Origin: Deltaproteobacteria bacterium
Lineage (GTDB): Bacteria; Desulfobacterota; DSM-4660; Desulfatiglandales; Desulfatiglandaceae
Assembly (NCBI GenBank): GCA_021737785.1
Contig: JAIPDI010000045.1
Coordinates: 1 to 43,759, forward strand
DNA: 43,759 bases
Direction: 5' to 3'
Part shown: one piece after another, positions 1 to 43,759 of the stretch
Layout of the letters: each line of letters begins with the position of its first letter
Position numbering within the stretch: position 1 is the first letter of the stretch
Translations under genes and position numbers: made by a program
Notes under the pieces: model-generated
Database searches by the model: none
Seen by the model: only the letters and a program-made list of their open reading frames with translations
What the model was told of the DNA's origin: nothing

Positions 1-156
1 GTCTGTTCCAGCCCCAAGTACAGCCTTTTATGGGACGGTATGTCCTTGCTGCCTTTCCGTAAACATTATCCGGAGCCCGGGGGCGGCCGCCGAACGATAC
101 GACCGCATTTTATTGCAGCTCTTGGGCAGAGACCCCCACTGGCGTCCATAGGTGAA

Positions 157-180
157 ACCTGTTTGGTTGCGGCAGTCAGG
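157..180 (+). repeat. 24-bp motif, copy 1 (second copy at 7521-7544)
   Basis: A 24-base stretch centred on TTTGGTTGCGGC recurs at 7521-7544 with only two mismatches. The copy at 7521 sits about 40 bases upstream of the mtaD start codon. This copy is followed by AGGAGG and ATGGGATC, and the second is also followed by ATGGGATC, but here the reading frame opened on the plus strand stops after 18 codons. It may be a fragment of a duplicated leader or a dispersed intergenic repeat. The rest of bases 1-185 shows no gene. Confidence 0.5.
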
Positions 181-185
181 CCGCC

Positions 186-467
186 TTAGGAGGTCATGGG
201 ATCTGAGGATTCTGTTCGTTCAGGTCCCCGCCGGATCAGCATGCCGGCATAATCCTCCTTCTGTTCCCAACGGATAATGCGATCCGCGGTTCGCTCCAGG
301 ACCCGAGGAAAGTTTTTCTGAACACCGGGGTCGGTAAACAGGACCTCCAACACCTGGCCCGGCTTCATGCGCACCAGCCAGCTCTTTGCCTTGAGAATGC
401 ACCAGGGGCAACTCCACCCCCGTAAATCGAGAACTCTGTCGGACGGTCTTTTACCCATGGATGCCAT
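186..467 (-). CDS. TusA/SirA-like sulfur-carrier family protein with CPWC motif
   Basis: This 93-residue protein has the compact TusA/SirA fold pattern: a DLRGWSCP strand-turn (residues 14-21), then a helix with a KAKSWL run, the turn MKPGQVLEVL and a DPG loop. TusA proteins pass persulfide sulfur between enzymes through the Cys of a CPxP motif. Here the motif reads CPWC, so the second Pro is a second Cys (C20 and C23). That makes it CxxC-like and able in principle to form a disulfide or bind a metal. A near-perfect sigma-54 promoter lies just upstream, and the divergent neighbour is a sigma-54 activator, so the two are probably linked. A second in-frame ATG at codon 4 is an alternative start. 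Family assignment is fairly sure; the sulfur-transfer role is inferred. Confidence 0.8.
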   Translation of the reverse strand: MASMGKRPSDRVLDLRGWSCPWCILKAKSWLVRMKPGQVLEVLFTDPGVQKNFPRVLERTADRIIRWEQKEDYAGMLIRRGPERTESSDPMTS

Positions 468-497
468 CGCACAAAAAGAAATGCCTGTCTTCCTCTT

Positions 498-513
498 TGC
501 AAAGCCGGTGCCA
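498..513 (-). promoter_or_regulatory. sigma-54 (-24/-12) promoter of the TusA-like gene
   Basis: On the minus strand the sequence is TGGCACCGGCTTTGCA. It matches the -24/-12 consensus (TGGCAC, four or five free bases, TTGCW) at every conserved position except the purine after TGGCAC. GG and GC are correctly spaced. The predicted start of transcription is near 487, about 20 bases before the start codon at 467. The divergent gene encodes a sigma-54 activator. Confidence 0.75.
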
Positions 514-536
514 ATCGCATTGGGAAGGATCTACTT

Positions 537-623
537 GTTAACTAATGGATATTATATATAATCATCTAATGCGTTTTTTTATTGACTTCCCGATGCCAAT
601 CGTTAACCTTAACAGGTGTTAAC
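537..623. promoter_or_regulatory. GTTAAC repeat cluster, candidate enhancer/operator sites
   Basis: GTTAAC occurs at 537-542, 602-607 and 618-623. TTAACA (609-614) and TGTTAA (617-622) form perfect inverted arms around two bases. The 602-623 pair lies about 115-135 bases upstream of the predicted sigma-54 start at 487, a normal distance for an upstream activating site. The same words recur after the regulator gene at 2104-2141. Binding by the adjacent Fis-type HTH regulator is inferred. Confidence 0.5.
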
Positions 624-677
624 ATTGATTTACGAATGATCAATCTGCAATTCACAATACTTGATGCGGAGAAGATA

Positions 678-2072
678 ATGGAAGGGGCGCTTGATCAGGA
701 ATACAGCCAATACTGGGAGACCGTGGTACAGACCATGCTGGACGGTCTCATGATCGTGGATCCGGAGGGGGTCATCCTTTCCGTCAACAATGCCATGGAA
801 CAGCTGACCGGATACAGGCAGGAGGAACTCATCGGTCAGTCGTGTAAAATACTGAACTGCGACAGCTGCTTTGGGGCCCTGGCCCGCGGGGGCGACAAAC
901 ATTGCGCCCTGTTCAAGGACGAAGTGGTTCGAAACAGAAAATGCACCCTGAGCAGAAAGGACGGGAGACCTGTTTATGTGATCAAGAATGCGGCGATTCT
1001 CAGAGATAAAGACGGGATTGTGGTGGGAGGGGTGGAGACATTGGCCGATTGCACGGAACTGGTGGCCAAAGAGGAGGTCATCAGCTCACTCCGAAAAGAA
1101 CTCAGCATCGAAGACAGCTTTGAAGGGATCATCGGCAAGTCGATGGCCATGCAGCAGGTGTTCGATCTCATCCGGAGCGCTGCTCAGTCCGATGCACCCG
1201 TAATCGTATACGGTGAGAGCGGTACGGGTAAGGAGCTGGTGGCTGCAGCCATTCATAGGCTCGGATCCCGATCCAAGGGGCCATTTATAAAAGTCAATTG
1301 CGCGGCCCTCAGTGAATCATTGCTGGAAAGTGAGCTGTTCGGCCATGTGAAGGGGGCATTTACCGGCGCGGACCGCACGAGGGTGGGGAGATTCGAGGCG
1401 GCCAGCCATGGGGATATTTTCTTGGATGAGATCGGGGACCTCCCCCTTTCTACACAGGCAAAGCTGCTGAGGGTGCTCCAGGAAAAAGAGATAGAAAAGG
1501 TGGGGGACCACACCCCCGTCCGGGTGGATGTCAGGATCCTGTCCGCCACCAACAAGGACCTCAACAGACTGATGGAAGAGGAACGGTTCCGGGATGACCT
1601 CTATTATCGTATCGGTGTGATCCCGATCCATCTCCCCCCTTTGAGGGATCGGCCCGAGGATATTCCATTGCTGGTCCATGCCTTTATCCAGCGCATCCAT
1701 ATCAAAACCCAAAAGCCAATTCAGGGGATTGACAGGGATGCGCTCGGCGTGCTCTCCCAATATGACTGGCCCGGCAATGTCAGGGAGTTGATCAATGTAA
1801 TCGAATACGCCTTTGTGCTCTGCACCGGAGAAGAAATCCTGCCGAGCCATTTGCCGGCCAGCATCACCGGCGGATCTCGATCCTTTTCCGCGGTCACGCC
1901 GGCGGACCGGCCCCGGCGCGACAGCGAGAGCCGGGAGGTTTTGCTGGAGGCCTTGAAACAGAGTCACGGAAACAAATCCGACGCGGCCCGGTTGCTCGGG
2001 ATCAGCAGGGTAACCCTCTGGAAGCGGCTCAAGGCATTCGGTATTCACGTGGAAAAGACGGTCCAGACATAG
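678..2072 (+). CDS. sigma-54-dependent transcriptional activator (PAS-AAA+-Fis)
   Basis: This is an enhancer-binding protein of about 464 residues. An N-terminal PAS domain (about residues 10-125) carries four Cys (C56, C61, C64, C76; pattern CKILNCDSC plus a later C), which suggests a redox, metal or gas signal. The AAA+ domain has Walker A GESGTGKE (179-186), the sigma-54 contact loop GAFTGA (226-231) and Walker B GDIFLDEIG (245-253). A Fis-type helix-turn-helix lies near 432-455. The ATG at 678 has GGAG seven bases upstream, while an earlier in-frame start at 582 would run through the GTTAAC repeats. The divergent TusA-like gene has a sigma-54 promoter, and another candidate lies downstream at 2433, so both are likely targets. 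There is no phospho-receiver domain, so PAS probably controls the ATPase directly. Confidence 0.93.
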   Translation: MEGALDQEYSQYWETVVQTMLDGLMIVDPEGVILSVNNAMEQLTGYRQEELIGQSCKILNCDSCFGALARGGDKHCALFKDEVVRNRKCTLSRKDGRPVYVIKNAAILRDKDGIVVGGVETLADCTELVAKEEVISSLRKELSIEDSFEGIIGKSMAMQQVFDLIRSAAQSDAPVIVYGESGTGKELVAAAIHRLGSRSKGPFIKVNCAALSESLLESELFGHVKGAFTGADRTRVGRFEAASHGDIFLDEIGDLPLSTQAKLLRVLQEKEIEKVGDHTPVRVDVRILSATNKDLNRLMEEERFRDDLYYRIGVIPIHLPPLRDRPEDIPLLVHAFIQRIHIKTQKPIQGIDRDALGVLSQYDWPGNVRELINVIEYAFVLCTGEEILPSHLPASITGGSRSFSAVTPADRPRRDSESREVLLEALKQSHGNKSDAARLLGISRVTLWKRLKAFGIHVEKTVQT

Positions 2073-2103
2073 GCGTCATGAAAAGGCCATGGGAATTGAC
2101 ATC

Positions 2104-2141
2104 GTTAACAGTTAACAAAAGTATAATTAACATCCGTTAAT
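2104..2141. promoter_or_regulatory. second GTTAAC repeat cluster
   Basis: GTTAAC is at 2104-2109 and 2111-2116, directly adjacent, followed by ATTAACA near 2126 and CGTTAAT near 2135. These are the same words as in the 537-623 cluster. It lies about 320-350 bases upstream of the transcription start predicted from the promoter at 2433, within reach of DNA looping. It may be a second binding region for the sigma-54 regulator. Confidence 0.45.
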
Positions 2142-2263
2142 AAGTATCCGAACGGAAACCCGGAAAATCAAGAAACAGTGAAATATGAGAAGAGGTTCTG
2201 TTAATGTAAATTTTGTTCCATCAATTTTCAATTTTTCAATTCTTGGATATTCAATTGTGCCTG

Positions 2264-2285
2264 AATCACGCCAAGGCGTGATTTT
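2264..2285 (+). terminator. candidate terminator after the sigma-54 regulator
   Basis: AATCACGCC (2264-2272) and GGCGTGATT (2275-2283) are perfect inverted arms around AA and run into a short T-rich stretch. The tight loop and weak T-run keep confidence modest. It lies about 190 bases past the regulator stop codon. Confidence 0.4.
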
Positions 2286-2432
2286 CGTTCAGTCACTGAT
2301 TATGAACATGGATATTCCCCGAGCAGCGCATCCGCCATGCACCCTGTAAATTCAAGAAAGACGATGAACATGGTCCTGAATCCGCTGAAATTGCGCGGCA
2401 AGACCCAGAAAATCTTTTCCGGCCCTGACATG

Positions 2433-2448
2433 CGGCATGAATTATGCT
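2433..2448 (+). promoter_or_regulatory. candidate sigma-54 promoter for the Fe-S/cytochrome operon
   Basis: CGGCATGAATTATGCT has GG and GC at exact -24/-12 spacing and deviates from consensus at two flanking positions. An overlapping TATAAT at 2454-2459 could instead be a sigma-70 -10 box, though no good -35 box is visible. The gene starts at 2795, which implies a long leader containing the 20-bp inverted repeat. Confidence 0.4.
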
Positions 2449-2510
2449 TATTCTATAATCAAGGGCATCAAACTTGGCATAACCTCCTTTTGCTGATTGC
2501 CCCCTTCAAC

Positions 2511-2552
2511 ATGCAATTGGCCCCCGTGGTTGACCACGGGGGCCAATTGCAT
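2511..2552. repeat. perfect 20-bp inverted repeat with 2-base loop
   Basis: Bases 2511-2530 and 2533-2552 are exact reverse complements separated by TG. The GC-rich core is CCCCCGTGG. No T-run follows on either strand, so a plain intrinsic terminator is unlikely. It sits in the putative leader of the operon starting at 2795 and may be an RNA processing or stability element, or a mobile-repeat scar. Confidence 0.75.
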
Positions 2553-2794
2553 ATGGAGGGCCCGCAAAGGCACTTGAATCCCGACGCATGCCAGGAAAGC
2601 CCTGAAATAATGACCGCCCTATCCGGACTGTGTTGCGAGTCTCGCCGGGGAATCGGGGCCAGGGTCGGTGAGGGGATCTGAATCGTCTGATCGCAAATCA
2701 TGGTTGCGAACGAGGAAAGGTAGATCGGGCGGGAAGTGAAACCTTTTTTGCCGGCCGGTCTCTTGAACCAATAACACATAAAGGAGACGAAACC

Positions 2795-3775
2795 ATGAAA
2801 CACGCCATATCGCGAAGAATGTTTCTCAAAGGGAGCCTGGCTGCGGCAGGCGCTGTGGCGGCTTCCTCTATTCCCCTTCCGACCGCTGTCAGGGGAGAGA
2901 CCGGCGACGAACTGGCCACCCTTATCGACATCCGCAAATGCATCGGGTGCGAGGCATGCGTGGAGGCCTGCAAAGAGGTCAATGCGCCCAAGTTTCCCGA
3001 ACCCAAGAAACCCTTTCCAAAAATGTATCCCAGCCGGGTCAAGGTCTCTGACTGGTCCGACAAGAGGAATGACATGGACCGGCTGACGCCTTATAATTGG
3101 GTGTTTATCCAAGAAGCCACCGTAACGGTGGACGGGAGGGAAGAGACCTATACCTTTCCCCGTCGCTGTATGCACTGCCAGAACCCGCCCTGTGCGGATC
3201 TCTGCCCGTGGGGCGCCGCCCGAAAACTGAAAAACGGGATCACGCGGATTGACGCGGATATCTGTCTCGGCGGGGCAAAATGTGAAAAGGTATGCCCGTG
3301 GCATATCCCCCAGCGTCAGACGGGCGTCGGGCTCTACCTGGAGGTCCTCCCCGCGCTTGCCGGGAACGGCGTCATGTACAAGTGCGATCGCTGTTACAAC
3401 CGGCTGGAAGAGGGAAAGCTTCCCGCGTGCATCGAGGCATGCCCGGAAAATGTGCAAAAGATCGGCCCTCGGGATGAGATCATTAAAGAGGCCCATGCCA
3501 TTGCAAAGGAGATCAACGGCTATATCTACGGAGAGAAGGAAAACGGCGGGACCAATACCCTATACGTGTCGCCGGTCCCTTTTGAAAAACTGAATGCGTC
3601 CGTGGAAAAGGGCCCTGGCAGGCCTGGACTGCAGCCGGTGAAGGACGCCATGGCCCATGCCGACAACCTGGCAAAGGCGATGGTCATCGCCCCGATCGCC
3701 GGCATCGCTGCAGCGGCGGGAAAATTTTTTGCCGCATCCAAAAGGGCGACCCGACATGAGGAGGGAAAGAAATGA
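2795..3775 (+). CDS. Tat-exported four-cluster [Fe-S] electron-transfer subunit
   Basis: This 326-residue protein belongs to the HybA/FdnH/DmsB-like ferredoxin group. It starts with a twin-arginine signal (SRRMFLKG, residues 6-13, then a hydrophobic run) and is expected outside the inner membrane. Cys motifs are C49-x2-C52-x2-C55-x3-C59; C125-x2-C128-x4-C133-x3-C137; C157-x2-G160-x2-C163-x3-C167; and C197-x2-C200-x11-C212-x3-C216. The third motif has Gly where the second Cys is expected, so that site may hold a [3Fe-4S] cluster or have lost one, as in NarH where one Cys is replaced. A hydrophobic segment near 290-311 could anchor the protein. It overlaps the next gene by ATGA. No molybdenum catalytic subunit is adjacent, so the electron donor is unknown. 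Confidence 0.88.
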   Translation: MKHAISRRMFLKGSLAAAGAVAASSIPLPTAVRGETGDELATLIDIRKCIGCEACVEACKEVNAPKFPEPKKPFPKMYPSRVKVSDWSDKRNDMDRLTPYNWVFIQEATVTVDGREETYTFPRRCMHCQNPPCADLCPWGAARKLKNGITRIDADICLGGAKCEKVCPWHIPQRQTGVGLYLEVLPALAGNGVMYKCDRCYNRLEEGKLPACIEACPENVQKIGPRDEIIKEAHAIAKEINGYIYGEKENGGTNTLYVSPVPFEKLNASVEKGPGRPGLQPVKDAMAHADNLAKAMVIAPIAGIAAAAGKFFAASKRATRHEEGKK

Positions 3776-4251
3776 CATCACATGTCTATGAACCAACAAT
3801 GGGTAGGAAAAGGCTTAAATGGGCCTACATCGGGATCTTTATTGTCATGGCCTTTACCGGATTCGGGCAGATGCCCATCTTTAAACGCTACTATATCTCC
3901 GATATCCCGGGCCTGGGATGGTCTGCCGACTTCTATGCGACCCACTATATCCATTATCTGGGGGCGATCCTTCTGTTGGGGCTTTTGGCCTACTGGATTG
4001 CCGATTACTTTCTAGGGGGGAGGCGTGAATTCCATCTGACCGCTTCCGCCTATGTAAGGATCGTTCTGCTGGGCGGGATTGTCGTCACCGGGATCTTCAG
4101 GGTCCTTAAGAATCTGCCGGATGTCACCTTTTCACCGGGGTTTACCCTGCTGATCGATATTGCCCATCTGGGCTTCATGATGGCATATCTTCTGGCAGCG
4201 CTTATTTTCGTGATCCTCAAATCCGGATGGACCCAGGGGATTGATGATTGA
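3772..4251 (+). CDS. four-TM cytochrome-b-like membrane subunit
   Basis: This 159-residue integral membrane protein has about four hydrophobic segments (near 17-36, 60-81, 93-110 and 125-149). H58 and H61 in the second and H132 in the fourth are possible heme ligands. Size and layout suggest a quinone-reactive cytochrome b like FdnI, but the sequence is not a clear match, so heme binding is inferred. Its ATG overlaps the stop codon of the Tat Fe-S gene, so the two are translationally coupled and probably form one complex that links a periplasmic electron carrier with the menaquinone pool. A role without heme, as in NrfD-type anchors, is possible, although the protein is much shorter than NrfD. 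Confidence 0.65.
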   Translation: MTSHVYEPTMGRKRLKWAYIGIFIVMAFTGFGQMPIFKRYYISDIPGLGWSADFYATHYIHYLGAILLLGLLAYWIADYFLGGRREFHLTASAYVRIVLLGGIVVTGIFRVLKNLPDVTFSPGFTLLIDIAHLGFMMAYLLAALIFVILKSGWTQGIDD

Positions 4252-4300
4252 CGATGGTTGATCGTTGATTGGGAAAACCACACATAGGATAAGGCGCAAT

Positions 4301-4513
4301 ATGGACTGCAAATATCATCAGGGACGCCGGGCCGTTGTTCAGTGCCAGAAAATGATGATCGGCTACTGCCAGGAGTGTCTTGAAAACTGTGAGGCCTGTA
4401 CCGATCCCTGTACCTACTGCAAATTCCGGGGTCAGTGCATTATCTGGGAGATGTGCCGCAAGAGTGAAAAAAGATACCGGCTCGAAAGAGCGGCAAAAGG
4501 AGAGACTATCTGA
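4301..4513 (+). CDS. small Cys-rich protein, B-box-like
   Basis: This 70-residue protein has ten Cys. The first part (C3-x2-H6 ... C15 ... C23-x2-C26) resembles B-box-type zinc-binding segments; the second part has C30, C33, C37, C40, C46 and C52 and could hold a further metal or Fe-S site. The ATG at 4301 is preferred because homology-like sequence begins there and AAGG lies upstream. An in-frame start at 4265 would add 12 residues. It follows the cytochrome gene by 49 bases on the same strand and probably belongs to the same operon. Function is not known. Confidence 0.7.
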   Translation: MDCKYHQGRRAVVQCQKMMIGYCQECLENCEACTDPCTYCKFRGQCIIWEMCRKSEKRYRLERAAKGETI

Positions 4514-4554
4514 GCTCCGGTCCGGTTTTCAAATCACCCATTGTCCAGGGCGCC

Positions 4555-4576
4555 GGAACCGGATTCTCCAGGTTCC
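4555..4576. terminator. weak hairpin between convergent genes
   Basis: GGAACC (4555-4560) and GGTTCC (4571-4576) are inverted arms in the 64-base gap between the Cys-rich gene and the convergent cyclase gene. There is no T-run. It may be a bidirectional terminator, but the evidence is thin. Confidence 0.25.
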
Positions 4577-4577
4577 T

Positions 4578-5759
4578 CTATGAGGCGTCCCTCAAGAGGG
4601 AGTAGATCCGCAGCGGGGTGTCGATTCCCTTGAGAAGGACCTGTCCCCGGTCAAACACCGGCCACAGGCCCTCGATCAGCCCTTTGGTGGTTTCCCCGAT
4701 GAGGATATCGCCTCCCGTTGCATAATCCGCCAGGCGGGCGGCCAGGTTCGTCACCGGCCCGCTGGCGGTATAGGTCATCCGGGTATCCAGAGACCCCTTG
4801 AATGTGGTCATGCCCAGAAGGGCAACCCCCGAATTGATCCCCATGTTAACGTTGATCTCTCCGAATTTCCCGCCGAATTCCTGGTTCAGCCCCAGATTCC
4901 GCGTGCGGATGTCAAAGGCGGCCTTTACCGCGTTCAAGGCATTGGTCCCGGCATCGTCGTTTTTGAAGATGATCATCAGCCCGTCTCCGGCCGTTTCGTT
5001 GATATCCCCGCCGGACCGGTGGATCGGGTCCACAAAGCTGGAAAACATCTTTTCCACCAACTCATTCACTTCGGTTTCCGGCCGATGTGAACTGAGCCGG
5101 GTATACCCTTCCAGATCCAGAAACAGGACCGTGACCTCCTTCTTCTCCTTTTCCTGCGTCAACATTTCGGGGTGCTTCTCCACAATCCGTCGCACAGACT
5201 GGGGGACAAAGGGGGAGAGATGGGCAAGTTTCTGCGTGATCTCGATCTTTTCCTGTGTGATGGCCCAGTGCCGCTTTGCAGCCATAATCGCGTTCCCGGC
5301 AATCTCGGAGAGGTCCTGTATCAGATAGAAGTCTTTTCGGGTAAAACGGGTTCCGGGCCTGGCCACCACACTGATGACCGCCAATATCTTATTGTCTACA
5401 AAAATGGGAATGGCTGCTTCGGGTCCGATGTTTACCTCTTCGCCTTCATGACGGACGATGGCCTCGCTCCTGGCGACCACAATCCCCTTTTTCCGGGCAA
5501 TGGCCTTCTGGATCGCAGGACGCCTTCGCTTGCACAAAATACAGTTGACCGGTCTATCATACAGGGCGCATTGAAGGGGACGGGTATATTTCTGCGCGTC
5601 CGGATCCAGCATGAGGATACATGCCTCCATGGCCACGGGGATCATGTTCCGGGTCTCTTCTCTGAGCCGTTCCAGGATCTCGTTCACCTCCATGGTGGAG
5701 GCCAGGGTCTTGGAGACGCGGCGCTGGGCCTCAAATCGCTCCTTATAGTACTGGTTCAT
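4578..5759 (-). CDS. GAF-domain class III adenylate/guanylate cyclase
   Basis: This 393-residue soluble protein has a GAF-type sensor region (about 20-165) that includes C64, C73 and C76, then a linker helix and a class III nucleotidyl cyclase domain (about 205-385). Metal-binding Asp are in LFLDLEGYT (D215) and ETAGDGLM (D259). The transition-state pair lies in NLAAR (N339, R342). The usual substrate-selecting Lys before GD is replaced by Glu in the NETAGDG variant, so ATP versus GTP choice cannot be read with certainty. It starts one base after the Crp/Fnr gene, with AGAGGGC as ribosome-binding site inside the upstream gene. Together they look like a local cyclic-nucleotide signal and its receptor. 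Confidence 0.87.
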   Translation of the reverse strand: MNQYYKERFEAQRRVSKTLASTMEVNEILERLREETRNMIPVAMEACILMLDPDAQKYTRPLQCALYDRPVNCILCKRRRPAIQKAIARKKGIVVARSEAIVRHEGEEVNIGPEAAIPIFVDNKILAVISVVARPGTRFTRKDFYLIQDLSEIAGNAIMAAKRHWAITQEKIEITQKLAHLSPFVPQSVRRIVEKHPEMLTQEKEKKEVTVLFLDLEGYTRLSSHRPETEVNELVEKMFSSFVDPIHRSGGDINETAGDGLMIIFKNDDAGTNALNAVKAAFDIRTRNLGLNQEFGGKFGEINVNMGINSGVALLGMTTFKGSLDTRMTYTASGPVTNLAARLADYATGGDILIGETTKGLIEGLWPVFDRGQVLLKGIDTPLRIYSLLRDAS

Positions 5760-5760
5760 T

Positions 5761-6552
5761 TCAAGCCCTCTTTACAGTCGGGGACATGGAGACGCCCGCC
5801 CCCGGGAGTGAATATACGGATGGAGATTCAAAGGATTCTGCCTCCCCCGATATTTTTCCATGTTTGGCCAGTGCCGCTAATCCGTCAGGATCCAGCAGGC
5901 GGATACGCCTGCCGCTTACCTCGATAAGCCCCTGGCTGCTCATCTTTGAAAATATCCGCGAGAGGGTCTCAGGGATGGTCCCCAGCAGACTGGCAAGATG
6001 TGCCTTTGAGATGCTGAGCCTGATCAGGCCCTCTTGCTTCTCTTCATCAGCGAGGTAGAGGAGATAGGCGGCCAGGCGGCCGGGGACCTCCTTGAGAGAG
6101 AGGTTCTCTATCTGCACCGTGAATTGGCGAAGCCGCATGGAAAGGACCGCGAGCATATTGAGGGCGAGGGAGGGGTTGGCGGTGATAAGATCGACGAATG
6201 CCTTTCGAGGAAAAAAGAGGATGCGGGACTCGGAAATGGCCTGAGCGCTTGCAGGGAAATGCCTTCCGGTAAACACCGGGACCTCGCCGAACGGTTCTCC
6301 GGGACCGAAGATATGAAGGATCTGTTCCTTTCCCTCCAGGGACAGCTTGAATATCTTGACGAGCCCGGTGGCCACCAGATAAAAGCCGTTCCCCTTGTCT
6401 CCTTCCGAAAATATGGCGGCACCCTTTTTGAACCGCATGTCCTCCACAATGCCTTCGATCTCCCTGATCTGGGCCTCAGGGAGGCCTTTAAATAGAAGGG
6501 CCGTCTCGATAAATGCCGTCAGGTTTTTTCTCAATACCCCGCTCCTTTCCAT
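5761..6552 (-). CDS. Crp/Fnr-family transcriptional regulator
   Basis: This protein of about 263 residues has an N-terminal cyclic-nucleotide-binding fold (about 15-130; GNGFYLVATGLVKIF and GEPFGEVPVF strands) and a C-terminal winged helix (about 165-225) with recognition region IPETLSRIFSKM. There is no Fnr-type N-terminal Cys cluster. The cAMP-binding RS pair typical of E. coli Crp is not evident, so the ligand is open. The C-terminus carries about 35 extra residues. The start is uncertain: ATG 6552 and TTG 6558 both lack a clear ribosome-binding site, and a TTG at 6534 has AGGAG upstream. It is coupled to the cyclase, which suggests cyclic nucleotide as ligand. Confidence 0.88.
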   Translation of the reverse strand: MERSGVLRKNLTAFIETALLFKGLPEAQIREIEGIVEDMRFKKGAAIFSEGDKGNGFYLVATGLVKIFKLSLEGKEQILHIFGPGEPFGEVPVFTGRHFPASAQAISESRILFFPRKAFVDLITANPSLALNMLAVLSMRLRQFTVQIENLSLKEVPGRLAAYLLYLADEEKQEGLIRLSISKAHLASLLGTIPETLSRIFSKMSSQGLIEVSGRRIRLLDPDGLAALAKHGKISGEAESFESPSVYSLPGAGVSMSPTVKRA

Positions 6553-6585
6553 GGCCAAACAGGAGGGCCTTTCAGAAGGTCCTTC

Positions 6586-7236
6586 TCAAAAAGGCCATAG
6601 ACAACAGCCTCCCGCGGTGAACTCTCCCTCGCATGAGGCCAACTGGCCTCTATACTTCACGGCCCTGTTTTGGACCTTATCGGCCACCCGTATGAGCCAT
6701 TGCTTTTTGGCGTAGGTCTTTCTGTTAAACCCACCGCGACCTTCATGATATGCCAGGTAGAGGTTGCGGGCATCATTCTTGGCGATCCCGCAGTGTTTTA
6801 CACTCAGATAGCAATACCACCCCACAAAATCGATGGCATCGCCGAAATCATCCCTGTCGGCCCATGAATTGCCCGTGCTTTTCTGGTATTCCTCCCATGT
6901 CTCATCTTTGGCCTGGGCATATCCATACGCCGAAGACGGTCTTGGGCCCGGGAAAATCCATAGACAGGTGGTCCTTGGGGGCCTGGCATCGCCCACATAC
7001 TTGGATTCCTGGTGGAGGAGGGCCATCATAACGGGTATGGGGATGCCCCACCGCTTGTACGACTCAGCCGCATCTTCATACCAGTCGGAATGTTCCCTGA
7101 AAATCTCGCACACATTATCGATCCGTTTGGGCGGAGCCGTCGTAGCGCATCCGAAGGACACCAACATCATGAAACTCGTCAGGACCTTGAATGTCAACCA
7201 TTGGAAATTCATGAGCTTTGAGCGGGGCCTGCGCAA
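6586..7236 (-). CDS. lytic-transglycosylase-like lipoprotein
   Basis: This 216-residue protein has a signal peptide ending in a lipobox (VSFGC, C30), so it is probably outer-membrane attached. The domain resembles soluble lytic transglycosylase (SLT): ALLHQESKY supplies the likely catalytic Glu (E77) and SAYGYAQ (102-108) replaces the usual SxxGLMQ. The region ends in a Cys-rich tail. The start is a TTG at 7236 with GGAG eight bases upstream; an ATG at 7212 has no good ribosome-binding site. It would cleave peptidoglycan glycan strands. It lies 33 bases upstream of the Crp gene, possibly in one operon. Confidence 0.75.
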   Translation of the reverse strand: MRRPRSKLMNFQWLTFKVLTSFMMLVSFGCATTAPPKRIDNVCEIFREHSDWYEDAAESYKRWGIPIPVMMALLHQESKYVGDARPPRTTCLWIFPGPRPSSAYGYAQAKDETWEEYQKSTGNSWADRDDFGDAIDFVGWYCYLSVKHCGIAKNDARNLYLAYHEGRGGFNRKTYAKKQWLIRVADKVQNRAVKYRGQLASCEGEFTAGGCCLWPF

Positions 7237-7585
7237 TCGGTTAGCTCCATTTGTCCCGAACGAGAATGGCGGACCGCTCCTTCACCTCTCAAGCGGTTGA
7301 CTCCGACCCTCCGGGCCCTGACCCGTTAATCTCTGAACCCGTGGGCGGTGAGCGTTTACACCTTGACCTATTGCCAAATGATCTTTACCATATAAACCTT
7401 TATTTGGAAAGTCCTTCATCGTCTTTGGAATTTTTGGTTGTAATCCCGCCTTGCGGGACACCCTGCGGAGAAGTCGGCGCCATATCAATCAGCGCTCAAT
7501 TTGCCGGGAGTTGCACCAATACCTTTTTGGTTGCGGCGGTCAGGGGCCTTGGCCCCTTATCTTCGAGGCGACACAGGGGAGTGTC
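7237..7585. other. 349-base divergent intergenic region
   Basis: No gene is seen between the minus-strand lipoprotein and mtaD. Visible structure: a hairpin TCCCGC/GCGGGA (7444-7449 and 7453-7458), the 24-bp repeat copy (7521-7544), and a 7-bp hairpin AGGGGCC/GGCCCCT (7542-7548 and 7551-7557) just before the mtaD ribosome-binding site. The last could affect mtaD translation. I could not fit a known SAM or SAH riboswitch to it. Confidence 0.5.
7521..7544 (+). repeat. 24-bp motif, copy 2
   Basis: This is the second copy of the motif at 157-180 (22 of 24 bases identical). It overlaps the start of the 7-bp hairpin at 7542-7557 and lies about 40 bases before the mtaD start. Confidence 0.5.
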
Positions 7586-8905
7586 ATGGGATCCTATGAT
7601 ATCATCATCAGGAACGGCAGCATCCTGACCATGGACGCAGACAATTCGGTGATAGAGGACGGCCGGGTGTACATCAACGGCGACACCATCGTCCGGGTCG
7701 GGCACTGCGACGATGAGGCATCTGATGCAAAAAAGACGATCGATGCCCAAGGCGGCCTGATCCTTCCCGGTCTGATCAACGGTCACACCCACGCCGCCAT
7801 GAGCCTCTTCAGGGGTCTGGCCGACGACCTCCCGCTCATGGAGTGGCTGAACCACTACATCTTCCCGGCAGAAAAGAGAATCGACGCTCGCTTTGTCTAC
7901 ACCGGGACCCTCCTGGCCTGTGCCGAAATGATTCTATCCGGCGCCACCACCTTCTGCGACATGTATCTTTTTGAGGACCAGACAGCAGAGGCGGCGTCAC
8001 GGGCCGGAATGAGATGCCTGGCAGGCGAGGTCCTTTATGATTTTTCCTCTCCCAATTACGGGGATCCGGAGAACGGATTGGCGTATACCGAATTTCTGAT
8101 CCGCAAATGGGAGCACCATCCCCTGATTTCCATCGCTGTGGAGCCCCATTCTCTGTTTACCTGCAGCCCGGATCTCCTCATCCGGGCAAACCAGATCGCA
8201 TCGGACCACCATCTGCCGCTCATTATTCATGTGGCTGAAACCCTCCCTGAGGTCATGGAAATCAAGGAGCGGTATGGTAAGACGCCGGTTGAGCACCTCG
8301 AATCCCTGGGGCTTTTGGGCCCCAGTCTGATAATGGATCATGCCGTGCATCTGGATACATGGGATATCGACCAGATTGCGGAGCATGGCGTCAAAGTGAT
8401 TCATAACCCTGAGAGCAACATGAAACTTGCCTCCGGCATCGCCCCCATACCTGAACTGTTGAACCGTGGCGTGACCGTGGGGATCGGAACGGACGGCTGC
8501 GCCTCCAACAACAACCTGGACCTCTTTACAGAGATGGACATGGCGGCCAAGCTTCATAAGGCCCGGGCCATGGATCCGACCGTCATGGATGCGGTCACCG
8601 TGCTGAGAATGGCCACCATTGAAGGTGCCCGGGCCCTGGGTCTTCAGGATCTCATCGGTTCCATCGAGACAGGCAAAAAGGCGGATATCATCATTGTTGA
8701 GACAAATAGGCCTCATCTGACGCCCATGTACAATCCCTTTTCTCATCTGGTATACGCTGCCCGGGGAAGCGATGTCAGCCACGTTGTCATTAACGGCCGA
8801 CTGGTCATGGCCCATGGGAGACTGCTCACCATGGACCTGGAAGAGATCATGGGACACGCCAGAGAGAGTTCAATGAAAGTCAGAGAATGGGTTTCGAACG
8901 GATAA
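7586..8905 (+). CDS. mtaD: 5'-methylthioadenosine/S-adenosylhomocysteine deaminase
   Basis: This is a 440-residue amidohydrolase-superfamily enzyme. It deaminates S-adenosylhomocysteine and/or methylthioadenosine to the inosyl forms, part of SAM by-product recycling. The MtaD signature is clear: GLINGHTHAAM with metal ligands H67 and H69, then RGLADDLPLMEWL, H188 in EPHSLFT, H215 in IIHVAE and D303 in GTDGCASNNN. The ATG at 7586 is preceded by AGGGGAG; upstream in-frame codons from 7451 run through the hairpins and are not used. A related chlorohydrolase substrate is possible, but the EWL and GTDG context favours MtaD. Confidence 0.9.
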   Translation: MGSYDIIIRNGSILTMDADNSVIEDGRVYINGDTIVRVGHCDDEASDAKKTIDAQGGLILPGLINGHTHAAMSLFRGLADDLPLMEWLNHYIFPAEKRIDARFVYTGTLLACAEMILSGATTFCDMYLFEDQTAEAASRAGMRCLAGEVLYDFSSPNYGDPENGLAYTEFLIRKWEHHPLISIAVEPHSLFTCSPDLLIRANQIASDHHLPLIIHVAETLPEVMEIKERYGKTPVEHLESLGLLGPSLIMDHAVHLDTWDIDQIAEHGVKVIHNPESNMKLASGIAPIPELLNRGVTVGIGTDGCASNNNLDLFTEMDMAAKLHKARAMDPTVMDAVTVLRMATIEGARALGLQDLIGSIETGKKADIIIVETNRPHLTPMYNPFSHLVYAARGSDVSHVVINGRLVMAHGRLLTMDLEEIMGHARESSMKVREWVSNG

Positions 8906-9089
8906 GCCCGCCGGATGACCTTAACGTCGCCTTTTTTTTGGTCGGGCGATCCAACTGCCGGGCACTGTAGCGGGGATAGGCGAGGATGCATCCGCGCCTC
9001 TATGTTTAGATCCGGAAAAACGGGTGCACGCATATGCGCCGCAATCGGTGGACAAACACATCTCCGCTGAAAAACCAGGATTGAGAGCC

Positions 9090-9878
9090 ATGGTTATTGC
9101 AGACAGAAGATTTGTCTCATTGGGAAGCCGGTTGAAAGGGGTCCCGGAGGTAGAGACGCTGGGGGTCAGACCCAATTTTCTGGACTATACCCAAGAAGAA
9201 AGGGACCTTATCCTGAATGCCGACCTGGTGCTTTTTCCCACCCTCAACTATGCCCAGTTCCTCAGCACGTCGGGCAGAAAGATCTTCCCCAGCCTGGAGA
9301 CCTATCTTTATGCCGACGAAAAGATCAAACAGACGACCCTCTTCTACATGTTGGGGATCCCCCATCCTCGCACCCGGATCTATTTTCGCCGCCATCATCA
9401 TGATATCCTCAATGACTTCACCTTCCCTTTTGTGGCCAAGATCCCGAGGTGCTCGGCCCGGGGGCGGGGGGTCTTCATGATCGACGGCAAAGAGGCGCTC
9501 GAGGCCTATCTTAAGAGTAACAAAATCGCCTATATTCAGGAGTATATCCCCCACCAGCGGGACCTGCGGGTGGTATTGATCAATTATCAGCCCATACTGG
9601 CCTACTGGCGCATCCCCTGCAAGGGTAACTTCAGAAGCAATCTGGCGCAGGGGGGGACCATCGACTTTGATCATATTCCCGAAGAAGGGGTAATGACGGC
9701 CCGGGACGCTGCCCGGAAATGCAGGCTGAATGATGTGGGCATCGATCTCATCCACTCCAGGGGCCTGTGGCATGTTATGGAAGCCAATATGAAATATGGA
9801 CGCAAGGGGTTGACCATGAAAGGACTGGATCTCAAAGAGATCATCAGAGAAGCGCTTCTGTCAGGAGAACTGGGGTGA
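9090..9878 (+). CDS. RimK-like ATP-grasp ligase
   Basis: This protein of about 262 residues has an ATP-grasp core: a pre-grasp domain up to about residue 85, a Lys in PFVAKIPRCSARGRGV (phosphate-binding loop), the hinge IAYIQEYIPHQRDLRVV, and a metal-binding end with GIDLIHS and the MEANMKYG segment. RimK-like enzymes join an amino acid to a carboxylate using ATP. The substrate is not evident. The ATG at 9090 has AGGA nine bases upstream; an earlier ATG at 9024 lacks one. It lies between mtaD and the large penicillin-binding protein, so a cell-wall or peptide-tailoring role is possible but speculative. Confidence 0.78.
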   Translation: MVIADRRFVSLGSRLKGVPEVETLGVRPNFLDYTQEERDLILNADLVLFPTLNYAQFLSTSGRKIFPSLETYLYADEKIKQTTLFYMLGIPHPRTRIYFRRHHHDILNDFTFPFVAKIPRCSARGRGVFMIDGKEALEAYLKSNKIAYIQEYIPHQRDLRVVLINYQPILAYWRIPCKGNFRSNLAQGGTIDFDHIPEEGVMTARDAARKCRLNDVGIDLIHSRGLWHVMEANMKYGRKGLTMKGLDLKEIIREALLSGELG

Positions 9879-9966
9879 AGCCAAAAAATGTAAGTCTGTT
9901 GAACTGCCAAGCTCATCAGCGATTGCGTTATTGGCACTTGCCCCCGCTGATGAGGTATCGGCCGGC

Positions 9967-10007
9967 ACCCAGTAACCAGTATCCGGTAACGAGCAACCAG
10001 CAACCAA
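9967..10007 (+). repeat. short degenerate AACCAG-type tandem repeats
   Basis: Just before the penicillin-binding-protein start, CCAGTAACC, GGTAACGAG and two CAACCA units form a run of imperfect 6-8 base repeats. No Shine-Dalgarno sequence is visible for the next gene, so this stretch takes the place of its ribosome-binding region. It may be slippage-prone. Confidence 0.45.
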
Positions 10008-10008
10008 T

Positions 10009-13000
10009 ATGAAACGAATCCTCATCATTTTTTTCCTCATTCTGATCCTTGTCCCCTGCGGATTCCTGGGTTATTTTTATTATAAGGTAAGCCGGGAAGC
10101 GGCTACGCGTATCGAGCGGGGGGCCATTGAGCAGGTCATTGCCTCTGAAAGCCCTGCCTATTACTCGGACGGCCGGACCCCCATCGGGGTCTTCTTTGAA
10201 ATGACCCACAGTAAATACATCCCCTACGAGGAGATGCCCAAGGTATTTGTCAAGGCCCTGATCGCAGCGGAAGACAGTGGCTTTTTCCATCACATGGGGT
10301 TTGACATCAAGGCCGTTGTCAGGGCCTTTATCGCCAACATGAGGGCAGGCCGGGTGGTGCAGGGCGGCAGCACCATCACCCAGCAGACAGCCAAGAATAT
10401 ATTCAAGCGGGAAAAGCGATCCTACGTATCTAAGCTCAAGGAGGCGATGCAGGCCTTTCTCCTGGAGAAGCGATACACCAAGGAAGAAATCATCGAGATG
10501 TATGCCAACCAGTTCTTTGTAACCGGGTATGGAAAGGGCCTCTGGATCGCCGCCCAATACTTTTTTGGAAAGGACCCTCGGGATCTCGACCTGGTGGAGG
10601 CCGCATTTATTGCGGGTTCGCTGAAAGGGCCGAATCGATACAACCCCTTTATCAAGAAACGCCGTATTGAAAAAGAGGAAGCGCGACGGCTGGCCAAGGC
10701 CAGGAAGGATTATGTATTGGCCAACATGCGTAAGCTCGACTTCATCACCAACCATGAATACGCCGAGGCGTTGAAGCAGGAGGTCCCTTTTGAAGAGGGA
10801 AAGGTCACCTATCGGCTGAATGTGCTCCTGGATTACATCCGGAATCAACTCGAATCCGATTATTTCAAGGCTATTCTCGAGGAACAGGGCGTTGACAATA
10901 TCGCCACGTCCGGGATCAGCATCTACACATCGGTGGACAAGGATATTCAGAATGCGGCCCTCATGAGCCTCCGCACACGTCTCCCCCTCATGGATGTGCA
11001 ACTGAACGGCTACCGACCCTGTCAGGAAGGGGATATATGCGGGGAACTCGTTGAAAAAAGAGGAAAAGAAACAGAAGATAACCTCCCTTTTCTATCTCAG
11101 ATTACCTCTATTAACCCGGACAGGGAGAACGGCCACTTGGTTGTGGCTTGGGACAATGGGGGCGGGATCATCGGTTTTGATGGATTCAAGGCCATAGGGA
11201 GCGCATGGGTCAAGGCCAAGGCGGGAAGCTGGGCCGTGTTCGACCGGAAACAGGTCCCGGACTTTCTGAAGACCTTCCGCGTGGGAGACCGGGTCCCGGT
11301 CCAGTTTCTGACAGACCCTGATGCGGATCCAGAAGAAGACCCAGGGCCGCAACTCATGCTCACGACAGTGCCGGAATTGGAAGGCGGGATCATAGCGCTG
11401 CAGCGGGGGATGATACGGGCCATGGTCGGGGGGTATTTTGACCGCTATTTCAACCGGGCCGTACATGCCAAGCGGCAGTTGGGCTCCATCTTCAAGCCGA
11501 TCGTCTATGCTGCGGCGCTTATGCTCAAATGGAATAATCTCGACCCCCTCAAAAACAGGCGGGAGGTCTATCAGTTTGAAGGGACATCCTATGTGCCCCG
11601 GCCCGATCATGAACCCAAGAGCGACACCGTGTCCATGACGTGGGCCGGCGCCAAATCGGAAAACCTGGCAACGGTCTGGCTCCTCTATCATCTCACCGAT
11701 CACCTCAATATGAGCGAATTTCGCCAGGTCGTCAATCTGGTAGGACTTGGAAGGGATGAAGGCGAGTCTTATCAGGCCTATAAACAGCGGATCAGGGACC
11801 AATTCGGCGTGATTGTTGACAGAGGCACCCTCATGGAGGCGGCCTTTGAAGAATCCAAGCGCCAGGCAAGAGGCGACATTATATTCTCAGGCCATGAGTC
11901 TGTCCTGGAAGACGTCACCCGGCTCTATTTTGATCTTGATAATCGCATGCCCGAGATGGAGGATCCAGAGGCCCGCCCGATCCTGAGATACGATTTTCAG
12001 AGGCTTCGCCGCCTTGACCTGGAGATGCGCACGCGGCTTAGGAGGGCTTTACGGAAGCTGCATACTCCCGGGTCGCCGACGGATACCGGCATCCACCGGC
12101 TCCTGCCTGAAGACCTCGGCAATTTTTACAGGGTCCCTGAACCGGGAGGCGGGACCCGAATCGTCTACACAGACCATCCCCAGCGACTCGCTCCGGCCAC
12201 ACCGCTGCCGATCACACTTGCATGGCTTATGGAAAAGGGCGTGGATGCCGACATGGAAAAGCAGGTGTGGATTGACAATCTGATTCCTGCCGGCGTATTG
12301 GAGACCCTGGAAACCCACTTCCAGACCCATTATAAAAGATTGCTCATAGATGAACGGTACAGTCTGGAGATCCTCTCCAGGATCAGGGATTTCAGGACCC
12401 TTGTCAATCTCACCTTTGTGGTATATCTTTCAAAAAAAATCGGCATATCGACTCCGCTGGACCCGGTTCTCTCATTTCCCCTGGGCCCCAATTCCATCAG
12501 CATCATGGAGGCGGCCCTGGCTTATGAGACTCTGGTGACGGGAAAGAGGGCCCCCCTTTCTCTTGAGGAAGACGCTGCCATGGTTCCGATTATCACAAAA
12601 ATCGTCGATAGGGAGGGAGAGGTCATCTACGAATTTGCCCCCGAGCCGGAAAGGGTGCTGTCCAAGAGGGTTTCCACACTGACCACCGAAATCCTGAGAA
12701 AGGTAATGGAGGCCGGAACCGGACGAAAGGCCAGGGATGCCGTCCGTATGTTCGACATCCCTATCCCCACTTTCGGGAAGACAGGGACTGCCAACCGGTT
12801 CACCAATTCCAGCTTTGTGGGATTTATACCCGGACGCGATGTGGAAACCAATCAGTTTGACATGGCGGACGGATACGCGATTGCCGCCTATGTCGGCTAT
12901 GATGACAACCGCCCCATGAAGGGGAAACATATAGAAATATATGGGTCATCCGGGGCCCTTCCCCTCTGGATCGACACAGCAAACGCCATCATCAACACCC

Positions 13001-13227
13001 CTGAATTTCAGAAGGGCATAGAGCCCGCTGATCTGGTCTTCAGCGGTCCATTGGTGGGGCCTGCGGCCGGAGAGGGCGATTTACGCAGCGTGCCGGTATC
13101 CCCCGTAACCGGTCTACCGTTGTCGCCCTGGGAAACCCATCGGCTTTCCCAGGGACCTTCTGTTGTCACTGAGGCAGCGCCCCATGGGGGAACATGGGAA
13201 CTCAAGAGGGAGTTTGATCCGTTTTAA
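10009..13227 (+). CDS. large bifunctional penicillin-binding protein (PBP1-type)
   Basis: This 1072-residue class A PBP has an N-terminal TM anchor (about 4-25), then a GT51 glycosyltransferase domain with catalytic Glu in AAEDSGFF (E88) and QGGSTITQQ (about 122-130). The transpeptidase motifs are SIFK (S493-K496), SEN (S550-N552) and KTGT (K924-T927). It would polymerise and cross-link peptidoglycan at the outer face of the inner membrane. The distance between SxN and KTG is about 370 residues, far more than in E. coli PBP1b (about 125), so the transpeptidase domain carries a large, partly charged helical insertion. All three catalytic motifs remain. A TPR-like lipoprotein follows and may be its activator, by analogy with LpoA/LpoB. 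Confidence 0.93.
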   Translation: MKRILIIFFLILILVPCGFLGYFYYKVSREAATRIERGAIEQVIASESPAYYSDGRTPIGVFFEMTHSKYIPYEEMPKVFVKALIAAEDSGFFHHMGFDIKAVVRAFIANMRAGRVVQGGSTITQQTAKNIFKREKRSYVSKLKEAMQAFLLEKRYTKEEIIEMYANQFFVTGYGKGLWIAAQYFFGKDPRDLDLVEAAFIAGSLKGPNRYNPFIKKRRIEKEEARRLAKARKDYVLANMRKLDFITNHEYAEALKQEVPFEEGKVTYRLNVLLDYIRNQLESDYFKAILEEQGVDNIATSGISIYTSVDKDIQNAALMSLRTRLPLMDVQLNGYRPCQEGDICGELVEKRGKETEDNLPFLSQITSINPDRENGHLVVAWDNGGGIIGFDGFKAIGSAWVKAKAGSWAVFDRKQVPDFLKTFRVGDRVPVQFLTDPDADPEEDPGPQLMLTTVPELEGGIIALQRGMIRAMVGGYFDRYFNRAVHAKRQLGSIFKPIVYAAALMLKWNNLDPLKNRREVYQFEGTSYVPRPDHEPKSDTVSMTWAGAKSENLATVWLLYHLTDHLNMSEFRQVVNLVGLGRDEGESYQAYKQRIRDQFGVIVDRGTLMEAAFEESKRQARGDIIFSGHESVLEDVTRLYFDLDNRMPEMEDPEARPILRYDFQRLRRLDLEMRTRLRRALRKLHTPGSPTDTGIHRLLPEDLGNFYRVPEPGGGTRIVYTDHPQRLAPATPLPITLAWLMEKGVDADMEKQVWIDNLIPAGVLETLETHFQTHYKRLLIDERYSLEILSRIRDFRTLVNLTFVVYLSKKIGISTPLDPVLSFPLGPNSISIMEAALAYETLVTGKRAPLSLEEDAAMVPIITKIVDREGEVIYEFAPEPERVLSKRVSTLTTEILRKVMEAGTGRKARDAVRMFDIPIPTFGKTGTANRFTNSSFVGFIPGRDVETNQFDMADGYAIAAYVGYDDNRPMKGKHIEIYGSSGALPLWIDTANAIINTPEFQKGIEPADLVFSGPLVGPAAGEGDLRSVPVSPVTGLPLSPWETHRLSQGPSVVTEAAPHGGTWELKREFDPF

Positions 13228-13292
13228 TGCTCAACAGGACACCAAATACCATCTCCGGATGAAATTGACATCGCTGCAAATAGAAAACATCA

Positions 13293-13311
13293 CCTCCGTT
13301 TCCGTCGGAGG
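13293..13311 (+). terminator. weak hairpin after the PBP gene
   Basis: CCTCCG (13293-13298) and CGGAGG (13306-13311) flank a 7-base loop in the 169-base gap between the PBP and the lipoprotein gene. No T-run follows, so termination is uncertain. Confidence 0.3.
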
Positions 13312-13396
13312 CATCCGATGACACACGGAAAAGGCATCCTTTGGCTTGAACCTTGGAACCCTGGACGTCTGAACCGATTCATGGTAAAGGGATAGC

Positions 13397-14770
13397 ATGA
13401 AATTACTGAGTACGCTTCTGTTGGTTTTTTTTGGGGCATGGGCCTCGGGGTGCGCTGCCCCCCCGAAGGGCCGGGTTCCGGTTGCGCCGGAGGCCGTGGA
13501 GCATTCCGACCTTCTCATCGACGACACGCTGATCGATCAAAAGATCCATTTCCTGAAAAGCGTACTGGCGGACCGGGACCTATCAGAAAGAGACCGGGAA
13601 ACCGCGGCAGCAGTGCTTATTGCGTATCAGCAACTCAAGGAATCGGCCTCCTCCCGTCCCACGGAAACAGACTACCAGCGGCTCATCCTCTCTCTGTTCA
13701 GGGCCGTGAGCCTGATGGATGAGACATATTATGGTGAAGGGGAGGTCCGCAGGGACGATGCAGGGGCATTTGCCCTTTTTGCTGAGAAACGTCAATCGAT
13801 CATCGATCTTTATCTGCGACAGGATTTCAAGGGGGTCATCCAAGCGACGCGCAATCTTGAAAGCATCTTCGGACCGGATGCACTGACCCGCGAGATCGGT
13901 CTTCTGTTTGCCCTTTCCCTGGCAGAGGAAGGGGATCTGGAACAGGCCGTCCAGGTGGGGGAGGCGATCGCCGATGAACTTGAACCGGTCCCGGATGTCA
14001 TGCTGCTCCGCTCAAGGATTGCCCGCTGGCAGATGGCATTGGGCAGGAAAGCGCGGGCACTTGAGACCTATGAGAGGCTGACCGACAATCAGGATGAACG
14101 GGCCGCCCTTGTGAGCGAGGTCGGCCGGCAGCTCAGCGCAGCGGAAAAGGAGAGGCCCCCTTATCCTCCTGAAAGTGCCGGGCCGGCAACGGCCGAAGGG
14201 CCTGGCGACCTGTGGCAGGAAGGCGGGTACACCATGGATCGGCTTCTCCAACAGGTGCGATCCCTGGTCCAGGAACATGCCTACAGCAAGGCGCGAATCC
14301 TTATCCTGAGGGAGCGGATACGGATGGGGGAAGGCCCTGAAAACGAGCTGCTGGACAGGGAACTGGAAGAGATCGACCGGCATGAGGCGGAATTCCAGGC
14401 CCAGAAGCAGATGCGGGACGATTATCTGAAGGAGACCCAGGAAACGGCCAGGGAGATGATCGAGAAAGAGGACTATGAAGCGGCAATCGATGCATTCAGC
14501 AGGGTGGAGGCGTCCCAGGAACTCGATCCTGAGTCAGTTGAATTGAAGAAACGCGCGGTGGAAAGCCTGATCAACAAGGAAAGGAACCGGGCCGCGGAAC
14601 TCTTCCTGGCAGCAAAAAAGGCCGGCGACCCTTCCAAAAAGAAGGAACTCCTTGATTCAGCCTACGCCATACTGAAGACCCTTATCGACAAGTATCCGTC
14701 ATCCCCCCTGAATCCAAAGCTTAAATCGCATATGGCCATCGTACAGAACGAACTGGACAGGCTGAAATAA
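13397..14770 (+). CDS. repeat-rich lipoprotein (TPR-like), possible PBP partner
   Basis: This 457-residue protein has a signal peptide with lipobox ASGC (C19). It is largely helical and charged, with TPR-like helical pairs (for example near 160-235 and 355-450) and a coiled-coil-like stretch near 310-355. The middle has a Pro-rich linker (about 252-262). It lies downstream of the PBP on the same strand. Helical-repeat lipoproteins such as LpoA activate class A PBPs in Gammaproteobacteria, so a similar role is suggested by position and form, not by clear sequence similarity. Confidence 0.7.
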   Translation: MKLLSTLLLVFFGAWASGCAAPPKGRVPVAPEAVEHSDLLIDDTLIDQKIHFLKSVLADRDLSERDRETAAAVLIAYQQLKESASSRPTETDYQRLILSLFRAVSLMDETYYGEGEVRRDDAGAFALFAEKRQSIIDLYLRQDFKGVIQATRNLESIFGPDALTREIGLLFALSLAEEGDLEQAVQVGEAIADELEPVPDVMLLRSRIARWQMALGRKARALETYERLTDNQDERAALVSEVGRQLSAAEKERPPYPPESAGPATAEGPGDLWQEGGYTMDRLLQQVRSLVQEHAYSKARILILRERIRMGEGPENELLDRELEEIDRHEAEFQAQKQMRDDYLKETQETAREMIEKEDYEAAIDAFSRVEASQELDPESVELKKRAVESLINKERNRAAELFLAAKKAGDPSKKKELLDSAYAILKTLIDKYPSSPLNPKLKSHMAIVQNELDRLK

Positions 14771-14783
14771 CGCCCGGCGCAGG

Positions 14784-15071
14784 TTACCTCTCGAGCATAC
14801 TCTCCGACGCTTTCACGCGCATATGCGCCACAAATCGATCCGCGTCCTCAGGAGAGGCGATGTGCTGAATCTCGTATCCATCAACTGCGGTCAGATCTGC
14901 GCAGGCGATTTCGCACCCCTGGACCGCAACCACCAGATCAAAACACCCAGCGTCAGAAGACGCCCACTCCACCATCCCGCTCAAACGCGCTTTCATCTCT
15001 TCCACTAGGGCCACCCGGTCATAATTGGGGTTGCACCCTCCGCAGTACTTGATCCGAATGCGCGGCCTCAC
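14784..15071 (-). CDS. small CGGC-motif Cys protein beside the dehydratase gene
   Basis: This 95-residue protein starts with KYCGGCNPNYDR (C10 and C13) and has further Cys at C43, C53 and C57 (QGCEIACADL). It could bind a metal or Fe-S cluster or act as a redox adapter. The start is GTG at 15071 with GAGGAG six bases upstream, overlapping the end of the dehydratase gene. Stop-to-start distance is 3 bases, so the two are translationally coupled. A maturation or redox partner for the oxygen-sensitive [4Fe-4S] dehydratase is a fair guess. I do not recognise a named family. Confidence 0.72.
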   Translation of the reverse strand: MRPRIRIKYCGGCNPNYDRVALVEEMKARLSGMVEWASSDAGCFDLVVAVQGCEIACADLTAVDGYEIQHIASPEDADRFVAHMRVKASESMLER

Positions 15072-15074
15072 CCG

Positions 15075-16523
15075 CTACTCCTCGATGCCGCAGAGTCTTT
15101 TGGCAGCCTTCTGTTTTTCCGCCAGGTTTACCCGGCGGGAGATCATGATCCGCTGGGCCTGGGGCGACCCTGCGCCGTGCATGGATTCGGTCAAATAGCC
15201 CACTGCGGCCGTGCCCAGGGTCAGATTCTCGATCAGCCGCAGGATGCGCATCCGGTCCTCGGTGCCCACACCGGGATTGGCCTTGAAGTATTTATCGATC
15301 CATTTCCCGGTATCAGGAGAACGCAGGTCCTTTTCCGAAGGGAGGGTGACCATCAGCCCGCCGGCAATATCCTGTGCCAGGCGGGAAAGTTCAAAAGGGA
15401 ACCGGGTGACGTTGTGCTTGTGCACATTGGCCAGGAGGATATTCACGCAATAGGTCCCGCTCGGTTCCTTGTGACCTTCTGAGGCGCAGGCGATGCATCC
15501 GCAGTAGAGGGTCTCGTTCAAGTGGTTCATCTCAACGATCTTGTCGCGCACATGTGAGGCCTTTTCAACGCCGTTGTACTCCGCAGCGGTCTGGGCCGCG
15601 CCGATCAGGACATCCCCCACCCCTACCTTGCAGGCGTAACTCTGCCGGTGATAGGCGGCGAATATCTCCACAAGCTGTCCGGCAAAGTCATATTCCCGGT
15701 ACATGAAGACCCGGTCCCAGGGCACGAAGACATTGTCAAAAATCACCAGGGCCTCATGGCCGCCGAAAAGGATATTCCCCTGGTCCATGGAGCCCCCTTC
15801 CAGTTTCCGGGTGTCGCAGGACTGACGGCCCATGATATAGGTGATCCCCTCCGCGTCGCTCGGCAAGGCAAAGGAGACCGCATAATCCGCGTCTTCCTTG
15901 CGCATGGACAGGGTGGGCATGACCACGATCTCATGGGAATTGACCGCACCGGTCTGATGGGCCTTGGCCCCCCGCACCACAATGCCGTCCTCCCGTTCCT
16001 CGACCACGCGCAGGAACGCATCCGGGTCGGGCTGCTGGTGGGGGGAGAGCCCCCGGTGGCCCTTGGGATCGGTCATGGCGCCGTCCACCATCAGGTCGTT
16101 CTCCTGAATATACTCCAGATATTTTAGAAATCGGGGGTAGTATGTGGTGCCGTGTTTGCCGTCGATATTGTAGGTGACGATGGAGAGGGCATTCAAGGTA
16201 TCCATACCCACGCATCGCTGAAAACAACACCCCGTCTCGCGGCCCAGGAGCCTCCCCATCTTGCTCTTCTTGACCAGATCGCTGACATTCTGGTGGATAT
16301 GGGTAAACCGGTTGATCTTCTTTCCGGTGATGTGGGATGTGGCCGTCATCAGGTCTTCGTGTTCAGGCGAATGGGCCAGTTCGTAGGTCTTTGCCACGGC
16401 ATTCATGGAGGGCCGGATAATCGGGTTGTCCACCACATTCTCTATCCTCTCGCCGAACATGTAGACCTGAAGGTTTAGCTTCCTGAGACTCTCCTCATAT
16501 GCTTCCGCCGTCATCATAGCCAT
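15075..16523 (-). CDS. abfD: 4-hydroxybutyryl-CoA dehydratase / vinylacetyl-CoA isomerase homologue
   Basis: This is a 482-residue member of the FAD plus [4Fe-4S] AbfD family, which dehydrates 4-hydroxybutyryl-CoA to crotonyl-CoA by a radical route. Visible active-site residues against the Clostridium aminobutyricum numbering: CFQRC gives C100 and C104 (C99, C103), E257 in GGHEALV, and HRQSYAC gives H292, Y296 and C298 (H292, Y296, C299). The His-to-Cys spacing is six residues rather than seven, a one-residue deletion in the ligand loop. The ATG at 16523 has AGGAGGG seven bases upstream; the GTG eight codons earlier overlies that site. An HpaB-type hydroxylase is less likely because all cluster ligands are present. 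Downstream lies the CGGC protein, upstream a thiolase. Confidence 0.88.
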   Translation of the reverse strand: MAMMTAEAYEESLRKLNLQVYMFGERIENVVDNPIIRPSMNAVAKTYELAHSPEHEDLMTATSHITGKKINRFTHIHQNVSDLVKKSKMGRLLGRETGCCFQRCVGMDTLNALSIVTYNIDGKHGTTYYPRFLKYLEYIQENDLMVDGAMTDPKGHRGLSPHQQPDPDAFLRVVEEREDGIVVRGAKAHQTGAVNSHEIVVMPTLSMRKEDADYAVSFALPSDAEGITYIMGRQSCDTRKLEGGSMDQGNILFGGHEALVIFDNVFVPWDRVFMYREYDFAGQLVEIFAAYHRQSYACKVGVGDVLIGAAQTAAEYNGVEKASHVRDKIVEMNHLNETLYCGCIACASEGHKEPSGTYCVNILLANVHKHNVTRFPFELSRLAQDIAGGLMVTLPSEKDLRSPDTGKWIDKYFKANPGVGTEDRMRILRLIENLTLGTAAVGYLTESMHGAGSPQAQRIMISRRVNLAEKQKAAKRLCGIEE

Positions 16524-16695
16524 TGGATATCCCTCCTGTCGGTTCACCCCATTGATTCATCGTTCCGGTTTTCGTCACACAGGGGCACAGAGATCAGAGA
16601 ATAAAACATTAGACCGTTTACTCTGGAGCGCCCCGCTTTTCTTTATCTTTGCGTCGGGCCATTCGGGTCCCTGCATGTCCGGGTCAAAATTGCCC

Positions 16696-17874
16696 CTATG
16701 GTCTTTCCAGGATCACGGCGGTTCCCATTCCCCCGCCCGCGCACAGGGTCGCCAATCCTCTCTTGGCATCCCTTTTTTCCATCTCGTACAGGAGCGTCGT
16801 CATGATCCGGGTTCCGGTACACCCCACCGGATGCCCCAGGGCGATGCCGCCGCCGTTGACGTTGGTGATCTCCCGGTCGAGCCCCATCGCTTTTTCGCAG
16901 GCCAGATACTGGGCTGCAAAGGCCTCGTTGACCTCGATCAATTCCATCTGGTCCAGTTTCAGCCCGGCCTTTTTTAGCGCCTTCTCCGTGGCATGGACCG
17001 GACCGATCCCCATGATATCCGGACCCACCCCCACGGTCGCGGTCGACACGATCCTCGCCATGACCGGCACCTCCAGTTCCCTCGCCTTTTTGTCCGACAT
17101 AATCAGCACGCCGGAGGCCCCGTCATTGATGCCCGAGGCATTGCCGGCAGTGACGGTTCCGTCTTCTTTAAAGGCGGGCTTCAACACGGAAAGCCCCTCC
17201 AGGGTGGCATCGCGCCGGGGATGCTCATCCGTATCGAATAAAACGACCTGCTTCCTTTCCTTTACCTCCAACGGAAGGATTTCATCCCTAAACCGGCCCT
17301 CGTCAATGGCCCGGATCACCCGCTGATGACTCAAAAGGGAAAAGGCGTCCTGCTCCTGCCGGCTGATGCCGAATTTCTCGGCCAGGTTCTCGGCCGTGAT
17401 CCCCATGGCCGGCCCGATGCCGAGGCTGGTCAGGGAATCCCACATGGAGTCCCGCATCTCCGCATGTCCCAGCCTCGACCCCCATCGCATCTTTTCCACG
17501 GTATAGGACGCATTGCTCATGCTGTCGGTTCCGCCCGCCAGGATCACATCCGCCTCCCCGCACCGGATCTGATAGTATCCCATCTGCACCGCGGACATGG
17601 AGGAGGTGCAGTTGCGGTGCACCGTAATCCCCGGCACCGAGATCGGGATCTCCGACTTGACCGCAGCCACCCGGGCCAGGTTGTTTTCCATATAGGTCTT
17701 CTGGTAATTGCATCCCCAGATCACGTCGTCTATGAGTCCAGGATCCACATTGGCCCGTCTCATGACTTCCTGCATCACGGGAATGGTCAGACCCAGGGCG
17801 CCGAGCCCCCTGAGCCCCCCGCCGTGTTTGCCTATGGCCGTCCTGCATGCACTGACGATCACCACATCATCCAT
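16696..17874 (-). CDS. thiolase (acetyl-CoA C-acyltransferase)
   Basis: This 392-residue protein is a full-length thiolase. The nucleophile Cys lies in HRNCTSSMSA (C89), the general-base His in GGIALGHPVG (H348) and the second catalytic Cys in TLCAGGGMG (C378). It splits a 3-ketoacyl-CoA with CoA into acetyl-CoA and a shorter acyl-CoA; acetoacetyl-CoA is the natural substrate if the dehydratase next door yields crotonyl-CoA. The start has GAGGAG upstream. It is followed by the dehydratase about 170 bases downstream, on the same strand as the CoA ligase and importer. Confidence 0.92.
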   Translation of the reverse strand: MDDVVIVSACRTAIGKHGGGLRGLGALGLTIPVMQEVMRRANVDPGLIDDVIWGCNYQKTYMENNLARVAAVKSEIPISVPGITVHRNCTSSMSAVQMGYYQIRCGEADVILAGGTDSMSNASYTVEKMRWGSRLGHAEMRDSMWDSLTSLGIGPAMGITAENLAEKFGISRQEQDAFSLLSHQRVIRAIDEGRFRDEILPLEVKERKQVVLFDTDEHPRRDATLEGLSVLKPAFKEDGTVTAGNASGINDGASGVLIMSDKKARELEVPVMARIVSTATVGVGPDIMGIGPVHATEKALKKAGLKLDQMELIEVNEAFAAQYLACEKAMGLDREITNVNGGGIALGHPVGCTGTRIMTTLLYEMEKRDAKRGLATLCAGGGMGTAVILERP

Positions 17875-17980
17875 CTGTCTAACTCCTCGATAAAATAAGA
17901 TTCGCAGAATAATGGCTGAACCGAATTGTTCAAAAGACAGGACGGACCTTCCTCACTGCCAGCTTCCTTGACAGAAGGCC

Positions 17981-19486
17981 TCATTCTTCAAACGAAATAG
18001 ATCGCTTTTGAATCTTTCCCGCCGCCGTTTTAGGTAACTCCTCAAAAAACTTGATGATCCTTGGATATTTGTAAGGGGCTACCTCCTGTTTAACGAACTG
18101 CCTTAGCTCGTCTTGAGTCACTTTCGATCCGGGCTTCAAAACAATAGCCGCAGCAATTTCCTCCCCCAGATCCTGATGTGGAACGCCCACCACCGCTCCT
18201 TCCGATACCGCTGGATGGGTATAGAGGACCTCCTCTACCTCACGGGGATACACATTGTAGCCCCCTCTAATAATCATGTCTTTCTTCCGGTCTACGATAT
18301 AGATATAGCCATCCTCATCCATGCGCGCCAGATCGCCGGTGTGGAGCCAGCCGTTGCGGAGCGCCTCCCGGGTCGCCTCTTGTTTGTTGAGGTATTCTTT
18401 CATCATGGCGGGACCGGACACGATAAGCTCTCCCACTGTGCCTGTTGGCACATCTCGATCCTCTTGATCCACAATCCGTGCCTGAAATGGGGGGATGGGC
18501 AGCCCGATGGAACCCGGCCGGGTCGGTCTTCCGAAGGGGTTCTCGACGCATGTGGGTGAAAACTCCGTAAGCCCATAACTCTCATGAATAGGCGCACCGA
18601 AGGCTTCTTCAAATCGATGGAGGATCTCCACCGGAAGAGAGGCGCCGCCCGATATTACAAAGCGAAGTCCGGAGCGTTTTGGCGGACGGGCGAAAGATGC
18701 CTCCACCAATCGGTTCACCATCGTGGGGACCGCATACAGGATGGTACTCTCTTCCGATTCGATTGCGGACAGGACCGCATCCTCATCAAATGCACTCCAC
18801 ATGCGGATGGTTAGCCCGAGATAGACAGAGATGTTGAGCGCATGGGTCATCCCATAGATGTGAAAAAGAGGGAGCACACTCAAAACCACATCATGGGGCT
18901 CGGTATGCCGAACACTTGCCACAGCCTTGGCGTCGCTCATGAGGGCCTTATGGGTCAACACTGCACCTTTGGGTTCCCCTGTGGTCCCACTGGTGTAGAT
19001 AATGGTAAACGGGTCTTCTGGGTTTGTCGGGTAGACCGCAAACGTTTCTTCGGAATGGAACATGTCTCCAAGGGGGATAAAACCCTTGGGCAGATGATCC
19101 CCTGAGGCAATCCGGATCTTCAGGTCCTGCGTGGAGCCCATGACGTTCATCGGTTCCTGCAGATAATCGCTATGGCCGATGAAGGCCTTTGGCTGGGCGT
19201 CTTGAAAAATATAGGCAAGCTCTTTATGACGATAGAGAAAATTGATGGGTACGACAACGGCCCCCACCTTGGCCAGTGCATAATAGACCAGTGCCCAGTT
19301 GAGGGAACTGGGCATCATGAGCATGCAGATATCCCCAGGGTTCAACCCCAATGCTGCAAGGCCGTGGGCCAGGGCGTCGACGCTGCAATTCATCTCCTGA
19401 TAGGTGAGGGTCTCTCCCCCAAAATGAACGGCAGGGTGATCCGGAACGCGGGTCGCCGTCGCAGTCAAGAAATGAGCTACGTTCAT
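17981..19486 (-). CDS. acyl-CoA synthetase (AMP-forming)
   Basis: This protein of about 501 residues belongs to the ANL superfamily and activates a carboxylic acid to its CoA thioester with ATP. Motifs are YTSGTTGEPKG (about 164-174), ESYGLTE (about 302-308), HTGD (about 382-385), DRKKD (about 399-403) and the catalytic Lys in TAAGKIQKR (about K491). The ATG at 19486 is five bases after AGGGAGG; the GTG two codons earlier lies on that ribosome-binding site. It follows livF in the same direction and may supply the CoA ester that the dehydratase and thiolase consume. Chain length cannot be read from sequence. Confidence 0.92.
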   Translation of the reverse strand: MNVAHFLTATATRVPDHPAVHFGGETLTYQEMNCSVDALAHGLAALGLNPGDICMLMMPSSLNWALVYYALAKVGAVVVPINFLYRHKELAYIFQDAQPKAFIGHSDYLQEPMNVMGSTQDLKIRIASGDHLPKGFIPLGDMFHSEETFAVYPTNPEDPFTIIYTSGTTGEPKGAVLTHKALMSDAKAVASVRHTEPHDVVLSVLPLFHIYGMTHALNISVYLGLTIRMWSAFDEDAVLSAIESEESTILYAVPTMVNRLVEASFARPPKRSGLRFVISGGASLPVEILHRFEEAFGAPIHESYGLTEFSPTCVENPFGRPTRPGSIGLPIPPFQARIVDQEDRDVPTGTVGELIVSGPAMMKEYLNKQEATREALRNGWLHTGDLARMDEDGYIYIVDRKKDMIIRGGYNVYPREVEEVLYTHPAVSEGAVVGVPHQDLGEEIAAAIVLKPGSKVTQDELRQFVKQEVAPYKYPRIIKFFEELPKTAAGKIQKRSISFEE

Positions 19487-19521
19487 ATCCACCTCCCTCT
19501 CGTCAGATCCTCTGGTTGGGT

Positions 19522-20229
19522 TCAGATTCCCAGGTACTTTTTCATGATATCGGGCCTCTCCTTCAGCTCCATGGCATTCCCGCGCCAGACAACCGCGCCC
19601 TTTTCCAGTATGTAGGCCCGTTCGGAAAGTTCCAGGGCAAAGATGGCGTTCTGCTCGGTAATCAGGATCGTCATTCCCTCCCCTTTAAGGAGACGGATCT
19701 GGTCACCCAATGTCTTGACGATAAGGGGGGCCAGACCCTCGCACGGCTCATCCAGCAGAAGGAGGAGCGGGTCACCCATGAGGGTCCGCGCAATGGTGAG
19801 CATCTGCTGCTCTCCCCCTGAAAGGGTTGCCCCGTCCTGGCTTTTGCGCGCCTCAAGGATGGGGAAGAGCTTATAGACCCGTTTGAGGGTCCACTGGGGT
19901 TGACCTTTGGTCCCGCTTTTGATACCTAACTCCAGGTTCTCTCTTACGGTGAGGTTCGGAAAAATGATTCGGTCCTCGGGCACGAACCCGATGCCCATCC
20001 TCGCAATCTGGAACGATTTTTTCCCTCGGATGGATTCGTTGCGAAAGGTCAGATTTCCTCTCCGAGCGGGTGAGAGGCCCATGATGCTCCTCATGGTGGT
20101 CGTCTTACCCACCCCGTTTCTTCCGAGAAGGCAAACGGTTTCCCCCTCCTTGACTTCCAGCGAGACCTCGAACAGAATATGGCTGAGTCCATAAAAGGTA
20201 TCCATATCGCTAATGTGTAAAAGCGTCAT
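19522..20229 (-). CDS. livF: branched-chain amino acid-type ABC transporter ATPase LivF
   Basis: This 235-residue ABC ATPase has Walker A GRNGVGKTTT, signature LSGGEQQM and Walker B LLLLDEP, with the EGLAP segment typical of LivF. Its ATG overlaps the livG stop, so it is the last gene of livK-H-M-G-F. It powers import of the ligand bound by the periplasmic protein at 22954-24237. Confidence 0.93.
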   Translation of the reverse strand: MTLLHISDMDTFYGLSHILFEVSLEVKEGETVCLLGRNGVGKTTTMRSIMGLSPARRGNLTFRNESIRGKKSFQIARMGIGFVPEDRIIFPNLTVRENLELGIKSGTKGQPQWTLKRVYKLFPILEARKSQDGATLSGGEQQMLTIARTLMGDPLLLLLDEPCEGLAPLIVKTLGDQIRLLKGEGMTILITEQNAIFALELSERAYILEKGAVVWRGNAMELKERPDIMKKYLGI

Positions 20230-20966
20230 GCCGTCTCCCCCAGATAAATCCGCTGCACCTCCGGATTGGACTGGACCTCTTCGGGATTTCCTTCCGCGAT
20301 AATCCTGCCCAGATGCATCACCCGTATCTTTTCCGATATCCCGAAGACCACGCTCATGTCATGCTCGACAAACAGAAGGGTCAGTCTCTGTTCTCGTGCC
20401 AGTTTTTGGATCAGATGTGTGATGGTAACGGTTTCATCGGGACTCATGCCGGCCGTGGGTTCATCCAGGAGGAGGAGCCTTGGCCGGGTTGCCAGGGCAA
20501 TCCCTATTTCGAGTCGCTTTTGATCGCCGTAGGAGAGATATCCCGCGAGGTTGTCCCGCTTGTCTTCGAGGCCCACCCTCTCCAGTACCTGATCGGTTTC
20601 CGCCCGGCATTGCCTCCCGGCCGGCAGGGCCAGATTTCTGATCCGTTTCTGCTCTGAAAGCACGGCGATCTGAATATTTTCAAAGGCATTGAGGCGCGGG
20701 AAGATATTCTGCCGTTGAAATGATTTGGACATCCCCTTTCTGCACACCTTGTGGGGCGGGAGTCCGGTGATATCCTCTCCTTGAAACAGGATCTTTCCGG
20801 AATCAGGCCGGAATTTTCCGCCCAAGAGGTTAAAAAAGGTGCTCTTGCCGGCGCCATTGGGGCCGATGATGGAACTCAACTCCCCTTCGTTTATCTGAAG
20901 ACACACATCGCTGACAGCCTTCAGTCCGCCGAATGACTTGGACAACCCCTCAACCTCAAGTATCAT
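20226..20966 (-). CDS. livG: branched-chain amino acid-type ABC transporter ATPase LivG
   Basis: This 246-residue ABC ATPase has Walker A GPNGAGKST, signature LSYGDQKRLEI and Walker B LLLLDEPTAGMSPDE. It overlaps livM and livF by 4 bases each. An odd Pro-Ala-Gly-Arg-Gln stretch (residues about 114-122, ALPAGRQCR) sits where LivG proteins have a variable helical loop; the DNA there is a GC-rich near-palindrome (about 20613-20632), suggesting a small in-frame repeat insertion. The enzyme still keeps its motifs. Confidence 0.93.
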   Translation of the reverse strand: MILEVEGLSKSFGGLKAVSDVCLQINEGELSSIIGPNGAGKSTFFNLLGGKFRPDSGKILFQGEDITGLPPHKVCRKGMSKSFQRQNIFPRLNAFENIQIAVLSEQKRIRNLALPAGRQCRAETDQVLERVGLEDKRDNLAGYLSYGDQKRLEIGIALATRPRLLLLDEPTAGMSPDETVTITHLIQKLAREQRLTLLFVEHDMSVVFGISEKIRVMHLGRIIAEGNPEEVQSNPEVQRIYLGETA

Positions 20967-21934
20967 CTGTCGCCTCCGCGTTCCCCCTCTGGCTTATATA
21001 GCAATCTACTGGATAAGAATCCCGCGATGCCCCCTCGCAGAAAGAGCACCGACAGGACAACGATCAGCCCCAGCACCATCGGCCAGTACTCCGTGAAACT
21101 GACAATGATCTTGTCCAAAAGGATGTACACAACAGACCCCAAGATAGGGCCCATAAAGTGAAACATGCCGCCTAAGAGGCAGACCACCAAAATGTCCGCA
21201 CCCTTGGACCAATGGGCGTAAACGGGAAAGACATTGTGGTTAAAGCCGCAGTAAAGGGACCCGGCGGCGCCTAAGAAAAAAGAGGAAAGCACGAAGGCGG
21301 CGAGCTGGTATCTTCGGACATGAATGGCAATGAATTCGGCTCGCTCGGGGTTTTCCCGAATGGCCTGAAGGGCCTTTCCGAACGAGGAGTTGGCGATCAT
21401 CCACATGAGGCCTACGCAGACAGCGGATGCGGTCAATGTGAAATAGTAGTAGCTCTCGATGCCCGACAGAATGCCCGGCGTCTTGATACCCACGATGCCG
21501 TTGTCGCCCCCGGTGAAGCTGTACCATTCAAAGACAATGGTGTATATGATTTGAGAAAAGGCGAGGGTCAGCAGGGCAAAATAGACCGCTGTTCGCCGAA
21601 CACAGAACCAGCCGATGAGTACGCCGGCCAGGGCCGCCGCGATCGGACCTGCTATCATGGCCCATCCAAATGGGACGCCAAACTTCACGATGAGGAGCGC
21701 CGTGGCATAGGCCCCCGTGGCATACAATCCCGCCGGACCAAAGGACACCATGCCGGCATACCCCATGATGAGGTTGAGGCCGCACGCCGCCACACCGAGA
21801 ATCATCATTTCAATGACCAGGCTCAGGTAACCCAGGCTGATGATCCTTGGGAGTACCAGGAAAAAAATCACCGTCGCGACCGACCAGAACAGCCGTTGTC
21901 CCCGGATCCGGTTCAATAACAGATGTTTCTTCAT
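20963..21934 (-). CDS. livM: branched-chain amino acid-type ABC permease LivM
   Basis: This permease of about 323 residues has about eight to nine hydrophobic segments. The LivM hallmark GLNLIMGYAGMVSFGPAG lies near 55-72 (numbered from the upstream start) and a cytoplasmic coupling loop with GKALQAIRENPERAEF follows in the second half. The ATG at 21934 is preferred because GAGG lies nine bases upstream; another ATG at 21949 begins two bases after the livH stop. It pairs with LivH. Confidence 0.92.
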   Translation of the reverse strand: MKKHLLLNRIRGQRLFWSVATVIFFLVLPRIISLGYLSLVIEMMILGVAACGLNLIMGYAGMVSFGPAGLYATGAYATALLIVKFGVPFGWAMIAGPIAAALAGVLIGWFCVRRTAVYFALLTLAFSQIIYTIVFEWYSFTGGDNGIVGIKTPGILSGIESYYYFTLTASAVCVGLMWMIANSSFGKALQAIRENPERAEFIAIHVRRYQLAAFVLSSFFLGAAGSLYCGFNHNVFPVYAHWSKGADILVVCLLGGMFHFMGPILGSVVYILLDKIIVSFTEYWPMVLGLIVVLSVLFLRGGIAGFLSSRLLYKPEGERGGDR

Positions 21935-21951
21935 TGCAGTATGCCTCATCC

Positions 21952-22830
21952 CTATTCAGGTTTCCCGAGCAGACCCCATGGCCTGATAATCAAAATGACT
22001 GCCATGATGAAGAATCCGATGCCGATGGCCAATTTGGGGGCCACGAGAATGCCCAGGGCATAAGAAAGCCCAAAAATTACCGCGCCGATAAAGGCGCCCA
22101 ATGTGCTCCCCAGACCCCCAATGACTACAATGATGAAGCAGTCGATGATAACAGCCGCATCCATTCCAAGGGAAACCGCAGTCATGGGTGCCACCAGGGC
22201 CCCGCCCAGGCCTGCGAGCCAACACCCGAACATAAATACAAGGGTAAAGGTAAGGGGTACGTTGACGCCCAATGCCCCCACCATCTCGGGATTAAAGGTG
22301 GCGGCCCGGATGACCCTCCCGAGTCGTGTGAAACGGAGCAGTATCACGATACCAATCAAGATAACCGGTCCAAGCGCCATGACGAACAGGTTATACGCAG
22401 GAAAATAGACGCCGAGGACCTCTACGGGTCCATCCAGGGGCCAGGGGGGCGCCACCATATAATAATCGACCCCCCACAGGAGCCTGCATAGGTCCCCGAT
22501 AAAGAGTATTAGTCCGAACGTCAGGATCCATTGGTACATCATATCCAGGCCGTAGATCCGGCGCAGGAGAAGAATCTCGATGATACCCCCGAATAGGGCC
22601 GCCCCCAGCGGCGCAACCAGAAGCGACCACCAGAAGATCCCCGGCACATCCCCCAGCGACGACGTCAGCCAGTAGCAGAGAAAGGCACCCAGCATGTAGA
22701 TGGAGCCGTGGGCCATGTTCAGCACCTTCAGGGTGCCGAAAATAAGCGAGAGACCTACGGCAATGATAAAGACCACCATACCCAGGCTGAACCCGCTCAA
22801 TAATTGCCTGATCAGATTCTCGGCAAACAT
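21952..22830 (-). CDS. livH: branched-chain amino acid-type ABC permease LivH
   Basis: This permease of about 292 residues has the LivH start pattern (QLLSGFSLGMVVFIIAVG) and the conserved GTLKVLNMAHGSIYMLGA segment, plus the coupling helix TRLGRVIRAATFNPEMVGALGV. The ATG at 22830 has AGGTGA just upstream; a GTG two codons earlier is the alternative. A 50-base stem-loop separates it from the binding-protein gene. Confidence 0.92.
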   Translation of the reverse strand: MFAENLIRQLLSGFSLGMVVFIIAVGLSLIFGTLKVLNMAHGSIYMLGAFLCYWLTSSLGDVPGIFWWSLLVAPLGAALFGGIIEILLLRRIYGLDMMYQWILTFGLILFIGDLCRLLWGVDYYMVAPPWPLDGPVEVLGVYFPAYNLFVMALGPVILIGIVILLRFTRLGRVIRAATFNPEMVGALGVNVPLTFTLVFMFGCWLAGLGGALVAPMTAVSLGMDAAVIIDCFIIVVIGGLGSTLGAFIGAVIFGLSYALGILVAPKLAIGIGFFIMAVILIIRPWGLLGKPE

Positions 22831-22865
22831 TCTCACCTGCCTCTATACATGAAATGATGGATGAC

Positions 22866-22916
22866 AGGATTCCGGGTGATTTGAGCTTCTCCTCATGAAG
22901 TCAAGACCGGAATCCT
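22866..22916 (-). promoter_or_regulatory. stem-loop between livK and livH (first Liv cluster)
   Basis: AGGATTCCGG (22866-22875) and CCGGAATCCT (22907-22916) are perfect 10-bp arms, and the loop contains a second nested pairing (TTGA/TCAA and CTTC/GAAG around TCCTCAT). It lies between the binding-protein and permease genes, where mRNA processing or partial termination often raises binding-protein yield. Confidence 0.6.
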
Positions 22917-22953
22917 TCAGCCTTGGGATCAAGAGGACGATCACGGGAAATGC

Positions 22954-24237
22954 CTATTTTTCCCAGGTCCTCAACCCTTCCTTTTTGGCTTGGTCGCGAA
23001 GCTTTTGAATCTCGGCACAGGTCCGATAGGTGGTTTCCGGATCCTTGGCCACGGTGATCTGTGTCAAAGCCGGGAAAGAGACATCGTCTCGGAAACCCAT
23101 GATCCCCACCCAGGTAGGGAGCATCGCCTGATGATCGCAGGCCCGGATCTTGATCTTGTCAAGGGGCGGGTCAAAGGGTGTGCTGATCATTTTACCTTCA
23201 AGCGCATCGATAATCTTCTCGGTATCCACAGATCCCACCTCTTTGATAACGTCGGCCAGGGCGTAAACGGCGATATACTGATCCAGGGCGGCGTAGTTGG
23301 CGGCCACCTCGGATTTCTTGCCGAATTTCTCAACGAACTGCTGGCTCTGGGGATTCTTGATGGCATAGTAGGGATATCGGCAGGTCGCAACGGCATTTTC
23401 GGGATAGGGCTCCCCCTTCTTTGCCTTGTACCAGGTTTCGGCATCTCCTGCGCAGGAGGCCGACACGTGCATCTTCTTAAAAACGCCCATCATGTAGGCC
23501 TGCTTGGTAAAGGCCAACTCCATTCCGCCGTAGAAGGAATGCTGAAGCAGTTCAGCCCCTGATCCCAGTATGGTTGAGATGAAGGGCGTGTAGTCATTGG
23601 TGCCGAGAGGAACCCAAACCTCGCGGACGACCTCGGCATCGGGGACGAATTTTTTGTAAATCTCCACAAAGTCCCTTGCGGCCACCTTTCCCCACTCATA
23701 ATCCGGTCCGCACACACACAGCTTTTTTGAGCCCCACTTTTTGGCTGCATACTCGGCAGGGATCCCATGATAGGGATAGGAGTTGGTTGAGATTCGGAAG
23801 ACGTACCGATGTCCCATCTCCTCGGTGGTTCTGGAGGACTGGGAATTGGTGGTGATATAGATCTTCTTGATGGATCTGCAATATTCAGAAATAGCCTGCG
23901 TCACAGAACTGCTGATAGCCCCGGTAAGAAAATCCGCCTTTTCCTCCAAGACCAGAGACTTGGCCTCCCTGAGTCCCACCTCGGGGTTAAGTTTGTCGTC
24001 ACGGCTGACGAGTTTCAACTGCCTTCCCAGGACGCCGCCGGCAGCGTTGATTTCCTCTACTGCGATTTGTCCTCCAATTTCACTGCTCTTGCCATACATG
24101 GCAACGGGTCCGCTCAATGTATGAACAAAACCAATCACAATCGGTTGATCCGCTGCCGCCGCCGGGCTTACAATAATCCCCAACATCAGACAGCATAAAA
24201 GACTAAGAAAAGATGTGACCAATCTCAATTTCTTCAT
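22954..24237 (-). CDS. livK: periplasmic substrate-binding protein, LivK-like
   Basis: This protein of about 427 residues has a Sec signal peptide (about 1-28, ending SPAAAADQ). The mature part begins with the type I fold strand IVIGFVHTLSGPVAMYG and has INAAGGVLGRQLKLV, typical of leucine/amide-type binding proteins (Peripla_BP_6). It delivers its ligand to LivHMGF. The ATG at 24237 has GAGGAG upstream; 14 extra codons upstream are not supported. The ligand cannot be read; the group includes binders of amino acids, amides and aromatic acids. Confidence 0.9.
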   Translation of the reverse strand: MKKLRLVTSFLSLLCCLMLGIIVSPAAAADQPIVIGFVHTLSGPVAMYGKSSEIGGQIAVEEINAAGGVLGRQLKLVSRDDKLNPEVGLREAKSLVLEEKADFLTGAISSSVTQAISEYCRSIKKIYITTNSQSSRTTEEMGHRYVFRISTNSYPYHGIPAEYAAKKWGSKKLCVCGPDYEWGKVAARDFVEIYKKFVPDAEVVREVWVPLGTNDYTPFISTILGSGAELLQHSFYGGMELAFTKQAYMMGVFKKMHVSASCAGDAETWYKAKKGEPYPENAVATCRYPYYAIKNPQSQQFVEKFGKKSEVAANYAALDQYIAVYALADVIKEVGSVDTEKIIDALEGKMISTPFDPPLDKIKIRACDHQAMLPTWVGIMGFRDDVSFPALTQITVAKDPETTYRTCAEIQKLRDQAKKEGLRTWEK

Positions 24238-24401
24238 GGCATTTCTCCTCGACAGATAAGGTTTCGAGCCAAACGACAAATTATCCCCGGTCTATTCAAA
24301 ATGTCCTTTTAGCCTGTTTTATCACCTCCTTTTCCGCAAAAATACCATGTGACTCAAATCCCCACGCCACCATGGCCGTCATAGATCGATGAGTTACGAG
24401 A

Positions 24402-25547
24402 TTATCTCAAAAGCTGATTGGCAATGATGATCCGCTGCACCTGATTGGTCCCTTCGTAGATCTGCGTGATTTTTGCGTCCCTCATCATCCGCTCCACCGG
24501 GTATTCCCGGATGTATCCGTATCCGCCCAGCAGTTGGACAGCATCGGTTGAAACCGCCATGGCTGCATCAGAAGCAAACCACTTGGCCATCGACGACAAC
24601 CGGGGGATATCTTTTGAATCCGGTTCGGCATCAATGGTGGCGCAGGCCCTCCACACCATCGTCCTGGCAGTCTCCACCTTCAGCGCCATCTCTGCCATCA
24701 TCCATTGGAGTCCCTGGAAATCGCATAACCGCTTTCCAAACTGCATCCTCTTCTTGGTGTAATCTATCGCTACGTCAAGCGCACCCTGGGCAATCCCCAC
24801 CGCCTGGGCCCCCACGCCGGGTCGTGTATAGTTCAGGACATCCATCAGTATCTTGAATCCCCCCCCGGGCGATCCGATCAGGTTTTCCCGGGGGACAAAA
24901 CAGTCTTCCATGATCAATTCGGTGGTGCTGGAGCCCCGAATTCCCATCTTCTTTTCGTGCTTTCCTATTGAAAACCCTGGTGTGTCGCTGGTCACCACAA
25001 AAAGGCTGATCCCCCTGTGCTTCTGTGATTTGTCCGTATAGGCGACGATGGTGAAGATCTCGCCCACCCCCCCGTTCGTAATAAACACTTTGCTCCCGTT
25101 GAGCGCATAACCATCCCCTTTCGCAACGGCCGTGGTCTTGATCCCGGTCACATCAGACCCTGCGTCAGGCTCTGTAATGGCTACCCCTCCCAGAACATGC
25201 CCTTCTGCCAGCGGCTTGAGCCATCTGATCTTCTGCTCGTGGGACCCTCCCAGCAGAATGGGGTCTGCCCCAAGTGCCTGGTTGGTAACGATGATGGAGG
25301 ACGAGGTGCAAACCCGGGCGATCTCTTCGATGACCAGGCCAAGACTGATCATCCCTGCTCCGGCCCCCCCGTACTCCTCAGGAATGTGAATGCCCAGGAG
25401 TCCGTTTTGTTCCAGTATGGTCTTATGCTCCCAAGGGAACGTCTCCTGCTCGTCTATCTCCGCTGCATGGGGGGCGAATTCGTTTACACTGATTTTTCTT
25501 ACACTCTCTCTCAGCATCTTCTGTTCAGACGTCAGATTGAAATCCAT
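24402..25547 (-). CDS. acyl-CoA dehydrogenase
   Basis: This 381-residue FAD enzyme belongs to the short/medium-chain acyl-CoA dehydrogenase group. Motifs include GLLGIHIPEEYGG, AITEPDAGSD (FAD/substrate), KVFITNGGVG and the C-terminal YEGTNQVQR with catalytic Glu E365. It introduces a 2,3 double bond into an acyl-CoA and passes electrons to ETF. It is separated from livK by about 160 bases and probably precedes it in the same TetR-controlled region. Confidence 0.93.
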   Translation of the reverse strand: MDFNLTSEQKMLRESVRKISVNEFAPHAAEIDEQETFPWEHKTILEQNGLLGIHIPEEYGGAGAGMISLGLVIEEIARVCTSSSIIVTNQALGADPILLGGSHEQKIRWLKPLAEGHVLGGVAITEPDAGSDVTGIKTTAVAKGDGYALNGSKVFITNGGVGEIFTIVAYTDKSQKHRGISLFVVTSDTPGFSIGKHEKKMGIRGSSTTELIMEDCFVPRENLIGSPGGGFKILMDVLNYTRPGVGAQAVGIAQGALDVAIDYTKKRMQFGKRLCDFQGLQWMMAEMALKVETARTMVWRACATIDAEPDSKDIPRLSSMAKWFASDAAMAVSTDAVQLLGGYGYIREYPVERMMRDAKITQIYEGTNQVQRIIIANQLLR

Positions 25548-25701
25548 TGCACCGACCTCGCTCGTTCTTGGCTATTTGTGATGGGTGTAAGACAGGTGGT
25601 TGTCATCCTTGATGGGCCGCCCCCCTGTCAGCGCCCATTGTCATTTTGAAGCAGCCTTGGAATCCGAATACTGTGTGAATGGCATCTTGCCATGATTTTT
25701 C

Positions 25702-25717
25702 GCGGCTCGGAAGCCGC
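25702..25717 (-). repeat. REP-like GC-rich hairpin
   Basis: GCGGCT (25702-25707) and AGCCGC (25712-25717) pair around CGGA. On the minus strand the surroundings read TGTGGGAGCGGC then TTCC and GAGCCGCG, a layout like the dispersed REP palindromes of many Proteobacteria. It lies in the 221-base gap between the TetR gene and the acyl-CoA dehydrogenase gene. Nothing else is recognisable there. Confidence 0.55.
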
Positions 25718-25768
25718 TCCCACATGGCTATTTTTCCACAATGAGAATTGCTGGCCAGCGCCCTCTCA

Positions 25769-26389
25769 TCAGGCGATGCGCGGCCTGGCCCCATCGCCAC
25801 CCATGAGCCCATTACAGGTAAACTGAAAGATGAAATCAGCCAGTTGATCGACGCTGGCGCCCTTCTTGGGATGAAACCAGACCCTGCTCCGGGTGATCAT
25901 GGAGGCGATCATGAAATCGACCAGTTTAACGTCTGTTTCATGGAAATATCCTCCATCGATGCCGCGTTGGAGCACTTTTCTCAGGACGCGGTCGTACAGG
26001 TCGCGGTACTCAACAATCACCTTTCTCCTGGGTGGCGACAGCTTGTCTAATGTTGCATCGAAAAGCAGCCCTGCGGACCGTCGATAGCTCAGCGTGATTT
26101 TGAGATGGACGTGAATGATTTCTCGGAGTTGCTCCAGGGGCGGCGTCTTCGTGTCGTCCTCGAGGTGACGAATCGGATCCACGATTTTCTCCATCTCTTC
26201 CCGAAGGACCTGATAGAGGATCTCTTCCTTGTTGGTGAAAAAATTATAGATGTTGGCGGGTCTGCATCCATAGGCGCTGGCGATGTCCCTCATGCCCGTG
26301 GCGTTGTAGCCCTTATCCCAGAAAAGCTTCCTGGCCACATTCAGCATCTTGGCCTTCTGGAAGCCGGATTTTGATCTCGTGGCAGGCAT
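25769..26389 (-). CDS. TetR-family transcriptional regulator
   Basis: This 206-residue protein has an N-terminal TetR helix-turn-helix (about 14-60: ARKLFWDKGYNATGMRDIASAYGCRP and ANIYNFFTNKEEIL) and a helical ligand-binding C-terminus. GAGGGGG precedes the ATG. TetR members of this type often answer acyl-CoA esters in beta-oxidation regulons. Two operator-like palindromes lie upstream, and the acyl-CoA dehydrogenase gene lies downstream. The ligand is inferred, not shown. Confidence 0.9.
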   Translation of the reverse strand: MPATRSKSGFQKAKMLNVARKLFWDKGYNATGMRDIASAYGCRPANIYNFFTNKEEILYQVLREEMEKIVDPIRHLEDDTKTPPLEQLREIIHVHLKITLSYRRSAGLLFDATLDKLSPPRRKVIVEYRDLYDRVLRKVLQRGIDGGYFHETDVKLVDFMIASMITRSRVWFHPKKGASVDQLADFIFQFTCNGLMGGDGARPRIA

Positions 26390-26467
26390 CGATACCCCCT
26401 CAACTTTTACATTCCGGAGTGTTCCTCAGCGAAATTTAGGCAGGCTATGATATTTTGCGAATGCTGG

Positions 26468-26489
26468 TTAATGAACGATCGGTCATTAA
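26468..26489. promoter_or_regulatory. TetR operator-like palindrome 1
   Basis: This is a 22-bp palindrome: TTAATGA, then A-CGATCG-G, then TCATTAA. Only one symmetric base pair is broken. It lies about 79 bases upstream of the TetR start codon, so autoregulation is likely. The sequence resembles the TGAACG-type operators known for TetR regulators of acyl-CoA metabolism. Confidence 0.7.
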
Positions 26490-26588
26490 ATATAAATTCT
26501 TAAAATTATCTAATATCTCCCAAAATGGATTTATGGTCCAAATGAATCGCCTCAGAGTCATAATTAGTCTTCTATATTCGGCATATCA

Positions 26589-26610
26589 TTAATGAACGAT
26601 CGTTTATAAA
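26589..26610. promoter_or_regulatory. TetR operator-like palindrome 2
   Basis: This shares the first 14 bases of palindrome 1 (TTAATGAACGATCG) and is symmetric at 18 of 22 positions around the same CGATCG core. Its centre is 121 bases from that of palindrome 1. Placed towards the IclR gene, it may let the TetR protein control both directions. Confidence 0.65.
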
Positions 26611-26739
26611 TATTTTTATCATTTCTTGTTGTCAAGAAAATAATTCGGTTTGGCAGTTAAAAAATGGCGCGCTATGAACGCAGGACAATAGACCGCTTGA
26701 ATTGCCGGAGAAATTTTTTCTTGAAATCGGGAGGGAAAT

Positions 26740-26758
26740 TGTTTTAGAATGTAAAACA
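26740..26758. promoter_or_regulatory. inverted repeat at the IclR start, operator candidate
   Basis: TGTTTTA (26740-26746) and TAAAACA (26752-26758) are perfect 7-bp arms around five bases, ten bases before the IclR ATG. A site here would block translation or transcription of the IclR gene, consistent with IclR autoregulation. Confidence 0.5.
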
Positions 26759-26768
26759 TACTTTCGCT

Positions 26769-27572
26769 ATGCAAAATACCATGGAACACCGATACTACAT
26801 TTACTCCTTGGGGCGAGGCCTGAAAATGCTTGAACTGCTTGCCCAGAGCAAGGTACCCATGACCTTGAGCAAGATATCAAAGTCTATGGGACTCACCCTC
26901 CCGACCGCCTACCGCTTCCTGTTTACCCTTGAATCGCTGGAGTTTATCGAAAGAGATCCGGAGACCAAGACCTATCGTGTAGCCCCCAAGGTGCTGGGTC
27001 TGGGATACGGACTGTTTCAGTCCTATGATCTGTGGCAGACGGCACATCCCTATCTTGTCCGTGCCAGCAGGGAATACAACGAAACCTTCAACTTAGCCAT
27101 CCTGGACGGCGCTGATATCCTTTACATCGACAGGATTAAGACACGGAAAATCCTTACCATCAATCTGGAAATTGGATCCAAACTGCCGGCATATTGCACC
27201 TCCATGGGAAGAGTCCTTCTGGCATCTCTTCCGACCGAGGCGGCGATCGATATTCTTGCCAAATCACCGATGGAACAGATGACGCCTAAAACCATTGTCT
27301 CCCCTGACGGCCTGAAAGCGATACTTGAAGAGGTGAGGGAGAAGGGGTATGCTGTAAATAACGGTGAACTGGCCCTGGAACTGATCTCGGTGGCGGCCCC
27401 TGTACGGGACAGGGACGGAAAGGTGGTGGCTGCACTCAACATGGCGGTCAATGCGGCCCAGCACGACACGGGACAGGTGGATGAAACACTGGCCCCGATC
27501 GTGAAACAGGTGGCACTCAAGATCAGCCATGCTATCGGCTTCTACGAGGAGGCACCCGATGATGACGGATAG
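26769..27572 (+). CDS. IclR-family transcriptional regulator
   Basis: This 267-residue protein has an N-terminal winged helix (about 10-75; TLSKISKSMGLTLPTAYRFLFTLE) and a GAF-like effector domain (about 85-260). IclR proteins often control use of aromatic or short-chain acids. It overlaps the aminotransferase gene by 14 bases, so it is transcribed with the second Liv cluster and is its probable regulator. No Shine-Dalgarno sequence is clear before the ATG; the inverted repeat occupies that place. Confidence 0.9.
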   Translation: MQNTMEHRYYIYSLGRGLKMLELLAQSKVPMTLSKISKSMGLTLPTAYRFLFTLESLEFIERDPETKTYRVAPKVLGLGYGLFQSYDLWQTAHPYLVRASREYNETFNLAILDGADILYIDRIKTRKILTINLEIGSKLPAYCTSMGRVLLASLPTEAAIDILAKSPMEQMTPKTIVSPDGLKAILEEVREKGYAVNNGELALELISVAAPVRDRDGKVVAALNMAVNAAQHDTGQVDETLAPIVKQVALKISHAIGFYEEAPDDDG

Positions 27573-28893
27573 CCATGTATTTCACCGGCGGCTGGACCGC
27601 GCCCTCCCTACCGCGGTCCGCGGCGAGGGCGTGTGGATATATGATGCCGATGGCAGGAAATACTTAGACGCCAGCGGCGGCCCCATCTGCGTCAATGTGG
27701 GGCACGGCAGGTCGGACGTGGCGGATGCCATTTCACGACAGGCCCGCAGGGTCAATTATGTTCACGGCACCATGTTCACCACAGAGACCCTGGAGAAACT
27801 CGCAAAACGCCTCAGTGGGCATACCCCTCCACGAATCGACCGGTTCTACTTCTGCTCCAGCGGAAGCGAGGCGGTTGAAGCCGCCATGAAGCTGGCGCGT
27901 CAGATACAGTCGGCCAGGGGAGAGGCCGGCCGGTTTCGTGTGATCTCCCGGTGGCATGCCTATCATGGATCCACCCTGGGGGCACTTTCAATGACGGGAA
28001 AACCGAGTATGCGGGATCCATTTCTTCCCATGCTCCCGCCCGCCATTCACATACCGCCGCCCTATTGTCTGCGGTGCCACTACAGACTGACCTATCCCGG
28101 TTGCGGAGTGCGCTGCGCCCATGCCCTGGAGGATGCCATACATCTCGAAGGGAGCCGGACCATCTCTGCCTTTCTCGCGGAAACCGTGTGCGGGGCAACC
28201 ATCGGCGCCGTGGCGCCCCCGCCCGAATACTATGAAATCGTGGCCGAAATCTGCAAAAGACACGGCGTCCTCCTCATTCTGGATGAGGTCATGTGCGGCA
28301 TGGGCCGGACCGGAAAATGGTTTGCAGCGGAGCATTACGGCCTTGAACCGGACCTGATGGTAATGGGAAAAGGGTTGAGCGGTGGGTACGCGGCCCTGTC
28401 CGCAGTGGGCTGCCGGAAGAAGCATATGGACCTTCTCCTCCGGTCGCCCGGGAATTTCATTCACGGCCACACCTTTTCCCATCACCCGGTGGCGGCCGCG
28501 GCCGGGCTTGCCGTGGTGGATATCCTTGAAAAGGAGGACCTGGTGCAACGGGCCCACGACCTGGGGAGGTATCTGGGAGAGGTCCTGAGACCCCTGGAAA
28601 AGCATCCCCATGTGGCCCAGGTACGGGGCATCGGCATGATGTGGGCCGTGGAATTTGTCAAAGAAAAAGAGACCCTCAAACCGTTTCCCAGGGCGGAAAA
28701 GGTGGCGGAGAGGATCTGGGAAGCCCTCATGGCATCAGGAGTCATCACTTATACGTGCATCGGTTTTGCCGGAGGAGAGGGAGACGCCATTATGTTCGGC
28801 CCTCCCTTCGTCATAACACGTGAGGAACTGGATTGGGTGGTTGCCACCCTGGAATCGGTCCTCGAAGAGGTATTGGGTCCAAGGGAACCCTGA
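27559..28893 (+). CDS. class III (omega) aminotransferase with Cys-rich insertion
   Basis: This protein of about 444 residues is a PLP-dependent class III aminotransferase: CSSGSEAVEAA (phosphate site), LLILDEVMCGMGRTG with PLP-contact Asp D242, and MGKGLSGGY with Schiff-base Lys K271. These enzymes move the terminal amino group of omega-amino acids such as 4-aminobutyrate or beta-alanine. An insertion YCLRCHYRLTYPGCGVRCA holds four Cys (about C170, C173, C182, C186) that could bind zinc. The ATG at 27559 has GAGGAGG six bases upstream, inside the IclR gene. The next genes encode an amino-acid-type importer, so it probably acts on the imported compound. The substrate is unproven. Confidence 0.9.
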   Translation: MMTDSHVFHRRLDRALPTAVRGEGVWIYDADGRKYLDASGGPICVNVGHGRSDVADAISRQARRVNYVHGTMFTTETLEKLAKRLSGHTPPRIDRFYFCSSGSEAVEAAMKLARQIQSARGEAGRFRVISRWHAYHGSTLGALSMTGKPSMRDPFLPMLPPAIHIPPPYCLRCHYRLTYPGCGVRCAHALEDAIHLEGSRTISAFLAETVCGATIGAVAPPPEYYEIVAEICKRHGVLLILDEVMCGMGRTGKWFAAEHYGLEPDLMVMGKGLSGGYAALSAVGCRKKHMDLLLRSPGNFIHGHTFSHHPVAAAAGLAVVDILEKEDLVQRAHDLGRYLGEVLRPLEKHPHVAQVRGIGMMWAVEFVKEKETLKPFPRAEKVAERIWEALMASGVITYTCIGFAGGEGDAIMFGPPFVITREELDWVVATLESVLEEVLGPREP

Positions 28894-29000
28894 CATCCGT
28901 CTTTCAGGGTGACGGCCGACACCATCCATGTGGATGTCCGTTTCCGTATGAGGGATCGGATGCGCATCAATAACCAATTTAGCGGCGAGGAGGAAATGAC

Positions 29001-30188
29001 ATGAAGAGACTGACATTTGGAATCTGTGTATTGTTTCTGGGTCTGGGCCTGGTAGTCGGCGCGACCCCCGGTGTGGCAGCGGATACCATTAAGGTGGGCG
29101 TGGTCGGTCCCCGCACGGGCACGGCCGCAGCCACGGGCAAGGCCTTTGAAGAGGGGATTAAACTGGCAACCGGCTATGTCAATTCCAAAGGCGGGGTCCT
29201 GGGAAAGAACCTGGAAATCGTGTTTGAAGACACCGCCGGCGCACCGGACAAGGCTGCTTCAGGCTTCGAACGGCTGGCCACCCGGGACAAGGTGGCCATG
29301 GTGCTGGGGGAAAGCCATTCATCCTCTGCCTTGGCGGAAATAGAAGTGGCCAACCGGCTGAAGGTGCCGTTTATCGTGGCCGAGGCATGGGCCGATCCCA
29401 TTACCGCAAAGAACTACAAGTATGTGTTTCGCGCCGGCCCGTCCAATTCGGGTGTGGTGAATCATACCATCGCCAAGTGGGTGGCGCATGAAAAATTCAA
29501 AAAAGCCTATATTGTTGCTGAAAATACCGATTGGGGTCTTGGGATCGGGAAACTCTGCGAAGCGGCCCTTGCCAAGATCGGCGTTGTCTACGAGACCCTG
29601 GAGACGGAACGGAAAAGTCAGGATCACTATACCGAGCTGGCCAAGATCAAGGCCTTTGATCCGGATGTGATTCTCGCCTTTATTTATGGCACGGGTCTTC
29701 ACTACTTTGTGGCCCAGGCCGGCGAGATGAAGGTTTCCCCCAAGGCCGTCATCCTGGACGGCGCCGGCCCCCCGAGCCTCTGGCCGGATTTCTGGAAAAA
29801 CGTGGGCGATTATGGAAACCTGGAGTGTTTTGTCTCTTCCATGCACGAAAAGGTGGAGTTGACCGAACTGGCCACCTATTTTCGTGAGGCTTACGTCAAG
29901 GAATTCGGCGTACAACCCACTGACTACAAATCCAGATCCATATTTGATGCGATCCTCATCGCGGCCGACGCCATCAACCGGGCCGGATCCACAGACCCGG
30001 ACAAACTGGTCCAGGCACTTGAAAACACCAACCTTCTGGTAACCCGGGGGACAGCCAAATTTGATACCACCAAGGGCGGGCCGTCCTATCATCACTGGAT
30101 GCCGCCCATGCTGGTGATCCAGTGGCAGGACAAGAAGCAGGTGGTGCTTTATCCCCCTGAAGGCGCTACCGGCAAACTCAAGAGGTAA
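29001..30188 (+). CDS. livK: periplasmic substrate-binding protein, LivK-like (second cluster)
   Basis: This 395-residue protein has a signal peptide (about 1-27, ending GVAADT) and starts its mature fold with IKVGVVGPRTGTAAATGKAFEEG, then VNSKGGVLGKNLEIVFEDTAG, typical of Peripla_BP_6. GAGGAGG precedes the ATG. It differs clearly from the first cluster's binding protein, so the two importers probably carry different ligands. Confidence 0.9.
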   Translation: MKRLTFGICVLFLGLGLVVGATPGVAADTIKVGVVGPRTGTAAATGKAFEEGIKLATGYVNSKGGVLGKNLEIVFEDTAGAPDKAASGFERLATRDKVAMVLGESHSSSALAEIEVANRLKVPFIVAEAWADPITAKNYKYVFRAGPSNSGVVNHTIAKWVAHEKFKKAYIVAENTDWGLGIGKLCEAALAKIGVVYETLETERKSQDHYTELAKIKAFDPDVILAFIYGTGLHYFVAQAGEMKVSPKAVILDGAGPPSLWPDFWKNVGDYGNLECFVSSMHEKVELTELATYFREAYVKEFGVQPTDYKSRSIFDAILIAADAINRAGSTDPDKLVQALENTNLLVTRGTAKFDTTKGGPSYHHWMPPMLVIQWQDKKQVVLYPPEGATGKLKR

Positions 30189-30202
30189 ATCGCTTAGGGC
30201 AC

Positions 30203-30262
30203 GTCGGGATTCGGGTTGTTACGGGCGCCAAAACGCAGCTGCAACAACCCGAAATCCCCGAC
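30203..30262 (+). promoter_or_regulatory. stem-loop between livK and livH (second Liv cluster)
   Basis: Bases 30203-30220 pair with 30243-30262 through GTCGGG, TTCGGGTTGTT and their complements, with two single-base bulges. The loop is 22 bases. It occupies the same relative position as the stem-loop in the first Liv cluster, and may give more binding protein than permease by RNA processing or partial termination. Confidence 0.6.
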
Positions 30263-30346
30263 CCCGCATAAGCAATACGTCTCCCTAAAGGACGTCGTCT
30301 TTCGATATTCAATAGTCATTTTTCATTCTGACAAAGGGGTACCTGA

Positions 30347-31204
30347 ATGTTTTCACTGGCACTGATGAACGGGATTGTCATCGGGGTGATATACGCCCTG
30401 TCGGCCCTCGGCGTTTCGCTGGTGGTGGGGATCATGAATGTGATCAATTTCGCCCACGGCGAACTCTATATCCTTGCCGGATATTTCAGCTTCATCTTTG
30501 CCGACGCCCTCGGCTGGAACATCTATGTATCCATGGCCGCGGCGGTAGGGCTGGTCTTCCTGTTCGGGATTCTGATCGAGTATTCGCTTATCCGTCCCAC
30601 CTACGGCAACGACATGTACTCGCTGATCCTCACCTTCATCCTTTCCATCGTGCTTCAGAACGCCTACCTCCTGATTTTCGGGCCCTATCCCAACAAGCCC
30701 CCCAACTGGATCAAAGGAGCCACCAATGTGTTCGGGCAGTTTTACTACGGGAATCAGCGACTGGCCGCCCTTGTGGCAGGCGTCATTGTCATTGCGGCCG
30801 TGTTTTTGATGCTCAAGAAGACATGGTTCGGCAAAATCATTCGGGCCGCCAGCCAGGATCGCGAGATGGCCGAGTTAAACGGGGTGAATACCAAGGCGCT
30901 CAATATGCTCAGTTTCGGTCTGGGATGTGCGCTGGCCGGCGCCGCCGGCGTTATCCTTGCGCCGGTATTCCCTGTGTCACCCACTTCCGGCGTGCCCATC
31001 GCCCTGACAGCCTTTGTGGTGGTGGTCTTGGGGGGGATGGGCTCCATGTGGGGCTGTGTCGTGGGCGGACTTGCCCTCGGCCTGGTGGAGAATTTCGGGG
31101 CTGCATTTATCAGCACCGGATACAAACATATTTTTGGTTTTATTATCCTGATACTGGTACTGGCGATTCGACCGGTGGGCCTATTTGGACGGAGCGAGAC
31201 GTGA
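30347..31204 (+). CDS. livH: branched-chain amino acid-type ABC permease LivH (second cluster)
   Basis: This 285-residue permease has the LivH segment GIMNVINFAHGELYILAGY (about 27-45) and the coupling helix TWFGKIIRAASQDREMAELNGV. AAGGGG lies before the ATG. It pairs with LivM at 31325. Confidence 0.93.
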   Translation: MFSLALMNGIVIGVIYALSALGVSLVVGIMNVINFAHGELYILAGYFSFIFADALGWNIYVSMAAAVGLVFLFGILIEYSLIRPTYGNDMYSLILTFILSIVLQNAYLLIFGPYPNKPPNWIKGATNVFGQFYYGNQRLAALVAGVIVIAAVFLMLKKTWFGKIIRAASQDREMAELNGVNTKALNMLSFGLGCALAGAAGVILAPVFPVSPTSGVPIALTAFVVVVLGGMGSMWGCVVGGLALGLVENFGAAFISTGYKHIFGFIILILVLAIRPVGLFGRSET

Positions 31205-31324
31205 TCCAGGGATTTGCCACTGCCGATTTGCGATTAAAACGCCCAAGTAGATTACCCTCATCCGCGGAGAGGAACCCGGAAGTTTCTTAAAGCCGTATCC
31301 ATCTCCCTTTGCCGGAGGATTCAG

Positions 31325-32263
31325 TTGAAGAACAAGACATTCTACGTCACGCTGCTCCCGTTCACTGCCCTGTTCTGCCTCTTGCCGCTGGTCCTGGATG
31401 ATTACAAACTCCATGTGGTGATTGTGAGTCTCTTCTATGCCATGATGGCATCCAGCTGGAACCTGATTGCGGGATACACCGGCCAGGTTTCCTTTGCCCA
31501 TGCCGCCTTTGCCGGGATCGGAGCATATACCAGCGGCATCCTGGCCGTCAAAGCGGGAGTTAACCCGTGGATCGGCATCGGCATCGGTGTGGTGGCCGCC
31601 GCTGTTCTGGGACTGGCCGTGGGGGTCCTCTGTCTCAGAATGGGGGGGATCTATCTCTCGCTCACCACCCTGGGGTTTTCCGAAATCCTCCACATCATTA
31701 TCACCAACGAATATGAATTTACCCGGGGCACCATGGGGCTTCAGGTGCCGGGACTCATTACCCATTACTCCAAATCCGCCTATTTGTATATTTTTATCGC
31801 GGCCACCGTCATCACCCTTGTGGTCATATACCGGCTCATCCATTCCAACATAGGACTTAACTTCAGAGCCGTGCAAAACGATGAACGGGCCGCCTCCTCC
31901 TTGGGCGTCAACGTGATCGGCGTGCGGGTCCTGGCGTTCACCGTTTCCAGCGCCCTGGCAGGCCTCGCGGGAGGGTTGTACGGGCATTATCTCCTTCTGA
32001 TAACCCCTGAAATCCCCTCCCTGAACCAGCAGTTCCTGGTACTTTCCATGACGGTCATCGGCGGGCTGGGGTCTTTTGTCGGGCCCATTGTAGGGGCCTT
32101 TGTCCTGGAGGTGCTCTCTGAATATATCCGGGCATACGGCGAGTACCACGTCCTGGTATTCGGCCTGGTGGCACTCGGCATGGCGAGATTTTTTCCCAAA
32201 GGCCTCACAGGTCTTGTGCAGCAATATAAGACAAGACAGACCCATGTGATGGGGGAAGCGTGA
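31325..32263 (+). CDS. livM: branched-chain amino acid-type ABC permease LivM (second cluster)
   Basis: This 312-residue permease starts with TTG at 31325, nine bases or fewer after GGAGGA. The LivM hallmark WNLIAGYTGQVSFAHAAF lies near residues 44-61, and the coupling loop has NIGLNFRAVQNDERAASSLGV. The 120-base gap after livH shows no clear structure. Confidence 0.92.
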   Translation: MKNKTFYVTLLPFTALFCLLPLVLDDYKLHVVIVSLFYAMMASSWNLIAGYTGQVSFAHAAFAGIGAYTSGILAVKAGVNPWIGIGIGVVAAAVLGLAVGVLCLRMGGIYLSLTTLGFSEILHIIITNEYEFTRGTMGLQVPGLITHYSKSAYLYIFIAATVITLVVIYRLIHSNIGLNFRAVQNDERAASSLGVNVIGVRVLAFTVSSALAGLAGGLYGHYLLLITPEIPSLNQQFLVLSMTVIGGLGSFVGPIVGAFVLEVLSEYIRAYGEYHVLVFGLVALGMARFFPKGLTGLVQQYKTRQTHVMGEA

Positions 32264-32386
32264 AAAACAGCAATTTTTGAGCTGTTGCATCATGGGTATT
32301 CAGCCCTCCCGGATTAAGACGGGCTTCGAATTCAACTGTGACCACTTCAGCTTGCTATAGGCACTCTTCCCAAGAGGAGGCATATC

Positions 32387-33106
32387 TTGTCGTTACTTGA
32401 AGGTTACCGCATATCCAAGCAGTTCGGGGGCGTCCAGGCGCTCAGGGACGTGGACTTTTCCCTGGAACATGGAGAGATCGTGGGGCTGATCGGTCCGAAC
32501 GGCGCAGGCAAAACCACCCTCTTCAATGTGATTGCAGGGGCGTTCAAACCTACCTCCGGACAGGTGCTGTTTCATGGAGAAGATATTACCGGTCATACGG
32601 CCAACCGGACCTGCCGGGAAGGGATCGCCAGGACCTTTCAGGTCACCCGTCCATTTATGGAGATGACATGCCTTGAAAACGTGGCCGTTGCGGTGATCAA
32701 CAGTCCCAGACAGGAGGAGCACCGCCAATGGGAGGCGCCGGCCCGGGAGGCACTCGACCATGTGGGGCTGCTGTCCAGCGCATCCACTCTGGCAAGCGGA
32801 CTGAATCTCATTGACAAAAAAAGGTTGGAAATGGCCCGGGCCCTGGCCACAAAACCGCACATCCTGCTCTTGGACGAGGTACTGGCAGGGCTCAATTCAC
32901 ACGAGATATTGCAGGCAGTCGAACTGATTCAGAAGCTGAGAGAGACGGCCGGTTTGACCATTTTCTGGATAGAGCATGTGATGGGCGCCATCATGGCGGC
33001 AGCGGACCGGGTGATCGTTCTGGATCAGGGCGAAAACCTTATGGAGGGCCCGCCGGCCCAGGTGGTGAGCGATCCAAGGGTCATCAAGGCCTATCTGGGT
33101 GACTAG
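32387..33106 (+). CDS. livG: branched-chain amino acid-type ABC ATPase LivG (second cluster)
   Basis: This 239-residue ABC ATPase starts at TTG 32387, after AGAGGAGG. Walker A is GPNGAGKTT and Walker B LLLLDEVLAGL. The signature loop is degenerate (SGLNLIDKKRLEMARAL instead of LSYGQQRRLEIARAL). This variant occurs in some LivG proteins and probably still works because the partner ATPase is canonical. Confidence 0.92.
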   Translation: MSLLEGYRISKQFGGVQALRDVDFSLEHGEIVGLIGPNGAGKTTLFNVIAGAFKPTSGQVLFHGEDITGHTANRTCREGIARTFQVTRPFMEMTCLENVAVAVINSPRQEEHRQWEAPAREALDHVGLLSSASTLASGLNLIDKKRLEMARALATKPHILLLDEVLAGLNSHEILQAVELIQKLRETAGLTIFWIEHVMGAIMAAADRVIVLDQGENLMEGPPAQVVSDPRVIKAYLGD

Positions 33107-33222
33107 CCCCGCTGCCATCGGGTTTCCCGGGTCCCGGAAGGACGGGTCGTGAACCCGATGCGATAATGGAAATGCAGGCGCTTATGCCCGGAAACCCGTG
33201 AACACCTGTCAGGAAAGAAACT

Positions 33223-33924
33223 ATGCTGGAAATCTCACACCTGAATGTCTCCCGGGGAGAAACACAGATCCTCTGGGATGTTTCCGTCCAAGTCACAGAA
33301 GGCGAAAAGGTGGCGGTGCTGGGAAGCAACGGGGCCGGGAAATCCACCCTTCTCCTTTCCATCATGGGCGTCCTGCCCCCTTCGAGCGGGGAGATCCGTT
33401 TTGACGGGAGCCCCCTCTCAGGTCGGAAGGCCTATCAGATCATTCGTACCGGCCTGGCCCTGGTTCCGGAAGGTCGACGGGTGTATGGGGATATGACCGT
33501 CTGGGAAAACCTGGAGATCGGGGCCTATCCCAAACGGGGCCGGAAAGATCTGGATCAGACCAGAGGGCATGTGGTGACGCTCTTCCCCATACTGGCAGAG
33601 CGGAGGCATCAGAGGGCCGGCACCCTGAGCGGAGGAGAACAGCAGATGCTGGCCATCGGACGGGCACTCATGAGCCGCCCGCGACTGCTGCTCATTGACG
33701 AATTATCCCTGGGCCTGGCACCGCTCATTACCAAAGAGATATTTAAGGTCCTGGACGCCCTGGCACAGGAGACCACGATCCTTCTGGTGGAGCAGAACGT
33801 GGAGCAGGCATTGAAGCATTCCGGGAGGGCATATATTTTAGAAAGCGGCAGGATAACACGGAGCGGCGCTTCCGAGGAACTGGTAGCGGATGACGATGTT
33901 AAACGCGCCTATCTGGGCATGTGA
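33223..33924 (+). CDS. livF: branched-chain amino acid-type ABC ATPase LivF (second cluster)
   Basis: This 233-residue ABC ATPase has Walker A GSNGAGKST, signature LSGGEQQML and Walker B LLLIDELSLGLAP. It ends the second Liv operon, 15 bases before the convergent BKACE gene. Confidence 0.93.
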   Translation: MLEISHLNVSRGETQILWDVSVQVTEGEKVAVLGSNGAGKSTLLLSIMGVLPPSSGEIRFDGSPLSGRKAYQIIRTGLALVPEGRRVYGDMTVWENLEIGAYPKRGRKDLDQTRGHVVTLFPILAERRHQRAGTLSGGEQQMLAIGRALMSRPRLLLIDELSLGLAPLITKEIFKVLDALAQETTILLVEQNVEQALKHSGRAYILESGRITRSGASEELVADDDVKRAYLGM

Positions 33925-33935
33925 ACGGCCCATCA

Positions 33936-33954
33936 CATCTCATTTTGTGAGGTG
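33936..33954. terminator. candidate bidirectional terminator
   Basis: CATCTCA (33936-33942) and TGAGGTG (33948-33954) pair, with one wobble, around TTTTG, exactly between the convergent livF and BKACE genes and overlapping the stop codon of the latter. Confidence 0.4.
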
Positions 33955-34755
33955 CAGGATCTCTCTGGCCTCATCCGGGGTCGCCACTTCTCTTCCCACT
34001 TCACCGCTCAAACGCACCATCCGTTCCACCAGGGCCTCGTTGGTGGCCAGCTGACCCTTTGTGTAGTAGATATTGTCTTCCAGGCCCACCCTTACATGAC
34101 CCCCCATTATTACGGCATGCAGATTCATGGGAAGCTGGGCAGGCCCCACACCCGCAACGGTCCAGGTGGCATCGGAGGGGATGCTGTTCTTGAGATGTAC
34201 CAGATGATCGATGGTCGCCGGGATGGCGCCTTTGAGGCCCATGACAAAATCAAAATGGAGCGGCGGGACCAGAAGGCCCTCCCGGGCCAGCAGGACGCCG
34301 TTGTTGATCATGCTGACATCGAAAACCTCGATTTCAGGCTTTATCCCCAGTTCGAACATATCCGTTGCCAGGGCTTTGATCAGCTCAGGGCTGTTTTCAT
34401 AGACCGAGTTGGGGAAGTTGACCGATCCGGTGGTGAGACTCGCCATCTCGGGTTTCAACCTGAGCCGTTCGCACCGCTGTTCATAGGCCGTTCCCGCGCG
34501 GCCCCCGGTCGATATCTGGATGATGAGGTTCGTCTTTTCCCTCAGGCCATGGTAAATTTCTTCAAAAATAGGGTATTGGCTGGATGCGCTCCCGTCCCGG
34601 GGGTTCCTGGCGTGAACGTGTATCACCGAGGCCCCGGCCGCCTCACAGCGGATCCCGGTCTCAATGATCTCTTCAGGCGTGACAGGCACATGGGGAGTCA
34701 TCTCCTTTGTGGGGAGTGACCCGGTGGACGCCACCGTAATAATCAGCTTGTTCAT
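33940..34755 (-). CDS. beta-keto acid cleavage enzyme (BKACE, DUF849 family)
   Basis: This 271-residue TIM-barrel protein has the zinc motif HVHAR (H46 and H48) and a probable third ligand near VGLEDN (E226). BKACE enzymes convert a beta-keto acid plus acetyl-CoA into acetoacetate and a new CoA ester; Kce of lysine fermentation, acting on 3-keto-5-aminohexanoate, is the type example. The family has diverse substrates, so the exact one is unknown here. It is 43 bases downstream of the AOR gene and probably in one operon with it. With the aminotransferase nearby, an amino-acid-derived beta-keto acid is plausible. Confidence 0.88.
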   Translation of the reverse strand: MNKLIITVASTGSLPTKEMTPHVPVTPEEIIETGIRCEAAGASVIHVHARNPRDGSASSQYPIFEEIYHGLREKTNLIIQISTGGRAGTAYEQRCERLRLKPEMASLTTGSVNFPNSVYENSPELIKALATDMFELGIKPEIEVFDVSMINNGVLLAREGLLVPPLHFDFVMGLKGAIPATIDHLVHLKNSIPSDATWTVAGVGPAQLPMNLHAVIMGGHVRVGLEDNIYYTKGQLATNEALVERMVRLSGEVGREVATPDEAREILHLTK

Positions 34756-34798
34756 ATATTCTTATCCTGAGTCTCTATTCTTGGTTTGTAGGAAAGGC

Positions 34799-36631
34799 TC
34801 AGATCTGATCAATTCCCAAGGCCCGGAGGATCTGCGGCTCGGGGGAGCCGTCAGGATCCCAGCCACGGAGTCTGTAGTATATGGGAAGCATCTTGTCCAA
34901 CTCACACACATGTCCCTTTCCCGGCCCGTCCGGAAGTGGTTCCCGGGTGATCCGTTCCGGCAGGGAATCGTCTTTGGAATCAAATCCGGCCCTGGTAAGA
35001 AAAAGCCGCTCCAGATGAATGACCCGTTCCCCTGCCCTGGCGAGAGAATCCTTGTCATGGTGCGTACCCACTGCGGCGTTGAGGAGCCGTGCGATCCCCT
35101 CCGGTCGAATGTCTTCGGTGGGCGTCACCAGGTTCCGGACGGAAAAAAAGACGCAAAGGCCTGCGGAATCGATTGCGGCAAACACATCTTGCCAGTCTTT
35201 GACGATCTGTATCTTATCCTTCCACGTAAGGGGATCGATGAGTTTCGGGACCCCCAAAAGCTCTATATAGGCGGAATCGCCCCGCATATGGCTGGCCCCG
35301 ATACTGGAGGTGGCATAGGCAAGCCCCATCCCTTTTTCCCCCCTGGGATCGTAACCGGCGAATTCCTGTCCTTTTGAGACGATCGCCAGCTCCGGACAGC
35401 CGTACGCCCGGGCCAGTCTGAGGCTTCCCATGGCCAGCCGGTCCCCGAACCCTTCTCTGGTTGCGGTCTTCCGGCACATCTCCACCAGGCCTTCGCCGTC
35501 CCCGAAGGGAAGCGGACGGCCGATTTCGGACTCCTTCAGGATCCCCTTTTCATACATTTCCATGGCGCAGGCGATGGTGGACCCCATGCTGATGGTGTCC
35601 ATCCCCATTTCATTGCAGATGTAGTTGGCCTTGGTAAGGGCTGCCAGATCCTCAATGCCGCAGTTGCTCCCGAGGGAATAAATGGTTTCGTATTCCGGGC
35701 CCTCCCCTTCTCCCTGAAACGGGCCATCTGCAATACGGGTGACCCGGCCGCAGGCGATGGGGCAACTGAAACAGGCGCTCGGCCTTACAAGGAACCGTTC
35801 GGTCAGGGCCTCACCGCTGATCTTCTCCCATCCCTCAAAGGTTCCCTGTTGAAAGTTCCGTGTGGGAAAGACCCCTGCGGTCTGCGTTGCGATGACGGTA
35901 ATAGCGGTGCCATAGGTTCGAAGGGGCGGGGGCTGACCCTTAAGGGCATCCTTAAAGCGGACCAGCAGCTCTTTTACGATCTTTCTGAAGGCAGCCTCAT
36001 CTTGAAGAGGGACCTTGAGATCGCCTTCCGCCACTACGGCCTTCAGCCCCTTTGCCCCCATTACCGTCCCCACGCCGGATCTCCCCGCGGCCCGGTCCTT
36101 GTCATTCATGATAGCGGCAAACAACACGCCGTTTTCACCTGCCGGCCCGATACACGCCACCTTTGCCTCTTTACCTGTCTCTTCGATCAGAAGATCGGTC
36201 GTCTCATGAGTGTCCTTGCCCCAGAGGTGTTCCGCGCTCTTCAGCTGCGCACCTTCGCCGGTAACACGAAGATAGACCGGTGTTGGCGAACGTCCTTCAA
36301 AAATAATCCCGTCGATCCCGGCCCGCTTGAGCGCTGCAGGGAACTGCCCCCCTGAATTGGAGCAGGTCACCGCCCCGGTCAGCGGAGACTTGGTCATGAC
36401 CATGTATCGGGCGCCGGTGGGGGCGGAGGTGCCGGTGAGGGGACCCGTCATCATGATCAGCTTATTTTCTGAAGAAAGAGGATCGCACCGGGGATCCACT
36501 TCCTCCAGAAGATATCGCATCCCCAGACCCCTTCCCCCGATAAAATCGGCTGCCCATTCCCTGTTGAGGGGCTCATAATGAACCGCGTGTGTGCTCAGGT
36601 CAACGCGGAGGATTTGACCCATATACCCCAT
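34799..36631 (-). CDS. aor: aldehyde ferredoxin oxidoreductase (tungsten-type)
   Basis: This 610-residue AOR-family enzyme oxidises aldehydes to acids with ferredoxin as acceptor, or runs in reverse. The [4Fe-4S] ligands C287, C290, C294 (CFSCPIAC) and C493 match the Pyrococcus AOR positions closely. The N-terminal pterin-binding region has GGRGLGMRYL and ARYMVMTKSPLTGA. The ATG at 36631 has AGGAGG about eleven bases upstream. It is divergent from the MoaD/ThiS-like gene, which fits cofactor supply. Neighbours suggest the aldehyde is a transamination product such as a semialdehyde, but this is inferred. Confidence 0.93.
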   Translation of the reverse strand: MGYMGQILRVDLSTHAVHYEPLNREWAADFIGGRGLGMRYLLEEVDPRCDPLSSENKLIMMTGPLTGTSAPTGARYMVMTKSPLTGAVTCSNSGGQFPAALKRAGIDGIIFEGRSPTPVYLRVTGEGAQLKSAEHLWGKDTHETTDLLIEETGKEAKVACIGPAGENGVLFAAIMNDKDRAAGRSGVGTVMGAKGLKAVVAEGDLKVPLQDEAAFRKIVKELLVRFKDALKGQPPPLRTYGTAITVIATQTAGVFPTRNFQQGTFEGWEKISGEALTERFLVRPSACFSCPIACGRVTRIADGPFQGEGEGPEYETIYSLGSNCGIEDLAALTKANYICNEMGMDTISMGSTIACAMEMYEKGILKESEIGRPLPFGDGEGLVEMCRKTATREGFGDRLAMGSLRLARAYGCPELAIVSKGQEFAGYDPRGEKGMGLAYATSSIGASHMRGDSAYIELLGVPKLIDPLTWKDKIQIVKDWQDVFAAIDSAGLCVFFSVRNLVTPTEDIRPEGIARLLNAAVGTHHDKDSLARAGERVIHLERLFLTRAGFDSKDDSLPERITREPLPDGPGKGHVCELDKMLPIYYRLRGWDPDGSPEPQILRALGIDQI

Positions 36632-36782
36632 ATTGTTTTGGACCTCCTTCCTTCAAAAATACACGAGAGATCAGCTTACCCAGTCTGTTCCCAACCCTAT
36701 CATATATTTTTTTCCTTTGCAATTTAAATATGATATAAAGGATTATGACGAGTTGGAGAAAGGGAGGGGGAGGGAGCGATCC

Positions 36783-37016
36783 GTGCGCATCAGGGTAAAC
36801 GGCTACGCCACCATGAAACGGTTTACAAGACATCTACCCGATGGCGGGGAGATGGAGGTCCCGGATGATTCAACGGTCGGAACTGTCTTGAGCATGCTCC
36901 ATGTGCCGGTCAGGGTTGAAAAAATCACCATGGTCAACGGCCGTCAATGCGACATGGATCACGTTCTTGAGCCGGGTGACCAATTGGTCTTTTTTCCACC
37001 GCTTGAGGGGGGATGA
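36783..37016 (+). CDS. MoaD/ThiS-like sulfur carrier
   Basis: This 77-residue ubiquitin-like protein ends in GG, the form needed for adenylation and thiocarboxylation, and has the beta-grasp pattern VRIRVNGYAT ... VPDDSTVGTVLSML ... VNGRQCDMDHVLEPGDQLVFFPP. A GTG start at 36783 with GGGAGGGAG upstream is preferred; the longer frame from 36633 would place an unlikely 50 residues ahead. Divergent to AOR, it could bring sulfur for the tungstopterin cofactor. A role in thiazole synthesis is the alternative. Confidence 0.82.
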   Translation: MRIRVNGYATMKRFTRHLPDGGEMEVPDDSTVGTVLSMLHVPVRVEKITMVNGRQCDMDHVLEPGDQLVFFPPLEGG

Positions 37017-37120
37017 ATCAGGGAAGAACGGCTTATCTTGAGCGTGCTCAGCAGTGATGATCGGTCTCCCATGTTCGATTGGCCAGAACAACTCCAACAA
37101 AAAAATAGGCAAAAACAAAG

Positions 37121-37819
37121 TTAGCAGGCCGTTGCGGATTCCTGCCATCCGACCGGCGCATCCGTCCGGTTGATCAAAAGCCCCAGTTCCTGCAGCCTGA
37201 TGATCATGGCGTGCAGGGAGACATTGGTGAATCCGCCTGCCTCACACATCATGGCGGCAATACGGGCCCAGTTTTCCACGCAGGGATCAACAAACAGACT
37301 CGGCGGCCCAATGGTGCTTTTCCGGTTGTGCAGTACAAGGGCATCCTTTTCAAAGGCTGCCCGAAATGCCTTGACAACCGCCTTCTGCGGCATCAGAAGG
37401 CACCCCGCAAAGTAATCGGCCTGCCATTCAATCCGTTCTCTGGCGTTCCCTGTGCGGCATACAATAACGTCCCCGTCAACGGCCTGTCTCGTCGCTACCT
37501 CGGCATAGCGCCGATGCAGGATCCAGTGACCGACCTCATGGGCACAGGTAAAGATCAACCTCCCCTCCGGGCCCTGTTCCAAAAGCCGCTCGTTGATGCA
37601 GATGAGCTTGGCCCCCACATAGGTGGCGCCGAGCACCCCCTTTGACCCCAGTATGGTTTCCAGATCTTCAAAGGCAAGCGTGAGTCCGAGCGATCTTTCA
37701 ATCATATCTTCCACCGGAATCGGAGGCGTGATCGGATATCCGGCGATGGCCTCGTAATCATCGATAAGCCCTGAAGCCGCTTCGGCAATCTTCTGTTTGG
37801 CCAGCCATGGCACCCTCAT
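37121..37819 (-). CDS. ImmA/IrrE-family metallopeptidase
   Basis: This 232-residue protein has the zinc-protease motif HEVGH (H94-H98) in TCAHEVGHWILH, followed by EWQADYFAGCLLMP, the typical third-ligand region. Such proteases cut partner repressors in phage, ICE and stress systems. Its start overlaps the stop of the XRE regulator gene by 4 bases, so they are coupled and probably act together. Confidence 0.9.
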   Translation of the reverse strand: MRVPWLAKQKIAEAASGLIDDYEAIAGYPITPPIPVEDMIERSLGLTLAFEDLETILGSKGVLGATYVGAKLICINERLLEQGPEGRLIFTCAHEVGHWILHRRYAEVATRQAVDGDVIVCRTGNARERIEWQADYFAGCLLMPQKAVVKAFRAAFEKDALVLHNRKSTIGPPSLFVDPCVENWARIAAMMCEAGGFTNVSLHAMIIRLQELGLLINRTDAPVGWQESATAC

Positions 37820-38181
37820 TTTTCGCCCTCCCCTTTCCCGAGTTTTGCGATCTCAGCCAACTGCGAGAGCCTGGACCAGTCGTCTTCTCCGTAGCCCCTC
37901 TCTTTGGCGGTTCTCAAAAAGTCGGCAACTCGGGGTTGTTGCGCCACGTATTGAGACAACTCGGGATCGACCTTTCTGGCAGCCGCCAGCAGCCGCTGTT
38001 TATCCATGTTCAAGGCCCTTGCCATATCCACAATGACTTTTTCAGAGGGCGGGGCTGCCCGACCGTTTTCCACATCGCTCAAGTACCCGGGCGACGTATT
38101 GATCATCCGGGCCAGTTCCCTGAGCCCCACACCCGTCTCCAGCCTGAGATCCCTCAGTATGTCGCCAAATCCCTTTTCCAT
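37816..38181 (-). CDS. XRE-family HTH regulator
   Basis: This 121-residue protein has a Cro/CI-type HTH (about 7-62: LRDLRLETGVGLRELARMINTSPGYLSDVENGRAAPP). The ATG at 38181 with AAGGA upstream is preferred; an extra 78 codons up to 38415 look non-coding. It is coupled to the ImmA peptidase. Direct and inverted CGTCTACC repeats lie about 250 bases upstream and are candidate operators. Confidence 0.9.
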   Translation of the reverse strand: MEKGFGDILRDLRLETGVGLRELARMINTSPGYLSDVENGRAAPPSEKVIVDMARALNMDKQRLLAAARKVDPELSQYVAQQPRVADFLRTAKERGYGEDDWSRLSQLAEIAKLGKGEGEK

Positions 38182-38302
38182 ACATTCCTTTCGCAGCAGA
38201 CAGTGTTCTATATAGTCGAACACCCCCCGGCTGTCAAGAGGAATTTCTTGAAATCGTGAGAGATACCATGGAGAATTAGGAAGGAAGGTGATTGGAATGC
38301 GC

Positions 38303-38322
38303 CGGAGGCGAACAAGCCTCCG
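38303..38322. repeat. GC-rich hairpin, REP-like
   Basis: CGGAGGC (38303-38309) and GCCTCCG (38316-38322) form a 7-bp stem around GAACAA. It lies upstream of the XRE gene, at the edge of the AT-rich region. Confidence 0.5.
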
Positions 38323-38423
38323 ACACCCTGCTCCCAAAGCAACTACGCTGAATTTATGGAACGATGCTAACCCACTAAAATATATGATTTTTAAAGAAGT
38401 TCTCCTTTTCACCAATTCCTGAT

Positions 38424-38487
38424 AGTAGACGTTATTTCGTCTACCATAACCGATTTTGAGTCAATTCGTCTACCAAATCGTCTACCA
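38424..38487. promoter_or_regulatory. CGTCTACC repeats, XRE operator candidates
   Basis: GTAGACG (38424-38430) and CGTCTAC (38437-38443) form an inverted repeat with a 6-base spacer, and CGTCTACCA recurs at 38467-38475 and 38479-38487. Four half-sites in 64 bases suggest cooperative binding, perhaps by the XRE regulator. Confidence 0.55.
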
Positions 38488-39035
38488 CATTTCTGTGTTG
38501 AAGTGAATCACTCATTACCCACTCTTATCCTTTTTTCCTATGAAAACTTGAGCGAATTAAAACGGTTTCTGAAAAAGGGTTGAAAAAAATTTAAAATGGG
38601 GACAGGATATGAGGGAATGTCTCACTATTATCTATTTGACTCCAACAACAAAGAGAATTGATCAAAGACCATTGCCAAAAGCCTAAATTTCCAAAAACCA
38701 AACGTAAATCGGCCCGGCCCTAACCTGCTATAAATTCAGACTGATCTATAAAAACCTTGACAAAAACCCTTATCTAACAGCGCCGAAAGCAACGTAGAGG
38801 GCCATTAAGCTTCCAAACCCTACCCATGTATTTAAATTTTGGGAGAGAGCCTGAGCTTTGATCTAAGAGAAACAAAACGGACACTTGATAAGATACCAAA
38901 GAGGAACCTGTAAGGGGTATCAAAGATCGACAAGAGAAACCCAAGAAAACCCTATAATAGAAAACCCCTTCCCTGGAAGAAAAGTCTGAGGGGACACGAT
39001 ATCAACATCAGCCAGAAAAAACTTGAACCACCTGG

Positions 39036-39120
39036 AGGGAGAGACCCACACAACAAACCCACCATAAAGGGGCGGATACCTTGATACCTGGAAACCATAA
39101 AATCCCATATAAAACCCCAC
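39036..39120 (+). repeat. ~85-bp degenerate repeat, copy R1
   Basis: Starting at GGAGGGAGAG it aligns over about 85 bases with 39408-39500: shared words include GAGA, CCCACAC, ACAAAC, GGGCGGAT, GATCCC-like and CCACCG. It lies directly upstream of the DUF2845 gene. An even weaker copy is at about 38913-38985. Confidence 0.65.
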
Positions 39121-39136
39121 CGGAAGGAGAAAAATC

Positions 39137-39409
39137 ATGAAGATCACAAAAACCGTCGGATTTTTTGCTGCCACATTGTTGCTAACCCCGGCCATTGCAT
39201 GGCCTGCCTATTGTCCACATGGCGTTTTTCATGTAGGCGATTCAGTAACGCAAGTGCTCAAGCGATGTGGCGAACCACAGCACAAGACCGTAAGCAAGAT
39301 CGGCTTATCATCAAGGGAAGAGATTTGGCATTATGATTTCGGAGACAAAAGAATCCCCTTTTCTGTGACCATACGAGACGGGAAGGTGATTAAAATCCAA
39401 AACGATTAG
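39137..39409 (+). CDS. DUF2845-like exported small protein
   Basis: This 90-residue protein has a signal peptide (about 1-23, ending AIAWPA) and a DUF2845-like mature part: YCPHGVFHVGDSVTQVLKRCGEPQ, then EEIWHYDFG and a final beta strand VTIRDGKVIKI. The two Cys (C26 and C44) may form a disulfide in the periplasm. GGAAGGAG precedes the ATG. A strong intrinsic terminator follows within the repeat. Function of the family is not known. Confidence 0.82.
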   Translation: MKITKTVGFFAATLLLTPAIAWPAYCPHGVFHVGDSVTQVLKRCGEPQHKTVSKIGLSSREEIWHYDFGDKRIPFSVTIRDGKVIKIQND

Positions 39410-39500
39410 GGGGAGAGGCCCACACGACAAACGCCCCTATAAATGGGCGGATGCCCTGAGACCTGAAAACCGCAAGATCCCAAGTAAAACGCCACCGAGG
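39408..39500 (+). repeat. ~85-bp degenerate repeat, copy R2
   Basis: This copy aligns with R1 at roughly three of four positions and ends in a true terminator hairpin. It lies between the DUF2845 gene and the zinc-ribbon gene, overlapping the former's stop codon. Confidence 0.65.
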
Positions 39501-39508
39501 CGTTTTTT
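39486..39508 (+). terminator. intrinsic terminator
   Basis: AAAACGCC (39486-39493) and GGCGTTTT (39499-39506) are perfect arms around ACCGA, continuing into TT. This is a clear terminator for the DUF2845 gene. Confidence 0.85.
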
Positions 39509-39543
39509 CGGAGCAAGCTTTTTGAAAAAAGGGAGAGTTGAGA

Positions 39544-40263
39544 ATGGCACTGATAAAATGCTCTGAATGCGGGAAAGAAATTAGTGATAAAGCGGAGAAG
39601 TGTGTTCACTGTGGTTGTCCCGTTGAGCTCACAAAGGCTAAGTGCCCTAACTGTGGATTTGAACGGAGTCCAGAGGATCAGGAATGCCCTAAATGTGGAA
39701 TTATCTATTCTAAATTTGAGACTGTAGCTGCCAAAAAGAGAACTGCCGAACAAATCCCACCAAAGCAATCAACCCTTGCCGAACAAACCCCACCAAAACA
39801 ATCAATGCTCACTAAGCGAATCAATATCGATAAATACGTGCTGCCGATTGTGGGTGTTCTGACATGCGCCTGGATCTTGATTTATGTTTTTTCAGATCCG
39901 GCTATCGATAAGACTGATAAACATCAAGCCAATATTACACCCGTTCAAAATATTTCAGATGAGATAAAGGAATCTGCCATTTACGAAATCAAGAGAAATC
40001 CAATGGTGAAAGATGCTGCGATAGTCCAAGACGGAAAGGATATAAGGCTTGCTATTATTGTAGGCTATGCGACTTCTGAGAGGAAAGCCAAAGAACTTGG
40101 AGACGGGTTTATGAGATTGGTTAAGGGTCTAAGTGGTGATAAGTTTCCGGGAAAAGAGATCGGTACTGGAGAATATGATTATATGATCGGAGTTTATTAT
40201 CCAGATAAAAAGAGAGTTGCACTTGGAGCAAAAGTAAGGAGCTCCCCTCATATCACATGGTAA
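39544..40263 (+). CDS. double zinc-ribbon single-TM protein
   Basis: This protein of about 239 residues begins with two CxxC pairs twice (C6-x2-C9, C20-x2-C23; C34-x2-C37, C48-x2-C51), forming two zinc ribbons. It has a tandem 11-residue repeat (AEQIPPKQS/AEQTPPKQS, about 68-88), one TM segment (about 98-117) and a C-terminal extracytoplasmic domain with a strand-helix pattern. The ATG at 39544 lies after GGGAGAG. It is not a family I can name; a sensor or assembly protein is possible. Base composition is AT-rich like its neighbours. Confidence 0.78.
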   Translation: MALIKCSECGKEISDKAEKCVHCGCPVELTKAKCPNCGFERSPEDQECPKCGIIYSKFETVAAKKRTAEQIPPKQSTLAEQTPPKQSMLTKRINIDKYVLPIVGVLTCAWILIYVFSDPAIDKTDKHQANITPVQNISDEIKESAIYEIKRNPMVKDAAIVQDGKDIRLAIIVGYATSERKAKELGDGFMRLVKGLSGDKFPGKEIGTGEYDYMIGVYYPDKKRVALGAKVRSSPHITW

Positions 40264-40275
40264 CAAGGACTGAGA

Positions 40276-40330
40276 AGGGTCCTGAACAACAAACACCAAG
40301 AAGAAACCCACCGGGACGCTTTTTCTTGAC
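40276..40330 (+). repeat. short degenerate repeat, copy R3
   Basis: ACAACAAAC, then AAACCCACCGGGACGC and CTTTTTC, match the 3' half of R2 (ACGACAAAC, ACGCCACCGAGGCG, TTTTTTC). This suggests a third, shorter copy between the zinc-ribbon gene and the DUF4124 gene. Confidence 0.45.
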
Positions 40331-40359
40331 GACATTTTGGAAGGGGGGGACCTGATAAA

Positions 40360-40977
40360 ATGTATTTATTAAAGTGTTTTTTGGTTTTCTGTCTGTTGCT
40401 GTTTTGTCCATTAGACGGATTTGCAAAGATGTATAAATGGGTTGATAAAGACGGAAAGATTTATTTTACAGACCAAAAGCCCCCAGAAGAAGCAACGGAA
40501 GTGAAAGAGTATGGGAAAGATGGGATAAAGAAAGAAGAACCAAAAGAGGAACCACAAGTATCAGAGGACGGGCTTACCCTGAAAGATGTGGATTTAATAA
40601 TTGTTTCTCCGTACTACAAAGATGGAGTGTTAAGAATTAGTATTTTTCAAAAAAATAGATACATGGATAAATTAGTTACTTGGGAAGAAGGTACAGTGAG
40701 TTGTGAATGTGAAATTTATCAAGATATAGGTAGAAGGACAAAAAGAAAAGGCAATAAAATTTGCAGTGTAAGCCATGAATTAACACGTTGGGATCAGAAT
40801 ATTTACGTTGATGCTCCTAAAAAATACTTTGAAAATGGAAAAAAGGTAATCATCGAATGTTTAGTTGATACTGGATATAGAAAACTGAAAGCAACCTCTA
40901 ACCCTTCTTTTGGTACCCAAAAAGACTCCCCTGGGGGAAAGATCCGGGGGGGAGCCTCATCCCAGACGCTGAACTAA
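40360..40977 (+). CDS. DUF4124-domain exported protein
   Basis: This 205-residue protein has a signal peptide (about 1-22, ending DGFA) and a typical DUF4124 start MYKWVDKDGKIYFTDQKPP (about 24-42), then a charged linker and a C-terminal beta-rich domain with Cys at EEGTVSCECEIY and ECLVDTG. AAGGGGGGAC lies upstream of the ATG. DUF4124 occurs in periplasmic proteins of unknown function. Same orientation as the two preceding small genes. Confidence 0.82.
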   Translation: MYLLKCFLVFCLLLFCPLDGFAKMYKWVDKDGKIYFTDQKPPEEATEVKEYGKDGIKKEEPKEEPQVSEDGLTLKDVDLIIVSPYYKDGVLRISIFQKNRYMDKLVTWEEGTVSCECEIYQDIGRRTKRKGNKICSVSHELTRWDQNIYVDAPKKYFENGKKVIIECLVDTGYRKLKATSNPSFGTQKDSPGGKIRGGASSQTLN

Positions 40978-41136
40978 TACCCACCGCCTGAACGCCTGAG
41001 AGCAACGGAGAATCATTTCTCCCCCCTCCCCCTGCCATTGGTATTCAAAACAAAAGGCCCCTTTCCCTGGGGGATCTTAGGGGGAGCCCTACCTAATCTC
41101 TGAACCCAAAACCCTGCCTCTGATACTCCATGATAG

Positions 41137-41156
41137 ATCTAACGAACATGTTAGAT
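41137..41156. repeat. inverted repeat ATCTAAC/GTTAGAT
   Basis: ATCTAAC (41137-41143) and GTTAGAT (41150-41156) are perfect 7-bp arms around six bases, in the 218-base gap between the DUF4124 gene and the convergent gene. The arms fit the integron core and inverse-core patterns, but the spacing is far too short for attC. Confidence 0.4.
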
Positions 41157-41171
41157 TCTTACAAATTGAGT

Positions 41172-41190
41172 CTGAGAGTTTATCTCTCAG
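41172..41190 (-). terminator. hairpin after the winged-helix gene
   Basis: CTGAGAG (41172-41178) and CTCTCAG (41184-41190) are perfect arms around TTTAT, five bases past the stop codon of the minus-strand gene at 41196. The following bases are only weakly T-rich, so it is a probable terminator. Confidence 0.5.
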
Positions 41191-41195
41191 AACGT

Positions 41196-42371
41196 TTAAG
41201 CGGCTAATAATTCTGTTATTTTTTCAATATAGTCGTCAGCCTGATGGTATGCTTTTTCAAGCTTACTGTTCGGCATGAACAAGTTGTTGGGCCGGTGATG
41301 AAAAAGACTGTTGGCCAAAGGGCCGAATAAGCGTTTATGAAAAAGAGTGAACATGGTGGCCACATTGACACCTTTCTCGGTAAGCAGATATGAATATTGT
41401 TGGCCATTTCGTTTCACAAGACCATGCGCTTTCATTTTTCGCAGATCATAACGCAATTGGTTGATTGTATAGTTTCGCAATTCAAAGGCTTCGAGAATAG
41501 ATTTGTGGATTAGGGCAGAAGACCAGCCGTTGAGGCAAGCTCCAGTATGCATCATGGTTTCCATGAGTCGAATCATGCGGGTATCTTGAATTTTTATTCC
41601 AGCTATCCGGGTGTTGCCGCACGTGATGGGCAATGCGAGCCTTTGCAGCAAGGGGAAGTCAAAATGGGCATTCAAAGAACGGGATTGAATCTCGGCAAAA
41701 CGGTCAAGGATCTCCTGTGATGTTGCTTTGACTTGGTCGAGATGTTCAAGTGACTTTTTGATGTGTAAGTCGGGAAGATTGTTGCAGCAGATTTCCATTC
41801 GAAGAAATGTTCGAAGTTTTTCGTATTGTTTTACAAAGGAGTTTTTGAAATAGGCTCGGAAAGTATGATGGGCCTGATCCGTACGTTCCAAAATGGTTTG
41901 TAATTTGCCTCTGAATCTTTTTGTGATGCGCCAACCAAAGATGTTGGATATCTTATCGCCGGTCATTGATAAGAAACTGAGTTCGCAGGATCTTTCAAAT
42001 AGCTTTCGAATCGGGAAATGGCGACGGAAGATGAAGTTTTGACAATATTCGATCTGTGAAATGGCATAAAACCGTCGCAAGTTCATTTTCTCTCTTTCGC
42101 GCTTGGAAAATTTAGGACTGACAATAAATGACCAATATTCAATGCGATCACGGATGATGTCGTGGTTTAATCTATCTGCTGCTGCCTGAAGGAGAGTTGG
42201 ATCTTCTACCGAAACAAACGCATTATCGTTTTTCTTGTACCTGACGCCAGCTTTTGACAGTTCCTGTTCAATAAAGTTGTGTCCATTCAGGTAACAGGTG
42301 ACATGAAAAGGCAAATATGAACCAACACGGATCAGCATGGGACCGCTAGATAGGTGGCACTTCAAAATCAT
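41196..42371 (-). CDS. unnamed ~390-residue protein with C-terminal winged helix
   Basis: I do not recognise a named family. The protein is basic and Leu-rich. The N-terminal part runs from LSSGPMLIRVGSYLPFHVTCYLNGHNFIEQEL; a helical middle follows, and the C-terminus has a winged-helix-like part (INQLRYDLRKMKAHGLVKRNGQQYSYLLTEKGVNVA) suggesting DNA or RNA binding. It resembles unnamed proteins that I recall as widespread in mobile or accessory regions, but that is from memory. The start is uncertain: ATG 42371, ATG 42380, or a TTG at 42473 that overlaps the upstream stop codon. It is downstream of the nuclease-like gene on the same strand and probably co-transcribed with it. Confidence 0.6.
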   Translation of the reverse strand: MILKCHLSSGPMLIRVGSYLPFHVTCYLNGHNFIEQELSKAGVRYKKNDNAFVSVEDPTLLQAAADRLNHDIIRDRIEYWSFIVSPKFSKREREKMNLRRFYAISQIEYCQNFIFRRHFPIRKLFERSCELSFLSMTGDKISNIFGWRITKRFRGKLQTILERTDQAHHTFRAYFKNSFVKQYEKLRTFLRMEICCNNLPDLHIKKSLEHLDQVKATSQEILDRFAEIQSRSLNAHFDFPLLQRLALPITCGNTRIAGIKIQDTRMIRLMETMMHTGACLNGWSSALIHKSILEAFELRNYTINQLRYDLRKMKAHGLVKRNGQQYSYLLTEKGVNVATMFTLFHKRLFGPLANSLFHHRPNNLFMPNSKLEKAYHQADDYIEKITELLAA

Positions 42372-42469
42372 ATATACCATATAACAACTTGGCAACTTTA
42401 ATAATAGGTTTATCTTAGACCAAAACCTTAATACTTTTAAAGCTGATAGAGCACACAATTGATCAGAAA

Positions 42470-43618
42470 TCAATTCGGCCTCTCATCAACAGCCTGTGAT
42501 ACCGAGTCCCTATAATTAACCCTAAATTTGTCGAAAAGGAGTTCAAAGTTTGCATAAAATGATTTATGCCTTAGAACCTTGCCTCTAATATCGTAATCAG
42601 CATTCCTATTAAACATGCATTCAAATACCAGTTTATGATACGAATCGTTTTCTAAGTATTGGAAAAGATCTTTTTCGCTAAATTCTTCTCCAAGCCATTG
42701 ACAAAAAACACCGTCGCGGCATTGAACTTCACCGCTATAAATAAAATTAGCCAACTCATAGAAACTCCTCACAGGATGATCCAGAACACGGTATCCGGAA
42801 AACATTCGATTTCCAATGACTATGCAAGTGGATATAGTATCTACACTATCAAGATCCCAATTAAGTCTATCTGAGAGATATTTCTTGAACTGATTATTTC
42901 TAAAAGACTCTGATATCTTAGAAAGCTGATTGGCAGCCTTATTCACATGATCATGAATCGTTCTGATTTCATGTATACTCCCGGAGAGTAAAGACCGTTT
43001 TCCTTCAAAAATGAACACAGTACTGTTTTTTTTTGCTATTATATCAATATCTCCTTTTAACTCACGGAAATTATAATCAATCTCATTTTCAACCTCTGGA
43101 AAATGTTGTTTCAAAAGTGCCGCTAAAGAAGATAGCATAGGGTCTTCCTTATTATCTTCAAAAAATCGTCTTTTTACTAAAAACAACGTATTTCTTAGAT
43201 AATCGGAAAAGAGGAATAAATGCATGGGAAGAATGAAATAGTCATCAGCGAATAATATAGGCTGATACTGCAAATCGAGCACCCCTCCACCTTTTGGATT
43301 CCATGAAAAAAGGTTAAAAAAACTTTGAACCTTCTCCTTGTCGATTACAATTTCAAGGATCTCAGAAAAAATGTCCTTTTGATATACTGGAAGCAAAGAT
43401 CGAGCAACTATCTCCGGTTCTGATTCGAAAAACTTTTTCAAATGCGCGCAAAAAATGACTACGGTGACATGAAATAGTCTATGGATCTTCACTAGATCAA
43501 AAAAAGTGAGACTTTCATAAACATTAAATGATCTGAGTGTATCAAAATGTATGAAAAGCTCTCTACAGCCCTCTGCCAAGAAAGTTGATTCTTCAAAGAA
43601 AAGCTTTTCCGAATTCAA
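42470..43618 (-). CDS. PD-(D/E)XK nuclease-like protein
   Basis: This protein of about 382 residues has an AT-rich gene. Residues 177-207 fit the PD-(D/E)XK core: ENEIDYNF, then GDIDIIAKK (D190, D192) and VFIFEGK (E205-x-K207), the arrangement of restriction-type and NERD-type nucleases. The N-terminal 170 residues and the C-terminus are not recognised. The start is a TTG at 43618 with no strong ribosome-binding site, so the N-terminus is uncertain. It overlaps or abuts the winged-helix gene downstream. A defence or mobile-element role is possible. Bases 43619-43759 show no gene. Confidence 0.6.
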   Translation of the reverse strand: MNSEKLFFEESTFLAEGCRELFIHFDTLRSFNVYESLTFFDLVKIHRLFHVTVVIFCAHLKKFFESEPEIVARSLLPVYQKDIFSEILEIVIDKEKVQSFFNLFSWNPKGGGVLDLQYQPILFADDYFILPMHLFLFSDYLRNTLFLVKRRFFEDNKEDPMLSSLAALLKQHFPEVENEIDYNFRELKGDIDIIAKKNSTVFIFEGKRSLLSGSIHEIRTIHDHVNKAANQLSKISESFRNNQFKKYLSDRLNWDLDSVDTISTCIVIGNRMFSGYRVLDHPVRSFYELANFIYSGEVQCRDGVFCQWLGEEFSEKDLFQYLENDSYHKLVFECMFNRNADYDIRGKVLRHKSFYANFELLFDKFRVNYRDSVSQAVDERPN

Positions 43619-43759
43619 AATTTGATGGTCTCGTAAAAAGTAAAAGTTAATTAAACGATTGAAATAATTGTAAATAGACTCATTTTTAGCTTGCTTTTTG
43701 CCCTACATTTTGGTATAGAAATAGACCAGTTGTTAACCCATTGTAGGTGAAAAGCATGA

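Follow-up and report, generated by a model that had tools for sequence, protein, structure and literature searches.

IS200/IS605 and RAYT/REP elements lack inverted terminal repeats and carry hairpins near their ends, short cleavage-like motifs at both ends and small non-autonomous derivatives, and their transposase is a protein of approximately 150 amino acids (aa). Helitrons and the IS91–ISCR elements are rolling-circle transposons. The plasmid initiators of the Rep_trans family are not known to contain a winged helix, nor those of the pT181 type a HUH histidine pair. The element family described here, of which the present locus carries a remnant, is like IS200/IS605 and RAYT/REP in having no inverted repeats, hairpins, CTA at both ends and short derivatives, but differs from them in its transposase-like protein, which is approximately 535 aa long and ends in a winged-helix region. 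We estimate a probability of about 0.78 that the anatomy set out below and the mobile-element reading hold jointly, the chemistry of transposition being left aside.

Anatomy of the locus

The window, that is, the whole 43,759-nucleotide (nt) stretch analysed, is the entire contig C45 of genome G000 (5.33 Mb in 96 contigs). At its right end, two minus-strand open reading frames (ORFs), 41196–42473 and 42470–43618, overlap by 4 bp in a region with a GC content of 38–45%, compared with approximately 55% elsewhere. The original prediction had seen in them a same-strand, AT-rich pair of a nuclease-like and a winged-helix gene, possibly a defence or mobile unit, beside an XRE/ImmA pair. Both ORFs are real and as AT-rich as claimed; the XRE/ImmA pair is also present, but approximately 2.8 kb and three plus-strand ORFs separate it from the 41196 ORF. 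Its ImmA-like and XRE genes (window 37121–38415, minus strand) match the PADLOC models capP (E = 6.9e-19) and capH (E = 3e-7) and constitute a CapH/CapP-like repressor–protease pair. By eye, similar stretches of approximately 80 bp (window 39030–39125 and 39410–39500, plus strand) stand ahead of two small plus-strand genes out of three in the AT-rich region, those for a DUF2845 and a zinc-ribbon protein.

In curated-model scans of both ORFs, PF08461 and the PADLOC NERD model alone exceeded the cut-off, and PHROGs gave weak matches only. The two are not a gene pair, and neither ORF is whole: the nuclease ORF is the 3′ half of a gene and the second ORF the 3′ part of another. The features of the locus are as follows.

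41151–41191, minus strand: right end of the element, consisting of the hairpin TCTGAGAG-ATAAA-CTCTCAGA, a spacer and GTAAGAATCTAA
41199–42344, minus strand: 3′ part of a transposase-like gene (382 of approximately 535 codons), with the winged helix on the C-terminal side
42345–42472, minus strand: junction, in which neither a left end nor any N-terminal portion of the element ORF can be recognised
42473–43623, minus strand: 3′ half of a PD-(D/E)XK NERD-like nuclease gene split by an insertion sequence (IS), the C-terminal approximately 382 of approximately 714 codons
42998–43051, minus strand: predicted catalytic residues D190/D192, E205 and K207 of the nuclease, from alignment columns
43618–43623, no strand assigned: 6-bp target-site duplication AAATTT, the other copy of which is at G000:C70:21326–21331
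43624–43759, plus strand: end of a multi-copy IS with the terminal inverted repeat (TIR) GATGGTCTCGTAAAAAGT, at the contig end, a repeat found at G000 contig ends

The adjacency of the ORFs is that of two independent broken sequences abutting, and the junction is read through by chance in a TTG-started ORF. This anatomy of a split nuclease gene and an element remnant we regard as very probable.

The split nuclease gene

The last approximately 136 bp of C45 recur with 99–100% identity at four other G000 contig ends, the pattern left when a multi-copy IS breaks an assembly, and one shorter match is located close to a terminus of contig C70; the ends concerned are those of C14, C32, C43, C65 and C70 together with window 43624–43759. 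Other repeats with the same terminal repeat are present at C40, C49 and C42. The IS, whose TIR reads GA(T/C)GGTCTCGTAAAAAGT, was inserted in the nuclease gene at position 43624 with a 6-bp target duplication, AAATTT. A 371-codon ORF on C70 matches the nuclease profile (E = 4.8e-54) and terminates at the same 18-bp terminal repeat. The flanks of C70 and C45 both carry AAATTT, and when one copy is removed the joined frame is open over 753 codons, with its first methionine at codon 40 and a product of approximately 714 aa; the TTG at 43618, considered as the start of the nuclease, was rejected, being an internal codon of this approximately 714-codon gene. Together, the shared TIR, the 6-bp AAATTT and the continuous frame show, as far as sequence comparison can, that the nuclease gene was cut by an IS that left the duplication. 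We infer the physical link between C70 and C45 from the flank, the duplication and the frame rather than from reads. The nuclease gene is probably inactive in this strain, since its halves flank a transposon. Upstream of the 5′ half, C70 (locus L159) also carries a Phd/PIN toxin–antitoxin pair and a DUF4143/AAA_14 ATPase gene (L159:1603–2294, plus strand, and L159:13341–14474, minus strand).

The PD-(D/E)XK spacing proposed for the upstream ORF was found in the motifs GDID (residues 189–192) and FEGK (residues 204–207) of the nuclease half. The D, E and K residues, the loss of which in homologues had been named as evidence against the idea, are retained: alignment columns D532, E545 and K547, corresponding to D192, E205 and K207 of the window protein, are invariant in all seven aligned sequences. 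The suggested comparison with NERD proteins yielded a match of the window nuclease to the PADLOC model ‘Viperin-associated NERD’ (PDLC02906; E = 3e-9, profile positions 346–524 of 542), and the best match of the nuclease profile among solved structures was AF1548 (E = 0.005), which has a restriction-endonuclease-like fold. With PDLC02906 and Pfam NERD (PF08378) the window nuclease has in common the PD-(D/E)XK core with D..ExK; it differs from them in that the window protein gave no match to PF08378, with three homologues scoring 15.1–17.8 bits against a cut-off of 22.1, and in its N-terminal half, which neither Pfam nor PADLOC recognised. There was no viperin among the annotated neighbours in four of eight plasmid records, two more of which carry no annotation, nor among the four proteins viewed, besides ORF starts, on C70. 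AlphaFold produced models too poor to use: pLDDT was 36.5 for the element protein of locus L003, run with three relatives, and 41.0 for the window nuclease by itself.

Homologues of the nuclease reside on plasmids of Rhizobium, Sinorhizobium, Cupriavidus, Novosphingobium and Rhizorhabdus. Loci were compared in six of the eight plasmid records (those other than Sphingobium amiense and Rhizorhabdus wittichii); in five of the six the frame comprises 728–765 codons, and the window ORF matches only the C-terminal half of the homologues, from approximately residue 341. The sixth, L024, is broken and lies near PIN and IS genes; there, in Novosphingobium decolorationis (L024:1559–5873), the homologue is in pieces around an IS5 insertion, a second disrupted copy. 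Full-length homologues adjoin AbiEi/AbiEii and HEPN/Toprim genes (L020), a type I restriction–modification system (L022) and a HEPN gene (L023), and because of these neighbours a role of the nuclease in defence is plausible; the intact enzyme would most likely have cleaved invading DNA.

The element remnant and its relatives

The winged helix claimed for the downstream ORF is there: PF08461 matches it with E = 1.2e-5, above the model's own cut-off, and besides weak scattered hits no Pfam or NCBIfam models other than those of winged helices match the second ORF. Its homology to other proteins starts at residue 44, the first 43 codons having no counterpart except in the alignments to L026 and L016, which extend 10–15 codons further upstream, and full-length relatives have approximately 160–220 extra N-terminal residues. 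These relatives are approximately 500–560 aa long, and longer as open frames. The closest are from Candidatus Tariuqbacter (L003, 68% identity) and a Bryobacteraceae metagenome-assembled genome (MAG; L004, 51%), followed at 20–27% by proteins of Rhodococcus, Mycobacterium, Caballeronia/Paraburkholderia plasmids and phylum-mates. Alignment A4 revealed a conserved signature of NGH, QxE and (I/V)K(Q/M)YxK...LRxE ahead of the winged helix, with K326, Y328, K330 and R336 conserved at 90% or more and E338 invariant. Row L052 of A4, read out of frame, was part of the alignment for this signature, for the scan of 18 members and for the hhalign comparison described below, and was dropped for the survey of shared loci; row L045 starts inside a wrong frame; rows L044 (alignment A1) and L017 (A1 and A6) are 5′-truncated or misread at the start. 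In four of five close pairs dN/dS was 0.10, 0.13, 0.14 and 0.15; the remaining pair, one member of which is the truncated L017 copy, gave 0.29, and two further pairs were saturated. These values show purifying selection on the element ORF in the close pairs tested.

The element protein profile matched 16 of 85 genomes of the class, in none of which is there an intact single frame; in G000 the window is the sole match and lacks the N-terminal approximately 150 profile positions. At the scale of the phylum, the window element sequence alone matched 14 of 395 genomes. Phage records contained no match to the nuclease or the element-protein family, and in viral contigs no relative was picked up by either of the two window proteins or by A2 or A6; A1 and A5 each found one locus.

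The distribution of the two families bears directly on the original prediction of a two-gene unit. The survey of neighbourhoods in other genomes that it had called for showed that, among the loci compared, the window contig is the only one on which the two families occur together; one genome, G397, has both, approximately 2.08 Mb apart. For this reason, and by the standard that the prediction had set itself, the idea of a defence pair fails. A genuine two-gene anti-phage operon of a nuclease and a winged-helix regulator would fit the common strand, the 4-bp overlap, the NERD-like nuclease and the defence genes near nuclease homologues, but both ORFs are truncated, the families co-occur in no other locus compared, an IS interrupts the nuclease gene and a mobile-element right end adjoins the winged-helix ORF, so that we give such an operon hardly any credence. 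What stands of the defence claim is a plausible role for the nuclease, and the proposal of a mobile unit is borne out in another sense, for the second, transposase-like gene and not for the pair.

In Burkholderiales, Actinobacteria and several MAG lineages, full-length relatives of the second ORF form the single ORF of a discrete element of approximately 1.75–1.87 kb, the ends of which are constant while the flanks are unrelated. Caballeronia plasmid pSBC2-3 carries two copies (L018 and L054) that are 94.8% identical over approximately 1.82 kb with sharp ends, and L047 of Paraburkholderia has the same ends and an internal deletion; no flank is common among the three. The homology of the native left flank of L054 to P. 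phymatum ends 4 bp short of the element. Copies in Rhodococcus have a common unit of approximately 1.86 kb, broken in one case by a 2.3-kb insertion, and a Mycolicibacterium copy is interrupted by IS256; the Rhodococcus/Mycolicibacterium and the Mycobacterium groups each have their own recurrent ends.

Comparison of L003 with L004 gave the left end CTA(A/G)CCAAAGATATTTGAAATTT, and on one viral contig (L058) this end leads into an ORF start resembling that of L004. An alignment of 20 right ends shows a palindrome near TCTGAGAGATAAnCTCTCAGA, then a spacer and then GTAAGAATCTA; the 20 were those of 22 sequences with a stem of at least 5 and a tail of at least 8, L087:1045 and window:34709 being dropped, as the rest of the consensus is missing from them. 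The right-end hairpin is a near-perfect palindrome, 89.5% paired. Covariation was rejected as evidence for the hairpin, as both partners differ in just 2 of 152 cells and shuffled data gave equal results. Elements of the window's class start with CTA(R)CC and mostly terminate with CTAA or CTAT, and the ends of the Burkholderiales and actinobacterial elements differ but follow the same plan, with CTAAC or CTACC ahead of a GC hairpin at the left end and CTAG at the right end. CTA is present at each end; inverted terminal repeats cannot be seen, no consistent target duplication beyond CTA was observed and searches for empty sites found no precise one.

Elements with the same ends and a length of 159–449 bp are present in the window's class, including one in G000 (L113, at approximately 155 kb on contig C2), which is complete at 184 bp and whose right end matches the one in the window at 85% identity over 52 bp. 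The first 20 bases of the left end, with up to two mismatches, had 104 matches, spread over 25 of the 85 class genomes, compared with 4 for the reversed control, and most of these matches do not lead into the element ORF. At 30 of the 104 matches, chosen by the left end alone, a strict right end was sought within 600 bp; it was found downstream at 8 of 30 loci, compared with 0 of 30 and 1 of 30 in the upstream tests. Loci L116–L145 are no independent enrichment, because the query by which they were picked contained the right end. L113 also contains an internal AGGAATT/AATTCCT-type repeat, which is widespread in the genomes of the family independently of element ends. A figure of 39 of 85 genomes was rejected as a count of element copies, because many matches lie in this repeat (positions 18–54 and 79–109). 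We read the short elements as probable MITE-like derivatives of the IS-like family.

Alternatively, the protein could be a DNA-binding regulator or plasmid gene copied by other transposons, and the short repeats unrelated intergenic repeats. The winged helix is indeed its sole recognisable domain, plasmid copies are annotated, where annotated, as hypothetical or ArsR-like, and many copies adjoin IS genes. Against this, the element ends hug one ORF with no other gene within, the left end is common to L003, L004 and the short elements, and the right end is common to L003, the window and the short elements; we consider the regulator reading improbable. A discrete unit with one ORF under selection, accompanied by short derivatives, leads to the transposase reading, in which the second ORF would be what is left, on the 3′ side, of the sole gene of a hitherto undescribed IS-like element. 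No transposase model of Pfam or NCBIfam matched any of 18 members. The novelty of the family is provisional and is judged against Pfam, NCBIfam and the open-access literature, in the titles and opening lines of abstracts of which there is no description of it.

A candidate transposition mechanism

In the scheme that we tentatively prefer among several open ones, at somewhat below even odds, the protein would bind the element ends via its winged helix and the hairpins, the conserved tyrosine of the (I/V)K(Q/M)YxK...LRxE motif would nick at CTA(R), and the element would move in single-stranded form, its targets having little in common besides CTA; intact copies may move the short elements in trans. 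The hairpin ends, the lack of inverted repeats and the CTA at both ends fit single-strand transposition. The motif resembles the IRIYNK...LWRVE of Rep (pT181 RepC and pC221 RepD), in which Y188 of RepD has a catalytic role, but the spacing from Y to RxE differs from that of Rep_trans. Membership in Rep_trans was rejected, as hhalign against pT181/pC221 Rep gave a probability of 0.1%; PF02486 is absent from the families matched by the 18 members, and a search of 21 genomes for the Rep_trans family found none. Because the profile comparison with Rep was negative, the tyrosine-nuclease mechanism rests on the short motif and the anatomy of the ends. There is no conserved HxH, and hence no conserved HUH histidine pair, in A4, a feature that pT181-type Reps are not known to have either, and Y1_Tnp matched none of the 18 members. 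As in Helitrons and IS91–ISCR, some copies run from 5′ TC to CTAG 3′ with an end-proximal hairpin; unlike them, the element has no helicase and no match to Y2 or Rep models, and those of the window's class start and mostly end as described above.

Movement by site-specific recombination or by an RNA-guided IS110-like reaction, instead of by a HUH-type nuclease, would agree with the CTA direct-repeat core at both ends, with the lack of inverted repeats and of a consistent duplication, and with the absence of profile similarity to Rep_trans. No recombinase or IS110 domain of Pfam or NCBIfam (for IS110, DEDD_Tnp/Transposase_20) matched any of the 18 members, and the end palindromes suit single-strand transposition at least equally, leaving this alternative unlikely, though still a serious one. 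The wider proposal, that these elements are a widespread unrecognised transposon class, with an approximately 535-aa winged-helix-tailed transposase outside known superfamilies, single-stranded movement, end hairpins, CTA(R) cleavage and MITE-like derivatives throughout the class, is speculative and in our judgement well short of an even chance.

The locus itself is a caution that, where a contig ends, a pair of pseudogene-like halves can be mistaken for a novel defence operon. If the family is real, ‘hypothetical’ proteins of soil Rhodococcus, Mycobacterium, Caballeronia and many MAGs would be transposases missed by annotation pipelines, one kind of intergenic repeat in this bacterial class would have its origin in the short derivatives, and an unclassified transposase acting with hairpin ends would offer a new system for the study of DNA transposition.
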